Shown: positions 1 through 64,000, numbered from the stretch's first letter. The stretch is 64,000 nt of DNA from Fibrobacter sp. (GCA_017649565.1 JAGCGO010000019.1:1-64000); one strand, 5' to 3'. Numbers and translations are program-made. Notes: generated by a model not told the origin, from the letters alone.

Positions 1-1
1 C

Positions 2-252
<251 letters not shown>

Positions 253-253
<1 letters not shown>

Positions 254-305
254 TTAGACGAAAGAACGCTTCGCCTCCGGCTGCGCTACAGACGAGAGAC
301 GAGAG
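253..305. repeat. Dispersed intergenic repeat, copy 1
   Basis: The bases between the pgi stop and its terminator match, in inverted orientation, the stretch near 37770-37820: both contain TTAGACGAAAGA and, further in, CTACAGACGAGAGA. Between these two shared blocks both copies carry a GC-rich segment. The element is noncoding and lies at a gene end in both places. Its function is unknown. Confidence 0.55.
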
Positions 306-306
306 A

Positions 307-334
307 GGCCGCGACTAAATCGCGGCCTTTTTTT
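307..334 (+). terminator. Rho-independent terminator of pgi
   Basis: An 8-bp perfect GC-rich stem (307-314 with 320-327) has a 5-nt loop and is followed by seven T residues at 328-334. Confidence 0.9.
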
Positions 335-355
335 GTCCTTATTTTCGGTTTTTCC

Positions 356-1192
356 TTATTCTTCGTTGATGTCCATGAGTCGCATGGCGGCTTTCCATGT
401 TTCGAGATTCTGGAAAGCGTCTCGCTGGCCTCCGCCATAGCGGGCATGCGCAAATTCCTCGACAAGGGTTTCCCAGCCCTCTAGCTTGCCATCTTTCACG
501 AGGGAGTCCAGGTTTACAGCGGCGGCGTCCAAGCCCAACTTGTCCTGGACATATTCCTTGCAGGCACCCTCGAGTTCCAGGAGCCATTCACGGCTATCCG
601 CCACGTTTACGCGCTGTTTCAGCACGGCCATGCGCTCGCACAGGGCCTGCTCGGCCGCACTTTTCGCCGCTTCCGCGGCCCGTGCCGCCGCGCGACGCCT
701 AGTGCGCCACAACCCGGCCAAAAGGACACACACGGCCACAACGGCTCCCACGGCCAACGGCAGCGGGTTAAACGGGGCATCCACGCGCACGGGCACGGAT
801 TCACTGCGCAAATCTATCGAGGAGCCCAAGGCGGTGGGGATTTCAAAGCGTAACGCCGGGATATTCAAGTTTCCCGTATCCTGCACCATCAGCTTATAGG
901 TAAACGTAATCGAGGCGATCTCGGCGCCGTCCTTCACGGACCGCGCCGACTCCTGGGACATTCCCAACTGAGCAAGCCCCTTTGCCGTCGCAGAACTCAC
1001 GGGAACCACGAGCAAGGAACTTCCCTGCACGCTCCAGCTGACGGTCACCTGGTAATCGAACGTGTCGCCCACGGTCAATTCGGGCACCGGCCCGGACGAA
1101 ACCGAAATGCCCAGCTGCTCCGGGGAAGGGAGCACCTGTTCCGGCGCAAGGGAATCTACAGCGCCGTTTTCGATTAAAGAATCACTTTCCAT
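356..1192 (-). CDS. Membrane-anchored BatD-like protein
   Basis: A 278-residue protein with an N-terminal extracytoplasmic beta-rich domain (about residues 25-135), one hydrophobic helix (about 142-162) followed by an Arg-rich stop-transfer sequence, an Ala-rich helical stretch, and a roughly 80-residue C-terminal domain. The order (beta-sandwich, one membrane span, small cytoplasmic helical domain) resembles the C-terminal half of BatD 'aerotolerance' proteins, but the N-terminal BatD domains and the usual bat neighbours are missing here. A TTG two codons upstream (1198) is also in frame; the ATG at 1192 is preferred. No Shine-Dalgarno motif is visible. A terminator at 1206-1234 separates it from the GH8 gene upstream, so it is probably transcribed alone. 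The function is inferred only weakly. Confidence 0.6.
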   Translation of the reverse strand: MESDSLIENGAVDSLAPEQVLPSPEQLGISVSSGPVPELTVGDTFDYQVTVSWSVQGSSLLVVPVSSATAKGLAQLGMSQESARSVKDGAEIASITFTYKLMVQDTGNLNIPALRFEIPTALGSSIDLRSESVPVRVDAPFNPLPLAVGAVVAVCVLLAGLWRTRRRAAARAAEAAKSAAEQALCERMAVLKQRVNVADSREWLLELEGACKEYVQDKLGLDAAAVNLDSLVKDGKLEGWETLVEEFAHARYGGGQRDAFQNLETWKAAMRLMDINEE

Positions 1193-1205
1193 AGCCAAGA
1201 ATATA

Positions 1206-1234
1206 CAAAAAGGCCGTCGGAAAACCCCGACGGC
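1206..1234 (-). terminator. Rho-independent terminator of the GH8 gene
   Basis: An 8-bp stem (1213-1220 with 1227-1234) with a 6-nt loop. Read on the minus strand it is followed by a T-run (the A-run at 1207-1211). It lies 40 bases past the GH8 stop. Confidence 0.85.
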
Positions 1235-1273
1235 TAAAAAAGTTTTTCCAAATGGGGGGCTAATCCCAACAAA

Positions 1274-2713
1274 TTAGAACGGTTTAATGAACTTGCCGTT
1301 CAACAGCTGGCTATACAACACGAGAAGGATGTCGGTGAAGTAGCTGGTCGAGGTATTGAACAACGTCTTAGTATTGAGTTCCGTCGTGCAAGCGTTCAGC
1401 CACGTGGAATTACCAGCAAGACCCGTCGCGCACCAGGCACCCTGCCACATTCCCGAAACGGTATTAGCAGTCATGTCGGCACCCAGGCTCAGGTTCCAGG
1501 AATAGCTCGTTCCCAAAGCGGTGCTTGTGACACTTCCGGCAGACTTTTCCACAATAAACTCGTTCAACTTGTTCAGGATAGCCGCAGCACGTGTATCCTG
1601 GAACCAGTAGTAATCCCATGCGATACGCCACGGGATACGCACGCTTTCCTTGTCGAAACGGTAATAGGTAGCGTCGGCAGAGCCATTCGGAGCCTTGACT
1701 GCAGTACCGGCTTCGTTGCTCCAGTCCGGGAATACACCCGTACCGCCCGCCTGGACCTTCGCCATGTACGTATACATCGCATCCAGCACAGCATTCCAGT
1801 TGTGAGCCGGGTCGACCATAGCAAACAGGCGCAGCGCCACAGGAGAGAAGTAGCTGAGGTTGTAGGTAATTTCGTACTTGGCGCTCTTGCCGTTCCACAT
1901 CGGAGTGTTGCCCGACAAGATGAGATTATTGGCCTGATTGATTTCGGCTTTCCACAGGTCGTTGATAATGAGCAAGGCATCGGTCTTGTAAGCTTCGAGG
2001 CCGGTCTTGTAGTACATCAGGATCAAAGCAGTCGCTATATCCAAATCGGCATCCGTAGCGCTGGCATCGTCAACAATGTTGTACGAAAAGCTTTCGACAA
2101 TCCACGGCATGAGATTGGTAGTCCCGTTGTACTTCCTGAATGCACGGTTATAGTTCCAGAGCTTAAAGAAGGTATCCGCATCGTTGGCGAAAAACGAAAT
2201 GAGCATACCGTAACCAATGCCTTCCGACACCGTGCAGGCACGGGACTTCATCAACGGGACCGTAGCATCGTTCACGCTGCACTGGATCTTGTAGCCACCG
2301 TTTGTCTGAGCGGACCAAGCCACTCGGCTTGCAGGGAGATAATCAGCCGTGAATACCGCACTAAAATCGCCCGCAAGCGACGGATAAGTGGCGGCATCCG
2401 TCTCAGAGGATACGACATTAGCGCCCACAAAACCCACATACAGTTCGTCAGGCCTAACGGCGTTAATGGTCGATGCCAAAGCGGCATAACCGCCCGAAGG
2501 AGCAGCCACCGGATTGGAAGCCGATGACGGGAGCGGATCCACAGCACCGCCGCCACTACTCAACGGCGTGTTCGGGTCAGTATAAACAGGCGGCGTTGTA
2601 CCAGGAGTATACGACGAAGTGGGATCGTTAACAGAGGAAGACTCGTCACCACAGGCGACCATCCCAAGAAGGGACACGCAGAGCAACGGATACAAGGCTT
2701 TCTTTGCGAACAT
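1274..2713 (-). CDS. Glycoside hydrolase family 8 lipoprotein (endo-beta-glucanase/xylanase class)
   Basis: A 479-residue exported lipoprotein. The signal peptide ends in LLGMVAC, with the lipid-modified Cys at 21, followed by a Ser/Thr/Pro-rich linker to about residue 75. The catalytic domain has the GH8 hallmarks SEGIGYGM (Glu164, expected general acid) and ATDADLDIATAL (Asp221/Asp223, substrate-stabilising region). GH8 enzymes are inverting hydrolases of cellulose, mixed-linkage glucan, chitosan or xylan; the exact substrate cannot be read from sequence. The start at 2713 is chosen because GAGG lies 8 nt upstream and the signal peptide begins there; the longer in-frame reading has an implausible N-terminus. 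It is likely anchored to a membrane facing the periplasm or cell surface. The gene is monocistronic, with terminators on both sides. Confidence 0.88.
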   Translation of the reverse strand: MFAKKALYPLLCVSLLGMVACGDESSSVNDPTSSYTPGTTPPVYTDPNTPLSSGGGAVDPLPSSASNPVAAPSGGYAALASTINAVRPDELYVGFVGANVVSSETDAATYPSLAGDFSAVFTADYLPASRVAWSAQTNGGYKIQCSVNDATVPLMKSRACTVSEGIGYGMLISFFANDADTFFKLWNYNRAFRKYNGTTNLMPWIVESFSYNIVDDASATDADLDIATALILMYYKTGLEAYKTDALLIINDLWKAEINQANNLILSGNTPMWNGKSAKYEITYNLSYFSPVALRLFAMVDPAHNWNAVLDAMYTYMAKVQAGGTGVFPDWSNEAGTAVKAPNGSADATYYRFDKESVRIPWRIAWDYYWFQDTRAAAILNKLNEFIVEKSAGSVTSTALGTSYSWNLSLGADMTANTVSGMWQGAWCATGLAGNSTWLNACTTELNTKTLFNTSTSYFTDILLVLYSQLLNGKFIKPF

Positions 2714-2833
2714 AAAATACCTCATTTTCCTTAAAATATACATTATAAACTTTATCCTAGTCACCCTAGAACAGAAAAACGCTATTGAGCGTGACCCAAC
2801 GCACCCCAGTGAAAAAGCCCTTCTAAAAGGAAT

Positions 2834-2869
2834 AAAAAAAGGGAGCCGCACCGGCGACTCCCCCTTTTT
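2834..2869 (-). terminator. Bidirectional-looking terminator after the 2884-3849 gene
   Basis: The stem GGGAG...CTCCC plus inner CGC/GCG pairs (2841-2849 with 2854-2862) is flanked by an A-run (2834-2840) and a T-run (2865-2869). On the minus strand it lies just after the stop at 2884. Confidence 0.8.
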
Positions 2870-2883
2870 CAGTTTCGTGAAAA

Positions 2884-3849
2884 TTACTTCAGGACAATCT
2901 TGTTGCTGAAGTCAACAGACTTGCCAGAAACGCGGACCATGTAGACACCGGCGTCGACAGAGGAAAGGTCGAGCGAGGCGGCACCCTTCACGGAGCCCTT
3001 CTTGACAACGCGGCCCTGGAGGTTGATCACCTCGACGGTAGCGTCGGAAGAAATGCCAGAGAAGGAGAGCGTACGGCCGGAAACGAGGGCCTTCACACCA
3101 GCGGCAGCGCGGACACCCTTGATTGCACCGACGGCGTCATACGGAGGAGGAGGAACGGCGTGCGTGTTACAACCGCTTCCATAGGGACCGATTTCCATGA
3201 TGTTGAAATCACCATCGAGACCGTCCTTGGCCTGAATCTTGAACTTGACGGAGACCAGGATTGCAGCAGCTTCAGGACCGGTAATCTTGTCACCAGTACC
3301 CCAACCAGCCTGGGCGAAGTCAGCCCACGGAATGTCCTTGACAGTACCTTCGGAGCTCTTGACCAGCTTGGAAATCGGGTTGTCGTACTTAAGGGCCTGA
3401 TCCTTCTCGTCACCGAGACCCAATTCGAGCACGGGGGCCAGAGTGGACAAATAAGCGATACAGATTCCGCCCCAAGCAGTGGCGTCGCCAGGAACCGTAG
3501 TCTTATCGGTCTTGCTAACTTGACCGACAACGTTGAAGCCGATACCGATGAACGGGTCATAGCTCAGAGCAGCACCCGAAAGAACAACGTGTCCGCAAAC
3601 GCCACTGCAGTATTCGATAACCGGCTGCAGGGAGTTGTCGTCATAGCCGTTGCCCTTAGCGACAGGCCACTGAACAGAGGAAAGGCCATCGTCAGCGCTG
3701 TCGTTGTAGTCAAACCAGTAACCCTCGGTCTCAGATTCGTTGCCGAGTTCAGTTTTAACCTGTTCGGTAGTGCCGTTCCACAGCTCAAAACCGAATGCAG
3801 CCGAAGCGGCCATCGCAAACACTGTGCTGTATAGAATTTTCTTGTTCAT
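2884..3849 (-). CDS. Secreted carbohydrate-binding-like protein with C-terminal sorting domain
   Basis: A 321-residue protein with a signal peptide (residues 1-20, cleavage after AAFG/F). Residues about 22-225 form one domain with EYCSGVCG, ALSYDPFIGIGF, WGGICIAYLS, WADFAQAGWG and KFKIQAKDGLDGDFNI. The Trp/Gly pattern resembles galactose-binding-fold carbohydrate-binding modules (CBM11-like), but that is inference. A Pro-rich hinge (PPPP) leads to an 80-residue C-terminal beta-sandwich ending in DAGVYMVRVSG...IVLK, in the style of type IX secretion (type A) sorting domains. The protein encoded at 19452-20570 carries the same core domain on a lipoprotein scaffold. The ribosome site is AGAGAGAG upstream of the ATG, and a promoter is visible at 3905-3933. 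No catalytic motif is recognised, so it is probably a binding protein. Confidence 0.72.
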   Translation of the reverse strand: MNKKILYSTVFAMAASAAFGFELWNGTTEQVKTELGNESETEGYWFDYNDSADDGLSSVQWPVAKGNGYDDNSLQPVIEYCSGVCGHVVLSGAALSYDPFIGIGFNVVGQVSKTDKTTVPGDATAWGGICIAYLSTLAPVLELGLGDEKDQALKYDNPISKLVKSSEGTVKDIPWADFAQAGWGTGDKITGPEAAAILVSVKFKIQAKDGLDGDFNIMEIGPYGSGCNTHAVPPPPYDAVGAIKGVRAAAGVKALVSGRTLSFSGISSDATVEVINLQGRVVKKGSVKGAASLDLSSVDAGVYMVRVSGKSVDFSNKIVLK

Positions 3850-3874
3850 AATTCTCTCTCTTTGTTAAAGTGAT

Positions 3875-3891
3875 GCCCCACATAATGGGGC
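3875..3891 (-). promoter_or_regulatory. 5' UTR hairpin ahead of the secreted binding protein
   Basis: A perfect 6-bp stem GCCCCA/TGGGGC with a 5-nt loop lies between the predicted transcription start and the ribosome site of the 2884-3849 gene. It could stabilise the mRNA 5' end or tune translation. Confidence 0.5.
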
Positions 3892-3904
3892 TAGTTTTGG
3901 CGCT

Positions 3905-3933
3905 AATATATTCTATTTAAATAAAAAAGGCAA
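3905..3933 (-). promoter_or_regulatory. Predicted sigma-70-type promoter
   Basis: Minus-strand -35 TTGCCT (3933-3928), a 17-nt spacer, and -10 TATATT (3910-3905). The predicted start is near 3898, giving a leader of about 50 nt that contains the hairpin at 3875-3891. Confidence 0.6.
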
Positions 3934-4253
3934 AGAAAATCCATTTTTTTAGCAAAAATTTACAATGTAGGGTCAAAACCTCCGAATTTGTAATTTGGAG
4001 CACATTTTTTTGCAGACGTACCAGACACCCTCCAAAACACCGGTGTGCGGAATATCACCACAACCCCGAATCGGGCATCTTTATGAGCCGGCCCTATCGC
4101 CGAAGTGCGCAAAGGAATTTATTTTTCCTTATCAAGGATTGCGGTTGAATCGGGAAACCCGTTTACGACCGTAACCATTTTTTTTCTAATATGGTGTATG
4201 CGATTGGGTCCAGGTAGCGTTATTTTGAAATAGCAGAAAACAGGAATACACTT
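3934..4253. other. Divergent intergenic region
   Basis: This AT-rich region has no convincing gene. It separates the binding protein from the GH5 gene. A weak plus-strand promoter may be TTTACG at 4162 with TAATAT at 4187-4192 (19-nt spacer), following a T-rich tract. AGGA at 4242-4245 is the ribosome site of the GH5 gene. Confidence 0.5.
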
Positions 4254-6506
4254 ATGAAAATGAAAAATGTCCTTCTATCCTTGGCGATGCTTGCGGCAGC
4301 CCCTGCCTTTGCAGGCGCGCTAGACTGCACACCCAAACGCGTCGGCCCAGTTTCCATATATGGGGCACTACACACCAGCGGCAACAAGATTATCGGCGCA
4401 AAGAACAACGAGCAGGCAATGCTTCGCGGCATGAGCCTGTTCTGGTCCGATGGTACCGGGCAGCCCTACTACAACAAGAACGTCATCGCCTGGGCCGCGG
4501 ACAACCTCAAAATCGACGTATTCCGCTTCGCCCTCGGCATCCAGTACTACGATAGCGACGGAGGCACCAAGAACGCCCTTGCCACGGAAAGTTCCTACAA
4601 GGGTTCCCCGGACGCATACCTGGGCCTGGTAGACCAAATGGTCGCCGCCGCCATCGAAAGCGACGTCTATATCATTATCGACTGGCACAGCCACCGAGCC
4701 CACACGGAAACTTCGCTTGCGAAGACATTCTTCGAGACGGTTTCCAAGAAATACAAGGACGTCCCGAACGTCATCTATGAAATCTATAACGAGCCGGTCG
4801 ACGGAAGCGGCGGCAACTGGAGCGCGGTCAAGAGCTATGCGAACACGATCTGCCCCATCATCCGCAACAGTACGCAGAACCTGATTATCGTGGGAACGCC
4901 TTCCTGGTCGCAAAATCCGCAGAACGGCGCCAACGACCCCGTGAACTCCACGAACATAGCCTATGTGCTGCACTTTTACGCGGGCACCCACTCCAAGGGC
5001 AGCTTCAGCGGCAGAATTGACCAGACTCTAAACGCAGGCTATCCGGTGTTCATCAGCGAATGGGGCACGACAAACGCCGACGGCGATGGCGAGCCGAACT
5101 CAAGCGCCACATCCGAATGGACAAGCTACATGGACCAGAAGATGATCCCCAACTGCAACTGGAGTCTGCGCCAGCTAACCAGCGCCATAGACAAGAAGAG
5201 CGAGAAATCCGCCATGTTCGCGGGCAATGTCGTATTGAACAATTTCAGTTCCCTGTCCGAGGCGGAATACACGGCCTCCGGAAAAATTGTGAAAGAATAC
5301 CTCACGAAGAACGGACGTAACTGGGCTGACTCGCTTGTCAAGGGCAAAAACTCGGGCAATTGCGCGTTCAAGAGCGTCAGCGTCAAGCAGACCGAGAGTC
5401 AAATTACCAACGCCCTGAAATCCGGCTGTACCTACACGTCCAGCAACGATGCCGTCGTGTCCGTCTCCGGTTCGACGCTCGACGTTCACGATTACGGCTA
5501 CGCCATCATCAAGGGCGACGACGGTTCCGAATCCGTCGTATCCGTCACGCAGGTTGCCGGGCAGTCCATTCCCTCATTCTCCGACGCCTCATGCGACTAT
5601 GCCGGCAACTGCAAGAACGCGAAGGGTTCCAGCCAATCTCTGGACTATGACGACGACGGCAAGAATGAATACCTGCTGACCGTAGCAAACACGACTATCG
5701 AAGGAGCGACGTTCACGCTGAAATCCTTGAACCCGGAAATCGTGAATGTCAAGAACGCAACCTGCAAGATTGCCTCCTGTTCGGGTTCCATGCACAACAA
5801 CAAGGTGTGGATGTTCGAACTGAACAGCTTCGGCGAAGCGAAAATAGTCGCGACTGCACCTGCCGTATCCGGCTACCGTGCGATGCAGGACACCATCACC
5901 TTCAAGTACACCAAGGCCAACAACAGAATAACCTCCAAATTCAGTGACTTGACACTCTCCCCGGGCGAAACGAGCAAGGAAGGAATCCTCCCCGACACGA
6001 CGCTGATGGGAACCAAAATCACCTATACGTTTGACGGCGAGCCCACCTGCAAGTACTTATCCCGCAGCGGAACCAGCGTGGTCGCAGGAGACCAGAACGC
6101 GGTCATCACGATTACGGCAAACGTAGAGGAATCCGAGTTCTACAAGCCGATTGTTGCGTCCATGACCGTCACCATCGGAGACGCAACAACAGCCGTCAAC
6201 CTGGCCGAACACCTGGCCTACCTAAACCAGGGCAACGAAGAGGACGACGCCATTCACTATTCCATGGTGACAAGCCATGGTCTGAAAGCCCAGATAACCG
6301 GCTCCACGCTCTCGTTCAGCACCGAAAGGGCAGGAATGGTCAAGCTGGATGTTTACGACGCCATCGGTAACCGCGTTATGAGACAGTCCGGCCGCTACGG
6401 CACCGGGACACACTCCGTCCAGCTGAGCAACCTTTCCAGCGGCTCCTACGTCGCCATCGTGCGTCAGGGAAGCCAGTCGGCAAGCGTCCGCTGGAACAAG
6501 CAGTAA
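4254..6506 (+). CDS. Glycoside hydrolase family 5 endoglucanase, secreted
   Basis: A 750-residue protein with a signal peptide cleaved near AFA/GA (residue 20). The GH5 barrel spans about residues 35-330: HxHRAH-type strand (IIDWHSHRAH), acid/base Glu180 in YEIYNEP, HFYAGTH, and nucleophile Glu269 in FISEWGT. This pattern fits subfamily GH5_2-like cellulases that cut internal beta-1,4-glucosidic bonds. A long middle section (about 375-650) contains Ig-like beta modules with paired Cys. The last 80 residues form a sorting-type beta-sandwich ending GSYVAIVRQG...RWNKQ, suggesting type IX-like export to the surface. AGGA lies 9 nt before the ATG. A terminator shared with the convergent operon follows. 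Confidence 0.9.
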   Translation: MKMKNVLLSLAMLAAAPAFAGALDCTPKRVGPVSIYGALHTSGNKIIGAKNNEQAMLRGMSLFWSDGTGQPYYNKNVIAWAADNLKIDVFRFALGIQYYDSDGGTKNALATESSYKGSPDAYLGLVDQMVAAAIESDVYIIIDWHSHRAHTETSLAKTFFETVSKKYKDVPNVIYEIYNEPVDGSGGNWSAVKSYANTICPIIRNSTQNLIIVGTPSWSQNPQNGANDPVNSTNIAYVLHFYAGTHSKGSFSGRIDQTLNAGYPVFISEWGTTNADGDGEPNSSATSEWTSYMDQKMIPNCNWSLRQLTSAIDKKSEKSAMFAGNVVLNNFSSLSEAEYTASGKIVKEYLTKNGRNWADSLVKGKNSGNCAFKSVSVKQTESQITNALKSGCTYTSSNDAVVSVSGSTLDVHDYGYAIIKGDDGSESVVSVTQVAGQSIPSFSDASCDYAGNCKNAKGSSQSLDYDDDGKNEYLLTVANTTIEGATFTLKSLNPEIVNVKNATCKIASCSGSMHNNKVWMFELNSFGEAKIVATAPAVSGYRAMQDTITFKYTKANNRITSKFSDLTLSPGETSKEGILPDTTLMGTKITYTFDGEPTCKYLSRSGTSVVAGDQNAVITITANVEESEFYKPIVASMTVTIGDATTAVNLAEHLAYLNQGNEEDDAIHYSMVTSHGLKAQITGSTLSFSTERAGMVKLDVYDAIGNRVMRQSGRYGTGTHSVQLSNLSSGSYVAIVRQGSQSASVRWNKQ

Positions 6507-6558
6507 AGGCCTCAGAAACGCGTTCCTGAGGCACCCTTGTGGGGAGCTAGGGGAAAGA

Positions 6559-6588
6559 CCTAGAAGTTCCTAGAGTTCGCTAGAAGTC
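6559..6588. repeat. Imperfect 10-bp tandem repeat
   Basis: Three units starting TAGAAGTTCC, TAGAGTTCGC and TAGAAGTCTT follow the GH5 stop. A separate palindromic hairpin at 6509-6532 lacks a T-run. The function of either is unknown. Confidence 0.4.
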
Positions 6589-6601
6589 TTGAAATCTCAA
6601 C

Positions 6602-6636
6602 AAAAAATCCGTTCCCCGAACAGGAACGGATTTTTT
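6602..6636. terminator. Bidirectional terminator between convergent GH5 gene and surface operon
   Basis: A 14-bp perfect inverted repeat (6602-6615 with 6623-6636), A-run on the left and T-run on the right, with a 7-nt loop. It serves the GH5 gene on the plus strand and the six-gene operon on the minus strand. Confidence 0.92.
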
Positions 6637-6662
6637 GTTAATTGCGTTTGTTACCGGAAGGA

Positions 6663-7721
6663 TTACTTTTTCTTCTTGGGCTTGTAATCCATGTTCGGGC
6701 GGAGCTGCAGGCCGATGGTCACGAGGAGCGAAACGATCGGTTCGTGATGGTCCTGATCAAGCTCGTACACGGCAACGCCGCTGAAGCCTTCGCTCTTGAC
6801 ATCCTCGGCGACAGCCTTCACGGAAGGAATACCCATGAACACGATAGCTTCGGAATTGCTGACGGCCAGTTCGGACTTGGATTCCTCATCGAAGGTGACC
6901 TTGTAGTCGGGTTCGTCGAACTTGCCCATCAACTCGTTATAGCCGAGGTAGCCTTCGTTACCGCTACCGAATCCCTGGTGGGAAGAACCGTAACCCGTCG
7001 CACCCACGAAGGACTTGCCGTACAGGTAAATCACGGGGAGCAGCTTGTCCTTGTCGATACCCATGTCGCTCACCATGGAAAGCATCTCGTGAATCTTGGT
7101 GGCGCCCTGGTTCGGGACGAGCTCGGAAGTTTCTTCCGTCATCTGGTCCGGCATGAACACGTCAATGTAGGAGAGCTTGTTCATCGTCTCGGCGGAGTAG
7201 GCTTCCTGGGCCATGTACGGATACATGGATGAAGCCACGATCATGCCCGGCATATCACTTACCAGCGCATCGACCAGCTTCTTGTAGTCCTCGGCATCTT
7301 CGGCAGTGATGTTCTGCCAGTCAAGTTCGATACCGTCACCGCCGTTAGCGGAAAGCCAGCTCTTGATGTTGGAGACGAATGTCGGGAGAAGTTCCTCGGA
7401 AGACGCGATAGCCTTGAGGTTTCCCTCGGCCTCGTTACCACCCACGGAAACAACGAGCTTCACGCCGTTTTCCTTGGTGAACTTGACTAGGTCCTTGAAG
7501 TTCGGGGCATCGTTTTCGTCAACGAAGTTGAGCGAAGCATCCTCGCCGGGCATCAGGGACACGTAGTGAACATGCGTCACGGTATTGTAGCGGATGTCCT
7601 TCGGGTAGAACTGGGAATACTGGCTCCAATAAGGGAAGTACCCAACAATCTTGTCCGCGGCAGCCTGTGCCGACACGGCACAACCAAAGGCCAAAGCTAG
7701 AGCAACTATTTTCAGATTCAT
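6663..7721 (-). CDS. GH18-fold protein with degenerate catalytic motif (probable chitinase-like lectin)
   Basis: A 352-residue exported protein (signal peptide to about residue 21). It shows the GH18 barrel signatures GYFPYWSQY (strand 1), KLVVSVGG (strand 3) and DGIELDWQ at residues 129-136 (strand 4). In active GH18 enzymes the last motif is DGxDxDxE, where the final Glu is the proton donor. Here it is Gln136 and the middle Asp is Glu132, so chitinase-type hydrolysis is unlikely and glycan binding is the better guess. The tail ends in a Lys-rich stretch. It is the last gene of a six-gene operon, 13 nt after the preceding stop, with ribosome site GAGG and an ATG at 7721. The terminator at 6602-6636 ends the unit. 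Confidence 0.8.
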   Translation of the reverse strand: MNLKIVALALAFGCAVSAQAAADKIVGYFPYWSQYSQFYPKDIRYNTVTHVHYVSLMPGEDASLNFVDENDAPNFKDLVKFTKENGVKLVVSVGGNEAEGNLKAIASSEELLPTFVSNIKSWLSANGGDGIELDWQNITAEDAEDYKKLVDALVSDMPGMIVASSMYPYMAQEAYSAETMNKLSYIDVFMPDQMTEETSELVPNQGATKIHEMLSMVSDMGIDKDKLLPVIYLYGKSFVGATGYGSSHQGFGSGNEGYLGYNELMGKFDEPDYKVTFDEESKSELAVSNSEAIVFMGIPSVKAVAEDVKSEGFSGVAVYELDQDHHEPIVSLLVTIGLQLRPNMDYKPKKKK

Positions 7722-7734
7722 ATAAATACCTCGC

Positions 7735-8643
7735 CTACTTTATTTCACGGGCAGTGCCGTTGTCATCGCAGTACAGTGATGTTGCAGGATATACGACCGG
7801 CTTAAGGATCGGGTCGACGGCCGGGTTCCCCAGTTCTTCCGCTTTGCAGCGGCGATAGGCCCAACCATGGCCCTTGCCGAAAGCAACGAACTGGAGAGCG
7901 GCAGCTTCCGTATCCGGAGTCAGTTTATTCAGCACGTCCAAGTCGTTTGTCGCCCCGTAGATATTGTACGGGTAAGTGTACGAAGTCACAGTAGCGTCAA
8001 GACCAGGCGGAATCGTGTCCACCTTGGCGACTTGATTAATCCCATCAGGGACACTCTTGATTCCCTTGCTGCTGACCGAGAGCGTGACCTCGTCTATCTC
8101 TATCGTCACCGATTCGGTCGCAGACGTGTCAAGCTTTCCATAAACCACAGTAATCAAATTTCCGGTAGAATCCTGTTCGAGGCTGTCGACATAGACGACC
8201 TGGGAACCCTTGACCGTACCAGCAGAATCCAGCGTATCCACTACAACCTGCGAAATCCTGAACACTGTATCGTCCTTGACCGTAGTTTCCAGCTTTTCGA
8301 TCCAGAGACTGTCCCACGTTGTCTCGGCAAATCCCAAATAGCTCGGGCTGGTGAAGAACGTATGCAGCGAAGCCGTATCGGCAAAGAAGGCAATAGAGTC
8401 TTCCTTGACCTTGGTCGCATAAGTTTCGGCATCCATGGACGCTTTGAACTTAGCGTTTTCATCCTTCACGTAGTTAATCCTCTGCATGGTCAACAGCACC
8501 GGATGGAGTTCCAAGTAGACAGCGGCATCGAAATCATCCGGATAGTTTTCAGCCACAGCTTCGGCGTCGTTGACTTCCATAGAAGAACAAGCCGTAAGGG
8601 CAGCCGTTGCAATAATCATCAAGCCTTGGTATAATTTTTTCAT
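7735..8643 (-). CDS. Lipoprotein of the surface operon, function unknown
   Basis: A 302-residue protein with a lipoprotein signal peptide (LTAC, Cys about residue 19). The mature part has a helical N-terminal segment (to about 120) and a Thr/Val/Asp-rich beta segment, with Cys residues near the C-terminus (YRRCKAEELG and SLYCDDNG). No known domain is recognised. The start at 8643 is chosen over an in-frame TTG at 8649 because AAGGAG lies 8 nt upstream of the ATG. The AAGGAG overlaps the stop of the preceding barrel gene, indicating co-translation. It may be an accessory lipoprotein of the neighbouring outer-membrane barrels. Confidence 0.7.
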   Translation of the reverse strand: MKKLYQGLMIIATAALTACSSMEVNDAEAVAENYPDDFDAAVYLELHPVLLTMQRINYVKDENAKFKASMDAETYATKVKEDSIAFFADTASLHTFFTSPSYLGFAETTWDSLWIEKLETTVKDDTVFRISQVVVDTLDSAGTVKGSQVVYVDSLEQDSTGNLITVVYGKLDTSATESVTIEIDEVTLSVSSKGIKSVPDGINQVAKVDTIPPGLDATVTSYTYPYNIYGATNDLDVLNKLTPDTEAAALQFVAFGKGHGWAYRRCKAEELGNPAVDPILKPVVYPATSLYCDDNGTAREIK

Positions 8644-8655
8644 TTTCAAGACTCC

Positions 8656-10821
8656 TTAGAAATTAACCGTTACGTCGGCGGAAGCGACAATTTTGCCCAC
8701 GGAAAGCGTAGACTCAACCATAGCGCCGGTCGCATCCATAGATTTATAGGTAACATCGTTCTTCAGGTAGCCGCCCTGCAGGTCCAGATAAGAAGCCGGA
8801 GCGAGTTTCAGGCGGAAACCTTCGAGGGTAAGCAATTCCTTGCTCTTGGTTATAGTGGCAAGGCCGTCAGCAATGACGAAACCCGTTTTCCCGAATTCCT
8901 TGTTGAACATCTGCACGCTGCTCAAGAGCGAGATCGGGCCCCAGACTTCCAGGGTGGCACCACCCATGATGCGGTCTGCCTTGCGCTTGAGATTTGCACT
9001 TTCCTCGGAATGGTCGTAAGAACCCTGGAGCAGGAGCTTGCGGTCCAAAGCGAGCAGCTGACCGATATCGAAACCAAGGCCGGCAGCATAACGCGTGTAC
9101 TTGTTTTCTTCGGTACCGACTTGGGGTACGCCAGCAGCATCGTAGGAAATCTTGATGCTGTTCGTCTGGGTCAACATGTCGAAACGGGCATTGAACGTAA
9201 GGATATCGTTCCAGTTCACGTCGACAGCAGCCTTGACACCCTTGCGGTCAGGCGTCGCATCGCCATAGGGCATCGCGAGACTAATCGTAGGATCGAGAGC
9301 GAACATTTCCGACTGGATCTCGCTGCGCTTCAAGATTGCAGCCGAGTAGCCGTTACGATAGAAATGGCCGTCCTTGTAGTTGTTGTAAAGGCGAGAATAG
9401 AGGTACTCGCTTTCGTCCTTCTTGGAAAGGGCGTTGGTGGACTGCGAAGTGATCAAGTTGGTCGCGTTCAGCGTCACGGCATTGTAGACATTGAAATAGA
9501 GGTTTTCCAGGCTGGAGGAACCGAAGTTTTCAATGATCAGGTTGTCGGAAATGCTCGAATACAGCGCATTCGAGTTCAGCACAACCGCACCGCCACGATA
9601 AGACGGGGTCGCGGCCATCTCGGACCAGAACTTTTCATCCGTCTGCAAGTAACGGACCTTCACATCGTACTCGACATTGGCAGCGGTACCGCGGACGAAG
9701 GGTTCCACGTAGAAGCTCTTGCCCTTGTCGTCGGCAAACTTTTCAGACTCGATGAAGGACGAATCCTGTTCCACCGCCTTGTAGTAGACGAAAGAGTCAG
9801 CAGGAGCCCTGGGATTCTGGCCCACCGCCAAGACGTAGTTCTTCACCTTCGTCTTTTTCTCGTAGTCGCGATCCATGTTCCAGTTCGACATGGCGAATTC
9901 GCCATTGAACCCGAATTCCAGCGGCAGGGTCGGCATCAGCGACTTGCTTGCGAAACCGAGTTCGGCATCAATGACAAGGTTGTTTTCGTAATAGATTGTG
10001 TCGCCAGGATCGGCAAAGTGAGCACGGCGAGTCAACTTACGATCGGAGACATTGTAGATGTCGCCGCCGACATGGATACCCATAAGGTCCACTCCCAGAC
10101 GGGAAGCGAGGAGGTATCTGTCGGAGAAGTCGAAGTCGAAGAACACCTGGTCGCTCTTCTTGGCGATATTGCGCAAGCGAGCCCCGGTAATCTGCATGGC
10201 GACATTGTCCACGGCACCAATCCGGCCGCTGTTGTATTCAGCGTTCAGACCGTGCAGCAGGCGCCTGTCCGTCGTATCGAGATTGCGGCGGGCCAGAGCC
10301 TCGACCCTGTGGGAGGCGAGGATTTCCGGTTCCTGCAGGAAATCGGGCTGCGGGGTGGCGATGGTGAGCGGGGTGTACCCGACACGCATGTAACCGAGAT
10401 TGAAGTTCAGGTGCTTGTTGAGAATGAGGCCGTCATACGAGAACCAGTGACCGATAACCGGGTTGTTGTTCACGTCGTAGGCACTCTGCCAGTCCTTGTG
10501 CAGGCGCATGCGGACATCGACGTGCGTCTCGGCACTCGGGTTTGCCCCGAAGCGCAAGTCGACATCGGTGAACGCCTGGTTTTCCTGCGTCGCGGAATTG
10601 TCAGCAAAATTGTCGGATTTCGCGATGGACGTCAGGCCACCGGCTTTCGCCGTACCGTTAACCCTCAAACCGAGAACGGCATCGTTCAAGGAATCCAGAG
10701 TTTCAAGCATGGACTTCTGCTGGGAGACAATGGAATCCTGCTCCTCTGCCATAGCGAGACCCGCCGAGAACAAGAAGGAGGATGCCAGCGCGATTGTTTT
10801 GATTTTCATATTGAAGTTCAT
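8656..10821 (-). CDS. Outer-membrane beta-barrel protein (third barrel gene of operon)
   Basis: A 721-residue protein with a signal peptide (cleaved near AMA/EEQ, residue 25), a short helical stretch and then alternating amphipathic strands to the C-terminus, which ends VTVNF. A terminal Phe preceded by alternating hydrophobics is the usual signal for BAM-dependent insertion. The segment around GYMRVGYTPLTIATPQPDF aligns by eye with DFRQQYSPLTLFLPGIDI of the next barrel upstream, so the two are paralogues. The family is not recognised. The ribosome site GGGAGG is 8 nt upstream of the ATG, with 15 nt to the upstream stop. A porin-, adhesin- or glycan-uptake-type role is conceivable. Confidence 0.78.
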   Translation of the reverse strand: MNFNMKIKTIALASSFLFSAGLAMAEEQDSIVSQQKSMLETLDSLNDAVLGLRVNGTAKAGGLTSIAKSDNFADNSATQENQAFTDVDLRFGANPSAETHVDVRMRLHKDWQSAYDVNNNPVIGHWFSYDGLILNKHLNFNLGYMRVGYTPLTIATPQPDFLQEPEILASHRVEALARRNLDTTDRRLLHGLNAEYNSGRIGAVDNVAMQITGARLRNIAKKSDQVFFDFDFSDRYLLASRLGVDLMGIHVGGDIYNVSDRKLTRRAHFADPGDTIYYENNLVIDAELGFASKSLMPTLPLEFGFNGEFAMSNWNMDRDYEKKTKVKNYVLAVGQNPRAPADSFVYYKAVEQDSSFIESEKFADDKGKSFYVEPFVRGTAANVEYDVKVRYLQTDEKFWSEMAATPSYRGGAVVLNSNALYSSISDNLIIENFGSSSLENLYFNVYNAVTLNATNLITSQSTNALSKKDESEYLYSRLYNNYKDGHFYRNGYSAAILKRSEIQSEMFALDPTISLAMPYGDATPDRKGVKAAVDVNWNDILTFNARFDMLTQTNSIKISYDAAGVPQVGTEENKYTRYAAGLGFDIGQLLALDRKLLLQGSYDHSEESANLKRKADRIMGGATLEVWGPISLLSSVQMFNKEFGKTGFVIADGLATITKSKELLTLEGFRLKLAPASYLDLQGGYLKNDVTYKSMDATGAMVESTLSVGKIVASADVTVNF

Positions 10822-10836
10822 CTTAGTTACCTCCCA

Positions 10837-13092
10837 TTAAAATTCCACATTAATGGAAGCTTCAAAAAGCGTCTGAGTAAATTCATGCGTAAACTTCGAG
10901 GAGGCCGCATTTGCTTCGGCATAGTAATATGCCGGCAAGTTCATAGACTGATCCTTGGATTCCGTGTAGGTATTGTAAGTGTTACCATTCTTCACTTCCG
11001 AGGTGTAGGTTCCCGGAGCACCGCCCATAGTCAAGCTATAATCGTTCTTGACCATAATCTGGCCCACATTGACCGAGAGCCAGGCATGTTCTTCCATGGC
11101 GTAGTCCAGACCGACCATCCACTGTTTCTGCGAACCCTTCAGGATCGGGTTCTTTTTCTTTTTGACATTGGGGTAAGTCAGGGTTGCATCCAGGGCGGCC
11201 TGGTTGTCGTTGATTTCCGACTGGATCATCTGGAAACCGGCAGTGAAGCCCAAGCGCGGCAGGTACTGCAGGTAGAGTCCGGCATTGATGAAGTTGCTCT
11301 TGAATTCTGCCGTACCGCTGCCCAGGGCAGGATCGTAATCGAGGGAACGCTGAGAATGCTTGTAGGACCCAGAAATTTCAAGCGGACGCTGGAAACCAAC
11401 CGTCTTGAAGATATCCCACTTGGCACCACCACCATATTCCATATACTTGGCGGCCTTGAAACCATCCAAAGCCTTGACCTGGTTGAAGGTACTGAACATA
11501 CCTTGAAGCTCGGCCAGTTCCTTCCAGTTTGCAGTCAGGACCGCGCGGGCACCCATACGGTTCGACGTAGCAAGACCATTCGGGAGAGAAAGCTGAATGT
11601 TCGGATCTGCGAACTTCTCGAGCAATGCCAGCTGGGCATGCGTATAGACGTTCGTCGTCCAGGAGTTCTTGTTGTACGGAGCGATGTTGTAGCTTTCCGT
11701 CTGACCACCCTGAGTCTTCTTGTCATCCGTACCCAAGGTCGTCGCCACAGGAGCGAATTTCGGGGAGTAGTTGTAGAGAGCGTCGAATGTGCTGTACAGC
11801 GGAGCGTTCACGCCGAAGCGGACTTGGTTGTAGTCCACGTCGGAATTCATGATTCGCTGGGCAAAGAAGTTGGAGGACTGAGCCAGGTTGTTGTACCAGC
11901 CGCTGTCGTTACGGACGAAGTCCACGGTAGTAACCACACCAAAGCTGTTTTCGACCTTGTAGCCGATATTCGCCGTTACGAGGACGCCCAAGCCCTTCTC
12001 GGTTTCTTCCTTGGTCTTGATGGCACCGGTAGCAGCATCAACGCTGCCAATCTTGTCCACCTTATCCAAGGACAGGGCACCTTCACCCACAAGGTCGGCC
12101 ACCAGGGTCTTGGACCCGAGAAGACCGGCAATGTCTCCACCGAGGCGACCGCTCGCGATGAACGTCCTTTGTGCAGACGTGTCATACGGGTTGACATCGC
12201 CACGTTCGTAGGGCTGGTCAAGCAGATACCCGTTGTCCTCATCGTAGGGATGCCTGTAGGCATTGTGTGCGTAAGTGTTCTTGTTATCGAAGATGTACAT
12301 CGGCGTGGCGCCGACATAGAGGTTGCGATTCAACGGAAGGAGTTCGAAGTTTCCTGCGGCCAACCACTTGTCCATGTTGGACGCCTGGGTTGAACCGGCA
12401 AACATGCCGTTCGGCATGATGTTACCCTCGGCACCGCTGAAGTCCAGGACGGATGTGCGGTTCACGCGGGCAAACAAGGCTTCGGCACGAACTTCGCCGA
12501 TTGTCTCGCTCAGGTTTGTACGGAACTGGAGGTTAACACCCTGCAGGTTACGCTGATTGCCTTCGATCTGCTGTTCCTTCTGCGCCATGTAGCGCTTGCG
12601 GGCGAACACCGTCGGTTCGTACATGATGTCGATGCCCGGCAAGAAGAGAGTCAGCGGAGAATACTGCTGGCGGAAGTCACCCACAATCCAGTAGAACGAC
12701 TGTCCGACATTGCCTTCGACATTAATCCAGGCAACCGTCAGCGTCTTTGCCGCAGAGGCGAAGTATTCCTGCATGCCGCCACCGAGGCGAAGCATCACGT
12801 TGGCGCGAACCTCTTCGTAGGGGCGGAAACGGAAATCGATATCGGCAGTGACGAACTCGTTGCGTTCCTCGGTCGGCTGCTTGATCGAGCGAGCCGGCAG
12901 ATCCTGGTCCGTATCGAACGAAGAACGTTGGGCGACAGCCCTGATGGCACCGCCTATTTCAAAACCACGCTTGGCATTAATGGAATCGGCCTTGCTTTCC
13001 AGCAGATCCTTATTCGCATTGACCGGGTTAGCCAGGACAGCCACCGAAGCGGCAAGAAGAGTGAACAAAGTTCTTTTCATTTTCATATTCAT
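10837..13092 (-). CDS. Outer-membrane beta-barrel protein (second barrel gene of operon)
   Basis: A 751-residue protein. The signal peptide ends near VNA (about residue 26), and the C-terminus is EASINVEF, a beta-signal with terminal Phe. Many Tyr/Asn-rich strands and turns and an absence of Cys are consistent with a large barrel. It shares the SPLT...P..D...EP..FARKR block with the 8656-10821 protein. The ATG at 13092 is preferred to an in-frame GTG at 13101, because GGAGG lies 9 nt upstream of this ATG. It is 15 nt from the upstream stop. No named family is recognised. Confidence 0.78.
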   Translation of the reverse strand: MNMKMKRTLFTLLAASVAVLANPVNANKDLLESKADSINAKRGFEIGGAIRAVAQRSSFDTDQDLPARSIKQPTEERNEFVTADIDFRFRPYEEVRANVMLRLGGGMQEYFASAAKTLTVAWINVEGNVGQSFYWIVGDFRQQYSPLTLFLPGIDIMYEPTVFARKRYMAQKEQQIEGNQRNLQGVNLQFRTNLSETIGEVRAEALFARVNRTSVLDFSGAEGNIMPNGMFAGSTQASNMDKWLAAGNFELLPLNRNLYVGATPMYIFDNKNTYAHNAYRHPYDEDNGYLLDQPYERGDVNPYDTSAQRTFIASGRLGGDIAGLLGSKTLVADLVGEGALSLDKVDKIGSVDAATGAIKTKEETEKGLGVLVTANIGYKVENSFGVVTTVDFVRNDSGWYNNLAQSSNFFAQRIMNSDVDYNQVRFGVNAPLYSTFDALYNYSPKFAPVATTLGTDDKKTQGGQTESYNIAPYNKNSWTTNVYTHAQLALLEKFADPNIQLSLPNGLATSNRMGARAVLTANWKELAELQGMFSTFNQVKALDGFKAAKYMEYGGGAKWDIFKTVGFQRPLEISGSYKHSQRSLDYDPALGSGTAEFKSNFINAGLYLQYLPRLGFTAGFQMIQSEINDNQAALDATLTYPNVKKKKNPILKGSQKQWMVGLDYAMEEHAWLSVNVGQIMVKNDYSLTMGGAPGTYTSEVKNGNTYNTYTESKDQSMNLPAYYYAEANAASSKFTHEFTQTLFEASINVEF

Positions 13093-13107
13093 CTTTAGCA
13101 CCCTCCG

Positions 13108-15357
13108 TTAGAACCACGCCTTGGTTTCGGCGGAAATGTAATGGGAATGCCAGTCGTTTACAGAAACCGTCTCGTCGGTATGGGTCATATACTTGTAACG
13201 GACATGCAGACCGACGCGGTCGGCGAAGTCCCAGTCGAAGCCAAGACCCATGGCAGTCTCCATAAAGTTGATGGGAGCCTTCCTGTACAGGAACGTATTC
13301 ACCTGCGACTTGTAATCGGAAGTCTGCCCCACAGTCGAGGTCATCTCTTCTGCTATGTAGGCCTTGTCGGAACGGAAGGTTTCGAGACCGAGGATACCCA
13401 CCATGTGGAACTTGGTGGTGATAGCGATGGTCGGTTCGAACTGTCCGTAGAAGGAAACAAGCAACATGTCCTTCTGCTTTTCGCTGACTGCAATCGGAGC
13501 AATCGTGCTCGACACACCGGAAAGAGCAACCAAGGCAGTCATCATGATATTGCGGTCGGTACCAAACCAGTGACCGATATCGTAACCACCCATGAAGGAG
13601 AAGTAGGATTCCCACTTGGCGTGCATGGGCACTTCCTGGTCGGCAATCTGGCCTGCATTGTCGTAGGCGGCGAAGGATTCCCAGAGTTCCCAGGTTCCAC
13701 CATAGAGACCGCCACGCTGGCGATACTGCTTGACACCGTCGGCAGAGCCCATCTCGATGCCGGCACGGTTTTTATAACCTGTACCGCTGTAGTTACCGGA
13801 GTCAGCAACGAAGAGCGGCTTGTGCTTGGTCCAGGAGTTCGAGCTTTCCCACATGTTGCGGCCGTTCAAGCGATAGTTGAACACGACGACGTCCTGGCCT
13901 TCCACGACCTGGCGATGCAGACCGTATTGCAGGTCGAAGTAGCCGCGGTTGAAGGTCGGTTCCAACTTGAGGTTAACACCTGTCAAGTTGGCAGAATAGC
14001 GGAGAGAACCGCCGTTCAGATAGGCTTCGTCCTTGCGCCAGCCCGGGAAGCGGGAGGGGTTCGTAATAGCATACGGAGAATAGAAGTTCTGGGAGAAATA
14101 GGCAGCTTCGACAGTGAGCGGCCAGCCCTCGATGTACTTGCTCTGGGCCTTCACGTACACACCCACCTCAGGTTTGCTCCACTTGTCCTTGACAGCGTCA
14201 CTCGAGAAACCGGAGCTCGGGTCCTTGTCGCTGAAGCCCTTCGTTTCCGTAGAACGGTAGAAGACCGAGGAGTCCACCATGTTCAAGGCTGCATCGGCCA
14301 TCAAGAACAGTTTCGGAGTGAGGTTGCCCTTAACGTCAAAAGAACCGACATGGTTGTTGAGGAGCACCGGGGCGCCGAATTCGGAGGCAAGCCACTGCCT
14401 GCTGAATTCCGGTTCGTAAACCGTACCGTCGTCATAGATGACACCCAAGTAGTTGAGGCCGAACGTAAGGTTGTCGGCGATCTTTTCCTTGGCGACACGG
14501 CCGTGATAGACATTACCGCGCAAGTCATAGGTACCGATCATTTCAAGTTCGCCCGGCTGACCGCCATACATACGCAGACCGTCGCGGGTCGCCATGTCGG
14601 CATCCATCGGCTGGGACACAAGGAACTGGGCCTTCATGTTAGCGGGCAACTGGTAGACGTTACCGAAGACACCACCGAACGAGCGGTTGGTCCAGAACGC
14701 GCGGCCACCTTCCTTAACAGGCTTGAAGGACTTTTCCTTATAGTAGGTACTGACAGTCTTTTCGTCTTCGTAAAGTTCGTACTGCCAGGAGAAGCGGGCC
14801 ATGGTTTCGCGTTCCCACATGGTAAGCGGGGAGGCGTTTGCCCAGATAACACCGCCAGCCGTGACGTAGGCACCAAAGACGCCGGCACGGATATCCACGC
14901 CCACGTTGAATTCTTCGTTCAGCGTGGAGGAATAGTAGTCCGTCGAGTGGTCATATATCACGCGCTCGTCGTTCGACGGAGCGTTCGTCGGATTCTTCGC
15001 CAGGTTGTTCGTGTACGTACCGGTCATGTCGAACGGGAACGACAGGTTCGTGAACAACGTGATGTAGGAGTTCGGCATGGCGACCACGTTCACGTTGAGC
15101 GTAGCATCCACTGCCGTCCTAGCACGGTCATCCTTGACCCAGGGGCTCGGTTCGGTGTACTGGAAATTCTTCAGGCGGAAAGCCATGTAGCCGGAAACGG
15201 CCAGCGGCAAATCGTCCTTGCCGAGCAAAGTAGACTCCATGTTGTTGGACATGGTGTCCAACGACGCGTGAAGGGAGTCAAGTTGCAACTGCGGAGGAAG
15301 CGCCCACGCCGCGCCGAGGCAAGAAGCGAGTAAAACACTAGATACTGATTTGCGCAT
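13108..15357 (-). CDS. Outer-membrane beta-barrel protein (first barrel gene of operon)
   Basis: A 749-residue protein with a signal peptide (to about AWA, residue 19) and a predicted barrel ending ISAETKAWF, again a terminal Phe. It contains NASPLTMWERETMARF, the counterpart of the SPLT block of the two downstream paralogues, but is more divergent from them. The start codon is preceded by AAGAGG, which overlaps the end of the preceding gene's region (gap 9 nt). Three successive barrels of nearly equal size suggest duplication and specialisation within one operon. Confidence 0.76.
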   Translation of the reverse strand: MRKSVSSVLLASCLGAAWALPPQLQLDSLHASLDTMSNNMESTLLGKDDLPLAVSGYMAFRLKNFQYTEPSPWVKDDRARTAVDATLNVNVVAMPNSYITLFTNLSFPFDMTGTYTNNLAKNPTNAPSNDERVIYDHSTDYYSSTLNEEFNVGVDIRAGVFGAYVTAGGVIWANASPLTMWERETMARFSWQYELYEDEKTVSTYYKEKSFKPVKEGGRAFWTNRSFGGVFGNVYQLPANMKAQFLVSQPMDADMATRDGLRMYGGQPGELEMIGTYDLRGNVYHGRVAKEKIADNLTFGLNYLGVIYDDGTVYEPEFSRQWLASEFGAPVLLNNHVGSFDVKGNLTPKLFLMADAALNMVDSSVFYRSTETKGFSDKDPSSGFSSDAVKDKWSKPEVGVYVKAQSKYIEGWPLTVEAAYFSQNFYSPYAITNPSRFPGWRKDEAYLNGGSLRYSANLTGVNLKLEPTFNRGYFDLQYGLHRQVVEGQDVVVFNYRLNGRNMWESSNSWTKHKPLFVADSGNYSGTGYKNRAGIEMGSADGVKQYRQRGGLYGGTWELWESFAAYDNAGQIADQEVPMHAKWESYFSFMGGYDIGHWFGTDRNIMMTALVALSGVSSTIAPIAVSEKQKDMLLVSFYGQFEPTIAITTKFHMVGILGLETFRSDKAYIAEEMTSTVGQTSDYKSQVNTFLYRKAPINFMETAMGLGFDWDFADRVGLHVRYKYMTHTDETVSVNDWHSHYISAETKAWF

Positions 15358-15366
15358 AAAATCCTC

Positions 15367-16110
15367 TTAAATCTCGTTGCGGAACGGATAGTAGGCCGGG
15401 CCTTCGTACGGCTTGCCATGCTTCTTGATTACGATATCGTCTATCCAGACCTTGAAGGATTCGTTTTCATCCTTACGGACTTCAAGACGGAAACCCTTGA
15501 ACTTGTCCCAAGCGAACGGGAGCATCACTTCGCGCGTATTCTTGGCATCCCAGTAGACACCGGTATTGCCGAACAGTTTCAGCGGGATGCTGAAGTGCTT
15601 CCACTCCGTGGTAATTTCGCCGAGGCTCTTTGAACGGAGCTTGACCTGCAGGGACTCGCCGCCACTCTTCACGCCATCGTCGACAAGCACGAACAGGGCG
15701 TTTTCGCCGCCCTTGGCACCCTTGATCCAGAATTCCAGGACGCCTTCTTCGAGATACGGAGTCAAGTCGACGGAACCGGCAATACAAATAGCAACGCCGG
15801 AATAGTCGCTAGCGATAAGTTCGATTTCCATGGAAAGAGCGCCTTCCATGGCATACTTGTCCGTGAGAACCGGTTCGGGGTTTTCGCGGGGATACTGGTA
15901 AGTGTATCCACCACCGCGCGGAATAGCTTCACGCATAACCACCGTGACAACTTCCTTATCGGGACGGAAGGGCTTCGCGGGTTTCGTCACGAAGCGGGAC
16001 TGGTCACGGTCACGATAATCGCTGAACCCGTAACCTGCAAAAGAAGAAGAGGCTAGGACCAGTGCAGCCAAGGCACCCGTCCAGACGGCTTTTTTCAAAT
16101 TTCCATTCAT
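15367..16110 (-). CDS. Exported carbohydrate-binding-like protein, first gene of surface operon
   Basis: A 247-residue protein with a signal peptide cleaved near SFA/GYG. The mature part is one beta-sandwich: VDLTPYLEEGVLEFWIKG, WKHFSIPLKLF and KGFRLEVRKD...FKVWIDDIVIKK follow the pattern of galactose-binding-fold CBMs (family 11-like), in which Trp/Phe and Asp line the ligand groove. The assignment is inferred from pattern. The start at 16110 is chosen because it begins the signal peptide; GGAG lies 12 nt upstream. A longer in-frame reading has no export signal. It heads the six-gene operon, with the next start 9 nt after its stop, and a candidate -10 lies at 16144-16149. Confidence 0.66.
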   Translation of the reverse strand: MNGNLKKAVWTGALAALVLASSSFAGYGFSDYRDRDQSRFVTKPAKPFRPDKEVVTVVMREAIPRGGGYTYQYPRENPEPVLTDKYAMEGALSMEIELIASDYSGVAICIAGSVDLTPYLEEGVLEFWIKGAKGGENALFVLVDDGVKSGGESLQVKLRSKSLGEITTEWKHFSIPLKLFGNTGVYWDAKNTREVMLPFAWDKFKGFRLEVRKDENESFKVWIDDIVIKKHGKPYEGPAYYPFRNEI

Positions 16111-16143
16111 ATAGGTACAAATCTCCATATTCGGATTGGCTAC

Positions 16144-16149
16144 AATATA
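16144..16149 (-). promoter_or_regulatory. Candidate -10 box of the surface operon
   Basis: Minus-strand TATATT 33 nt upstream of the first ATG of the operon. No good -35 is visible at the expected distance, which would fit an activator-dependent promoter. Confidence 0.4.
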
Positions 16150-16208
16150 GCTTGTTTTTTCGCCATTTGATTTCGCGGTGCAGAAAAATGTGACGGATTT
16201 ACAGAAGC

Positions 16209-16222
16209 GTAAAGCGCTTAAC
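16209..16222. promoter_or_regulatory. Near-perfect palindrome resembling a LacI-family operator
   Basis: GTAAAGCGCTTAAC is palindromic apart from one base pair, has a central GCGC, and resembles LacI/CcpA-type operators. It sits between the divergent GH5 lipoprotein gene and the surface operon. Confidence 0.4.
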
Positions 16223-16271
16223 AGCTGATTTTTATGGCCCAAATCATGGTTACTTACGTAAACACTTTATT

Positions 16272-16300
16272 TTGACGAATTTGCTCCGTATGCATTTTAA
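16272..16300 (+). promoter_or_regulatory. Candidate promoter of the second GH5 gene
   Basis: TTGACG (16272-16277), a 17-nt spacer, then TTTTAA (16295-16300). The leader to the ATG at 16341 would be about 35 nt. Confidence 0.45.
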
Positions 16301-16340
16301 TTTAAGTATTTTTACAAAGGGACCTAACGGAGGATTTTCC

Positions 16341-17510
16341 ATGAAAAAAAGTTTACTTTTCCTTTTTGCGATTTCAGCTATTGTCGGCCTGTCGACGAGT
16401 CTCGTCGCATGCGACAACAGCAGTGCGCCTCCCGCAGCTCCCTCGTCCGACCCGTCCGAAGAAAATCAGGGCAGGAAGGTCGTTCCCGTGGACTATTCGG
16501 CTGGCCGCGCCATGAACGCACGCCTGGGCAAAGGCATTAACCTGGGCAACTCCTGGGATTCCGACGGCAAGAACTGCAAGGACGACAATTGCTGGAGCAA
16601 CCCCATCGAAGACGGGGATTTCAAGATCATCAAGGATGCAGGATTCAACTCCATCCGACTTCCCGTGCGCTGGCAAAGATACTCCAACTACGAGACACAC
16701 ACCGTCGATCCGGATATTCTCGCCGGCGTCAAGGAAGACGTCACGCTCGCCATCGAGCAGGGTCTTGTCGTGCTACTCGATTTCCACCACTATGTAGAGC
16801 TGAACACGCTCGGCGGCGGCGCACATCGCGGCACCGGCGATTCCGTGGCCCTTTTCCAGGCAGAAAAAGAACATTTTGTCGGCCTGTGGACTCAAATCGC
16901 CACGGAATTTGACAAGTTCCCCGACTCCATGATCGTTTTCGACATTCTCAACGAGCCGACAATCCCTGACACGGCGCTAGTCAACGACGTTCTCCTCAGC
17001 GCCTACAGCGCCATCCGAGCCGTAACAAAGAACAAGACCATCATGTTCGAATCCAACAATGCGGCAAAATTCGAGCGGCTGGGCGTCCTCAACCTCCCCC
17101 CGGACGGCAACATCATCTATAGCGGGCACTACTACGAGCCTTACACTTTCAGCCACCAAGGGCACAGTTCCGCTTGTCAGGGCGACGCCGCATATAGCAA
17201 CACGGCTAGCGACGACTTTAAATCTTTCGCCAGGATGGGCATGCAGCTCTACCCGGACATTAACGGCAAAGATTTCATTCCCATGAACATGGGCGAATTC
17301 GGAATCTCTGGGCGCACCAACTGGCAATGCGGGGAAAATGCCCCCAGCGATGCGAAGAAGGCCCAATGGGCCAAGGAATCCGTGGCGGCAGCAAGGCAAT
17401 TCAACATGTCGTTCCACTACTGGGGATTTACCTTTGTCGGCGGATTCGAAGCATACGACCGCCGAAGCGGCTCATGGTACGCGGGATTCCCGGGAGCACT
17501 GATCAACTAG
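16341..17510 (+). CDS. Glycoside hydrolase family 5 lipoprotein (cellulase)
   Basis: A 389-residue lipoprotein: the signal peptide ends SLVAC with Cys24, followed by a short Ser/Pro linker. The GH5 domain begins at about residue 55: GKGINLGNSWD, IRLPVRW, LLDFHHY, acid/base Glu205 in FDILNEP and nucleophile Glu319 in NMGEFG, with HYYEPYTF between them. The pattern is like GH5_4-type endo-beta-glucanases. Activity on cellulose, mixed-linkage glucan or xyloglucan is expected but not resolved. It has no C-terminal sorting domain, so anchoring is by lipid, unlike the GH5 enzyme at 4254. The ATG at 16341 is preceded by GGAGG; an upstream in-frame ATG at 16272 lies in the promoter. It converges on lpxA with only 16 bases between. 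Confidence 0.9.
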   Translation: MKKSLLFLFAISAIVGLSTSLVACDNSSAPPAAPSSDPSEENQGRKVVPVDYSAGRAMNARLGKGINLGNSWDSDGKNCKDDNCWSNPIEDGDFKIIKDAGFNSIRLPVRWQRYSNYETHTVDPDILAGVKEDVTLAIEQGLVVLLDFHHYVELNTLGGGAHRGTGDSVALFQAEKEHFVGLWTQIATEFDKFPDSMIVFDILNEPTIPDTALVNDVLLSAYSAIRAVTKNKTIMFESNNAAKFERLGVLNLPPDGNIIYSGHYYEPYTFSHQGHSSACQGDAAYSNTASDDFKSFARMGMQLYPDINGKDFIPMNMGEFGISGRTNWQCGENAPSDAKKAQWAKESVAAARQFNMSFHYWGFTFVGGFEAYDRRSGSWYAGFPGALIN

Positions 17511-17526
17511 GACAACCTACCGAAAA

Positions 17527-18294
17527 TCAGGGCCGGATCAAGGTCCCTGACCAATGAGAATCGAAGAAGGTCTGGAACAGAGGTTCCGGGCCTTTTTTCA
17601 ATTCCTCGACCACCTCGGCAATCGGGCGACCGCTCCGGTACAGGGCATGGTAGGCCCGAGAAAGCGCATCGACGCGCGAAGCGGGGAATTCGTTTGTATG
17701 CAACTTGAGAGCATGCAGGTTCAGTCCACCCCACTTAGGCGGAATCCCAAAAGCCCTGCTTGCCGGGGGAACATCCCGGTCCACCTTGAGCGTCCCGCCA
17801 ACAAAGGCGTAGGCGCCGACCTGGTTACGCTGCTGGACCCCGGTCACGCCACCGAGCGTGGCATATTCGCCAATACGGACATGGCCGCCGAGCTGGCAGC
17901 CGTTGGAAATGACCGCATGTTCCCCAATCTCGCAATCGTGGCCCACGTGGGCATACGCCATGACCAGTACATTGGCAGCAATACGGGTGCAACCACCCCC
18001 CTGCACCGTACCCCGGTTGATTGTACAATACTCGCGGACAATGCAGTTTTCGCCAATTTCCAGGCGGGTCGGTTCACCGGAATACTTGAGGTCCTGCGGA
18101 GGAGCTCCGAGAACGGCCCCGTCGTACACATGCGTATTCGCAGAAATCGACACGCCGCCATACACGCGCACACGGCTTTCGAGAACCACGCCCGGACCGA
18201 TTTCCGCCCCCTCGTCCACTAGGCACCACGGGCCAACAGAAGCAGTTTCGTGAACTTTGGCTTGCGGGTGGACAAATGCGGAAGGATGGATCAT
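17527..18294 (-). CDS. lpxA: UDP-N-acetylglucosamine O-acyltransferase
   Basis: A 255-residue cytoplasmic enzyme of lipid A synthesis that adds the first 3-hydroxyacyl chain from ACP to UDP-GlcNAc. The first 190 residues are left-handed beta-helix hexapeptide repeats. APPQDLKYSGE, NRGTVQGGG and AYAHVGHD are diagnostic, with His119 matching the catalytic His of E. coli LpxA. The C-terminal helical domain carries LNLHALK and AYHALYRSG. The length is normal. No Shine-Dalgarno motif is present, but a TATTTT box sits just upstream of the ATG, so the mRNA may be leaderless. It is not clustered with other lpx genes here. Confidence 0.93.
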   Translation of the reverse strand: MIHPSAFVHPQAKVHETASVGPWCLVDEGAEIGPGVVLESRVRVYGGVSISANTHVYDGAVLGAPPQDLKYSGEPTRLEIGENCIVREYCTINRGTVQGGGCTRIAANVLVMAYAHVGHDCEIGEHAVISNGCQLGGHVRIGEYATLGGVTGVQQRNQVGAYAFVGGTLKVDRDVPPASRAFGIPPKWGGLNLHALKLHTNEFPASRVDALSRAYHALYRSGRPIAEVVEELKKGPEPLFQTFFDSHWSGTLIRP

Positions 18295-18307
18295 GCAATA
18301 AAAATAG

Positions 18308-18327
18308 TAATTAGTGGGTAGGGTTTA
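18308..18327. repeat. Dispersed TAGTGGTTAG-type repeat
   Basis: TTAGTGGGTAGGGTTT lies in the gap between lpxA and the GT2 gene and matches the end of the longer copy at 27620-27669 at all but one base. Confidence 0.45.
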
Positions 18328-18328
18328 C

Positions 18329-18334
18329 TATATT
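18329..18334 (+). promoter_or_regulatory. -10 box placing transcription start at the GT2 ATG
   Basis: TATATT ends 7 nt before the ATG at 18342, so the predicted transcript starts at or next to the start codon. Confidence 0.5.
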
Positions 18335-18341
18335 TCGGCGC

Positions 18342-19445
18342 ATGGGTGACATTATCATCGCATGCCTTACGTCGCTGTACGTACTCCTGTTCCTATTCTT
18401 TATAATAGGGCTTGTCCGTACGCACCGTTACAAAGGTCCGAAGGCGACCCCGAGCGTCAGCGTCGTCATCCCCATGAGGAACGAAGAGGAATTTGCGCAG
18501 CGGACCCTCGAAGCCCTCGACCAGCAGGACTATGCCGGGGAATGGGAAGTCATCTGCGTCAACGACCGCTCGACGGACTCGACCCTGGAAATCCTCGAGA
18601 AGTTCGCCGCCACACACCCACGTTTCCGCATACTCAGCCTCTCGGCCGACCTGCCGCAGATTGCAAGCCCCAAGAAGCGCGCCCTCGAAAGCGCTTTCAA
18701 GATCGCAAAATACGACGTGCTCCTGACGATGGACGCCGACTGCATCCCACGCAAGAGCTGGATTACCGCCATGGCGGGCCGTTTCGTGGACGGGGTCAGC
18801 ATCGTGCAGGGACCCAAGCAGAACAACGGAAGCCGAACGGCCCCCCACCTTTACCAGAAACTCGAGACCCTCGGCTATACCGCCATGGAAGCGGCCGGGT
18901 TCAGCCTCGGCCGCCCGATTGTCGCGTCGGCCGCATGCCTTGCCTACAAGAAGGATCTGTTCTTCAAAGTCGGCGGATTCGGCGACCTCATCAACCTCTC
19001 CAGTGGCGATGACGACATGCTCATCCACAAGATGATGAAAATCCCGGGAACGAAGGTCTGCTACAACCTGGATCGCGACGCGGTCGTCGAGACAGCCCCG
19101 GTGCACACCTGGAAACAGCTGTTCAACCAGCGAGCCCGCTGGAGCAGCAACGGCACCAACTACGAGAGCAAGGCCTACGTCCTGCTCCTCACGATGATCT
19201 ACACGTATTACATCTGGCTGTTCGCAAGCCCGTGGTGCGTGGCCTTCCTCGACTGTCCCTGGCAATGGTGTGCATTCGCCATCGCGCCAAAGATCATCAT
19301 CGACTTCATTTTCCTTTCCATCGCCGCATGGAAGCTCCACAGCAAGCGTCACATGCTGTTCTTTATACCCACGGAAATCATCCAGATTCCGATGATTGTC
19401 TTCGCGGTCCCCGCGGGCATCACGGGAATGTTCCGCTGGAAATAA
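18342..19445 (+). CDS. Membrane glycosyltransferase family 2
   Basis: A 367-residue protein with one N-terminal membrane helix (about 4-24), a GT2 catalytic domain (about 38-270) and two or three C-terminal hydrophobic helices (about 278-365). Recognisable motifs are VSVVIPMRNEE, VNDRSTDST, DAD at 131-133 (metal binding), SGDDDM (222-226 region) and QRARW at 263-267, typical of processive GT2 enzymes. It probably transfers an activated sugar on the cytoplasmic side to a lipid-linked or polymeric product; the acceptor is unknown. No ribosome site is seen. It is divergent from lpxA across 47 bases, which hints at, but does not prove, an envelope role. Confidence 0.82.
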   Translation: MGDIIIACLTSLYVLLFLFFIIGLVRTHRYKGPKATPSVSVVIPMRNEEEFAQRTLEALDQQDYAGEWEVICVNDRSTDSTLEILEKFAATHPRFRILSLSADLPQIASPKKRALESAFKIAKYDVLLTMDADCIPRKSWITAMAGRFVDGVSIVQGPKQNNGSRTAPHLYQKLETLGYTAMEAAGFSLGRPIVASAACLAYKKDLFFKVGGFGDLINLSSGDDDMLIHKMMKIPGTKVCYNLDRDAVVETAPVHTWKQLFNQRARWSSNGTNYESKAYVLLLTMIYTYYIWLFASPWCVAFLDCPWQWCAFAIAPKIIIDFIFLSIAAWKLHSKRHMLFFIPTEIIQIPMIVFAVPAGITGMFRWK

Positions 19446-19451
19446 CGACGC

Positions 19452-20570
19452 TTACCTATTTCCCTTTACAGTCCCGAGCGATATGATATTAAAATTGCCC
19501 GACGAGCCATCCTTAGCCTGTATCTTGAATATGACCCTGGCTAACTGCGTGGCAGCCTGTTCGCCAGTAATTTTGGGTCCCCGGCCCCATCCGGCTTGTG
19601 AAAAATCGCTCCACAAAAAGCACTTGGCGGTTCCATCAATGCTTTTAGGCAACTGGACCTTAGGCAAGTCATATTCCACCTCCCTATTGACCGAGTCGCC
19701 AAGATCCAGAAACAGCATAATACTTACGGTCGCTGAATACTGAACACAAATACCTTCCCAGTTCGAAACATCCACCGCGATATCCTTTCCCGCAGAATCA
19801 AGCCCAACCATGAAAAAACCGACCTGTACATACGGGTCATATGAAAGTTTCGACCCTTCCAACCGGAACTCGCCACACAAGCCTATGCAATATTCAATTA
19901 TTGGATCCAAAGAAGCGGCGTCATATTCCGTTCCGGGAGGCACCGGCCAAACAATACCTGATTCTCCACCGTCAATGGAATCCGTCTCCACAAACCATAA
20001 GCCGAGATCTCTATTACGCCACCATTCATCCGCATAAACATCCGTATTCACAGTATAGAAATCTCCATTCCACAAATCATGAAATAAGATATTCCCAAAA
20101 GTGACGGGGATATCGGAGCAACAATCCTTATAAGAAGAACTTGAGGAGGATCTCACGGTCCCACTTGTACTACTGGAAGAAAGCGCCGGTTCTATACTGA
20201 TTTCCGGATCATCAAAAGACCCAGAATTCTTTTCGACAGAGGACGAACTGCGTGTCGCAGCCGATTTTTTCGAACTAGAGGAAGGTTCATCCCATTCATC
20301 AGAATCGTCGTCCCAGTCATCCGAATCATCATAAAAATCTTCATCCGGATCAAAGTCCTCATCCCACTCATCAGGATCGGAGGTTTCCTCATCCCAGGAG
20401 CTCGAGGACGAACGGAGCCTCGCATCGGCATCGTCCAAGTCCTCTTTGCCATCCTTATCATTCAGGAACGCCCGAAAAATATTTTCACTCGAAGACACAT
20501 CCACGCTCTTGTCATCCGAGCATGCCCAAAACGCAAGCAAGCCACACAAAAAAAGGAGTTTCTTTTTCAT
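19452..20570 (-). CDS. Acidic lipoprotein sharing the core domain of the 2884-3849 protein
   Basis: A 372-residue protein. The N-terminus (MKKKLLFLCGLLAFWAC) looks like a lipoprotein signal, with an unusual Trp near the Cys. Residues about 50-165 are very rich in Asp, Glu and Ser (runs such as DDSDDWDDDSDEWDE, then poly-Ser). The C-terminal half (about 165-372) matches the secreted protein at 2884-3849 block by block: EYCIGLCGEF, KLSYDPYVQVGF, WEGICVQYSA, WSDFSQAGWGRG, FKIQAKDGSSGNFNI. It lacks the sorting domain of that protein. GGAGG lies 7 nt before the ATG at 20570. It may be a lipid-anchored glycan-binding protein; the acidic linker could bind cations. Confidence 0.7.
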   Translation of the reverse strand: MKKKLLFLCGLLAFWACSDDKSVDVSSSENIFRAFLNDKDGKEDLDDADARLRSSSSSWDEETSDPDEWDEDFDPDEDFYDDSDDWDDDSDEWDEPSSSSKKSAATRSSSSVEKNSGSFDDPEISIEPALSSSSTSGTVRSSSSSSYKDCCSDIPVTFGNILFHDLWNGDFYTVNTDVYADEWWRNRDLGLWFVETDSIDGGESGIVWPVPPGTEYDAASLDPIIEYCIGLCGEFRLEGSKLSYDPYVQVGFFMVGLDSAGKDIAVDVSNWEGICVQYSATVSIMLFLDLGDSVNREVEYDLPKVQLPKSIDGTAKCFLWSDFSQAGWGRGPKITGEQAATQLARVIFKIQAKDGSSGNFNIISLGTVKGNR

Positions 20571-20618
20571 ATTTAGCCTCCAAGCCATTTTTGTCTACTA
20601 GCGATGCCCTCCCGGGAA

Positions 20619-21335
20619 TCAGTAATTCTTGACGCAGCGGAGGGATCCGCCTTCGTTCTTGTATCCGGAATCGAAGTACAGCATGTCGTCGCTCAGCGTC
20701 CAGTGGTAGGCATCGTAGTTGTTGCCAATCCCTTCGTCGGCGCTCCAGTACCTGGCTGCAGTACCCAGGCCCTCGTAGTTGCTGATCATGTCGCGACTGC
20801 CGCTCGGGATGGCGGCAAAGCCCGAAGTGTTTTCGCCGTTGGGAGTCGTGTCCCCGTCCTCGGTTTCCCAGCCGGAAGCCGCCTTGAGCGCCTTGCCCAC
20901 CTTTTTCCATGCACAGACATCGGCCTCGTTGCAGGTATCCTGCTCGGCCTCGACCGCCTTGGCCAGGGATTGCCATTCCGCATTCGTCGGCACATGCCAA
21001 CCCGTGGGGCAAATGCCCTGGTGGTTCTTCTTGAGCTTGGAGGAATAGCGTTCGGCCTTGAACTTGTCGGGGATGTTCATCGCGCCAAGCCAGGTGTACA
21101 GGCGCCCGTTAGTCTTGCAAAGGGTAAACCGGTCGTCGTAGCAGAACGACTGGGGCGTAGCGTAGTTCAGGTTTTCGGCCATCCAGACCTGGTCACCGAT
21201 ACGGACGGTCTTGTAGACTTTCCCGTCGCGGGTATCCTTCAACTCTTCGGGCGCAGGTTCCGGAGCTGCGGTTTTCGGTGCGGCAAGCGCAACGCCTGTC
21301 GCGAGGCAAAGCAAGAAAAGGGCCGAGTACTTCAT
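20619..21335 (-). CDS. Secreted FISUMP-domain protein
   Basis: A 238-residue protein with a signal peptide (to about ALA, residue 18), a short Pro/Ala linker, and one complete FISUMP domain (TIGR02145): DTRDGKVYKTVRIGDQVWMAENLNY, NGRLYTWLGAM, GICPTGWHVPTNAEW, FAAIPSG and a final SLRCVKNY. Six Cys residues are spread as in the family. The family is expanded in Fibrobacter surface proteins and its molecular role is unknown. The ATG overlaps the cca stop (ATGA), so its translation is probably coupled to cca. Confidence 0.85.
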   Translation of the reverse strand: MKYSALFLLCLATGVALAAPKTAAPEPAPEELKDTRDGKVYKTVRIGDQVWMAENLNYATPQSFCYDDRFTLCKTNGRLYTWLGAMNIPDKFKAERYSSKLKKNHQGICPTGWHVPTNAEWQSLAKAVEAEQDTCNEADVCAWKKVGKALKAASGWETEDGDTTPNGENTSGFAAIPSGSRDMISNYEGLGTAARYWSADEGIGNNYDAYHWTLSDDMLYFDSGYKNEGGSLRCVKNY

Positions 21336-22672
21336 GTCAATAAAGATAAGTTAATTTCTTTCGCCCAGGCAAGCGCATCCGAAATATTTTTGATTTCGCC
21401 ATCCAGCTGCAGCTCAAAGCTCTTCTTGATGACCGTCCCCATCTCTTTTCCGGGCTTCATGCCCATATCCATGAGCATCTTGCCGGTAAGGTAGGGCTGC
21501 GGGGCATCGTCGTACACGCCAATTTCGCGGGCGGATGCGGCCAGGGCATCGGCAAAAGCGGGATTCCGGAACAGGGATTCTGGGGTCGACTTGACGAGCA
21601 AGCAAAGCAGCTTGAGCCCGCCGAGGCGGACGGAAAGGCGGCGGAGTTCCGGGGCCAACGGGACAGTCTCGAAATCGAGCCCACCGTAGCACGTGAGAAG
21701 TTCCGGGACTTTTTTCAGCAGGTGGATTTCGTTCGTGATGCGGGTCAGGAACTTTTCGGCAACCGACTTTACACCCCCCGGGGCGATACAGGCGAGCGCA
21801 TTCCCCGAAAGCAGGGCGGCAAACGCCAGCTCGGAGCATTCGTCCCCGCTCAGTGCAGACGGGTTTTCGCGCAGGACGGCTGTACGGACATCTGCCATGC
21901 GGTCCATCAGGTTCCCGAGAACATCCCAGGACCCTGCAAAGGGAACAACTTCCGGGAAGAACCCGTCCAGGCCGACATCTAGGAAGGCCCTCAGGCCCAT
22001 GGAGGGCTTGCCCGGCTTCAGCAGCCATTTCTTGAATTCCTCGAACAGGCGCTCCACGGAAAGGTCGGCCAAGGAGAGCGAACGGCACAGTTCCGCCGTT
22101 TCCGGGGCAAGAAGCAGGGAAAACCGGCTCGCGAACTGCACACCGCGCAGGACGCGAAGGGAATCCTCGCCAAAAGCGGCCCCGACATGGCGCAGGCGCC
22201 CGGCCTTCAAGTCATCGATGCCGCCGTAGGGGTCGCACAAGGTAAGGTCCGGCAGTTCCATGCCCATCGCATTGATGGTAAAGTCCCTGCGGTAGGCGGC
22301 CTCCTTGAACGAAAGTTTCGCATTCGTCTCGACGACAAAACCGCGATGGCCGTACCCGACCTTGCTTTCCGTCCGCGGGAATGAGAAGTCCAGAGATTCG
22401 CCCTTCATCGCAAGGTGGATAACGCCGAAGGCACGCCCCACCAAGTTCGTCTTCCCGTACTTCTTGAGAATCGGCACAAGCTCGTCCTGGCCGATATCGT
22501 AGACCTCGATATCGTAGTCTCGGCAGTCCCGGCCCAAGAGGGCGTCACGGACCCACCCGCCGACAAGGAACGCACGACCGCCCGCCTCGCGTATGTCGCG
22601 GACGATATGCAGAAGCCGTCCCGGCAGCTCCGGGGTATACGTTTCGCCGGAAAGGGTCGTGATGGTGGCCAT
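21332..22672 (-). CDS. cca: CCA tRNA nucleotidyltransferase / poly(A) polymerase family
   Basis: A 446-residue cytoplasmic enzyme. The head domain has FLVGGWVRDALLGRDCRDYDIEV with Asp52/Asp54 as metal ligands, then RRDFTINAMG, DPYGGIDDLKAGRLRHV and EDSLRVLRGVQFASRF, the standard class II nucleotidyltransferase motifs that rebuild tRNA 3' CCA ends. The tRNA-His in this window has no encoded CCA, so such an enzyme is required. The C-terminal half is helical and no HD motif is evident. The ATG at 22672 has AAGGGAT upstream and follows the PorZ-like gene stop by 11 nt; a longer reading to 22795 lacks conserved residues. Confidence 0.88.
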   Translation of the reverse strand: MATITTLSGETYTPELPGRLLHIVRDIREAGGRAFLVGGWVRDALLGRDCRDYDIEVYDIGQDELVPILKKYGKTNLVGRAFGVIHLAMKGESLDFSFPRTESKVGYGHRGFVVETNAKLSFKEAAYRRDFTINAMGMELPDLTLCDPYGGIDDLKAGRLRHVGAAFGEDSLRVLRGVQFASRFSLLLAPETAELCRSLSLADLSVERLFEEFKKWLLKPGKPSMGLRAFLDVGLDGFFPEVVPFAGSWDVLGNLMDRMADVRTAVLRENPSALSGDECSELAFAALLSGNALACIAPGGVKSVAEKFLTRITNEIHLLKKVPELLTCYGGLDFETVPLAPELRRLSVRLGGLKLLCLLVKSTPESLFRNPAFADALAASAREIGVYDDAPQPYLTGKMLMDMGMKPGKEMGTVIKKSFELQLDGEIKNISDALAWAKEINLSLLT

Positions 22673-22683
22673 AGGATCCCTTG

Positions 22684-24930
22684 TTAGTGAATGAGGATAA
22701 ACTTGCCCTTCTTGTTTTTCCCAGAAGAACTCTTGACTACGTACCAGTAAACTCCGGGTGCCGCCACATTGCCCCGCTTCGAAACGCCGTCCCAATCCAC
22801 GGAACCGCCCTTCGTCTCATTTTCGTTGAAGGAACGTATCAGATGGCCCGCGCGATTGTATATGGAGACAACGGCATTCGCACCGACATTGTCAATGGTG
22901 ATATGGGAATGTTCTCCCAGACGGAACGGGTTCGGGTAGGCAATGAGGTCATGCTTGGTAGAATCCTTTTTCGACACCGAGACATCGCGCAGGTCCCCGC
23001 GCTTATACATGGTCAGGCCCCTAGCGTGCGAGAACCAAGCCTCGCCACGAGCCGCATCGATTGCAATGTCGAGCACTTCGTCGGAGAGCAGTCCTGTCTT
23101 GGCAGTAAAATGCTTTGCGGTCAGTGTGTCCTGCGTGACACCCTTGCGGGTCAGGCGGTACACCCCCTGGCTCGTCGTGCCGACCCAGAGATTTCCCAGG
23201 ACGTCAAACTCAAGGGACGTGTACTCGGAGCCGATAACACCTTTCATGACATGTGGAGGCCTGATGGTATCCTTGTCCGTATTCCCCGCATCCCAGTATC
23301 CAATCTGGTCCTTCGTCACTAGCCACAGATAGTCGCCCTTCTCGTCGTAGGCCATGTCGACAGGGGAATCCTTGAACGCCGAAGGAATGGTCTTGTGGCT
23401 GAGAACATCGATACGCCCGCCGCGCTTTGCCGGATCCGCGATAAGGAAGACTTCAACTTCGCCTTCCGCCTCAAAGGATGCCGCCTGGCGGCCGGCCACC
23501 ATCACGATCCAACCGGAATCGGTTGCCACTGCGGAAATCGGGCCCGTAAAATCGTTGGTACCGGCGTGATTGTAACAGCTGAATTCGCCATCCTTCGTCA
23601 CGTAAATCAGGTCAAAGCCACCCGTCGTCGACGCCGTCGTCAAGAACCCGGACGAATCCGGGGCAACAGTCGTTCCCGCCGTAACCACGAAATTCTTGTT
23701 TTCCGGCCTATTATCTATTTCATTATAGCAGCGGTTCTTATCCGTAGCGGTACTCTTGATGAGTTCGTGACCGAACTTGGAGTATAGGTAGAAACCACTG
23801 CCCCACAAGTGGTAAAAGACGATATCGGGAGGAAGGAAGGCAAGCACCTTCATCCTGTTGGACAGGGCGCTCACGTCGTTTGCGTGCCCTTCATCGGCAA
23901 AGGCCCTATACTGCCAGACATTGTCCACCGTATGGGAAATTCGTCCTTCAAGCGATGCAGCGATGACTCCACCCCCTGCCTTCGGACGCACCTCGTAACT
24001 TCCGTCCAGGGTAAAATTGCTGATTTCCGAATAGTCGATGAACGACTTCTTCTTGGTATCATACCCGACGACAAAATATTCGCCGACCAGGAACGCGTAG
24101 GTATTGCTCAGACCAACCCAGTAAACGCGACTTACGCCTTTGTCATCGTAAAGGATGTTGTCCGACAGCGGAGTCCCCTCCACCATGATTTCCGTGGAAT
24201 CCCTTCCCGACGAAGTCAGCCTGCCTTTCTTGTCCCATTCCCACTGGCCCTTGACAGGGTATGTCTTCAAGGAATCGCCCTTCCAGGCAATAGTGCGGAT
24301 TTCTTCGCCTTTCCGTTCGACGCTCCAGGTTTCGGGATCGACAAGATTAATTTCTTTTTCCATGTGCTCCCAGTCAATGTAACGCTTGTACAAGGTTTTC
24401 TCGACAGAGACATAGAGCGTATCGTTGTGGACACTCAGCGCCTGCACCGGAGTCGCAAGCAGGGAATTCTTGCCAACCTTATTGATTGTCAAGACAGAAC
24501 GTTTCGCAAGGACATCGAAAAAGGCAAGACGGTCCTCGAACGCGAGAACAAGGAACTTCTTGTAGCCGACAGCCATATCCTGGATAAGGCGGACCCCATT
24601 CGAGACGAAGGAGCGGTTGATGACATTCCAGTTAGCGGTCTCAATATCCCATCCAGCAATCAGGCCGTACTCGGAAACGGCAAAAATGCCCTCTTTGCAC
24701 AGGGTCAGCGCATAGAACGACGACGTTTCCAATCCGGTCACCGTAGAAAAGAGAACATCGAGATCTGGAGTGAGGTACCGGATACCCGAAGCGGTCGCCA
24801 GCAGAACGCCGTCACCATAGGTGATATAGGAACGCACCGGATAGGGACGCCCAAAATTCCGCCACAGGTCTTCCGCAAACGAAGACACGGACAATGCCAG
24901 GAGCAGGATAATAGATGCTATAGTCTTCAC
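22684..24930 (-). CDS. PorZ-like beta-propeller protein with FlgD-like C-terminal domain
   Basis: A 748-residue exported protein (signal peptide to about FAE, residue 19). Most of the chain consists of blade-like repeats with G..LA, LW.GT..GVYRL and AWFSHARGLTMY, typical of two-component-regulator propellers. From about 660, YPNPFRLGEH starts a FlgD-Ig/type IX sorting-style domain ending KGKFILIH. This architecture matches PorZ of the type IX secretion apparatus, a surface protein that helps attach cargo. Orthology is inferred from layout only. The start is a GTG (24930) with a TAATTT box 6 nt upstream, suggesting a leaderless mRNA. It is the first gene of a PorZ-like/cca/FISUMP run. Confidence 0.7.
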   Translation of the reverse strand: MKTIASIILLLALSVSSFAEDLWRNFGRPYPVRSYITYGDGVLLATASGIRYLTPDLDVLFSTVTGLETSSFYALTLCKEGIFAVSEYGLIAGWDIETANWNVINRSFVSNGVRLIQDMAVGYKKFLVLAFEDRLAFFDVLAKRSVLTINKVGKNSLLATPVQALSVHNDTLYVSVEKTLYKRYIDWEHMEKEINLVDPETWSVERKGEEIRTIAWKGDSLKTYPVKGQWEWDKKGRLTSSGRDSTEIMVEGTPLSDNILYDDKGVSRVYWVGLSNTYAFLVGEYFVVGYDTKKKSFIDYSEISNFTLDGSYEVRPKAGGGVIAASLEGRISHTVDNVWQYRAFADEGHANDVSALSNRMKVLAFLPPDIVFYHLWGSGFYLYSKFGHELIKSTATDKNRCYNEIDNRPENKNFVVTAGTTVAPDSSGFLTTASTTGGFDLIYVTKDGEFSCYNHAGTNDFTGPISAVATDSGWIVMVAGRQAASFEAEGEVEVFLIADPAKRGGRIDVLSHKTIPSAFKDSPVDMAYDEKGDYLWLVTKDQIGYWDAGNTDKDTIRPPHVMKGVIGSEYTSLEFDVLGNLWVGTTSQGVYRLTRKGVTQDTLTAKHFTAKTGLLSDEVLDIAIDAARGEAWFSHARGLTMYKRGDLRDVSVSKKDSTKHDLIAYPNPFRLGEHSHITIDNVGANAVVSIYNRAGHLIRSFNENETKGGSVDWDGVSKRGNVAAPGVYWYVVKSSSGKNKKGKFILIH

Positions 24931-25008
24931 GAACCAAAATTACGAAATTTTGCCCTCGCAAAAAAGCGCACCCCCGCAAAAAGGGCCGGCATATTCGCCC
25001 AATTCAGC

Positions 25009-25524
25009 CTAGTTAATCCAGGAGGGCGGGATATCCGAAAGATTCGCGGCTTTCCTCATTTTTTCCTTGGCTTTCGTCTTGGTCTTTGCGACCTTGTTGG
25101 GCGAAAGTCCAAGCGACGCGCAGACCTCCCTGGACACGATTCCCTGAATGGACGTAAGGTCGAGAATGCGCTTTTCCATAGGAGAAAGCACACTCGACAA
25201 TCGGTCAAAACAGGTCTTGCTGACATCGTCGATTCCAAGGACATAGTTCGAGACTATCCTTTCGTCAACGCGGGCGCTATAAACACCCGGCTTCTCCATC
25301 AAGTGGGAGAATGGAGTCTCCCTGATCCGTCGGCGTTTCTGCTCTATATAGGTATTGATCAGCACGCTGTGCACATACGACATGATGGATTGCGGGCTCT
25401 CAATGTTATGGATATTCTTGACGAGCCTATAAAGCGTCATCTGACACAGATCTTCCGCTTCGGCCGTCATGCCGCAAAGCCTATAACATTCCGCCTTTAT
25501 CTTCTTTACCAGCGACAATGCCAT
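25009..25524 (-). CDS. ECF-like sigma-70 family factor
   Basis: The shortest well-supported reading gives 171 residues. Region 2 is visible in CYRLCGMTAEAEDLCQMTLYRLV and the following Arg-rich stretch (IEQKRRRIRE). Region 4 is the C-terminal helix-turn-helix LSPMEKRILDLTSIQGIVSREVCASLGLSPNKVAKTKTKA. The start is uncertain: in-frame ATGs occur at 25632 and 25524 and a TTG at 25725. The ATG at 25524 has a G-rich site about 8 nt upstream, and region 2 begins just after it. No anti-sigma gene is adjacent. It lies upstream of the PorZ-like gene on the same strand, 78 bases away. Confidence 0.7.
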   Translation of the reverse strand: MALSLVKKIKAECYRLCGMTAEAEDLCQMTLYRLVKNIHNIESPQSIMSYVHSVLINTYIEQKRRRIRETPFSHLMEKPGVYSARVDERIVSNYVLGIDDVSKTCFDRLSSVLSPMEKRILDLTSIQGIVSREVCASLGLSPNKVAKTKTKAKEKMRKAANLSDIPPSWIN

Positions 25525-25743
25525 TCCTTGTTCCCCCAATGGCGCGGCTTTCCACAAATTCAGTATCACGAAAAAAGCATAACATTCGCAAACAGCAGAG
25601 TACAGCGTCAAAGAACAAATATGGTCCATATTTGTCTTAAGACTTATTCTCGCCGATGTCAGGTTGTTGCTATTTTCAAGAACAAAAATTCCTGGAAGCG
25701 CCCCAATTCGTTGTCCATAAATCAATAGCGCCTAGCAAATTTT

Positions 25744-25749
25744 TATATT
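25744..25749 (+). promoter_or_regulatory. Candidate -10 box of dsbD
   Basis: TATATT, 31 nt before the ATG at 25781, in an AT-rich stretch. No Shine-Dalgarno motif follows. Confidence 0.4.
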
Positions 25750-25780
25750 TTCTAATGCGCCCACATCCCGCGAAAAATAT

Positions 25781-27631
25781 ATGAAAAAAATCATGATTAC
25801 GTCGGATAATATATTGTTACGAAAGCCAAAGTTGCATATTTGGAATCTTTTGGCCGTTTGCCTTTTTTTATTTAACATTTGCCACGCAGAAGAATTCAAC
25901 ATGAACAATATGCCCCCTCCGGACATGTACATGAACTATTCTGCCGGAGCAGTGCAAAAAGGCTCGAGCGTCACCGTCACCATTACAATTCCTGTAAACT
26001 GGCACGTGAACGCGAACATCGCCGCCGACGAATTCCTCAAGCCGTCATCCATCGAGATTGCCGCCATGGGCATAAAGTTCGGAGAGCCCAAGTGGCCCGA
26101 GCCCATCAAGGAGTACAGCGAGGCGCTCGACCTCGAGAACCTCGTGTTCAAGGGAGAATTCCAGGTCGTGCTCCCCGTGGACAGCGTCGAAGCCGACTAC
26201 GATACGCTCACCACCAATGTGACATTCCATTACCAGGCCTGCGACAACTCCATCTGCCTTGCGCCCTCGAAAAAGACCATCAAGATTGGTGAACGCGGAA
26301 TCAACGGTTTGGGCGGCAGCTTAAAAAAAAACGGAAATGAAGAAGCGGTAGCGCAGGGCGACGGCGGGAACGCCGACATGTCGCTCCTCGTGCTGCTCCT
26401 GTTCGCCTTCCTCGGCGGAATCATCCTGAACCTGATGCCGTGCGTATTGCCGGTACTTTCGCTCAAGCTGTTCAGCCTCATCAAGCAGGCCGGCGAAAGC
26501 CGCGGACGGCTCCTCACCCTGGGAGGAGCCACGACGGCGGGCATCCTCGCAAGCTTCTGGATTCTGGCCGCCGTCGTCGCCGCCGTCAAGGCCGGCGGCG
26601 GGTCCGCCGGCTGGGGCATGCAGTTCCAGAGTGCAGGCTTCATCGCCTTCATGACCGTCATCCTGACCGCATTCGCCATGAGTTTCTTCGGCGTGTTCGA
26701 AATTTGGCTCCCGTGGAGCGCCACCACCAAGATGGACGCTGCCGGACGCAAGCAGGGAATCGCTGGCGCCTTCTTTACCGGCGCGCTGCTCGTGCTGCTG
26801 AGCACCCCCTGTTCGGCTCCCTTCCTCGGCACCGCCATGGGATTCGCCTTTACCGCATCGACACCGGTGCTGTTCCTGTTCTTTACTGCCGCAGGGCTCG
26901 GACTTGCCCTCCCCTACATGCTGGTCAGTGCATTCCCCGCCGTGCTCAAGGTGTTCCCCAAGCCGGGCGCCTGGATGGTCCGCCTGCAAAAGGCCATGGG
27001 CGTCCTGCTCCTCGCCACCGTCGTGTGGCTTCTGTGGATCGTGAATGAACAGGCCGGACTTTCCGGCGTCGGGATTTTCGCCGCCATCGCCGTAGCGAGC
27101 ATCGCCTGCAGCGTGCTGCTCGGCAGGTTCGCGCCGCCGGGCGTGCCCTTCGTCCGCGAAGCCGCCGGGCTTTCGCTTTGCATCGTGGCACTTGTTTCCC
27201 TGTGGTTTGCCGCCCTCGCCCCGCAATACGACATCGCGGCGACTGAAAAGTTCAACGCACGCATGCAGGAGCAGAAAACCGAAGACGGATGGTTCCGCTA
27301 CAGCCCCGCACTGATTGAAGATTTCGCCAAGGCAAAGCGCACCGTGTTCATCGACGCGACCGCCGACTGGTGCCTCACCTGCAAGGCGAACGAAGCCGCC
27401 GTACTGAACCGCGACGATTTCCGCCGCGCCATGGACAGCCTGAATGTAGCGCTCGTCAAGGCCGACTGGACCCGCGAAACTCCCGAAGTGAACGCGCTCC
27501 TCCAGAGCATGGGCAAGTCGGGCGTGCCCGCCTACGCCATCTACCCCGAAGGGGATGCCTCAAAACAAATCGTGCTGCCGGAATTGCTCACGACAGCAGC
27601 GATTGTGGAAAAGATGGGGAGTAGGAAGTAG
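25781..27631 (+). CDS. dsbD: Thiol:disulfide interchange protein DsbD
   Basis: A 616-residue three-part inner-membrane reductase that passes electrons from cytoplasmic thioredoxin to the periplasm. After a signal peptide (to about residue 35) the alpha domain has the Cys154/Cys159 pair (CDNSICLAP). The membrane core (about 200-480) carries Cys221 in LNLMPCVLPV and Cys344 in STPCSAP, the redox pair. The C-terminal thioredoxin-like domain has Cys531 and Cys534 (DWCLTC). The length is usual. It supports disulfide isomerisation or cytochrome maturation, which suits the Cys-rich surface proteins here. The final codons (GSRK and stop) are formed by the start of a tandem repeat, so the extreme C-terminus is probably recent. 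Confidence 0.92.
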   Translation: MKKIMITSDNILLRKPKLHIWNLLAVCLFLFNICHAEEFNMNNMPPPDMYMNYSAGAVQKGSSVTVTITIPVNWHVNANIAADEFLKPSSIEIAAMGIKFGEPKWPEPIKEYSEALDLENLVFKGEFQVVLPVDSVEADYDTLTTNVTFHYQACDNSICLAPSKKTIKIGERGINGLGGSLKKNGNEEAVAQGDGGNADMSLLVLLLFAFLGGIILNLMPCVLPVLSLKLFSLIKQAGESRGRLLTLGGATTAGILASFWILAAVVAAVKAGGGSAGWGMQFQSAGFIAFMTVILTAFAMSFFGVFEIWLPWSATTKMDAAGRKQGIAGAFFTGALLVLLSTPCSAPFLGTAMGFAFTASTPVLFLFFTAAGLGLALPYMLVSAFPAVLKVFPKPGAWMVRLQKAMGVLLLATVVWLLWIVNEQAGLSGVGIFAAIAVASIACSVLLGRFAPPGVPFVREAAGLSLCIVALVSLWFAALAPQYDIAATEKFNARMQEQKTEDGWFRYSPALIEDFAKAKRTVFIDATADWCLTCKANEAAVLNRDDFRRAMDSLNVALVKADWTRETPEVNALLQSMGKSGVPAYAIYPEGDASKQIVLPELLTTAAIVEKMGSRK

Positions 27632-27669
27632 GAAGTAGGCAGTAGACAGTGGTTAGTGGTTAGGGTTTC
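27620..27669. repeat. Short tandem repeat overlapping the dsbD stop
   Basis: GTAGGAA units give way to GTAGGCAGTAGACA and then two GTGGTTA units, ending GGGTTT. Similar strings occur at 18308-18327, 31293-31310 and 29023-29037, always at gene boundaries. Confidence 0.6.
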
Positions 27670-28899
27670 CTACCTCTTCCCTTCGCGTTTGTAGCGGTCG
27701 ATGCATTCCTGGTAGAAGTCGAATGTCTGCTTGGCAATGGACTTCCAGCTGAACACGTCGATAGCGCGCTTGCGGCTCACCTCGCCCATTTTCTTCGCAA
27801 GTTCCGGATTCCCCAGCACAACATTTAGCTTGTTCGCAAATTCGGCCTGGAAGGCCTTCGGGTCGGCCGGTTCAAAATCCGTCTCGGACTTCGCCTTGAG
27901 CGGTACCAGGAAGCCGGTCTCGCCGTCGACGATAATCTCGGGAATGCCGCCCACCGCAGAGCCCACCACCGGAGTGCCGCAGCTCATCGCCTCGAGGTTG
28001 ATGATGCCGAACGGCTCGTAGAGCGAAGGCGTTGCAAACACGGTCGCATGGCTGTAAAGCACGCGGAGTTCCTCGTGCGGGATAGCTTCCTGAATCCAAA
28101 CCACGCCATCACGAGTCTTCTGCACTTCTTCGATGAGGTTCTTGCATTCATCGGCTAGTTCAATCGTGTCGGGAGCACCGGCGCAAAGCACCACCTGGGC
28201 GCCCTTGTCAATCTGCGGAATCGCCTGGATGAGCTGGCTAATGCCCTTCTGGCGCGTAATGCGGCCCACGAACAGCACGTACGGGCGCTTCGGATCTACG
28301 CCCCACTTGGTCAAAATACTTTCGTCAAAAGTCGGCGCATAGAAATCCGGGTCGATGCCGTTGTAGATGACCTTCACGCGGTCCTCGGGAACGCCATAAA
28401 GTTTCATCACGTCGCGCTTCATGCCCTGGCTCACGGCAATCACGCCGTCGGCGGCCTCGTAGGCCGTGCGCTCGATCCAACAGCTCATGGCATACCCGCC
28501 GTCGCCAAGCTGTTCGGCCTTCCACGGACGGTGCGGTTCCAGCGAATGCGTCGTTAAAATCAGCGGGCACTGCAAAAGGCGGCTCGCCAGCACGCCACCG
28601 AAATGGCTATACCACGTATGGCAATGTATGACATCGATACCGTCAAGCGTGGCAGCCCACTGCAGGTTGATATCGAGCGGCTTAAAAATCTTCTGGAAGC
28701 GATCGTCCTTGGGGTCCAAGCCCAGCTTGCGCGTAAAGCCCAGCGCGCGGACATTATCCTCGTCGACATCCTGGTCGCCAAAGCAGCGGGCCTCGACATG
28801 GCAGAGCTTCGCAAGCTCCTGCGTCAAAAACTTAACATGAATACCGGCACCACCGTAAATCTCCGGCGGGAACTCGTTGGTAAGAATTGCAGCGTTCAT
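27670..28899 (-). CDS. glgA: GT4 glycogen synthase-type glycosyltransferase
   Basis: A 409-residue cytoplasmic GT-B enzyme. The N-terminal domain has NEFPPEIYGGAGIHV (nucleotide-sugar/acceptor loop) and HCHTWYSHFGG. The C-terminal domain has LFVGRITRQKG and the catalytic E-x7-E motif in EPFGIINLEA. The KxGG-like loop is EIYGGAG. The pattern matches the actinobacterial-type glycogen synthase/GlgM family, which elongates alpha-1,4-glucan or makes maltose-1-phosphate from ADP-glucose; which of the two cannot be decided here. Glycogen storage is well known in Fibrobacter. CGGAG lies 8 nt upstream of the ATG. No other glg genes are adjacent. Confidence 0.8.
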   Translation of the reverse strand: MNAAILTNEFPPEIYGGAGIHVKFLTQELAKLCHVEARCFGDQDVDEDNVRALGFTRKLGLDPKDDRFQKIFKPLDINLQWAATLDGIDVIHCHTWYSHFGGVLASRLLQCPLILTTHSLEPHRPWKAEQLGDGGYAMSCWIERTAYEAADGVIAVSQGMKRDVMKLYGVPEDRVKVIYNGIDPDFYAPTFDESILTKWGVDPKRPYVLFVGRITRQKGISQLIQAIPQIDKGAQVVLCAGAPDTIELADECKNLIEEVQKTRDGVVWIQEAIPHEELRVLYSHATVFATPSLYEPFGIINLEAMSCGTPVVGSAVGGIPEIIVDGETGFLVPLKAKSETDFEPADPKAFQAEFANKLNVVLGNPELAKKMGEVSRKRAIDVFSWKSIAKQTFDFYQECIDRYKREGKR

Positions 28900-28975
28900 A
28901 CAATATACTCCGTTACACTATTAAGATAGCTTTGTTTTCGTCCATAGGCAAAAACGCAAGAAAAAATTAAGGGCA

Positions 28976-29014
28976 TACAAAAAGCACCCCCGCCCAGAGG
29001 GCCGGAGTGCTTTT
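28976..29014 (-). terminator. Terminator of the esterase-like lipoprotein gene
   Basis: The stem AAAGCAC/GTGCTTT encloses GCCC/GGGC. On the minus strand it is followed by a short T-run. It lies about 20 bases past the stop at 29035. Confidence 0.8.
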
Positions 29015-29034
29015 ATTTTTGGAGTGTGGAGTAG

Positions 29035-30318
29035 TTAGAAATTCTTGCAGGTTCCCTTCCAGTGGCCCTGTTCACCAATGATTTCGCCATTGATGTAGCG
29101 GCCGCTCGAACCGACGAAGTCAGCCTTGCGGAAGTCTTCGCCACCGAGGTGCCAGCGCATCCAGGCAACCGTGGCAGCCATGCCGCCCCACGGGCCGGAA
29201 CCGTGACCCCAGCCACCTTCGCCGCCCTGCGGGCCACCCGTCATCTGGATCAGGCAAGCGGGAGCCCTGACGCCATTGTTGTTGTAGTCGGCTTCGGCGT
29301 TCGGGCGTTCCATGCCGGCTTCGCCGTACACGATACCGATCGTCTTGTCGGTCGGGACGCTGGCCATGGCCGTATGTCCGAGGTCGCCGCTGTTGTTGAG
29401 CATCGCCGTAATCACGCGCTTGTCCTGAATGACCATCTGCTCGGACTCGAGGCCGCCCATGGAGTGGCCGGAGCATCCGACTTTCGTCATGTCGAGTTTC
29501 TGGTACAGCGGGTCGTTCGGGTCGTTGTTCTTCTTTTCGAGCCAGTCGAGCGCGGGCTTGCCCTGGGACGCGTTACCCGGAGACTCGCGCAGCGCAATCA
29601 CCACGAAACCGTGGGAAGCGAGACGATGAATCATTCCACCGTAGGCACCGGGTTCGGTACCGCCACCGGGGCCCCAAACGACGACTGCATGCTTCTTGTC
29701 GCTGGAAAGGCGCTTGGGATAAGAAAGGATTCCGCCACCATCAAAACCGGTGCGCTCGATATATTCCACTTCCATCTGGTCCTTGTTTTCGTCGGTGCCT
29801 TCGGCAAGGAAAATGCCACCAGCCGCAGGAGCCTGTGCCACCTCGGAGCTGCTAGCCGGAGCGGCAGCACTGGAGCTGGCCGGAGTCACGGCAGTACCGG
29901 CAGAACTGGAGTTAGCCGCCGGAGCGACATTACCGCCTTGCTGTCCCGAAGAAGCCGGAGCGGAAGTCGACGATACATTTTCACCAGCAGCCGAAGATGT
30001 AGGAGCAACCAGTTCGCCGCCCCCGACACCACCAAAAGCCGACGATGCAGGCAATGCGCCCTGCTGGTTCGCCTGGCTAGTCCCCTGACCAAGTCCCTGA
30101 TTGTCCGAGGAACCCGGAACAGTGCCCTGCCCACCATCAAAAGCAGCGGAAGAAGAGCTTACGTCAAGAGAGCCCACAGGCGCAAGTCCATCGCTACTGG
30201 ATGTAGGAACGGCACCCTGTCCCTGCAGGGCATCTTCCACAGCCGAAGTGGTATCATCGCAATTCACCAAGGCAAAGGCGCACGCGACGACCATGCTTGT
30301 CAATATTTTAGATTTCAT
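29035..30318 (-). CDS. Alpha/beta-hydrolase lipoprotein with Ser/Ala-rich linker (esterase-like)
   Basis: A 427-residue protein with a lipoprotein signal (ALVNC, Cys20) and a low-complexity Ser/Ala/Gly/Pro linker to about residue 165. The hydrolase domain follows: VVVWGPGGG oxyanion-side loop, nucleophile Ser286 in GHSMGG, and a likely His421 (EQGHWKGT) near the end, with an Asp between. The fold resembles dienelactone-hydrolase/polyester-hydrolase relatives; acetyl-xylan or other polysaccharide esterase activity is plausible in this organism but is inference. AAGGAG lies 7 nt before the ATG. It is monocistronic, with a terminator downstream and about 400 noncoding bases upstream. Confidence 0.78.
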   Translation of the reverse strand: MKSKILTSMVVACAFALVNCDDTTSAVEDALQGQGAVPTSSSDGLAPVGSLDVSSSSAAFDGGQGTVPGSSDNQGLGQGTSQANQQGALPASSAFGGVGGGELVAPTSSAAGENVSSTSAPASSGQQGGNVAPAANSSSAGTAVTPASSSAAAPASSSEVAQAPAAGGIFLAEGTDENKDQMEVEYIERTGFDGGGILSYPKRLSSDKKHAVVVWGPGGGTEPGAYGGMIHRLASHGFVVIALRESPGNASQGKPALDWLEKKNNDPNDPLYQKLDMTKVGCSGHSMGGLESEQMVIQDKRVITAMLNNSGDLGHTAMASVPTDKTIGIVYGEAGMERPNAEADYNNNGVRAPACLIQMTGGPQGGEGGWGHGSGPWGGMAATVAWMRWHLGGEDFRKADFVGSSGRYINGEIIGEQGHWKGTCKNF

Positions 30319-30717
30319 TTCTTGTCTCCTTATTCTAACCTATCAAAAATCAATATCGTAGAAATAAAGGTCGTGCAGGCTTCGCGTTTTTTAGTTTGTA
30401 CAAAATACACCAAAAGACAACACTCAAAAACGTCTTGGCGAATTCGTCAAAAACAAAGAAAAACACTGAATGGGGATTATCGTATTAAAGTGAATGCAAC
30501 AAAACCCACATCGCCATACATCCAAACATCTATTTCTCGCACCCATTACCAAATTACCTAATTCCCGCAATTTCAGAAACAGGTAGACTGATTTTTTTAT
30601 GGACAATAAATCCAAAGGTCATGGACATTTTGTCCATGACCTAAAGCGATTAAAACACCTAAAATTACTTTATACTAAATTCATCCACAATGGATAAAAA
30701 ACGCACCTGCAGTCGCA
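30319..30717. other. AT-rich intergenic region
   Basis: No credible gene is seen in these 399 bases between the esterase-like gene and folE (both minus strand). The one clear structure is the perfect inverted repeat at 30616-30642. Promoter elements of the esterase-like gene should lie in the lower half but are not distinct. Confidence 0.5.
30616..30642. repeat. Perfect 12-bp inverted repeat with 3-nt loop
   Basis: AGGTCATGGACA / TGTCCATGACCT around TTT. It lies about 75 bases beyond the folE stop and has no real T-run on either strand. It may be a terminator variant, an RNA-stability hairpin or an operator. Confidence 0.6.
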
Positions 30718-31287
30718 TTAACGCGGCGCGTAGATACGCGACATGAATTCGGCGCGGGTCTTCTCGTCGGTCTTGAAGCGGCCAAGCAGCTGAGTCGTGA
30801 CCATCGTGGCACCAGGCTTTTTCACGCCGCGCATCGTCATGCACATATGGGATGCCTCGAGCACAACGGCCACTCCCTTCGGGTTCAGTTCCTTCTGGAT
30901 GAGCTCTGCAATCTGGCGCGTCATGCGTTCCTGGATCTGCGGGAAGCGGGCGTAGAATTCCACCACACGCGGAATCTTGGAAAGTCCCACCACGCAATCG
31001 CCGGGGATGTAGGCTACATGCGCCTTGCCCGTGAACGGCAAAAAGTGGTGTTCGCACATGCTCGCGAATTCGATGTCCGGCACAATAATCATCTCGTCGT
31101 ACTTCTCGTGGAAACGGGTCTTGAGGATATCTTCGGCGCGGGTCTCGCCCGTAAGCCCCGTCATGAGTTCGGCATACATCTTGGCGACACGCTTCGGCGT
31201 ATCAAGAAGTCCTTCGCGATTCGGGTTTTCGCCCATGCCTTCCAGAATCATCCGGAAGCCGTCTTCCATTTTCTTAAAATCCATCAT
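30718..31287 (-). CDS. folE: GTP cyclohydrolase I
   Basis: A 189-residue enzyme that converts GTP to dihydroneopterin triphosphate, the first step of folate/pterin synthesis. Zinc ligands Cys78, His81 ([10 protein letters not shown]) and Cys149 (HMCMTMRG) are present, with [16 protein letters not shown] and [10 protein letters not shown]. The length is normal for bacterial FolE. Two ATGs are in tandem (31287, 31284) and no Shine-Dalgarno motif is visible; a TAGTGGTTAG-type repeat lies just upstream. With folD at 36896 it represents one-carbon metabolism, but the two are not clustered. Confidence 0.95.
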
Positions 31288-31292
31288 AACTC

Positions 31293-31310
31293 GTGGTCAG
31301 TGGTTAGGGA
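31293..31310. repeat. Dispersed TAGTGGTTAG-type repeat, third copy
   Basis: GTGGTCAGTGGTTAGGGA lies between folE and the transporter gene and matches the core of the 27620-27669 repeat. Confidence 0.45.
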
Positions 31311-31335
31311 ATTTTCGCACGCAAAAATAGAAAAA

Positions 31336-32745
31336 CTATCCGAATATCTTTGCGCAGAGTTCGGGAGCGAACTTGGAAAGGTATCCCTGGATAAGCAAGA
31401 TAGACACCAGCACGGGCAAGATCCACTTGAAGTAAATCCTGAAGAACGCATTGTTCGGAATCTTGTGACCGCTACCGGAGTTGACTTCGGCAAAGAACTT
31501 CTCCTGACCCCAGCCATAGCGGCTCGAACAGAAAATTGCCATGAACATGCCGCCCGCCGGGAGCATGGTGTTGCTCACGATGAAGTCTTCCAGATCGAGC
31601 ACGCAACTGCCCGGACCGAACGGTTCGAAACCGGCAAGGACGTTGAAGCCGAGCGCGCACGGCAACGAAAGCACAATCACGACAAGGATATTCCAGAAGG
31701 CGACCTTCTTGCGGTTGTAGCCCTTGAGATCCATCCAGAAAGAAACGAGGTTTTCGAAGACGGCGATAAGCGTCGACAGTGCAGCGAAAGACATGAACAG
31801 GAAGAACGCCGCACCACAGAAACGGCCCGCGGGCATCATGGAGAACACGTTGGAAAGCGTGACAAAAATAAGGCCGGGGCCCTGTCCGGGAGACTGGCCG
31901 AATGCAAAACAGCTCGGGATGATGATGATACCGGCGACAAGCGCCACGACTGTGTCGAGAATGCAGACGCTCGCCGCTTCCTTGACAAGGGAATGCTTCT
32001 TGCCGATATAGCTTCCGAAAATCGTCATGCTACCGATACCGATGCTCAGCGTGAAGAACGCATGCGCGAACGCCGCGAAGATGGCCTCGCCAACACCCTT
32101 GCCCGACTGCGTCAGGCGTTCAAAGGACGGCAAGAGGTAGAACTGGAGCCCTGCGGTGGAACCCGGTAGCGTAATGGCGCGGATGGCGAGAAGGAACATA
32201 ATGACAAGCAGGCAAATCATCATCTTCTTGGTGATGCCCTCGACACCTTTCTGGAGGCCAAGAGAGACAATACCTAGACCCAGCGCGATGGCGACGCACA
32301 TCCAGAAAATCATGAGCGACGGGTTCGAAAGCATTTCGCCAAAACCGGCCGCAATCTGGTCGGGAGTCCCCTTGAGGAAATTCGCGTCGGTGACCATCTT
32401 GTAGAAGTAGTAGAGCATCCAGCCCGTCACCACCGAGTAGAACGCCATCAAGATGTAGTTCGCCGAAATCAGCGGGAACTTGGCCCAGTGCCACTTGGTG
32501 CCCGGCTTTTCCAGGTTGTCGAAGGCGCGGGCGATACCGCTGCGACCGCCACGACCAAGCGCAAGTTCCGCCATCAGGATCGGGAGACCGAGGAAAAGCA
32601 GAAACCCGAGGTAGGGCAGCACGAAAGCCGCGCCGCCGTACTGGCCCGCAATGTAGGGGAAACGCCACACGTTGCCGAGGCCGATGGCACAACCGGCGGC
32701 GATGAGAATAAATCCGAGTCTTGATTTAAAGTTTTCGCGTTCCAT
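31336..32745 (-). CDS. Sodium-dependent transporter of the NSS (SNF) family
   Basis: A 469-residue inner-membrane protein with about 11-12 hydrophobic segments. The first helix carries the NSS signature GCAIGLGNVWRFPY (unwound TM1 binding region). GGAAFVLPYL and LPILMAELALGRGGR follow, as in LeuT-like amino acid:sodium symporters. Substrate specificity cannot be read; bacterial members usually carry amino acids. The ATG at 32745 begins MERENFKSRLGF, the usual NSS start; an in-frame ATG at 32757 is upstream. No ribosome site is seen. A TACTAT box lies 11 nt upstream. Confidence 0.9.
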   Translation of the reverse strand: MERENFKSRLGFILIAAGCAIGLGNVWRFPYIAGQYGGAAFVLPYLGFLLFLGLPILMAELALGRGGRSGIARAFDNLEKPGTKWHWAKFPLISANYILMAFYSVVTGWMLYYFYKMVTDANFLKGTPDQIAAGFGEMLSNPSLMIFWMCVAIALGLGIVSLGLQKGVEGITKKMMICLLVIMFLLAIRAITLPGSTAGLQFYLLPSFERLTQSGKGVGEAIFAAFAHAFFTLSIGIGSMTIFGSYIGKKHSLVKEAASVCILDTVVALVAGIIIIPSCFAFGQSPGQGPGLIFVTLSNVFSMMPAGRFCGAAFFLFMSFAALSTLIAVFENLVSFWMDLKGYNRKKVAFWNILVVIVLSLPCALGFNVLAGFEPFGPGSCVLDLEDFIVSNTMLPAGGMFMAIFCSSRYGWGQEKFFAEVNSGSGHKIPNNAFFRIYFKWILPVLVSILLIQGYLSKFAPELCAKIFG

Positions 32746-32827
32746 AATACTAAACAATAGTAAAAAAGGGCCGGGTAACAGGTTGGCTAGACGAAGTCCA
32801 TCATGTAAACAATCAAAACAATAAAGC

Positions 32828-32833
32828 TATCTT
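32828..32833 (+). promoter_or_regulatory. -10 box next to a start codon
   Basis: TATCTT ends 8 nt before the ATG at 32842, predicting a leaderless or near-leaderless transcript for the small hydrolase. Confidence 0.5.
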
Positions 32834-32841
32834 TCTTTAAA

Positions 32842-33441
32842 ATGAAAAATCTCGTTATCTACATCCATGGGAAAGGCGGTAGCGCGGACGAAGCGTTGCA
32901 TTATAAAAGCCTATTCCCGGACTATGACGTGGTCGGTTTCGATTACAAGTCAAACACGCCCTGGGATGCAAGGAAGGAATTCTCAAACTATTTCGATTCC
33001 ATTGCCGCCGGCTACGACGAAGTCTACCTCATCGCCAACAGCATCGGAGCATTCTTTTCGATGAACGCGCTGACCGAGAAGCCCATCAAAAAAGCCTTCT
33101 TCATTTCGCCGATGGTCAACCTGGAAAAGCTGATTTGCAATATGATGACATGGGCCGGCATCTCCGAAGAAACCCTTCGCGAGAAAAAAGAAATCGCGAC
33201 GGATTTCGGCGAAAACCTTTCGTGGGAATACCTTTGCTATGTGCGCGAAAATCCCATCGAATGGCACATCCCGACGCAAATTCTTTATGGTTCAAAGGAC
33301 AACTTGACAGCACTCGAAACCATGCAGGAATTCGCGAAGAAGGCAGGCGCCACCCTTACTGTAATGGAAGGCGGAGAACACTGGTTTCACACCGAAGAAC
33401 AGATGGAATTTTTAGACCGCTGGATTACCGGTATTAAATAA
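32842..33441 (+). CDS. Small alpha/beta-hydrolase
   Basis: A 199-residue cytoplasmic protein with the alpha/beta-hydrolase start VIYIHGKGGSADE (oxyanion loop), nucleophile elbow IANSIGAFFS, Asp in YGSKDNLT and His in EGGEHWFH, giving a complete Ser-Asp-His set. It resembles YqiA/BioH-sized carboxylesterase-like proteins. The substrate is unknown. Its last 8 bases overlap the end of the convergent nitroreductase gene. Confidence 0.78.
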   Translation: MKNLVIYIHGKGGSADEALHYKSLFPDYDVVGFDYKSNTPWDARKEFSNYFDSIAAGYDEVYLIANSIGAFFSMNALTEKPIKKAFFISPMVNLEKLICNMMTWAGISEETLREKKEIATDFGENLSWEYLCYVRENPIEWHIPTQILYGSKDNLTALETMQEFAKKAGATLTVMEGGEHWFHTEEQMEFLDRWITGIK

Positions 33442-34024
33442 AAACGACTTCGTTACCGGTGCGTTCGGGCATCTTGCGGTTGGGCAAGCCCGTCTCGGTA
33501 TCGGCATAGCCGATCGCCACGGAGCCGTAAATACGCTCGCTGTCCTTGAGCCCGAGTTCCTTGAAGTACGCAAGGAGGGCCGGATCCTCGTTCAGCCACT
33601 TGAGCTGGTTGATGTAGCAGCTGCCAAGGTCGAGCTCGTTCGCCGCCACCATCATGTTCTCGAGCGCACACGCCACGTCGGCCATGTTGTTGCCGTAATC
33701 CTTCTGGCATGCAACCACGACAAGCGCGGGCGCATTGTAGTCGAACACGTAGCCACCCTTCTGCGAAAGGCGGATGGAGTTCTGCAGGCTCTTGTAGAGG
33801 CCGTCGTGCAATTCCATCGCGGCAAACGCGGACTGCACCAGTTCCACGAGTTTCTTGAGCACGTCGGGATTGCTGATGGCAAAGAAGTGGTTGCTCTGGC
33901 AGTTGCCGCCCGTCGGCGCGAAGCGGCCCGCCTCCACGATCTTCTGCAGTTTCTCGAGTTCGACAGGCTTAGCCTGGAACTTGCGGGTACTGCGACGAGT
34001 GAGGATAGCTTCGAGTGCGTTCAT
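33434..34024 (-). CDS. Nitroreductase-family flavoprotein
   Basis: A 196-residue protein with the FMN-binding start RRSTRKFQAKPV, APTGGNCQ, and LGSCYINQL with the IGYAD segment near the end, as in nitroreductase-like oxidoreductases that use NAD(P)H and FMN. The physiological substrate is unknown. It starts one base after the argA stop, so it is in the same operon (FKBP gene, argA, nitroreductase). Its tail overlaps the neighbouring hydrolase gene by 8 bases. Confidence 0.85.
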   Translation of the reverse strand: MNALEAILTRRSTRKFQAKPVELEKLQKIVEAGRFAPTGGNCQSNHFFAISNPDVLKKLVELVQSAFAAMELHDGLYKSLQNSIRLSQKGGYVFDYNAPALVVVACQKDYGNNMADVACALENMMVAANELDLGSCYINQLKWLNEDPALLAYFKELGLKDSERIYGSVAIGYADTETGLPNRKMPERTGNEVVFI

Positions 34025-34025
34025 A

Positions 34026-35396
34026 CTATTTATCCAGCGGCAACACCAAGATACGCGAGTTCCGCTTCAGGTTGTAGTTCTCGCGCTTGCTCTTGGGCAA
34101 GTCCTCAACCGTACCGTCCTCGAATCCGAACGGGTAGAACCAGTCGAGTGCCTGCGTCGTGAGCAGGAACAGTTTCTTGTAGCCCTTCATGCGACCGATG
34201 GAAATCAGGTGCCGCACAATCGCATCGCCGATTCCCGACTTGCGGTAGTTCGCGCCCACGGCAATGCCCGCAATTTCGGCCATGCCGTCCTCGAACGCAT
34301 GCAAGGCGCCGCATCCGTGAATGCTGTTGTCGATGCTGTACACCACGTAGTCCTTGAGCTTGTCGGAAATGCTTTCCTGCGTCCGCGGCACCAGGTAACC
34401 CTTCGCGATGTAGTCCTGCATGATCCGGAGGATATCCGGGATGTCCTCGATGTTCGCGGGCCGGATACTGGAGTACTGGTTCGCGTACACCATGGTACCG
34501 TCACCGCGCGCACTGAACACTTCCTGCAATACACTACCCTGGAACTCACCACTCAACAAGTGGACACGGTTCGCGCCCGCCTCGCAGGCATGGATAGCGT
34601 TCATCAGGTAGTCCATCTGCGCAAAGTTCAGGATATCGGAATTGAGTTCCAACAGTTCCTTTGCCTGGTCCACGTCCATAGCCGAAATCACGCCCGACTC
34701 GGTGGGTTCCAGATACTTGGTGTTCTTCCCGGTCACAAGCCCCTTGAGCTTGATACCGTTCTCGTTACCGATGAAGAACAACTTGCCCACCTTCATGTAC
34801 TTGCAAATCTCGGTTGCCAGTTCGGTGGAACTGATATTGTAGGCATGCCCGAGCTTGTTCCACCCGATAGGCGGAATGATGGGCACGAACTTCTCGTCCA
34901 AAAGTTGCTCAAGGATGTCGCGCTGGATACGCTCGATCCGTCCTGTCCGCATGTAGTCCACGCCGTCGATGACGCCGAGGCTCCGTGCCAATACCCAGTT
35001 GCCCTGGATACCGCTGAGGCCGCTTGCCGTGAGGTGGCTCATGATGCGCTGGGCAACACCCAAAGACGCCTGCTCTATGAGAGGCAGGGCTTCTTCACTC
35101 GTAAGCCGCACGCCGTCGTGGAACCTGGACTCGATTTCCCAAGCCTTGAGCTGCGCGTCGATACTCTTGCGCGTACCCGGCACGATAATAATGCGGATAC
35201 CCGCCTTGTGCAACAGGGCGATATCGCGCATAAGCACCGGAAACAGCGGGTGGTCCATAAGGCTATCGTCAATCTTCAATATGAAGAGTTGTCCCTTGAA
35301 CCGTTCCATGTAGCCGAAGACTTCCCGGATGAATCCGGCGACTTCGAAGTGCTGGGAGTTGAAATCAGACGCTGACTTGTTCATGGCTGCAGACAT
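34026..35396 (-). CDS. argA: N-acetylglutamate synthase (amino acid kinase plus GNAT)
   Basis: A 456-residue fusion of an amino-acid-kinase-like domain (about 30-295: ILKIDDSLMDHP, IIIVPGTR, IPPIGWN) and a C-terminal GNAT domain (about 305-450: RPANIEDIPDILRIM, AEIAGIAVGANYRKSGIGDAIVRHLI). This is the classical ArgA layout, acetylating glutamate as the first step of arginine synthesis, usually with feedback by arginine at the kinase-like domain. The start at 35396 is 6 nt from the FKBP stop; an in-frame ATG four codons in is an alternative. It is cytoplasmic. Confidence 0.9.
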   Translation of the reverse strand: MSAAMNKSASDFNSQHFEVAGFIREVFGYMERFKGQLFILKIDDSLMDHPLFPVLMRDIALLHKAGIRIIIVPGTRKSIDAQLKAWEIESRFHDGVRLTSEEALPLIEQASLGVAQRIMSHLTASGLSGIQGNWVLARSLGVIDGVDYMRTGRIERIQRDILEQLLDEKFVPIIPPIGWNKLGHAYNISSTELATEICKYMKVGKLFFIGNENGIKLKGLVTGKNTKYLEPTESGVISAMDVDQAKELLELNSDILNFAQMDYLMNAIHACEAGANRVHLLSGEFQGSVLQEVFSARGDGTMVYANQYSSIRPANIEDIPDILRIMQDYIAKGYLVPRTQESISDKLKDYVVYSIDNSIHGCGALHAFEDGMAEIAGIAVGANYRKSGIGDAIVRHLISIGRMKGYKKLFLLTTQALDWFYPFGFEDGTVEDLPKSKRENYNLKRNSRILVLPLDK

Positions 35397-35402
35397 AAAA
35401 AG

Positions 35403-36254
35403 CTAGTTCTTGGTAGCGGGTTTCGCGGCAGCGCTATCCGCTGCAGGAGCCGACTCCGCAGGAGCTGCCGGTGCGGCTGCCGGGTCTCCTTCCGGAGTCT
35501 CGGCGTACACCTTCAAGAGTTGGACCTCGAACACGAGGAGCGAGTTCGCAGGAATCATCGGAGGCACGCCTTCCTCGCCATAGGCCAGGGCGCTGGGAAT
35601 CCAGGCTTTCACCTTTTCACCTTCCTTCATGACCATCAGGAGGTCCTGCCAACCCTCGATTACGGCACTTACCGGGAATTCCAACGGTTCGCCACGCTTG
35701 ACGCTATTGTCGAATTCCGTCCCGTTGAGCAGGGCGCCGACATAATGCACCTGGACCTTGTCAGATGCCTTGGGGGAAATCCCCTGCCCGCCCATGATGA
35801 CCTTGTACTGTACGCCCTTGGGGGTCGTCTTCACAGTGGAATCCAATATATTCTTCGCCAGGAACTGGGCCTGTTCGTCAAGATTCTTCTTGGCCGCAGC
35901 CTTTTCCTCGGCTTCCTTCTGCTGCTGCATACGCAAAAGCATGTCCTGGAGGGCGGCTTCCGACATGGAATCGCTCATCAAGGTCTTTTTCGTCGAATCC
36001 AGCTGGTCGTCGATGGCCTTCTTGAGCAAATCCATCCGCAGGGGGACATTCACATTGGCAATCGCCCGGCCCAGATCCATTCCGAGGGCATAGCTATACC
36101 GGTCCTGATCGGTAATCAGGGTATCAAGGCGAGCCGGAGCCTGAACCGCAGCGGAATCGGCCGCAGCGGGTTCGACAGCCGGTTTCTGGGAGCCGCCGCA
36201 GGCAAAAAGGCCCGCGCATACGGCAAGAGCGGAAGACTTGTATACTATATTCAT
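35403..36254 (-). CDS. FKBP-type peptidyl-prolyl isomerase lipoprotein
   Basis: A 283-residue protein with a lipoprotein signal (LFACGG, Cys about 18). An N-terminal Mip/FkpA-like helical dimerisation region (about 45-140: YALGMDLGRAIA, MLLRMQQQKEAEE) precedes an FKBP domain (about 145-250: VQVHYVGALLNGTEFDNS, VIEGWQDLL, IPSALAYGEEGVPPMIPANSLLVFEV), with an Ala/Pro-rich tail. It assists proline isomerisation in exported proteins. The ATG at 36254 has GAGGGA upstream; the upstream ATG at 36269 overlaps that site and would spoil the signal peptide. It is the first gene of an operon with argA and the nitroreductase gene. Confidence 0.9.
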   Translation of the reverse strand: MNIVYKSSALAVCAGLFACGGSQKPAVEPAAADSAAVQAPARLDTLITDQDRYSYALGMDLGRAIANVNVPLRMDLLKKAIDDQLDSTKKTLMSDSMSEAALQDMLLRMQQQKEAEEKAAAKKNLDEQAQFLAKNILDSTVKTTPKGVQYKVIMGGQGISPKASDKVQVHYVGALLNGTEFDNSVKRGEPLEFPVSAVIEGWQDLLMVMKEGEKVKAWIPSALAYGEEGVPPMIPANSLLVFEVQLLKVYAETPEGDPAAAPAAPAESAPAADSAAAKPATKN

Positions 36255-36447
36255 TTTTCCCTCAAACATGGTTGGAATCTGCCAGATTTCACACTATAAA
36301 TGTAGGATATTATATGATGTTCGTCACAAAACGTCCTCTTGGAATATAAAAAAAACGATACCAAACGAGCTTTTTTCAAAAAAAACAGCAATTCCGTGAG
36401 TTAAAGCACAGAAAAACTGCAAACGTAAACAAAATTCAACAAACCCC

Positions 36448-36475
36448 TTTGATTTTTGTAACTTTTTTCTATCTT
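36448..36475 (+). promoter_or_regulatory. Promoter of the 82-residue protein gene
   Basis: TTTGAT (36448-36453), a 16-nt spacer and TATCTT (36470-36475). The leader would be about 28 nt and holds an AAAGGA ribosome site. Confidence 0.55.
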
Positions 36476-36509
36476 TAGTAGTGGATTGGGTTTTTTAAAG
36501 GAAAAAACC

Positions 36510-36758
36510 ATGTACAACAATTTTGCACACATCATCGAAAATGCAACAAGCCAGAAGCGTTTGTTCGATTCCTCGATTGAAAGCGTGAAAGACCTGTTGG
36601 ACCAATCCGTCCGGGGCTCAGTCGAGAATCCTGAAAACATTCACAAGGTGGAGTTCGCCCGCAACGGATTCCGCACTGGATGGCTCCGTGGGTCCCTTTC
36701 GTATCCGTGGGTCGTTGTTTGCATCATAGTCCCTGCGGTGCTTGATACCCTGATCTAA
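36510..36758 (+). CDS. Small protein with hydrophobic C-terminus
   Basis: An 82-residue protein. Residues 1-58 are polar and partly helical ([20 protein letters not shown]), then [19 protein letters not shown] forms a possible tail-anchored membrane segment. AAAGGA lies 8 nt before the ATG, with a good promoter before and a strong terminator after, so it is a real independent transcription unit. No family is recognised. It may be a membrane-targeted regulator or adaptor, but this is speculation. Confidence 0.65.
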
Positions 36759-36811
36759 CCGACAGGCTAGACCGGCAAATTGGTTCCGCAGAAATGCGTT
36801 TCACCTTTATT

Positions 36812-36834
36812 AGCCCCTTTGGGGGCTTTTTTTT
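36812..36834 (+). terminator. Rho-independent terminator of the small gene
   Basis: The stem GCCCC/GGGGC (36813-36817 with 36822-36826) is followed by eight T residues to 36834. Confidence 0.88.
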
Positions 36835-36848
36835 ATCCCCAGAATATC

Positions 36849-36854
36849 TATCTT
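36849..36854 (+). promoter_or_regulatory. -10 box of folD
   Basis: TATCTT about 40 nt upstream of the folD ATG, with a T-rich segment in place of a clear -35. Confidence 0.4.
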
Positions 36855-36895
36855 TGTTTCCGAAAACGGGCAAAAACGCCCCAAACGGAGACCTT

Positions 36896-37735
36896 ATGGC
36901 AGCACTCATCCTCGACGGCAAGGCACTCGCCAAGACCACTGAAGAAGAACTCAGCGCCCGCGTGGCAAAACTCAAGGAAAAGACGGGCAAGACCCCGATT
37001 TTGGCCACCATCCTGGTGGGCGACGACCCGGCCAGCGCCACCTACGTGAAGATGAAGGGCAATGCCTGCGCACGCGTGGGCATGGAAAGCATCCGCGTGG
37101 TGCTCCCCAAGAACACTACAACCGAGGAACTCCTGAACAAGATCCAGGAACTGAACGACAACCGCGACGTGCACGGCATCCTGCTGCAGCACCCGGTCCC
37201 GCGCCATATCGACGAACGCGCCGCTTTTGAAGCCATCGACGCCCGCAAGGACGTGGACGGCGTGACCTGCCTCGGCTTTGGACGCATGGCAATGGGCGAA
37301 CCCGCCTACGGGTGCGCAACCCCCGCCGGCATCATGCGCCTCTTGAAGGCCTACAACATTCCCCTCAAGGGAAAGCACGCCGTAGTCGTCGGCCGCAGCG
37401 CCATCCTCGGAAAGCCGATGGCCCTCATGCTCCTGAACGCCGACTGCACCGTGACCATCTGCCACAGCAAGACAGAAAACCTCCCCGAATTCGTGAAGCA
37501 GGCGGACATCCTCGTGGGTGCGGTCGGCAAGCCCGAGTTCATCAAGAAGGAATGGATCAAGCAGGGCGCGGTCGTGGTCGACGCCGGTTACCATCCGGGC
37601 GGAGTCGGCGACATCGAGAAGGGTCTCGACGACGTGGCATCTGCATACACCCCCGTTCCGGGCGGAGTTGGCCCCATGACCATCAACACGCTCATCTACC
37701 AGAGCGTGGAATCCGGCGAAAAGTATTTGGGATAG
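36896..37735 (+). CDS. folD: Methylenetetrahydrofolate dehydrogenase / cyclohydrolase
   Basis: A 279-residue bifunctional cytoplasmic enzyme that interconverts methylene-, methenyl- and formyl-tetrahydrofolate. [20 protein letters not shown] (with catalytic Lys), [36 protein letters not shown] (NADP loop) and [11 protein letters not shown] are all present. The ATG at 36896 follows GGAG by 6 nt; the longer reading from 36794 runs through the upstream terminator and is rejected. Confidence 0.95.
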
Positions 37736-37739
37736 GCTC

Positions 37740-37818
37740 GAGGCTCGAGGTTCGAGGTGCGAGGCTCGAACCCCCTCTCTCGTCTGTAGCCCCGAAGGGG
37801 CGTTCTCTCGTCTTTCGT
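37740..37818. repeat. Intergenic repeats between folD and the YhhN-like gene
   Basis: An approximately 9-bp tandem of GGCTCGAGG-like units (37736-37772) is followed by CTCTCTCGTCTGTAG...TCTTTCGTCTAA, an inverted relative of the repeat at 253-305. An inner CCCCGAAGGGG hairpin is also present. Confidence 0.6.
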
Positions 37819-38589
37819 CTAAGCTTTGCGCTTATACCCGCTGAGGCCGAGCAAGATCAGCGCCGGCGTATAGAAATACCACACAAAATTGTTGGCAACC
37901 GTAGCGACGATCTCCCGGACGCTGTGGTCTTCGCCTGTCGCAAGGGAGAGGCCAACGCACGCGTCGCAGCAGAAGAACAGGATCATGCCGCGCTTGATGT
38001 TCCTCGCGTTCTTTTCGGGGAAATACCCTTTCTTGGGCACCTTGCAGGCGACAATCAGCGAGCAGATGAGGAATGCACCGTAGGTGGCGACAATCGGTAC
38101 GGTCGGCCCATCGAAAATGCGGAACAGGTGCAACGCATTCGCAATGAACATCACCCCGAACGGGATGCAAAGTATCCATGGAGAGCTGTTGTCCGTATCG
38201 CTCATGCGAGTATGGCGATAAATGAACAAAGCCTGCACCACCATGAAGAAGCAGATGCCGAGCAACGTGTAATCGCTACGATGGTCCAGGAAATGGGAGT
38301 AGTTGTGCAGAATTTTCAGGCAGAAATCCGCACAAAGGGCCATTGCGAAACCGGCCTGCAAAAAGTTGCGGTCGCGTTTGCACAGGCAGTTGCCGCCAAT
38401 GAAGAACACGATGACCGTCATGATGCCGGTTACCGCGAACTTGGCGATGTTCTGGTAGTTGCTGTTATCGACGAGGCATTGCTCGACGGCACCACATTTG
38501 AAAAACACGAGCCAGTCCATCACGAAGAAAGTCACCATAAGGACCGTGATGATGGCCAACAAAGATACGATAATTTTTTTATTTCCCAT
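37819..38589 (-). CDS. Multi-pass membrane protein, YhhN-like (lysoplasmalogenase family)
   Basis: A 256-residue protein with about eight hydrophobic helices. Helix pairs with polar residues inside (FAMALCADFCLKILHNYSHF; ILFFCCDACVGLSLATG; FVWYFYTPALILLGLSG) follow the YhhN/TMEM86 arrangement, whose members hydrolyse the vinyl-ether bond of lysoplasmalogens. The family call is tentative. Plasmalogen-type lipids are reported for Fibrobacter, which would fit. The ATG at 38589 has TATATT ending 7 nt upstream and no ribosome site, suggesting a leaderless mRNA. Confidence 0.6.
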   Translation of the reverse strand: MGNKKIIVSLLAIITVLMVTFFVMDWLVFFKCGAVEQCLVDNSNYQNIAKFAVTGIMTVIVFFIGGNCLCKRDRNFLQAGFAMALCADFCLKILHNYSHFLDHRSDYTLLGICFFMVVQALFIYRHTRMSDTDNSSPWILCIPFGVMFIANALHLFRIFDGPTVPIVATYGAFLICSLIVACKVPKKGYFPEKNARNIKRGMILFFCCDACVGLSLATGEDHSVREIVATVANNFVWYFYTPALILLGLSGYKRKA

Positions 38590-38695
38590 AAATTGCAATA
38601 TAAACTAATCTGTGCGGGTTACGCAAAAAAAATTCGCATGCAAGTTTTTTGTAAACAAATTTGGCTACCAACGGCAAACCGGCAGCCAAACAAAA

Positions 38696-40687
38696 TCAGT
38701 AGCGGAGGATTCCTTCAAAGACGCTTATGCCAAATGCATCCAGGACCTGCACTACATACTTTCCGCGCGGCAAAGAGACATCCAGGTCTACCTGACGTTC
38801 ACCGGCAAGCCCGACGACTTTTACAGGCACTCCCTGCATATCGTAAATCCGGAGCACCATGCGTTCCCCTGCATTGCCCGAGACATGCAAGCCGGAGCCC
38901 AGCCTATAGACCCGTACAGGAGACACCCGCTGTACCACCCTGGCAGCCGTCGTCGACGTGTCCTCGGGCGGCGGCTCCACGTACGGGTGGTCGGGATCGT
39001 CCACCACGACCTTGACCTTCAATTCCGTCTCGCAGCCCGACGGGTTCACATACTTGCCCGTGTAGATACCGCTCTTTGTCCCATCCATGTTCTTGAAGCG
39101 GGCCTCGCGACCGAGGTAGTAGTAGTCCTCCGGACCGGTCCAGCTCCAGCGACCGCCCTCGTAGGGGTGCGGGCCGATAACCAGGGAATCGCCCTTCTTG
39201 AGCGACACGTCCGTAGATTCTTCCCAGTCGCCATTGTGGATCTTTACGTAAGAAATGACCTCAGAGGGTGTGCATTCCGTTCCCACGGCATCCGCGACAA
39301 CCATCGTCGTGACGGTGTTCGATTTCGCCGTCATCGAAAGCGACTTGCCGCTCAGCGCAATATCCTCGGCCGGGTTGAGGCTTCCCGGCAGTTCGAAGCG
39401 CACGACCTTTGCGGTCGTCCCGATGCTTTCGAACTTGCTCAGGTCAAAATTGTACTTGACGTCGCTGCTGCCGCTGTTCCGCACGACGATGACCAGCGCC
39501 CCGTCGGGGCGCAGGGCGGCAACCGTGTTGCCGTTGTCGCTATCGATAATGCGCGAACCCGGACGGATGTAACGACTGAACGCGGCATGCATATAGTAGC
39601 GCGGCATGTAGGAGAATGTCTGTTTCTTGTGGTCCGCCTTGATGGAGCGCCAGTTCTCGGCGGGGTCGGCAATCTGCCAGTCCACCCAGGCCTCGGCCTT
39701 CAGGTCACGCAGGTCCTGGATGATGACGTTTGCCATCCAGAGTGCGATATGCTCGTCGCCGTCCTTGCTGAGCGGGCCGGTTTCGGACTGCCAAAGACGC
39801 TTGTCCATGCTGAATGCACGGTTGTAAAGCTGCTTGCGGTAGCTACCGTCGGAATAGCTGTGCGTGTTCACCTGGCCCAGGTAAGAGAGCGCCTCGGCAG
39901 TGTAGTTGCCCAGCTGGTCATGCGCCTGCTTGATAGACGTTTCGTCGGCCGCGCTCACGGATGTCGACGGGAATAGCCCCTTCTTCTTGAGCGCCTTGCC
40001 CAGTTCCACGATCATCTTCGACTGGTTGTTCTTGAAACCGCAGCCCTCCTGGCCGCCGTTCGATTTCCACCAGCCGGCGCTGGGTTCGTTGAACGGTTCG
40101 ACCGTACGGAACGTAAGCCCCCATTCCGTCTTGAAATGGAGCGCCACCTCGGAAAGGTAATCCGCGAAGTCGTCGAAGTAGTCTTCCTTCAGATTGTCGG
40201 AACCGTCGTTACTGCCCGAGACGCAGCCGCTCTTGGTCATCCACCACGGCGGGGAATTGCTGAACGCCTCGAAAATCGGGTCCTTGACCATCTTGTTGAG
40301 GCTAAGCGCGACGCCGCGTTGAGCGGGGTCGGCCGTCCAGTCAAAATCGCCCTTCTCAGTCGGCTTGTAACCCGGCACCTTGCCGCCGCCGTCCCCCTTC
40401 GTGAGATGGTCGTGGCCCGGCTGGTCGCCGCCGCCGACATTGTAACGGAAAATATTGTAGCCCAGACCCGTATCGGGGTCGGCGAGCGCACCGAGGAACT
40501 GGTCGCGGTTCGCTTCGTCCCAGGCGCCGACCAAAACGGCCCACCAGCACAGGCTAGTACCCCAGCCCTCGAAAACCTGGTACTTTTTGGAAGGATCGAC
40601 AACGACCTTGGTCTGCGCGAAGGCAAAAGAACCAAGACATGCCACTAGGGAAAAGAAAAGAACTAAACGTTTAAAGCAATACACCAT
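38696..40687 (-). CDS. Glycoside hydrolase family 30, secreted, with C-terminal sorting domain
   Basis: A 663-residue protein with a signal peptide to about AFA (residue 24). The catalytic (beta/alpha)8 plus side beta domain covers about 28-470: FEGWGTSLCWWA at the start, acid/base Glu201 in VEPFNEP and nucleophile Glu302 in WQSETGPL. The opening motif is that of GH30_5-like endo-beta-1,6-galactanases; other GH30 activities (glucuronoxylanase, glucosidase) remain possible. A beta module with paired Cys (about 490-570) and a Pro-rich hinge lead to a sorting-type domain ending RGKYVVQVLD...GILRY. The ATG at 40687 is preceded by TATATATCTAGG, which can be both a -10 box and a weak ribosome site; an in-frame upstream reading to 40756 lacks an export signal at its start. 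Confidence 0.87.
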   Translation of the reverse strand: MVYCFKRLVLFFSLVACLGSFAFAQTKVVVDPSKKYQVFEGWGTSLCWWAVLVGAWDEANRDQFLGALADPDTGLGYNIFRYNVGGGDQPGHDHLTKGDGGGKVPGYKPTEKGDFDWTADPAQRGVALSLNKMVKDPIFEAFSNSPPWWMTKSGCVSGSNDGSDNLKEDYFDDFADYLSEVALHFKTEWGLTFRTVEPFNEPSAGWWKSNGGQEGCGFKNNQSKMIVELGKALKKKGLFPSTSVSAADETSIKQAHDQLGNYTAEALSYLGQVNTHSYSDGSYRKQLYNRAFSMDKRLWQSETGPLSKDGDEHIALWMANVIIQDLRDLKAEAWVDWQIADPAENWRSIKADHKKQTFSYMPRYYMHAAFSRYIRPGSRIIDSDNGNTVAALRPDGALVIVVRNSGSSDVKYNFDLSKFESIGTTAKVVRFELPGSLNPAEDIALSGKSLSMTAKSNTVTTMVVADAVGTECTPSEVISYVKIHNGDWEESTDVSLKKGDSLVIGPHPYEGGRWSWTGPEDYYYLGREARFKNMDGTKSGIYTGKYVNPSGCETELKVKVVVDDPDHPYVEPPPEDTSTTAARVVQRVSPVRVYRLGSGLHVSGNAGERMVLRIYDMQGVPVKVVGLAGERQVDLDVSLPRGKYVVQVLDAFGISVFEGILRY

Positions 40688-40787
40688 CCTAGATATATAT
40701 ATAAAAAGATGGAAAAAAGCACCTACCCCGACTAAAACATAAGCAAAAAATGCCAAAAAACCACACTTCTGGAGGGGGAAACGGGAT

Positions 40788-41453
40788 CTACGCCTTGGAT
40801 TTCTTAAAGAATCCAGCCGGGAAACTCCACCTATAATTTAGAACAAAGTAAAACCTATTGTTTGACGAGTTCATCTCATTCCCATAACGAAATTCCGCCG
40901 AGAACGAACTGTATACAATATAGGCCCCCGCCCCAACCTCATTATACGCATCGCCATAGACATCATTAAAAGTGCAACAACCCGGATCATCAATCACCCG
41001 ATACGAATTTCTTGAAATATGTTCGCTGAGTCCTATTCTGAAAGCCTCAGATATTGGCAACTGTTGAACAAGCATAAAGCCTTGCGGAAAACGGGCTTCA
41101 TGACTATCTCTAAAGGGAAACCCTATCCAATACACCGCTCCCCAATAATCCGTACGGACACCAAGCACAGACCTTAACGTGTAATCTTCAGCCTCAAAAC
41201 CAAATGTAAAATAGGGAAGTCCAAAATACAATGTGGTTTCTAAATTCCAATACCCCTCTTCCAGCGATATTGACGCCTTGTCAGATTGACTATATACATA
41301 AGAGGAGTCGTAAATATCCCCGATTCTCGCCGCCAGTCCGAGACCAACATTCGCCCCCACCTTGGCATTCATAAACTGCGCCGCAGAAGGCGGGTGGTGC
41401 GAGCACCCCGCCAACACAAGCATCTCCGCAACTAACAAAAGAATCTTACGCAT
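40788..41453 (-). CDS. Small outer-membrane-like lipoprotein
   Basis: A 221-residue protein with a lipoprotein signal (LVLAGC, Cys about 17). The mature part is rich in Tyr, Phe and Gly in alternating strands (LYFGLPYFTFGFEAED, WGAVYWIGFPFRD, FYFVLNYRWSFPAG), like a small 8-10-strand barrel or an OMP-like beta protein. No family is recognised. The ATG at 41453 begins the signal; the upstream ATG at 41498 is less likely. TTATCT ends 8 nt before the start, with no ribosome site. Confidence 0.62.
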   Translation of the reverse strand: MRKILLLVAEMLVLAGCSHHPPSAAQFMNAKVGANVGLGLAARIGDIYDSSYVYSQSDKASISLEEGYWNLETTLYFGLPYFTFGFEAEDYTLRSVLGVRTDYWGAVYWIGFPFRDSHEARFPQGFMLVQQLPISEAFRIGLSEHISRNSYRVIDDPGCCTFNDVYGDAYNEVGAGAYIVYSSFSAEFRYGNEMNSSNNRFYFVLNYRWSFPAGFFKKSKA

Positions 41454-41531
41454 TTTACCGCAGATAAGCAATTTTATGATAAAGGCCGACTTAATCACTA
41501 AAATATTAGCACAAAAAGTAAAATTACGGGC

Positions 41532-41560
41532 AAGCCCCCTTTTTTTTGGGGCTTTTTTTT
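41532..41560. terminator. Strong hairpin with T-run in a gene-poor region
   Basis: The stem AAGCCCC/GGGGCTT (41532-41538 with 41548-41554) has a T-rich loop and a T-run to 41560 on the plus strand. No plus-strand gene precedes it. On the minus strand it is about 245 bases after the TfoX-like gene and could end its transcript. Confidence 0.6.
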
Positions 41561-41567
41561 CAGAGTG

Positions 41568-41820
41568 GGCATATAAATCCGCATTTTTTCGCTTATTTAT
41601 ACGTCTTTTTTTAGTTTACCTGTACTCAATGCAGTTATTTTTTCTTTTTTGGGGCATATAAATTGCACAAATTCCCTGCTTTTATATGCCCCAGAACCTT
41701 CCATTTAAACGATAGACGTTTTTCGCAGACAAAAAAGGCATATAAAATCCGCTTCTTTTGTGGTTTTATACGTACGGAGGCTTTTTTTACTCTAATTTTT
41801 CCCGTTATTTTTTCTTCGGG
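41568..41820. repeat. Three-copy 84-85-bp tandem element with hairpins
   Basis: GGCATATAAA begins units at 41568, 41653 and 41737. Each has a second arm about 20 nt later (TTTATACG, or perfect TTTATATGCCCC at 41681-41692 in unit 2). Units 1 and 3 also share TCCGC and an end GTTATTTTTTCTT. In unit 3 that end is the last codons and stop of the TfoX-like gene, so the array looks like duplicated 3' gene end plus trailer. The region 41454-41804 holds no other gene. Confidence 0.65.
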
Positions 41821-42122
41821 GCGGGGACTTCCGGAAGCATGGCGTCCAGGAGTTCTGCAAGGAAGGCGCTATCTTCTATCTGCTCGGCGGGAATGCGGAG
41901 CATGGGCTTCGCGCCCTCGTAAGGCAACTGCTTTTTCGCACCCGGCAACAGTTTGAGCGCTGCGGGCACTGGCTTTACCAAGAGGCGATCATCATAAATC
42001 CCACCAAAGACTTTTCCATCGGCATAAAGGATGTACTCGCCCATCATCTTACGGGTCGTCACGCGAAGTTCGCCTTTGAATTGCGCCACTACATAATCTC
42101 TAAACTTTTGTGTACTCGGCAT
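41805..42122 (-). CDS. TfoX N-terminal-domain protein
   Basis: A 105-residue protein. RVTTRKMMGEYILYADGKVFGGIYDDRLLVK is the typical opening of the TfoX_N domain, followed by the Lys/Pro stretch and a C-terminal helix, ending in a Lys-rich tail. In gammaproteobacteria TfoX regulates competence, but stand-alone TfoX_N proteins in other phyla have no settled role. The ATG at 42122 has TAGATATTAG upstream and no ribosome site. Confidence 0.82.
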   Translation of the reverse strand: MPSTQKFRDYVVAQFKGELRVTTRKMMGEYILYADGKVFGGIYDDRLLVKPVPAALKLLPGAKKQLPYEGAKPMLRIPAEQIEDSAFLAELLDAMLPEVPAPKKK

Positions 42123-42243
42123 AAAATTCTTTGGTCTAATATCTACGATTCCCTTTATCCACCTGCTCTTAAGCTCTTGACTAAATATAATTTTTTTTAT
42201 ACATCTAGATTATTCCACTATGAGCTTTTCTAAAGGGGAAAAC

Positions 42244-43947
42244 ATGAAAGCGCAAATCATACTAAGTCCATTGACCATTATTGCGTTCGGACTCTTCGCT
42301 TGCGGAGGCGATCCCGCGGTCATCACGCTATCCGGAGAAAGCACCCCGACGCAAGTTGACGTCTTTGATGATTTGCCCAACTGTAACCAGAGCATCAATG
42401 GTAGCGTTGTCGAAACCACGAAAGAAAAAAAGGCATACATTTGCACTAATGGACATTGGGAATTCGACCATGACATCGTCGATTCTATCAAGGCCGAAGA
42501 CGACCCGAAGAAATCAACAACCCCCTCCACGATCGACGGCATCCCAGCGTACGAATCCGAAGACGACATGCCGAACTGTACGGAGTCACGCCAGGGCAAT
42601 CTTGCTATAGCGGAAGACAATGCGCAGCTTTGCGACGACGGTGCTTGGCAAGACTTGGGAACAGCCTATACAGCAGAAGACAGCCTGCCGGCTTGCAACA
42701 AAAAAAGCAAGGACAACTCTGCATTTGTCATCAAGGACCGCCTAGTACTTTTCTGTGATGGAGAAAAATGGCGCGAAAACACCACTAAAAACGAGATAAT
42801 AGAAGAGGCAAAGGAAGAACTCTCTTCAAGTTCATCCGACCAGGGGGTTAGCGACAAGTCCAGCGACTCGTCGGAGGAAACAAACCTGTCCAGCAGCAGC
42901 CAAAAAGAAGAAAGTCCCGAAAGCTCTGCAAACACCCCAGAAACGATAACCAAGGACACGATAATAGACCCGCGTGATGGAAAAGCCTACAAGACCGTCA
43001 AGATAGGAAACCAAATATGGTTCGCCGAGAATCTGAACTATGACGATCACTACAGCGTATGCCCTATGGAAGAACCCGCGAACTGCGACAAATACGGCAG
43101 ACTCTATATATTCCAAACGGGCCTGATTTCACATTCCTCCCTGGCAGATGTCTGCCCGGACGGCTGGCGTCTCCCAGATTCCCTGGATTGGGCAGAACTG
43201 ATTAACTACGTAGAAACAAACAATGGTGGCGAACCGATCGGTGTCAGCCTCAAGGCGACCACGGACTGGTATTCATCTGGCGATACCGTTCTCATTAAGG
43301 TAGAAGGGGAGTCCAGCATAGGAGATAAAGATTCGACACGCATCGGGGCCACAAAGGGAACGGACCGCTTTGGCTTTTCGGCACTCCCTGCTGGCAGCTG
43401 TTGGGAAAGCGGTTGCTATGTCGGTGATGACACTCGCTTTTTCATGACGGCCGCTGGCCAGAGCAACGGATTCAAGCTTGCTTTTGACAAAGACGAGCTC
43501 ATCTATGACGAAAGCGCCTATTTTGGCTACATCTCGGTCAGATGCATCCAAAATCAGTTTTTGCAGATCGACTCCCTTCCGCCGAGCATCGGAATTGACA
43601 CCCTTGTCTGGATGAAGGAGAATCTTTCCTATCAAGGTTCCGACAAGTTCACGTACAGCCAGTCGCTGGACGCCTGCCCCAAAGGCTGGAGATTACCGAC
43701 ATGGGAGGAATTCGCAGCAGCGGTCAAAGCGAAAAAAATGTCATTCCCCGCAGACGAGGTTTCAGAATACTTTGTGAGCAGCGGTTACTACTTAGGTTAT
43801 GCGGTGTCTTGCGCTGCGGATTCCTGCACGACATCCTTCAGATCTTCCAGCCCAACCAAGTCTATCCGCTGCGTGTACAAACAGACGATACCCGCAGTTC
43901 CCAGTTCGTCACCCAAGGACCCCGCCAAAGAGGAGTCCCCCGAATAA
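42244..43947 (+). CDS. FISUMP lipoprotein with three Cys repeats and two FISUMP-like domains
   Basis: A 567-residue protein with a lipoprotein signal (GLFACGG, Cys about 19). Residues about 35-180 hold three similar units, each LPNC/MPNC/LPAC...C..G.W, about 60 residues apart. A Ser/Glu-rich linker (about 195-235) follows. The first FISUMP domain (about 238-435) has DPRDGKAYKTVKIGNQIWFAENLNYDD and CPDGWRLPDSLDW. A second, shorter one (about 440-545) has LVWMKENLSYQGSD, CPKGWRLPTWEEF and ends SIRCVYK. The tail is Ser/Pro-rich. AAAGGGG precedes the ATG at 42244. The role is unknown; surface display is expected. Confidence 0.82.
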   Translation: MKAQIILSPLTIIAFGLFACGGDPAVITLSGESTPTQVDVFDDLPNCNQSINGSVVETTKEKKAYICTNGHWEFDHDIVDSIKAEDDPKKSTTPSTIDGIPAYESEDDMPNCTESRQGNLAIAEDNAQLCDDGAWQDLGTAYTAEDSLPACNKKSKDNSAFVIKDRLVLFCDGEKWRENTTKNEIIEEAKEELSSSSSDQGVSDKSSDSSEETNLSSSSQKEESPESSANTPETITKDTIIDPRDGKAYKTVKIGNQIWFAENLNYDDHYSVCPMEEPANCDKYGRLYIFQTGLISHSSLADVCPDGWRLPDSLDWAELINYVETNNGGEPIGVSLKATTDWYSSGDTVLIKVEGESSIGDKDSTRIGATKGTDRFGFSALPAGSCWESGCYVGDDTRFFMTAAGQSNGFKLAFDKDELIYDESAYFGYISVRCIQNQFLQIDSLPPSIGIDTLVWMKENLSYQGSDKFTYSQSLDACPKGWRLPTWEEFAAAVKAKKMSFPADEVSEYFVSSGYYLGYAVSCAADSCTTSFRSSSPTKSIRCVYKQTIPAVPSSSPKDPAKEESPE

Positions 43948-43970
43948 CGACAAAAGCGGGTTGAACAGAA

Positions 43971-45983
43971 TCACCGCACAACGACATTCGCTGTGCGGGC
44001 AACACGGTTCGACTCGACACGCACGATATAGCTACCTTTGCCCAAGTGTGCCAGGCTAAAGCTCCTGGAAACGTTCACCGGTTCGGCAAGGGTTTCCACC
44101 AGGTGGCCCATCATGTCGAATACCTGTACACGCACCATCGAAGATGACGGCAACGTCACCATCAATTCGTTACGGGCATAGCTAAACGCATAGTTGCTCA
44201 TGGCCGCAGCGACAATTGCATCGGAGCCCTTGCTGGAAGAGGACTTCTTAGAAGAGCTACTGGACTTTGCCTTGGAGCTGCTGGACTTCTTAGAGCTGGA
44301 CGAAGACTTCACGCTGCTGCTAGACTTCGCAGAGCTGGAGGAAGACTTCGCGCTGCTACTGGACTTGGCAGAGCTCGAAGAGGACTTCGCACTGGACGAA
44401 AACTCTACGCTAGAACTCGACGGCGGTATGACGCTGGAGCTGGAAGCCACAATGCTAGACGAAGACTCCACGCTGGAGCTGGACGGCAGGGATTCTACGA
44501 GATCGTATTTTGCGACGAAAGTCGCCTTGGTGGAATCATACCCTTTGACGGTGATGGTATAGGTGTATTCCCCGTACGGAATATCGAGGTTCGCATTGCC
44601 GTAAAGCGTGAAAAGTTTATTCACCGTATCGCGCGTACTGCTAAGTCCGAGACCATCACTCTCCATAATGTTCCAGGCAATGTTGTCATAGCGGAACACA
44701 AGAGGTTCAACAGAACCGCCGGGCATAACCATCTGCCTTTCCGGACCGCTGATATGTTCAAATATCATGGGCAACGGATCTACAGTGACAAACACCGTGA
44801 CGGTATCGTCATTATCCGGGCCACAAGCAATGACCCTGACAGCGTACTTTCCATTGGCGGAGCGGTCAATGGTTCCATTGAAGGTCGCCACATCGTCCTG
44901 AATTTTCAAATTGACCGTTCCCGGGAAACCATCTACAATCACCCTTTCTACGTTCTCGACATTGAAATACATCGTCTTGATAGAATCACCGGCGGTTAGA
45001 TGCTGATCGCCATTATCAGAAGTCATGGAAATCTCAGTAGGCACCAGCGGGCCTCTCATGAAAACCGTCACCGTCGCCGTGTCGTTGTTGCGTTCCCCCT
45101 TGGCCACGACCTTAATCTCATACTTTCCAAATTCCAAATCCGGCTTGGTTTTTGCGGAAAGCGTCATTCTCCCATTTTCATAATCGACATGTGCATTATA
45201 ATGCGCAATTATGGAAGAGATGACCTCAGGCCCTCCCACCATATTGTTAAAATAGAAATCGACCTCCTTTATGGAGTCCCCCACAACCACATGTTGCGAA
45301 TCATTTTTTGCAATTCTCAGGTCAGTGGAGTCATTATTCGCAAATATGAAGGCTCTACCCGAAATATCAAGCGTATCGTATTCCCACGTGAGCATGCGAA
45401 TCTTATAGTCCCTCGTGTGAGGGAAAATTTGACTAATGGTTCCAGAGATTGTGACTAATCCATTATCCCGATCGTTCTTCACATTGAGTCCCCACGGAAC
45501 CGCATAAGAGATAACGTTCGCGATGTTGCCATATTCAATATATATCGGTTCGATTTCTCGACCGACAACCATTCTTTGGTCCATATTGTCAGAAACTAGC
45601 CTAGCGTACGGTTCTCCTGCCGGCTCCAAGAATAGTGTAATGATACTTGAGAGCGTATCCGTCACACTAGGTCCCTGTAACAAAATGACGGCTTCTTTTA
45701 TAAGATTATCCAAATTTTTTTTAAGCTTTCCGAAAATCGTGCAAGTATCCTTATTCCATTGCACAGTCAAGCCAATATCTTCAAAACCATATTCCTCATG
45801 ATGCCTAACATTGGTGTAACGCACGACAATCGGTTCAATATCGTCCCCCATGCGCGCATCGGCAAAGATTCTATTATCGTATTTTTCATGACCGGTCAGA
45901 ACCTCCACTCCCGGGACCCAGTCAGACGCCATCGCATACGTCGCAAACAACGATACCATCACAAAAAACAGAATTTTTTTCAT
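43971..45983 (-). CDS. Secreted five-repeat protein with long poly-Ser linker and sorting domain
   Basis: A 670-residue protein with a signal peptide (to about MAS, residue 20). It has about five 90-residue beta repeats, each starting near Q..V.G..I.P....Y.N: MGDDIEPIVVRYTNV, VVGREIEPIYIEYGNI, VVGDSIKEVDFYFNNM, TAGDSIKTMYFNVENV, MPGGSVEPLVFRYDNI. A Ser-dominated linker with Lys spacers spans about 500-590, followed by a sorting-type domain ending KGSYIVRVESN...NVVVR. The repeats look like Ig-like adhesion or spacer modules. No catalytic motif is seen. AAGGAAG precedes the ATG. The Ser linker is encoded by near-repetitive DNA at about 44220-44500. Confidence 0.75.
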   Translation of the reverse strand: MKKILFFVMVSLFATYAMASDWVPGVEVLTGHEKYDNRIFADARMGDDIEPIVVRYTNVRHHEEYGFEDIGLTVQWNKDTCTIFGKLKKNLDNLIKEAVILLQGPSVTDTLSSIITLFLEPAGEPYARLVSDNMDQRMVVGREIEPIYIEYGNIANVISYAVPWGLNVKNDRDNGLVTISGTISQIFPHTRDYKIRMLTWEYDTLDISGRAFIFANNDSTDLRIAKNDSQHVVVGDSIKEVDFYFNNMVGGPEVISSIIAHYNAHVDYENGRMTLSAKTKPDLEFGKYEIKVVAKGERNNDTATVTVFMRGPLVPTEISMTSDNGDQHLTAGDSIKTMYFNVENVERVIVDGFPGTVNLKIQDDVATFNGTIDRSANGKYAVRVIACGPDNDDTVTVFVTVDPLPMIFEHISGPERQMVMPGGSVEPLVFRYDNIAWNIMESDGLGLSSTRDTVNKLFTLYGNANLDIPYGEYTYTITVKGYDSTKATFVAKYDLVESLPSSSSVESSSSIVASSSSVIPPSSSSVEFSSSAKSSSSSAKSSSSAKSSSSSAKSSSSVKSSSSSKKSSSSKAKSSSSSKKSSSSKGSDAIVAAAMSNYAFSYARNELMVTLPSSSMVRVQVFDMMGHLVETLAEPVNVSRSFSLAHLGKGSYIVRVESNRVARTANVVVR

Positions 45984-46108
45984 TTCTTCCTTCTTGTATT
46001 GAAAAATTGTAGTTTATGTGTTGCAACAAAGGTAAAAAATTTACCTCACATTCAACACAATAAGACAAATTTGTACTAAAATCTGTTAAGACATCCCATC
46101 AAAATTTG

Positions 46109-46114
46109 TATATT
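46109..46114 (+). promoter_or_regulatory. -10 box next to the SMR gene start
   Basis: TATATT ends 6 nt before the ATG at 46121, and no ribosome site is present, so the transcript is probably leaderless. Confidence 0.5.
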
Positions 46115-46120
46115 ATCCAC

Positions 46121-46453
46121 ATGCTCAACTACGTATTTCTCATCCTCGCCATTGTCGCGGAAGCCGCCGGCACCACCCTCCTCAAGATGTCGGAACAGTT
46201 CACAAAACTTGTCCCATCTATCGCATCGCTCGTCTGCTACGTCGCATCGCTTTACCTGCTGAGTCTTTGCCTGCGCACCATCCCCATCGGCATCGCGTAT
46301 GCTACCTGGTCGGCACTCGGCATCGCTCTCATTACAATAAGCGGTATTTTCTTTTTCAAGCAGATGCCGGACCTGGGCGCCATTGTGGGGCTCATCCTGA
46401 TCGTTTCCGGCGTTGCCGTACTGAATCTATTCTCGAAAATGGATATCCACTAA
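46121..46453 (+). CDS. Small multidrug resistance (SMR) family transporter
   Basis: A 110-residue inner-membrane protein with four hydrophobic helices. Glu14 in LAIVAEAAGTTLLKMS is the conserved proton/substrate-coupling residue of SMR proteins such as EmrE and SugE. LRTIPIGIAYATWSALG in helix 3 and GAIVGLILIVSGVAVLNL in helix 4 are also typical. It probably exports quaternary ammonium or guanidinium-type cations; no guanidine riboswitch is seen upstream. It ends with a 4-bp overlap into the convergent GNAT gene. Confidence 0.9.
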   Translation: MLNYVFLILAIVAEAAGTTLLKMSEQFTKLVPSIASLVCYVASLYLLSLCLRTIPIGIAYATWSALGIALITISGIFFFKQMPDLGAIVGLILIVSGVAVLNLFSKMDIH

Positions 46454-46887
46454 AGCGAAAGAGCCTTTTCCATGTACACGCATTGGAACGTGTCGTGGTG
46501 AGGTTTGCCGTTTTCGTCAAAGCGGTAGCCCAGTTTCTTGTAGAAATCCTCGACGCCCACGCGGCTGGAGATGACGGCCTTCTTGAAGCCTTCCTCGCGC
46601 ATCCATTTTTCGGCCTCGGCGACAACGGCCTGGCCCAGATGCTGTCCCCGATATTCCGGCAGCACCACGACGCGCCCGACTTCCGCGGATTCGCTATCGA
46701 CACCAAACCAGCGGCAAGTGGCCACGGGGTAGATATCGTCGAGAGCGAGGATGTAGTTGCACTTTTCGCCATCATGCGAGTCAATTTCGGCATCCAGCGG
46801 AATCTGGTGCTTGCGCATCATCGCCCGGATGCGGACATAGTAGGCGCCCGCGCGTTCGCTTTCCTTTGAAACTCGGATAATTCTCAT
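46450..46887 (-). CDS. GNAT-family N-acetyltransferase
   Basis: A 145-residue cytoplasmic protein with the acetyl-CoA loop in VGRVVVLPEYRGQHLGQAVVAEAEKW and the C-terminal FYKKLGYRFDENG segment, typical of stand-alone GNAT enzymes of the ElaA/YjcF kind. The substrate is unknown. The ATG at 46887 is used; an in-frame TTG lies four codons upstream. No ribosome site is clear. Confidence 0.86.
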   Translation of the reverse strand: MRIIRVSKESERAGAYYVRIRAMMRKHQIPLDAEIDSHDGEKCNYILALDDIYPVATCRWFGVDSESAEVGRVVVLPEYRGQHLGQAVVAEAEKWMREEGFKKAVISSRVGVEDFYKKLGYRFDENGKPHHDTFQCVYMEKALSL

Positions 46888-46949
46888 TATGCATGACAAT
46901 TTACATTTTTAAGGCCCCCTTTCCTATTGCGCCAAAAAAAATCTTTGTT

Positions 46950-46955
46950 TATCTT
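46950..46955 (+). promoter_or_regulatory. -10 box of the dicarboxylate carrier gene
   Basis: TATCTT 30 nt before the ATG, followed by a GGGAGG ribosome site. Confidence 0.4.
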
Positions 46956-46985
46956 TATACGGACAAGCTTAAAGGGAGGCCTTCC

Positions 46986-48356
46986 ATGACACTCATGATT
47001 ATCCAGCTTTTGATCGTACTCCTCGCCCTCTACGTGGGCTCGCGTTACGGAAGTCTCGCGCTCGGTGCGATTTCAGGAATTGGCCTTGCCCTCCTGGTGC
47101 TCGGATTCGGACTCAAGCCGGGAAACCCGCCCACCGATGTCATCTACATCATCATCGCGGCCGTGACCTGCGCCGGCATCATGCAGGCATCGGGCGGCAT
47201 GGATTGGCTCATCCAGATTGCGGAACGCCTGTTGCGCAAGCACCCGAACCACATCACCATCCTCGCCCCGCTCTGCACGTTCTTCCTCACCGTGCTCGTG
47301 GGCACCGGCCACGTTGTCTACACGCTCATGCCCATCATCTGCGACATCTCGCTCAAGAAGGGCATCCGCCCGGAACGACCCTGCGGTGTCGCCTCCGTCG
47401 CTTCCCAGGTCGGCATCACCTGCTCGCCCATTGCCGCCGCCGTCGCCTCGTTCGTCATCATCTCGAACGCAAACGGATTCGAGGTGAACAACCTGCAGGT
47501 CATCGCGATTACCATCCCCGCCTGCCTCTGCGGGCTCATGGCCGCAGCCGCCGTCTCGTACAAGCGCGGCCTCGACCTCGACAAGGATCCCGCCTTCCAG
47601 GCGCGTCTCAAGGATCCGCAGATGAAGGAATACATGTTCGGCAACACCGCCTCCGTGCTCGACAAGGAAGTCTCCAAGGAAGCGAAGCGCGCCGTGTTCA
47701 TCTTCCTCGGCGCCCTCGCCGTCATCGTACTTTTCTCCATCTTCCAGATTGCGGGCCATGACATCCGTCCCAAGTTCCCCACGGGAAAGATTGTCGACGG
47801 GGTCGCCCAGGTAAAGCCGCTCGCCATGAACATCATTATCCAGATCGTCATGATTTCGGCGGCGGCATTCATGATCATCTTCTGCAAGGCAAGCCCCAAG
47901 AAGGCCGTGGCCGGAGCCGTGTGGCAAAGCGGCATGGTCGCCGTCGTCGCCATCTACGGTATCGCATGGCTTGCCGACACCTACTTCGCGAACTACATGG
48001 ACGTAATGCAGGGCGGCCTCAAGGACATCGTGCAGCACTACCCGTGGGCCATCGCGTTCGCCTTCTTCGCGGTGAGCGTGCTCATCAACTCGCAGGGTGC
48101 GGTCGTGGTCGCCATGCTCCCGCTCGCCTACAGCCTCGGCATCGAGGGCCCCGTGCTCCTGGGCGTGCTCCCGAGCGTGTACGGGTACTTCTTCATCCCG
48201 AACTATCCCTCCGACATCGCGACCGTGAACTTCGACCGTTCGGGCACTACCGTCATCGGCAAGTACCTGCTGAACCACAGCTTCATGCGGCCGGGCATGG
48301 TGAGCGTCATCGTCTCGACAATCGTCGGGACGCTGCTCGTGAAGCTGTTCTACTAG
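46986..48356 (+). CDS. dcuB: Anaerobic C4-dicarboxylate carrier, Dcu family
   Basis: A 456-residue inner-membrane protein with about 11 helices. VGTGHVVYTLMPIICDISLKKGIRPERP, SQVGITCSPIAAAVA and VYGYFFIPNYPSDIATVNFDRSGTT are strongly conserved in DcuA/DcuB antiporters, which exchange fumarate, malate or aspartate for succinate. In a succinate-producing anaerobe the likely job is succinate export. DcuA versus DcuB cannot be separated with certainty. The ATG at 46986 has GGGAGG 6-7 nt upstream; the longer in-frame reading from 46893 covers the promoter. Confidence 0.9.
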   Translation: MTLMIIQLLIVLLALYVGSRYGSLALGAISGIGLALLVLGFGLKPGNPPTDVIYIIIAAVTCAGIMQASGGMDWLIQIAERLLRKHPNHITILAPLCTFFLTVLVGTGHVVYTLMPIICDISLKKGIRPERPCGVASVASQVGITCSPIAAAVASFVIISNANGFEVNNLQVIAITIPACLCGLMAAAAVSYKRGLDLDKDPAFQARLKDPQMKEYMFGNTASVLDKEVSKEAKRAVFIFLGALAVIVLFSIFQIAGHDIRPKFPTGKIVDGVAQVKPLAMNIIIQIVMISAAAFMIIFCKASPKKAVAGAVWQSGMVAVVAIYGIAWLADTYFANYMDVMQGGLKDIVQHYPWAIAFAFFAVSVLINSQGAVVVAMLPLAYSLGIEGPVLLGVLPSVYGYFFIPNYPSDIATVNFDRSGTTVIGKYLLNHSFMRPGMVSVIVSTIVGTLLVKLFY

Positions 48357-48361
48357 GCAAC

Positions 48362-48389
48362 AAAAAAAACGGCAGTTTCGACCGCCGTT
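48362..48389 (-). terminator. Terminator of the 48432-49448 gene
   Basis: The stem AACGGC/GCCGTT (48368-48373 with 48384-48389) has an inner GT-TTCG-AC cap. On the minus strand it is followed by eight T residues. Confidence 0.85.
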
Positions 48390-48401
48390 CACAAAAAGAT
48401 C

Positions 48402-48426
48402 GAGCCGCTTTTCAGCGGCTCTTCTT
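48402..48426 (+). terminator. Terminator of the Dcu carrier gene
   Basis: An 8-bp perfect stem (48402-48409 with 48414-48421) and TTTC loop are followed by TTCTT on the plus strand. Confidence 0.75.
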
Positions 48427-48431
48427 GCATA

Positions 48432-49448
48432 TCACTCCATCATCAATTCTTCGAAAGTGATTTTTCCGTCACGATAGTCCTTGCACTGGCCAATCATATC
48501 CTCGTAGGCCGACGCACGAGATGCATCCGTCACACTTTTGTTGACCAATTTTTCCTCCTGAACCATGCGGCTACCTTTGCAGCTGACATTAGATTCAACG
48601 ACATCGCCATAAAGCTGCCTGTCAAGAGCCTCATCCTCGTCGTCTTCATCTTCTTCATCCGAGGATAAATAAGCCTCACAAAGAGATTCAGAGCCCCAGT
48701 CTATTTCAATAATTTGGTTCGTAATCATTGAATCCCCTTCAAAGGTAACATCACCCTTCACAAGGAATTCCGTTCCGGCAAAGGTCCCAGTCGTGTTCAG
48801 CTTCCAGAAGTCTTCCGTCAATTCACCTTCACAAACTGCAACCGCGTCATCATTGTCCACATTCATATTTGACAGAAAATTCAGCATCTCCAGCAGATTT
48901 TCCTTGGTCAGGTCCGACCCCTCAAGGGCCGAATCCAATGTCTCGGGAGGAATCGCTTCGATTACCTTGTCAAAGCCCTTAGTCGGAACCCAGTCTCCAT
49001 AGATGCAAGTCCATTGCACATTCTGGCCCATGCAGACTCCCGACTGCACTTCGCCATTTCGGCATTCTCCATTGACTACAGGGCTTGCGCTCCCTCCATC
49101 TTCATCTAAATCGCCCATTTTCACTTCGAGGGCCTTGAGAATCTCATACTGTTCCGGAGATATCCCGATCCCGTTGAGGTTAATGTTAGAACCTTCGTTT
49201 ATCTTAACCTTTTCTGTGGTTTCCGCAGTGTCTGTGAGAGTTTCGTCCTTATTGACAACCTCTTCACTTGAATTGGAATCCTTTCCACTCGAACTGGAAT
49301 CCTTTTCAATCTCGTCATCGAGCTGATCAACCCCTAAATCGGGACTGCTCAATACGGGTTCGTTCGCATCCGTTGACGACGAACCGCTGTCGCAAGCAAT
49401 CATGACGAAAGATACCGCAAACGCGGTCGCGAGGAATTTGAGTTTCAT
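48432..49448 (-). CDS. Acidic lipoprotein, function unknown
   Basis: A 338-residue protein with a lipoprotein signal (FVMIAC, Cys19). A Ser/Asp/Glu/Thr-rich region runs to about residue 85. A middle section has NGECRNGEVQSGVCMGQNVQWTC...GDW, a Cys pattern related to the C..G.W units of the FISUMP lipoprotein at 42244. A C-terminal section has a run of Asp/Glu (about 265-275). AGGAGA precedes the ATG. It is monocistronic with a terminator. No catalytic motif is recognised; surface exposure is expected. Confidence 0.68.
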   Translation of the reverse strand: MKLKFLATAFAVSFVMIACDSGSSSTDANEPVLSSPDLGVDQLDDEIEKDSSSSGKDSNSSEEVVNKDETLTDTAETTEKVKINEGSNINLNGIGISPEQYEILKALEVKMGDLDEDGGSASPVVNGECRNGEVQSGVCMGQNVQWTCIYGDWVPTKGFDKVIEAIPPETLDSALEGSDLTKENLLEMLNFLSNMNVDNDDAVAVCEGELTEDFWKLNTTGTFAGTEFLVKGDVTFEGDSMITNQIIEIDWGSESLCEAYLSSDEEDEDDEDEALDRQLYGDVVESNVSCKGSRMVQEEKLVNKSVTDASRASAYEDMIGQCKDYRDGKITFEELMME

Positions 49449-49512
49449 AACAAATCTCCTGTGAAGTCCTACCTACTGGAAATATACATTTCCTACGGTA
49501 AAATAATGGCTT

Positions 49513-49698
49513 CTAGGAGTGGTGGGTAGCACTTTTGCAATTATCTTGCAACCAGGCTTCGAAAGATTCTATGCTTTTTTCTTTCCTATTCCCAATAAAA
49601 GGCTTTTCCTGGTGGAACTTTGTCTTCCAGCACATATAGGCAAAAGCAAGAGCCGCCAAGACGGCAATGCAGAGCAACTTAACGAACTCGACTTCCAT
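49513..49698 (-). CDS. Small single-span membrane protein
   Basis: A 61-residue protein with one helix (FVKLLCIAVLAALAFAYMCW, about residues 5-24) and a basic then acidic soluble tail. GGGGGAAAAC before the ATG at 49698 is a fair ribosome site. The in-frame upstream ATG at 49743 is less likely. No family is recognised. It lies 64 bases downstream of the dacB-side hairpin region and upstream of the acidic lipoprotein on the same strand. Confidence 0.55.
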   Translation of the reverse strand: MEVEFVKLLCIAVLAALAFAYMCWKTKFHQEKPFIGNRKEKSIESFEAWLQDNCKSATHHS

Positions 49699-49824
49699 GT
49701 TTTCCCCCAAAAAAGGTCCAACCCAAAACAACAACCTAAACATAGATTTTATGATTCGTCAAAGTCAATAAATTAAGATGTTCTTTTGCTCCCCTATTTT
49801 CGTTTTTTTTCTTACATATTTCCA

Positions 49825-49850
49825 TGCCGTTTTTTAAGCCAAAAACGGCA
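49825..49850. repeat. Perfect 10-bp inverted repeat after the dacB fusion gene
   Basis: TGCCGTTTTT and AAAAACGGCA around a 6-nt loop, 8 bases past the stop at 49858. T residues lie within the stem rather than after it, so it may be only a weak terminator. Confidence 0.55.
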
Positions 49851-49857
49851 TTCTTCA

Positions 49858-52035
49858 CTAGGGCTGAACAAACTCGAAGAACGTGATTCCGGGGAGTTTT
49901 CCCTTGCGGGAGACCAGGTATTCCAGGAGCGGCTGTTCCACGACCTTCTTGCGCACGGAAGACGCATGGCGCAGCCTAGGCTTGTCGCCAGGACGCAGCA
50001 CGACGAAACCTGTATGGGTCACATCCAGCTTGTCGGACTTGGCGACAAACCCGATACCCACGACCATCATCGGTCCCTTGTAGGGCTTTTTCGACCATTC
50101 GACGGCCTTCTGGTACGGCAGGTAACGCAGGTCCATCATCGGGTCGGCGGCGGGCTTGCCGTTCACCAGGTACTTGAGTCCCTTCGACCTGAAAAACTCG
50201 TTCTTGGGCATCGTGCGGACAACGGAAGTATCCCCGTTCATCGGGAGCACCTTGGCGAACTTGCCCTCGCCCACCCAGTCCATCAGCATGTAGTGCTTGC
50301 GGCTCGTATAGCCGATCTTGCCGTCCTTGTAGCGGATGCGCTGCAGTACCGAGAACAGGGAGTCCTCATCAGGCGCCACAGCTAACGCAAGCGCATTTTC
50401 CACGTAGGTCATGCAGTCCACCGAGTCGATGTAGACGAGCGGCTTGCTGTCGTAGGGATCGATATAGCTTTCGCCCATGGGTCCAAGGCGGTAGGGTCTG
50501 CCGATAAGGAGGCGCGAGAAGTGGTCCAGCCTCTGGAAGAGCCCGCGCACGTTCTGCGCGTCCAGCCACATCTGCTTCAGTTCCATCAACGAGGCGTAGT
50601 TGTCGCTTGTCGCAAGGACGATGCGCGTCCACAGGGTGTCGAGCACGGCCTTGCAGGCGGCGTCGCTATTGCCGCCCGTCTCGTTCAAATACATGGCCAC
50701 CGCGAGCGTGTCGCCGTCCATCGGGAACACGTAGCCCACCAGTGCATGAGCCTCGCCGATAAAGCCCGTCTTGAAGCGCGTGAGCCAGGGGTATTCCAGT
50801 TCGAGCATGCGCTTGCCGCCCGTGCCCACGCGGGGGCTGGCAAAGCTGTTGATGTAGTAACGGCCCTTCTGGTGGCGCGCCATGGTACGCAGGAGCTTCG
50901 TTTCCGTCGAGGGCTTGAGTTTGTTTCTCGGGGAAAGCCCACAACCGTCCCATACCTCGAAATCGTCGGGGCTGATGCCCATCTCGATAAGGAAGCGGCG
51001 TTCGGCGGCCCAGCCGCCCGCGACGCTGCCTTCGCCGGCCACCTGCGCGCCCATGTTGCGGAAGAGCGTCTCGGCGTGCAGATTCTGGCTGCGCTGGTTG
51101 ATTTCGTCAAGAAGGCTCAGGAGCGGTGCAGACGCATAGGTGAAACTCTTGATCTCTATTCCCTGCGGGATAGCGTGGTCTTCCCTGAACACCAGGCCCT
51201 CGTCGGCCAGCGCCTGCATGAACGCCGCCCGGAAAAACCCGATCGGGTTCCTTACCGGGAGCACCATCTGGGCGGAATCCACGCCCACGCCGATCTCGCC
51301 ACCGATAGTAATCTCGGGCTTGACCGGATCCATCGCGTAGGTCCACTTGCGACGCTTGCCGTTCGATGTCGTAAGCCTGTTGTTGATGACGACGTAGCCC
51401 ACGTCAGGAATGACCGAGACAACGCCCGGCTCGCCCGGCTTCGCGCCCGGCTTCAGACGCACCACGACGCAATTGTCGTTAAACCCGAGCGGGGCAATTT
51501 CGGCGCCGTACCAGGCGTCATAAAAATTCTTGCGCCAGTAGTCCGCCTTCCACGGGCCCGTATAATACGAAGTGTCAAGCTCGATGCGGCCCCTGATGGT
51601 ATCGATACCCATGGAGCGCAGGGAATCCACCATGGCGTACAGCATGTGGAACGGGTCCGCGAAATAACGCCCGGAAATGTTCGGGTCGCCCTCGCCGCGG
51701 ATGCCCAGCACGCCGGAAAACACCTTCTTGTTCACGCTGCCATTGAGCTTCATGACCGTCTTGGGAGCATAGTCCAGCGGCAAAAAATGCACCGCGGCAG
51801 CGGTGGTGAGCGTCTTGAGCGTACTCGCCGGAGTAAACTTCTCGGTACCGCGGACATTCGCAAGTTCGTTACCGCTGCGGACCGAGCGCACAGAAAGCCC
51901 GTAACGCGCTCCCGGGACCATGGAGTCGACATATGCCTGGAACTCGGAAACGTCTATCGCCGAAAACGCGTCCACCGAAAGGGCTAGGACGGCGACACAG
52001 GCGCCGAGAATCGTGCGGGCTTTTCGGAAAATCAT
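49858..52035 (-). CDS. dacB: D-Ala-D-Ala carboxypeptidase/endopeptidase (S13, DacB-type) fused to a DUF1460 amidase-like domain
   Basis: A 725-residue periplasmic protein (signal peptide to about residue 25). The PBP4-type domain (about 27-480) has SxxK at Ser71-Lys74 (TPASTLKTL), SxN at Ser316-Asn318 (SQNLHAE) and KTG at 422-424, with GRIELDTS and NPIGFF as in DacB. It is followed by a complete DUF1460 (NlpC/P60-like) domain (about 500-720) with Cys541 in DSVDCMTYVENAL and His674 in VTHTGFVV as likely catalytic residues. One chain thus has two peptidoglycan-cleaving active sites. It starts with ATG in TGATG overlapping the aroA stop, hence coupled translation; a GTG at 52038 is an alternative start. 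Confidence 0.85.
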   Translation of the reverse strand: MIFRKARTILGACVAVLALSVDAFSAIDVSEFQAYVDSMVPGARYGLSVRSVRSGNELANVRGTEKFTPASTLKTLTTAAAVHFLPLDYAPKTVMKLNGSVNKKVFSGVLGIRGEGDPNISGRYFADPFHMLYAMVDSLRSMGIDTIRGRIELDTSYYTGPWKADYWRKNFYDAWYGAEIAPLGFNDNCVVVRLKPGAKPGEPGVVSVIPDVGYVVINNRLTTSNGKRRKWTYAMDPVKPEITIGGEIGVGVDSAQMVLPVRNPIGFFRAAFMQALADEGLVFREDHAIPQGIEIKSFTYASAPLLSLLDEINQRSQNLHAETLFRNMGAQVAGEGSVAGGWAAERRFLIEMGISPDDFEVWDGCGLSPRNKLKPSTETKLLRTMARHQKGRYYINSFASPRVGTGGKRMLELEYPWLTRFKTGFIGEAHALVGYVFPMDGDTLAVAMYLNETGGNSDAACKAVLDTLWTRIVLATSDNYASLMELKQMWLDAQNVRGLFQRLDHFSRLLIGRPYRLGPMGESYIDPYDSKPLVYIDSVDCMTYVENALALAVAPDEDSLFSVLQRIRYKDGKIGYTSRKHYMLMDWVGEGKFAKVLPMNGDTSVVRTMPKNEFFRSKGLKYLVNGKPAADPMMDLRYLPYQKAVEWSKKPYKGPMMVVGIGFVAKSDKLDVTHTGFVVLRPGDKPRLRHASSVRKKVVEQPLLEYLVSRKGKLPGITFFEFVQP

Positions 52036-53342
52036 CACTTCGCCAGTCTCTCGAAATCTTCAAAATAACTGGGATATGTCTTGTTCACGCACGCGGGATC
52101 CATAATCTTTATGGGGACCCCGCCCAGCGAGACCAGGCTGAAGCACATCGCCATGCGGTGGTCGTTGTACGTCTCGATGGTCGCCGGTTGCAACTGCTGC
52201 GGAGGCGTGATCGTTATCGAGTCGTTCGTCTCGCGAACGTCGGCACCCACCTTGCGGAGTTCTGCGGACACGGCAGCGATGCGGTCCGTCTCCTTCACAC
52301 GCCAGCTGGCAATCCCGCTAATCGTAGAGGGGCCGTCGGCAAACAGGGCAAGCACGGCTACCGTCATCGCGGCATCCGGGATGTCGTTCAGGTTCAGGTC
52401 GACACCATGCAGCGTACAGCCCGTACCGTCGCACTCGATCCAGTCCGGCCCTACCGTAATCTTCGCACCCATCTTGCGCAGCACCTCGGTAAAGGCGACA
52501 TCGCCCTGGCAGCTTTCGCTACCGACACCGAGCGCGCGGACCTTGCCCTTCGCAATCGCCGCGGCAGCCAGCGGGTAAGACGCCGAACTCGCGTCGCCTT
52601 CCACGTCGTAGTCCCCGGGGGAGCGGTAATGGTCCTTGGGCACGTAAAAATCAGTCAGGCCCTCGTGCTTCACCTCGATACCAAAGTCACGCATCACCTT
52701 GAGAGTGAGCAGAATGTACGGGGCCGAAATGAGTTCGCCTTCCACGTGAATATGCAACGGGGTCTCGCAGTACGGGGCGCAGATGAGAAGTGCCGTCAGG
52801 TACTGGCTGGAAATGTTGCCGCGCACGCTGACGGAGCCGCCCTTCAGCCCGTGGGCGTTGATTTTCACCGGCGGGTAACCGGCACTTTCCTCGTAGGAAA
52901 TGTCTGCGCCAATGGAGCCGAGCGCATCCACCAAGTCGCGGATGGGGCGTTCCTTCATGCGTTCCTCGCCGTGCAGCAGGACGGTACCGCTACCCAGGGT
53001 CAGGGCAGCGCAGAGCGAGCGCATGGCTGTACCGGCATTGCCGAGGAACAGTTCTTGCACCTGCGGCGGGATAGCGATGGGAGCACCAGTCCCCTGGACA
53101 TCGGCCTCGGTATAATTTTCGGAAAAACGTATCTTTACGCCCAGCTTGTCCAACGCCTCGCCCATATAGCGCGTATCGTCGCTCCTGAGCAGGTTGTGCA
53201 GGCGGGTATTCCCCTCGGCCAAGGCCGAAATCAGGAGGACCCTATTCGTGATGCTTTTGGACCCCGGCAGACGAACTTCACCATTATAGGATTGGTAGGC
53301 CGGTAACTGGATAGAACTGGGGCGAAATTGGAATGCTTCCAT
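52035..53342 (-). CDS. aroA: 3-phosphoshikimate 1-carboxyvinyltransferase (EPSP synthase)
   Basis: A 435-residue cytoplasmic enzyme of the shikimate pathway. LPGSKSITNRVLLISALAEG, GNAGTAMR, GEERMKERPI, GNISSQYLTALL, DYDVEGDASSASYPLAAA and KETDRIAAV...YNDHRMAM are the full set of AroA motifs. TATAAT (53356-53351) ends 8 nt before the ATG, with no ribosome site, so the message is probably leaderless. The gene is followed directly by the dacB fusion, an odd metabolic/cell-wall pairing. Confidence 0.95.
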   Translation of the reverse strand: MEAFQFRPSSIQLPAYQSYNGEVRLPGSKSITNRVLLISALAEGNTRLHNLLRSDDTRYMGEALDKLGVKIRFSENYTEADVQGTGAPIAIPPQVQELFLGNAGTAMRSLCAALTLGSGTVLLHGEERMKERPIRDLVDALGSIGADISYEESAGYPPVKINAHGLKGGSVSVRGNISSQYLTALLICAPYCETPLHIHVEGELISAPYILLTLKVMRDFGIEVKHEGLTDFYVPKDHYRSPGDYDVEGDASSASYPLAAAAIAKGKVRALGVGSESCQGDVAFTEVLRKMGAKITVGPDWIECDGTGCTLHGVDLNLNDIPDAAMTVAVLALFADGPSTISGIASWRVKETDRIAAVSAELRKVGADVRETNDSITITPPQQLQPATIETYNDHRMAMCFSLVSLGGVPIKIMDPACVNKTYPSYFEDFERLAK

Positions 53343-53350
53343 GATTTAAA

Positions 53351-53356
53351 ATTATA
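53351..53356 (-). promoter_or_regulatory. Consensus -10 box next to the aroA start
   Basis: A perfect TATAAT on the minus strand, 8 nt before the aroA ATG. Confidence 0.6.
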
Positions 53357-53392
53357 CATTATTATCGTAACGTTAAAAGATTATGGGATAAA

Positions 53393-54142
53393 ATGGAACA
53401 AGGAATTACGACTAAAAGTTTCGATGTCCGTTTCTCGGACTGCGACCACCACAGCCGCCTCAAGCTATCGAACCTATTTCTCTTCATGGAAGAGACCGCC
53501 ATCACCGATGCCGAAATGAACGGTTTCGGGATATGGAAGATGATGAAGGCCGGATACACCACAGTCATCACGCGCATGAAGATCCGCATACTGCATACAC
53601 CCGTCTTGGGGGAAAAGCTCACGATTTCAACTTGGGCCAAGGAAATTTATAAGGAAAAGGTCTGCCTCAAGGACTACTCCATTTTGGACTCGCAGGGCAA
53701 CTCCATCGCACAGGCGACATCGTCATGGCTGCTGGTGAACCTGAAAACGGGCAAGTCGGAGAACCTAGAGAACAGCCCGTTCCCCATACCGCTGCATCCC
53801 GGCAAGGACGCCCTGCCCGAGATGATGGACATCCTGAACCCGGAGATTGAGCCCAGGATTGTCCACCAGGAACAGGCGCGCTATAGCGATCTCGACATGA
53901 ACAACCACGTGAACCACTGCCGCTACGTCGACTGGGTCATGAACGCGCTCGACAAGGAAGAAATCAAGAACCGCAGGGTACGTTCCATACAAATGAACTA
54001 CATCTCGCAGATTCCGCTGGACGGCAAGGTGAACATCGTGCGGTTCAAGAATACGAACCACCACGCCTACATTTTCGGGCTCAACGCCGACGACATGACG
54101 CAGTGCCACTTCCAGGCGCGCATCGGCCTTACCGACAACTAG
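53393..54142 (+). CDS. Acyl-ACP thioesterase
   Basis: A 249-residue double-hotdog protein of the plant-type FatA/bacterial acyl-ACP thioesterase family. RFSDCDHHSRLKLSNLFLFMEE opens the first hotdog. ARYSDLDMNNHVNHCRYVDW in the second has Asp168, Asn170 and His172, matching catalytic residues of the family. It releases free fatty acids from ACP and so sets membrane or storage lipid chain supply. A GATTAT box lies 8 nt before the ATG and no ribosome site is present. It is divergent from aroA. Confidence 0.88.
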   Translation: MEQGITTKSFDVRFSDCDHHSRLKLSNLFLFMEETAITDAEMNGFGIWKMMKAGYTTVITRMKIRILHTPVLGEKLTISTWAKEIYKEKVCLKDYSILDSQGNSIAQATSSWLLVNLKTGKSENLENSPFPIPLHPGKDALPEMMDILNPEIEPRIVHQEQARYSDLDMNNHVNHCRYVDWVMNALDKEEIKNRRVRSIQMNYISQIPLDGKVNIVRFKNTNHHAYIFGLNADDMTQCHFQARIGLTDN

Positions 54143-54151
54143 ACCCTACAT

Positions 54152-55084
54152 TCACGGCGCCGGCGATATGACGCCCGCGCCTTCCACCAGATCGAACGTG
54201 ACGCTCCCGTCCCGGTCCGTGCGGTAAATCGCCGAGGAGTCCCCGACGACGTAGGCGAGTTTGCGCATCACCGGTGCGGCCGGGTGCCCGTAGGCGTTTT
54301 TTGCGCCGACGCTCACCACGGCATACCGCGGGGCCACCTTCGACAAGAAAGCGATAGTGCTGCTCCCCGCCGACCCGTGATGCGCCACCTGGAGAAGGTC
54401 CGCACGGAGCGAAGGCGAATACTCCAGCAGCCGTCGCTCGCCGGCGGAATCCAGGTCCGCCGTCAACAGCACTCCGTAACCGGCATACTCGAGGAGCGCG
54501 ACCACGCTTGCCGCGTTCTCGGCAAGTCCCTCCCCCTTCGGCGGCCAGAGCACGTCAAGCCGCGCACCGGGCGCGGCGGCACCGGAACCCCCGCCCGAAG
54601 GAGCATCTCCCCCGCGCATCCCCAGCACGCTGCCGCGGGCGACCGTATCCACGGGCAGCTTGAGCCGCGACGCCAGCCGGAGCACGCTGTCGCGGACAAT
54701 CCCCGCATAGGCATCGGGCCCCACGTAAAGCCGCCCCACCCGGAGCGCCCCCGACTCCACCGCGCGGGCAAACTCCATGAAGCCGCCCCCGTGGTCCCGG
54801 TGCGCATGGCTTACCAGGACCCACTCCAGCTCACGGACGCCACGAGATGCAAGCGTGTCCACGAGAGCGGCCGAGTCCGGCCCCGTGTCGTACAGCGCAT
54901 AGCGCCCGTTCTCCTCCAGGAGCACGGCAAGGCCCTGCCCCACGTCGAGAAACGTCACGTGCAGGCCACCATCGTCGTCACCCTCTTCAGCATACATGCA
55001 GGCAGAAAAAACGGCACACAGAGCAAGGAAAGCGGCAATCCGCCGCAGCCAAAGCCCCAAAACAGGGAAAACAGAATCGCTCAT
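54152..55084 (-). CDS. Stand-alone ComEC/Rec2-type metallo-beta-lactamase-fold protein
   Basis: A 310-residue protein with an N-terminal hydrophobic segment ending FSAC (possible lipoprotein signal), then an MBL-fold domain: LHVTFLDVGQGLAVLLE, DTGPD, the metal motif SHAHRDHGGG (His93, His95, Asp97, His98), LLTADLDSAGERRLLE and QVAHHGSAGSS. This is the C-terminal domain of ComEC without the DNA channel. Exported relatives may act on nucleotides or phosphodiesters; the substrate is unknown. Composition is clearly more GC-rich than its neighbours. An in-frame GTG upstream at 55138 would add a basic N-terminus. Confidence 0.78.
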   Translation of the reverse strand: MSDSVFPVLGLWLRRIAAFLALCAVFSACMYAEEGDDDGGLHVTFLDVGQGLAVLLEENGRYALYDTGPDSAALVDTLASRGVRELEWVLVSHAHRDHGGGFMEFARAVESGALRVGRLYVGPDAYAGIVRDSVLRLASRLKLPVDTVARGSVLGMRGGDAPSGGGSGAAAPGARLDVLWPPKGEGLAENAASVVALLEYAGYGVLLTADLDSAGERRLLEYSPSLRADLLQVAHHGSAGSSTIAFLSKVAPRYAVVSVGAKNAYGHPAAPVMRKLAYVVGDSSAIYRTDRDGSVTFDLVEGAGVISPAP

Positions 55085-55234
55085 ACCCTTATAGACGTTT
55101 TTCCTGCCATTTTTTTCCACTTTTTTCGAAAAAATCACAAAACCCCTTCCGCATCATTTTCCCCGCAAAAAAAAAGAGAGCTTTTGCCCCCTCCCCCATT
55201 TTTTACTAAATTTTAAGTGATAATCGGAGAATAT

Positions 55235-55600
55235 ATGCAATTACCCAAATACAAAAAGAAAAAGCGCATCAAACTCAAGATTTGCCAAGAGCCTGGTTGC
55301 GGGCGCGAATTCTGGGGCCACCCGATTGCAAAGTACTGCGAACTGCACCGCGACATCAAGCAGCGCCAGAAGCAGAAAAAGGACGTCGAGAACATCGAAT
55401 CCAAGAACATCATCTTCCGTCACAACTACACGGAATCCATGGACCTCTCCTTCAAGTGCAGCCTGGAAGGGTGCGACGAGAAGTTCACCATCAGGATCTT
55501 CCCGAAGCAGTATGTCTACCCGCGCTTCTGCATGGAGCACAGGAACGACTTCAAGCGCGAGAATTTTATCCGCATCATGTCGAAAAAGAGCTCCGACTAG
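55235..55600 (+). CDS. Small basic protein with two C-x4-C...C-x2-H zinc-finger-like motifs
   Basis: A 121-residue protein. Two related motifs are seen: Cys17, Cys22, Cys35, His38 (CQEPGCGREF...YCELH) and Cys75, Cys80, Cys99, His102 (CSLEGCDEKF...FCMEH), with Lys/Arg-rich flanks at both ends. The spacing suggests two zinc-binding units and nucleic-acid binding, but no named family is recognised. CGGAG lies 5-6 nt before the ATG at 55235, and a terminator follows at 55643-55673, just before tRNA-His. Confidence 0.72.
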   Translation: MQLPKYKKKKRIKLKICQEPGCGREFWGHPIAKYCELHRDIKQRQKQKKDVENIESKNIIFRHNYTESMDLSFKCSLEGCDEKFTIRIFPKQYVYPRFCMEHRNDFKRENFIRIMSKKSSD

Positions 55601-55642
55601 CTTTTTTCGACGCTAGCAGCCCATTTCGTGGACTTTTTTCAC

Positions 55643-55673
55643 GCCATCCCTTGAAATCTGGGATGGCTTTTTT
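55643..55673 (+). terminator. Terminator of the zinc-finger-like gene
   Basis: An 8-bp perfect stem (55643-55650 with 55660-55667), a 9-nt loop and six T residues. Confidence 0.9.
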
Positions 55674-55692
55674 ATATTTGGTCTCGCTACAT

Positions 55693-55767
55693 GGTGGATG
55701 TAGCTCAATTGGTTAGAGTCCCAGATTGTGATTCTGGATGTTGCCGGTTCGAGTCCGGTCATCCACC
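55693..55767 (+). tRNA. tRNA-His (anticodon GTG)
   Basis: The cloverleaf is complete: a 7-bp acceptor stem (55694-55700 with 55760-55766), D arm, anticodon stem CCAGA/TCTGG with loop TTGTGAT (anticodon 55728-55730), and T arm CCGGTTCGAGTCCGG. The extra 5' G (55693) faces discriminator C (55767), as required for tRNA-His. CCA is not encoded. Confidence 0.95.
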
Positions 55768-55775
55768 CTTAAAAA

Positions 55776-55808
55776 AGAGGCACTGCGACATGCAGCGCCT
55801 CTTTTTTT
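55776..55808 (+). terminator. Terminator after tRNA-His
   Basis: The stem AGAGGC-CTGC/GCAG-GCCTCT with one mismatch has a 5-nt loop and is followed by a T-run to 55808. Confidence 0.85.
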
Positions 55809-55902
55809 ATTCTCCGGTCAATATCCGGCATCTCGTCCACAAACCCTAGACACAGAAAAGGCGGCCCGGAGGCCGCCTTCTCAATTTTTCAGTCCAATCC
55901 GA

Positions 55903-58900
55903 TTAGCGGACAGTGACGCGCTTGGTCTGTGCACCCACGCGGACCAGGTAGCTGCCGCGGGTAGCGACGCTGACCAGTTCGACGGAGTTCTGCACGATCT
56001 TCCTGGTAACCACGCGGCCCTGGAGGTCGAGCACAGTGAGTTCGTCACCGATGCGGGCGCCGATCACCTGGAGCTGGCCATTCTCGCTGAGGATGGAGAA
56101 GGCGGCCACAGAGCGAGTACCCGGGAGAGCCGTAGCGGCTTCGAAGCTAGCAACGATCTTCTTGTCACCGAACTTGACGATGATGGTATCACCAGCGTTC
56201 AGCACCTTGTCACCGACCTTCCAGCCGCTGAAGATGCTATCCTTGGTGTCCTTGACCTTCGGGAGGACGTATTCCACAGAGTCACCCTTGGCAACCACGA
56301 TGGAGTCAATGGTCTTACCGCTCACAACAACCTTGATGGTGTCGACTTCGATATCCCTATAGATACCGTTGGTCTCGATGTCGGCCACGACGTTGTGGAG
56401 ATCCTTGTCCCACTTGACGAAGCGCTTGCCGGCAACTTCCGGACCTTCAGCACCGTTGGCAGAGTAGCCATGGGAAACGACTTCCGTACGGACCAGCTTC
56501 TTGTCAACATAGTAGGAGACGGTGTGCTGAGTCAGTTCGCACTTCGCAAGAACAGCGAGGTCACTGGAGGCAACGATCGTGTCCGTGAGGGCTTCGCCGT
56601 TAACCGTGATGTCTTCGCAGACGAAGAACTCACCGCTGAGAGCGTCAATCATAGTCTTGAGACCGGTGAAGGTCGTGTCCTTGAGGACGTAGAAGGTCGT
56701 GTCGAGCGTAGAGATTCCAACGTCGGCAGAGATGGTCACCTTCACGAGGGTGTCGAACACAGCGTTAACAACCATGTCGGATTCAACGTAGGTGAAGTCG
56801 GCATCCCAATCGCTGAAGCGGTAACCTTCAAAGACCGGCACCAGGCTATCCGGAGCGACAGCGGCAGTGCCGAAGGCGACGCGCTGGCTATCCACGAGGA
56901 CGGTGTCGAATGCGACGAACTTCACATCGAATTCCTTAGCGAGGCAGACAGCCACGAGTTCAGGAACTTCGGAAGCGATGAAGGTGGAGTCAGAGAAGAC
57001 TTCGCCATTGACAGTCCATTCAGTGCAGGTGCTGTCATTGTTAGACGGGACTTCCGGAGTCGTGATGACCGTGTCGGCCGGAACGGTGTCGCACTTGGTT
57101 TCGCCGAGGGCGACAACGCAGTATTCAACAACGGCGGTCATCTGGGCATTCACGGTGAGGTCGGACTGCACGTTCGTGAATTCCTTGTCCCAACCGTCGA
57201 AGCGGTAACCTTCGAAGACCGGAGCTTCAGGAGCAGTAGCATCGTTACCGAAGGCAACGCGCTGGCTGTCAACGAGGACGGTGTCGAAAGCGACAAACTT
57301 CACGTCGAAGGCGTTGGCATGGCAGACAGCCACGAGTTCAGGAACATCGGAAGCGATGAAGGTAGAGTCGGTGAAGACTTCGCCATTGACAGTCCAGTCA
57401 GTGCAGGTGCTGTCGTCGCTAACCGGAGTTTCCGGAGTCGTGATGGTCGTGTCGGCCGGAACGGTGTCGCACTTGGTTTCGCCGAGAGCGACAACGCAGT
57501 ATTCAACAACGGCGGTCAGCTTGGCATTGACAACGAGGTCAGACTGTACATTCGTGAATTCCTTGTCCCAACCGTCGAAGCGGAAGCCTTCAAAGACCGG
57601 AGCTTCAGGAGCAGTAGCATCGTCACCGAAGGCAACGCGCTGGCTGTCAACGAGGACGGAGTCGAATGCGACGAACTTCACGTCGAAGGCGTTGGCATGG
57701 CAGTTGGCCACGAGTTCAGGAATATCGGAAGCGAGGAAGGTGGAGTCGGTGAAGACTTCGCCGTTGACAGTCCATTCAGTGCAGGTGCTGTCGTTGTCAG
57801 CCGGGACAACCGGAGTCGGCATAGTCGTGTCGGCCGGGACTTCGACGCATTCGGTCTTGCCGAGGGCGACGATGCAAACGGTCGTCATCTTGGTAATCTT
57901 GCCGGTAACTTCAAGGCTAGAAACCACCTTCGTGAAGGCCTTGTCCCAACCATCGAAGCGGTAGGAGGCACCGTAGGTTTCTTCCACTCGGGCCTGAGGA
58001 TCATTGGCATCGGCACCGTAAGCAACCTTCTGAGTTTCGAACAGGGTTGCAGCGGCCGGATCATTGCCTTCGTACACATAGAAGGCTACGCTAAATTCAT
58101 TGGCATGGCACTTGGCCACGAGTTCAGGAACTTCAGAAGCGAGGAATGCAGTGTCGGTGAAGGTCTTGCCATCGACAGTCCATTCAGTACAGGTGCTGTC
58201 GTTATCAGACGGGACATCCGGAGTCTTGATGGTCGTGTCGGCCGGAACTTCGACGCATTCGGCTTCACCGAGGGCGACGATGCAAACGGTCGTCATCTTG
58301 GTCATGTTGGCGTTCACGTCAAGAGCAGCGGTAATCCTGGAGAAGTCCTTGTCCCAGCTATCGAAACGGTAGCCTTCGACAACCGGATCAGCCGGGGCTT
58401 CAGCAGCGGCACCGTAAGCAACCTTCTGAGAATCATGGAGCTTCTGGAGCACGAAGAAGTTCACGTCGAATTCGTTGACCTTGCAGCGGGCTTCAAGTTC
58501 GATCTTCTGAGAAACCGTGAGTTCGGCACCAGAGGGCAGAACGGTTTCGCCATTCAACCAGGCGTCGCAAGTGAGGGAGTCGTTAGAAGCAGGACCATCG
58601 ATGATGACAGTCGTGTCAACCGGAACGGTGTCGCACTTGGTCGAATCCACAGTGACATAGCAGATTTCGGTCATTTCGGTCAGCTTGGCATTGATTTCCA
58701 GGTCAGCCTTCACGTTCGTGAATTCAGCATCCCAACCGTCGAAGCGGAAGCCTTCGACAACCGGATCAGCGGGCTTCTGAGCATCGGCACCGTAGGCGAC
58801 GGTCTGTTCGTTGTGAAGCTTGCCCTGGACAAAGAACTTGACGCTGAAGGCCTTGGCAATTTCGTCATACATAGCCGTATAGGTCGTATTTTCAGTAGCG

Positions 58901-60570
58901 GCAGCAAACGGCTTGTCCCAACCAGTGAACTTGAAGGAAGCCGATTCTGTTTCAAAGTCAGCCGGGATTTCCGAGTCGTTTTCTTCGTCGTAGTAGAAGA
59001 CCATGGAACCCTTTTCGAAGGACTTCTTGCCCAGTTCCTTACCGAAGCTGGTCACGAAGGTGATTTCAATGAGCTCGTTCAACACGGCATTGTAGGTCAC
59101 AGCACGAGTGTAGAACTTAGTCTGAGCTTCGGCAGAAGTCAGCACGTTGCCATGGTCGTCCTTCCAGCCGCGGAACACTGCGCCAGTGACCTGCGGGTCG
59201 GCAACAGTCGCTTCAACAATCTTGCCCTTAACGGTCGTCGCTTCGAGAACGACTTCGCCATTGACAACAAACGTAATCTTGTAGTTGCCAGCGCAGCCAG
59301 AGAAGTCAAGCACCGGATAGTTACCGTCTTCGAAAAGCCAGACAAAGGTATAATCAATTTTGCCGTTCTGGGTGTTAAGAACCCTAACAAAATCACTGTT
59401 AGTGTTCATTTCAGCGGTCGTCTTACCCAACACTGTGGTAATCGTAGAGCTGTTGTCTTCGTTGGAGCCATACGGCTTCATCTTCTTAAGGGCGGTAGAA
59501 TCGTAGTAGCAGTTTTCGACCGTAGAGAAGGCCTTGGTGCGAGAGTTGTTATCAACCTTACCAATAACGCCACCCTTAGTCTTACCGACAACCGTGTTGG
59601 TCGTGCTGAAGGAGTTCAGCACCACAGCCGTGTAGTTGCCCGTTTCATATCTAGAATCGTTATCGAAATAGCTTTCACCAACAACACCACCGGCAGTACC
59701 GCTCCAAGTAGAAGCAGTCACGGGACCATCGTTGCGGCAGTTATTGATGGAGCCATCCTTGTTGTAGCCCACGATACCGCCAGCATAGGCGGAGCCGTTT
59801 ACGGCACCCAGGTTCTGGCAAGTAGCAATGCGGCCCGGAACGTGGGTGATGTTGGATTCAATATTTCTATAATGAGAACCACCCACGATACCACCGGCAG
59901 TATTGCCTGTTATCGTTCCGTGGTTGATGCTGGAGCTGATAGCGCCCGTGTTAGCACCGGCAATACCGCCAGCCAATTCAGAGGCCGAGACCGTAGCATG
60001 GTTTTCGCAACCAATCATCGTGCCGTAACCACCGTTACGACCGGCAATACCACCAACACCACCATTGGAGGCATCACCCGAAGATTGCACCTTGACAGAC
60101 TCAGTCGTCTTGCCGCCTTCGAGCACACCATAGTTCAAGCCAACGATGGCACCCGCATATTTAGAGTCTCTTACATTCACAATGGTATTGCTGATGGTAA
60201 TATTCTTGACAATACCCTGTTGACCAATCACACCAAAGAAGCCCGCATAGGACTCGCCGGAACCGGAAACCTTAACAATCTTCAGTCCGGAAATCGTCAT
60301 TCCATTGCCATCGAAAATACCCTCAAAGGCTTTATCTTCGGCCTGACCGATAGGTTTGAATTCCGCATTACCACAATCAATGTCATTCATCACGATGGCA
60401 TTGACGACCTTGCCTTCTTTGGTCCAGTCACGGAGCTTGGCCAAGTCCGAGCACTGTGTAAGTTTTGCGTAGTCTTTGCCAAGTATGGTCGTATCAGCCA
60501 TAGAAACAGCGAAGGAATTCGCTGCCATGGCGAGACAGAAACCAACTGCAGTTGTAAATATTTTTTTCAT
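55903..60570 (-). CDS. Giant secreted surface protein: GLUG-type beta-helix plus InlB-like repeats and sorting domain
   Basis: A 1555-residue protein. The signal peptide ends near FAV (about residue 21). Residues about 60-400 have GLUG-like motifs (GGIAGRNGG, GGIAGANTG, GGIVGYNKDG), a beta-helix type seen in adhesins. From about 430 come Listeria-Bacteroides (InlB B-type) repeats with VAYGADA..P..PVVEGFRFDGWD. In the middle, about 126-residue units alternate these with C..ALGE..C..VPADTT and C.EWTVNGEVFTDSTF. The end is a sorting-type domain (GSYLVRVGAQTKRVTVR). AAAGGG precedes the ATG. It is probably a cell-surface adhesin or structural fibre. Confidence 0.82.
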   Translation of the reverse strand: MKKIFTTAVGFCLAMAANSFAVSMADTTILGKDYAKLTQCSDLAKLRDWTKEGKVVNAIVMNDIDCGNAEFKPIGQAEDKAFEGIFDGNGMTISGLKIVKVSGSGESYAGFFGVIGQQGIVKNITISNTIVNVRDSKYAGAIVGLNYGVLEGGKTTESVKVQSSGDASNGGVGGIAGRNGGYGTMIGCENHATVSASELAGGIAGANTGAISSSINHGTITGNTAGGIVGGSHYRNIESNITHVPGRIATCQNLGAVNGSAYAGGIVGYNKDGSINNCRNDGPVTASTWSGTAGGVVGESYFDNDSRYETGNYTAVVLNSFSTTNTVVGKTKGGVIGKVDNNSRTKAFSTVENCYYDSTALKKMKPYGSNEDNSSTITTVLGKTTAEMNTNSDFVRVLNTQNGKIDYTFVWLFEDGNYPVLDFSGCAGNYKITFVVNGEVVLEATTVKGKIVEATVADPQVTGAVFRGWKDDHGNVLTSAEAQTKFYTRAVTYNAVLNELIEITFVTSFGKELGKKSFEKGSMVFYYDEENDSEIPADFETESASFKFTGWDKPFAAATENTTYTAMYDEIAKAFSVKFFVQGKLHNEQTVAYGADAQKPADPVVEGFRFDGWDAEFTNVKADLEINAKLTEMTEICYVTVDSTKCDTVPVDTTVIIDGPASNDSLTCDAWLNGETVLPSGAELTVSQKIELEARCKVNEFDVNFFVLQKLHDSQKVAYGAAAEAPADPVVEGYRFDSWDKDFSRITAALDVNANMTKMTTVCIVALGEAECVEVPADTTIKTPDVPSDNDSTCTEWTVDGKTFTDTAFLASEVPELVAKCHANEFSVAFYVYEGNDPAAATLFETQKVAYGADANDPQARVEETYGASYRFDGWDKAFTKVVSSLEVTGKITKMTTVCIVALGKTECVEVPADTTMPTPVVPADNDSTCTEWTVNGEVFTDSTFLASDIPELVANCHANAFDVKFVAFDSVLVDSQRVAFGDDATAPEAPVFEGFRFDGWDKEFTNVQSDLVVNAKLTAVVEYCVVALGETKCDTVPADTTITTPETPVSDDSTCTDWTVNGEVFTDSTFIASDVPELVAVCHANAFDVKFVAFDTVLVDSQRVAFGNDATAPEAPVFEGYRFDGWDKEFTNVQSDLTVNAQMTAVVEYCVVALGETKCDTVPADTVITTPEVPSNNDSTCTEWTVNGEVFSDSTFIASEVPELVAVCLAKEFDVKFVAFDTVLVDSQRVAFGTAAVAPDSLVPVFEGYRFSDWDADFTYVESDMVVNAVFDTLVKVTISADVGISTLDTTFYVLKDTTFTGLKTMIDALSGEFFVCEDITVNGEALTDTIVASSDLAVLAKCELTQHTVSYYVDKKLVRTEVVSHGYSANGAEGPEVAGKRFVKWDKDLHNVVADIETNGIYRDIEVDTIKVVVSGKTIDSIVVAKGDSVEYVLPKVKDTKDSIFSGWKVGDKVLNAGDTIIVKFGDKKIVASFEAATALPGTRSVAAFSILSENGQLQVIGARIGDELTVLDLQGRVVTRKIVQNSVELVSVATRGSYLVRVGAQTKRVTVR
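56930..58300 (-). repeat. 378-bp (126-codon) coding tandem repeats
   Basis: The sequence CGTGTCGGCCGGAACGGTGT and its surroundings recur at about 57070, 57448 and 57826 with exact 378-bp spacing. A fourth, more diverged unit near 58234 has a longer spacing of about 408 bp owing to an insertion. Confidence 0.8.
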
Positions 60571-60597
60571 AATGAGCCCTTTTTAGTGGGAGTTTTG

Positions 60598-60654
60598 GTG
60601 TGAGAAATGTAATTTTTTTGTCACGGCTCTACAAGGGTGTAATTTTTCTCACAC
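60598..60654. repeat. Inverted repeat upstream of the giant protein gene
   Basis: GTGTGAGAAA (60598-60607) and TTTCTCACAC (60645-60654) are perfect complements 37 bp apart, each next to TGTAATTTTT. A second pair, TGACGAAAA (60674-60682) and TTTTCGTCA (60724-60732), follows. These are potential regulator sites or 5' leader structures. Confidence 0.55.
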
Positions 60655-60764
60655 AAACAAAGTTCCGAAAATGTGACGAAAAGCACACAAAAACGGCATA
60701 ACGTAAACTTCTTTTTACACAATTTTTCGTCATTTTGGGCTTGCCGGTGCAAGTTTTTTGTAAT

Positions 60765-60796
60765 AAAAAGAGTGTGATAAAAATCACACTCTTTTT
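60765..60796. terminator. Terminator of the TIGR02147-lipoprotein operon
   Basis: A 14-bp perfect inverted repeat (60765-60778 with 60783-60796), A-run left and T-run right, lies about 30 bases past the stop at 60828 (minus strand). Confidence 0.9.
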
Positions 60797-60827
60797 TTCA
60801 AACCTTCCATTTACAACAAATTATATT

Positions 60828-62480
60828 CTAGTCTTTCACGCAGCGGAGACCCAAAAGTATATCCCCATCGTTGAGACTTAGTATTGGTAACCTTATATCT
60901 CGAATTGACGATACATAAACTCCAAAGCTATCACGAGAGTCATCGGACGGGCCTTCTCCAGTCTCAATAGTATAATTACTGTAGAAAGAGGTATGATACA
61001 CAGCTTTCTGTTCCGGATTGGGATACTGGGGATAACGCATCAGTTCTAGCATTTCGAGATTATCCTTTATGGCGTCAGCCATTTGGTCCCACTCCTGATT
61101 ATTGGGTACGTGCCAACCGTCAGGGCATATACCTTGGACATTCTCATTGAGGTTTATCGGCTGTTTAAGACGAACCTCAGAGCTATTAAACTCGCACTTT
61201 TCTCCAGCGGAAAGCCCAAAAATCTGGCAAATCGTATACCCTCTACCGATTCCAGGGCTATAACTTGTCATCCCTTTAGAATACATTTCACCTCGGTTGT
61301 TTCCCCAGCGAGAAACAGTATCATCACCATTCTTAGTGTCGTATTCCAAAAGGCTTGCCATCCAAGTAGCCGTATCGCCATTTTTCAATTCAACATCTAA
61401 AGTCTTGTAAACCATACCATCTCTTTCATCGACAAAAGAGCCATATTTTCCCGTGGTGTCAACAGGAGGGTCCCCTTCGTCTCTTTCTCCACCATAACCC
61501 ATCCATACGCCGTCACGGCAAATAACTCGTTCCTTTTCTTCAAAATGGGTCGTTCTTCTGACCTCGTCTTGAGTGTTACAGTGCCCCCATACAGAATCCC
61601 AAGGAGAAGCGAATTGCTTGAGAAACTTTTTAAAATCGGGAACTTCGGCGACTTCAACCCATTCTTTTACATACCTGGCAACGGTATCGCGGCCATCATT
61701 ATCGTAAGTGTAGTAATCGTAGACGGGTTCAAGCCCGACTTTGGCATCGTCAAAAACGCCATCGTGATAATCCATGGACACAAGGTCTTTTGTCCGGCGA
61801 ATCAAGACAGTGTCATCCCAGGTTCCATCCTTTTCCAAATCCAGGGAAATCTCGGCCAAAGTACTTGCTACTTCGCCCATATCTTTACCCGTAAGCATAA
61901 TCAAGGAGATTGCCAAAAGTTTAGCGTCGCCTTCGGTATTGTTGAGGATGTCGAGCTGATCAAAGGCTTCAGTCTCTTCTGAAAATCCAAAAGCAGCCAT
62001 CACTTCTTTTTCGGCTTGCTTTTTCGCTTCGCCAACGGTTTTACCCTGCTTGACCAGATAGCGAATTCGGTCAAAAGACAGATGCGTCAGAACGTTGATG
62101 TTGACATGGTCGAGGTCTTGCAGGTCTACAAGGCTATTCAACGAAATCATTTGTTCAGAACGAAAACCGCTCAACTCGCTGGTAAAGTAACCGTTGGCAT
62201 TGAGCCATGCATAGCGATCGTCCAAATCAATGTTTTTCAAGGAGTATTCACCTCGATCGTTATCGATTTCCGTGGAGAAATGGGCCCCCGTTTGCTGCAG
62301 CTTTTCATCCATCCCATAAAGGGTCACTTTGGTTCCTTTCGTAAAAGGCCCCTTTTGCGACTTCCCGGAAATAGTTCTTCCAGAGGCTGAACTTCCAGAA
62401 CCCGATTCAAACTGGCTGCACGCCGTGAAAAAAGTTCCTGCGACAAGTAACGTAAAAATGGCAAGGTTTATTTTAGACAT
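60828..62480 (-). CDS. FISUMP lipoprotein with N-terminal calcium/adhesion-like module
   Basis: A 550-residue protein with a lipoprotein signal (TFFTAC, Cys21). Residues about 38-185 form a module: SGKSQKGPFTKGTKVTLY, GEYSLKNIDLDDRYAWLNANGYF, LDHVNINVLTHLSFDRIRYLVKQGK, AEKEVMAAFGF. It recurs in the gene just upstream. A helical region with EEDG-like repeats follows to about 330. The FISUMP domain (about 350-550) has DERDGMVYKTLDV, GICPDGWHVPNNQEW and ends LGLRCVKD. The Shine-Dalgarno sequence AAGGAGG is perfect. The stop of the preceding gene lies 9 nt upstream, so the two form an operon. Confidence 0.85.
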   Translation of the reverse strand: MSKINLAIFTLLVAGTFFTACSQFESGSGSSASGRTISGKSQKGPFTKGTKVTLYGMDEKLQQTGAHFSTEIDNDRGEYSLKNIDLDDRYAWLNANGYFTSELSGFRSEQMISLNSLVDLQDLDHVNINVLTHLSFDRIRYLVKQGKTVGEAKKQAEKEVMAAFGFSEETEAFDQLDILNNTEGDAKLLAISLIMLTGKDMGEVASTLAEISLDLEKDGTWDDTVLIRRTKDLVSMDYHDGVFDDAKVGLEPVYDYYTYDNDGRDTVARYVKEWVEVAEVPDFKKFLKQFASPWDSVWGHCNTQDEVRRTTHFEEKERVICRDGVWMGYGGERDEGDPPVDTTGKYGSFVDERDGMVYKTLDVELKNGDTATWMASLLEYDTKNGDDTVSRWGNNRGEMYSKGMTSYSPGIGRGYTICQIFGLSAGEKCEFNSSEVRLKQPINLNENVQGICPDGWHVPNNQEWDQMADAIKDNLEMLELMRYPQYPNPEQKAVYHTSFYSNYTIETGEGPSDDSRDSFGVYVSSIRDIRLPILSLNDGDILLGLRCVKD

Positions 62481-62489
62481 ATATCCTCC

Positions 62490-63335
62490 TTATTTTCCCA
62501 TCCATTTATATATACACCTAAAGAAATCATCATCTCCATGCAGTTCTGCAGAACCTCTCGATTCTGGCAGTTCGCCTGAAGTAGAAAAGACCCGTGCAAG
62601 CTCATCAATACCCGCTTGAGCACCACTGCAATCCTCATTGATCTCATAAGCGCAAATAGAACCGCAATATTCACCGAACATACATTCATCGAAATGCGCG
62701 CTAATTTGTTCCAGCGCCTTGTCTGTTTCTCCGTCGTTGGCAATATCCAGATTCTCAAAATCATCTGCAAGATTTTCATAGCCAAACTCTTGCATCAATT
62801 CTTCACGAGCCTGTTTTTTTGCCTCGGCAAACGATTTCCCGTTTTCAACGAGGTAAAGAGCACGATCGTATTCAAGATGCGTAAGGATATTGATGTTTAT
62901 CTGGTCTCGATCTCGGATGTCGGACAGAGCCCTTAAGCTAATCTGGCATACCGTGTTCTCGCCCGTCGTTTCTCTTTTATAATAACCTGTTGCCTTCAGC
63001 CGGACAAACTGGCTTTCCAAATTGATGCCATCTATTTGGAAATCCCCCTTGTCAGTGCGAGTCGTGGCAAAAAATTCTTTGCCCGTGGGTTCAAGGCTAC
63101 CGTCCGCCGACGTTTCCGCGAGGACAATATTTGAGCCCTTTACAAAAGGACCTTTCTGCACCACGCCGGCAATCTGCTTGTTCGTAATTGCGACAACGGC
63201 AGCATCGCCCGAAGCACCGCCAGCGACATCTTTATCATCGGAATCGGAACAGGCAACCACAAAGCCCAGCAAAATGGCAAAAGCCAATGTAAAGGCCAAG
63301 CTTTCTCCTAATACTTTATACACATCCCTTTTCAT
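62490..63335 (-). CDS. Shorter lipoprotein paralogue lacking the FISUMP domain
   Basis: A 281-residue protein with a lipoprotein signal (FVVAC, Cys about 21). Residues about 45-190 match the N-terminal module of the next gene: AGVVQKGPFVKGSNIVL, KGDFQIDGINLESQFVRLKATGYY, INILTHLEYDRALYLVENGKSFAEAKKQAREELMQEFGY. It then departs after ANDGETDKA and ends with a Cys-containing segment, without EEDG helices or FISUMP domain, so it looks like an internally shortened family member. AAGGAGG precedes the ATG at 63335, which lies inside the end of the TIGR02147 gene (20-bp overlap). Confidence 0.78.
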   Translation of the reverse strand: MKRDVYKVLGESLAFTLAFAILLGFVVACSDSDDKDVAGGASGDAAVVAITNKQIAGVVQKGPFVKGSNIVLAETSADGSLEPTGKEFFATTRTDKGDFQIDGINLESQFVRLKATGYYKRETTGENTVCQISLRALSDIRDRDQININILTHLEYDRALYLVENGKSFAEAKKQAREELMQEFGYENLADDFENLDIANDGETDKALEQISAHFDECMFGEYCGSICAYEINEDCSGAQAGIDELARVFSTSGELPESRGSAELHGDDDFFRCIYKWMGK

Positions 63336-64000
63336 CTTTTCCCTCCTTATCAGATACACGTTTCTTCCCCAACTCTAAGCGTTCGCTCATCGGGAACAGC
63401 TGTACATTCAGGCGATACACCTGTTCCGTTTCGTCGTCTGCAGTAGCAATCGCTACGACACGACGGTAATAATCCTCTGTTTCCTTTTTTATCCGCTCGA
63501 AAGCGCGACGCGTAAGGCCAAGCGTATATCCCGACATGACGCGTTCGGAAATCGGCAAGCCAAGCGACTGGATGGCAAATTCCCCCATCTGGCGCTGCAG
63601 ATCGCGAGCTGCCAACGGCACGGCCTCCACAGGGGCCATTTTAATCGCCTTGTCCGTCTGATGGTAGTTCCCGTTCTTGTCCTTCTTCAAGAGTTTCGCC
63701 TTCACCAAGAAGTCAAGCGTCTCGGAAACTTCCGCTGCCGAAATCTTCGGCTTGCAGGCCTTCGCCATCTCGAGCGGTTTTGCTCCGGGCATGTGCGGGG
63801 CCAATTCGCGAATCACCGAATTTTTCCACGACTTGAAGTAAGCAAATTCTTCATTCCCGAGAATGCGTATCTTGTGGGCATTCGCCATCGCGCACCGTTC
63901 TTCGAATGCGGCTCGTTTTGCCACGTCGCTCTTAGCATGCGCATACGACACCATCAGGATAAAATAGTCGTATTCAAAGCCGACCAACCCCATAGCGCTC
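63316..64000 (-). CDS. TIGR02147 / DUF4423 family protein (cut by window edge)
   Basis: The 228 C-terminal residues are in the window, and the frame stays open to base 64000. FAYFKSWKNSVIRELAPHMPGAKP, SAAEVSETLDFLVKAKLLKKD.NG.YHQTDKAI, RDLQRQMGEFAIQSL, RVMSGYTLGLTRRAFERIKKE and EQVYRLNVQLFPMS are the family signature. The middle part looks like a winged-helix. The family is abundant in Fibrobacter and has been treated as a probable regulator, with no established target. Its 3' end overlaps the start of the first lipoprotein gene, so the three genes are co-expressed. Confidence 0.88.
   Translation of the reverse strand, partial: SAMGLVGFEYDYFILMVSYAHAKSDVAKRAAFEERCAMANAHKIRILGNEEFAYFKSWKNSVIRELAPHMPGAKPLEMAKACKPKISAAEVSETLDFLVKAKLLKKDKNGNYHQTDKAIKMAPVEAVPLAARDLQRQMGEFAIQSLGLPISERVMSGYTLGLTRRAFERIKKETEDYYRRVVAIATADDETEQVYRLNVQLFPMSERLELGKKRVSDKEGKDEKGCV

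Follow-up and report, generated by a model that had tools for sequence, protein, structure and literature searches.

A six-gene operon for exported proteins in the genome of a cellulose-degrading gut Fibrobacter is probably (we put this at about 60%) the version, in Fibrobacteraceae, of an outer-membrane module for glycan capture and uptake that extends over the phylum Fibrobacterota, an analogue of PULs that is built on β-barrels without a plug. The evidence comprises the operon and its conservation, the predicted folds of the barrels, the loss of a catalytic residue from the GH18 protein, and the location of related barrel genes beside importers, phosphorylases, and cellulases or chitinases. 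The sequence-only reading of this DNA had suggested a glycan-capture, adhesion or envelope complex; a conserved surface operon with glycan-binding genes supports that suggestion, and the genomic context shifts it towards glycan import beyond adhesion.

The operon and its glycan-binding products

The operon runs from position 16110 to position 6663 on the minus strand of the window, by which we mean the whole stretch of 64,000 nucleotides that was analysed (Fibrobacter sp., GCA_017649565.1, JAGCGO010000019.1:1-64000). Six open reading frames, each with its own stop codon, encode six exported products in the following 5' to 3' order: a CBM30 protein with a signal peptide (15367..16110; 247 residues); three outer-membrane β-barrels, B1 (13108..15357; 749 residues), B2 (10837..13092; 751 residues) and B3 (8656..10821; 721 residues); a lipoprotein with the lipobox LTAC-SS (7735..8643; 302 residues); and a GH18 pseudo-enzyme with a basic KKKK tail (6663..7721; 352 residues). 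The genes are separated by gaps of 9, 15, 15, 12 and 13 nt, and a purine-rich stretch resembling a ribosome site lies upstream of every start codon; all six genes, their gaps and these stretches were found where the sequence-only reading had placed an exported six-gene operon. All 32 Fibrobacteraceae neighbourhoods that were fetched show the order CBM30-B1-B2-B3 (one contig stops inside B2), and GH18 comes next in all 24 neighbourhoods that reach that far. The operon is thus not a chance arrangement, and the gene order, on whose conservation in related genomes the earlier proposal had been made to depend, holds throughout this family. Long open reading frames of 1127 and 730 residues on the plus strand over the barrel genes were rejected as antisense open frames rather than genes.

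Directly after the last gene, between the operon and a convergent GH5 cellulase gene, lies a terminator-like hairpin (6599..6639) with a 17-pair stem and a T run. The convergent gene (4254..6506, plus strand; Pfam Cellulase, E 2e-53) encodes a Por-type C-terminal domain, whose Por_Secre_tail match (E 2.7e-5) is slightly below the cut-off. On the other side, outside the operon, a divergent GH5 cellulase gene (16272..17510, plus strand; Pfam Cellulase, E 9.4e-38) occupies a position that is kept in most Fibrobacteraceae. With a GH8 glycosidase at 1274-2851, the surroundings are rich in cellulases (GH5, GH5, GH8). C-terminal domains resembling type IX secretion signals (Por_Secre_tail or CHU_C) are present in the products of 2884-3849, 4254-6506 and 22684-24930, one of the three matches being slightly below its cut-off.

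The first product, described earlier as CBM-like, proved to be a bona fide CBM30 protein (Pfam CBM30, 64.5 bits against a cut-off of 27; E 1.5e-17); distantly related CBM30 structures are found in the PDB (1wmx, 2c24). At 68-99% identity across Fibrobacteraceae, its gene is the most conserved of the operon. The lipoprotein evolves fast: it has no family match in Pfam or NCBIfam, and its orthologs, seen in Fibrobacteraceae only, are 23-73% identical. The last product is a true member of the GH18 fold (Pfam GH18, 100 bits against a cut-off of 29.6; E 2.2e-28) that has lost the catalytic Glu, in agreement with its earlier description as a pseudo-enzyme: its motif reads DGIELDWQ, against DGxDxDWE in active enzymes, and the Glu of the DxxDxDxE motif is missing from all 18 aligned Fibrobacteraceae sequences. 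Because two homologs from another family, f4 (loci L032 and L033), keep the Glu in the motif DGIDxDWE, the operon protein is, as judged from these motifs, a pseudo-enzyme from a chitinase lineage. It resembles the chi-lectins, in which a GH18 fold has likewise had its catalytic Glu replaced (CHI3L1 is among its PDB matches), but it is bacterial, is encoded in a barrel operon, and has cellulose as its reported ligand.

That ligand is known from Fibrobacter succinogenes S85, whose annotation has exactly four genes between a CBM30-only protein (Fisuc_1525/FSU_2007) and a GH18 protein (Fisuc_1530/FSU_2012), the same number as in the operon of the window. Judged by gene content, by spacing and by the published annotation, the end genes of the operon are orthologs of Fisuc_1525 and Fisuc_1530. 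Whatever the substrate tested, Fisuc_1525 was found in the cell envelope (PMC4619616); it was also seen in the medium (PMC4668043). Fisuc_1530, named CBP-9 (PMC6851124), has the characterised activity "cellulose binding" (PMC3079729, Table 3) and is among the stably and highly expressed CAZy genes (PMC6204037). Fisuc_1531 was found in the S85 periplasm. In the literature searched, we found no paper that names the genes between Fisuc_1525 and Fisuc_1530.

These data bear also on a purely adhesive role, in which the barrels would merely anchor the CBM30 and GH18-like proteins for sticking to cellulose and would transport nothing. Two of the products, the CBM30 protein and the GH18 without its catalytic Glu, are binding modules; the latter has a cellulose-binding ortholog in S85, and adhesion is essential for growth of Fibrobacter on cellulose (PMC6204037). 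Three large barrels would nevertheless be a costly anchor, and the importers and phosphorylases that stand beside the barrels in most of the distant relatives misfit a pure adhesin, so we regard adhesion without transport as rather unlikely.

Three barrels without a plug

The lengths of the three barrels (721, 751 and 749 residues) and their final Phe were confirmed in the sequence. The SPLT block said to be common to all three is present in B1 and B2, but B3 reads TPLT. Their description as three paralogues needs a similar correction: B2 is clearly a paralogue of B3 (hhalign E 3e-101), but B1 is related to both only remotely (E ~1e-7). A search of the window's genome with a B2 profile gave two matches, which we took to be B2 and B3. 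AlphaFold models both B1 (pLDDT 74.8, pTM 0.78) and B2 (pLDDT 83.2, pTM 0.85) as barrels, the latter with about 22 long strands. If the N-terminus is periplasmic, the conserved SPLT segment would lie in the third extracellular loop of the predicted topology, where classical porins have their constriction loop. Many B1 proteins of Fibrobacteraceae (L069, L076, L077, L081, L089, L090) carry an extra N-terminal stretch of about 100 residues, rich in Glu, Pro and Ala and presumably periplasmic.

Neither single-sequence nor deep-profile searches found a relative of B1, B2 or B3 in Pfam, NCBIfam or the PDB, and the known sugar porins LamB, OprB and ChiP showed no sequence or profile relation to them in these databases. 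The models of B1 and B2 have no TonB plug, since nothing but a signal peptide and a single helix precedes the first strand, and the barrels have no Pfam match to a TonB-dependent receptor domain; an identity as TonB receptors was dropped for want of a plug. The barrels thus stay outside the named porin and TonB receptor families, as had been claimed, and sequence and profile searches returned no match to a characterised transporter family, which the sequence-only reading had named as evidence that would count against it.

Structural searches with Foldseek returned generic matches with low TM-scores and large rmsd (FimD, MtrB, AlgE, chitoporin, LamB and TonB receptors). Given such matches, we claim no family name from the fold, and the fold cannot separate a pore from an anchor. 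Two further candidates were examined among the 50 Foldseek matches listed. A part of the type IX secretion system was dropped, as PorV and SprA are absent from them. PopA, of a lipid-trapping porin-like superfamily with 16 strands and a tight plug (PMC12228718), is absent as well, and the B2 model has about 22 long strands.

The barrels might also be imagined as a channel for secretion of the neighbouring cellulases: ends resembling Por_Secre_tail occur in GH5 and other neighbours, and the usher FimD is the top Foldseek match of B2. That similarity, however, is generic to barrels (TM below 0.3 in the top rows), PorV and SprA are missing from the matches listed, and the conserved neighbours are ABC genes of the import type rather than secretion genes. 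We therefore consider export highly improbable.

Distribution and genomic context in Fibrobacterota

B1 and B2 form a pair that extends over the phylum. Among 168 Fibrobacterota genomes, B1 is present in 145 (31 of 41 genera) and B2, by profile search, in 146; a scan of contigs, which reaches close relatives only, returned Fibrobacter-related records alone. We designate Fibrobacteraceae as family f1 and other Fibrobacterota families by further numbers (f2, f4 and so on). Outside f1, B1 and B2 occur together in 37 genomes and are both missing from 18, with two discordant (37/1/1/18); B2 and a GH51-type protein occur together in 38 and are both missing from 16, with three discordant (38/0/3/16). 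We attach no p-values to these counts, because related genomes are not independent. The B2-negative genomes outside f1 mostly lack both B1 and the CBM30/GH51 protein. GH9 is found in all 146 B2-positive genomes, and B2 is missing from all nine GH9-negative genomes; GH94, whose presence is too noisy in incomplete genomes, was excluded as a correlate. Four small genomes of one genus (G160-G163; family f4, genus g15), three of them nearly complete, lack B1, B2, the CBM30/GH51 protein and GH9, and provide a natural loss comparison.

Outside Fibrobacteraceae, the gene after B1-B2 encodes, in nearly all families, a protein of about 1050 residues with the domain order CBM30-CBM30-CBM11-GH51, which is that of Cel51A (CelF, EG2) of F. 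succinogenes; the partner is a homolog of Cel51A, about 50% identical, and often has a lipobox. The partner in f6, f8 and f10, of about 640 residues, stops after CBM11 and is, by its domain content, a binding protein without an enzyme. By contrast, Fibrobacteraceae keep Cel51A as a separate gene elsewhere and have a single-CBM30 protein in the operon.

Of 38 informative loci outside f1, 28 have ABC-importer genes (in f8, at least the SBP) next to the barrels. The importer of f7, f8 and f11 is of the SBP5/Opp type (SBP5, two permeases and two ATPases), and that of f4 is of an unrelated type (SBP1, MalF/MalG and MalK); the two occupy the same place next to B1-B2 (MalFGK-like in L038-L041, Opp-like in L035, L042, L047 and L052). 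Further frequent neighbours are GH94, a GT35-type phosphorylase, GH9 and GH1. In L045, L046, L116-L120 and L141, the cassette is followed by a glycogen-type (GT35) phosphorylase in the place that GH94 takes in other relatives. In f8 (L122-L124, L142), an SBP5-family protein is encoded directly upstream of B1, and the CBM30 partner, where seen, lacks GH51. Fibrobacteraceae have the same SBP5 importer in a separate operon.

Could the barrels lie near glycan genes by coincidence, as porins of a general kind or as structural proteins of the outer membrane? Such proteins might well look as these do, with no Pfam or NCBIfam family and generic barrels as Foldseek matches. However, Fibrobacterota without B1 and B2 live, mostly without the CBM30/GH51 partner too, and the CBM30 partner remains adjacent while the enzymes and the type of importer vary. 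The near-perfect co-occurrence with this partner refutes coincidence in part, and leaves it little probability. The context argues instead for glycan import beyond adhesion, because the B1-B2 genes of relatives adjoin ABC importers, a cellobiose phosphorylase and cellulases.

A second version of the locus, of the form CBM30-B1-B2-B3-GH20-GH18, occurs in three f4 genomes (G158, G159, G156; L032-L034; one contig begins inside B1). Judged by its sequence, the GH18 that divergently adjoins this locus in both contigs reaching that far looks active. One of these genomes (G158) also carries a cellulose-type locus with an importer (L040). Since f4 has this second version with GH20 and GH18, the barrels appear to follow the glycan and not one enzyme. 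B3 is confined to the CBM30-first locus type, being represented in f1, in f2 and in the f4 loci with GH18 and GH20. In the trees of both B1 and B2, in which the root and long branches are uncertain, Fibrobacteraceae and f2 group with the GH20/GH18 version of f4 and are separated from the importer type (SH-aLRT 100). Because the trees join them, the Fibrobacter operon looks like a relative of the chitin-type locus in which GH18 has turned into a binding protein and GH20 is gone.

The same grouping with f4 (100 SH-aLRT), and the chitinase lineage of the last gene, could be taken to mean that the Fibrobacter operon still serves chitin, GlcNAc or peptidoglycan fragments and not cellulose. We think this improbable: the catalytic Glu of GH18 is lost, GH20 is gone and the leading gene is CBM30, and in addition the S85 ortholog of the GH18 protein binds cellulose and both neighbours of the operon are GH5 cellulases.

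A proposed route for glycans and its known counterparts

From this combination of genes we infer a pore function for the barrels, its direction and its substrate, and a physical complex of the products. In the capture-and-uptake module that we favour, the CBM30 protein and the GH18 pseudo-enzyme would hold single β-1,4-glucan chains at the cell surface, where the lipoprotein is likely to act as an anchor and perhaps helps to hold them. B1, B2 and B3 would be pores admitting cellodextrins or cellulose chain ends to the periplasm, where Cel51A-type and GH9 enzymes would shorten the chains; S85 has been reported to contain both Cel51A and GH9 in its periplasm (PMC4668043). An SBP-dependent ABC importer would carry the oligomers inward, and a phosphorylase would split them. 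A TonB-like energy source is not evident, so uphill uptake would need to be driven by the ABC importer. Some observations speak against import: in Fibrobacteraceae the importer and Cel51A lie outside the operon, the barrels of the GH18/GH20 version and of the f2, f5 and f12 loci are not accompanied by an importer, and CBM30 would suit pure adhesion as well. More tentatively, B1-B2(-B3) may be a TonB-independent gate for cellulose that has no relation to SusC and passes chain ends or cellodextrins from the CBM30 protein into the periplasm; it would have interchangeable versions for β-glucan and chitin and would go back to the ancestor of the phylum.

CBM30, GH18 and PUL-like loci are already known kinds, and the SusC/SusD PULs of Bacteroidota are alike in several respects: they combine co-directional genes for an outer-membrane barrel, a surface glycan-binding lipoprotein, and surface and periplasmic glycosidases, and they come in substrate-specific versions with differing enzymes. 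As in a PUL, glycosidase genes (GH51, GH9, GH94, GH1, or GH18 with GH20) stand beside B1-B2. The Fibrobacterota loci differ in that their barrels, two or three in number, have neither a plug nor a TonB/SusC domain, and in that the ABC importer is in the locus. Pfam and the survey of loci revealed no SusD-like helical surface lipoprotein, the partners being CBM30/CBM11 proteins or an unknown lipoprotein. The module would therefore work like a PUL but, having no SusC plug and no SusD, is not a member of that class. LamB, the chitoporin ChiP, ScrY and AlgE are also outer-membrane glycan barrels without a plug, and LamB, chitoporin and AlgE are among the Foldseek matches of B2; unlike these barrels of 16-18 strands, B1-B2 have about 22 or more, show no sequence relation to them, and occur nearly always as a pair with a CBM30 protein. 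We found no description of the barrels, or of their phylum-wide pairing with CBM30 and importers, in the databases and literature searched.

If the proposal is true, B1-B2(-B3) supply the channel that is lacking in the model of Fibrobacter in which "cellulose chains enter the periplasm", and the barrels would be candidates for the cellodextrin gate of this genus. Specific, phylum-conserved barrels are thereby named as targets for deletion, purification and tests, and a common anatomy is offered for glycan use in Fibrobacterota that is distinct from the Bacteroidota paradigm.
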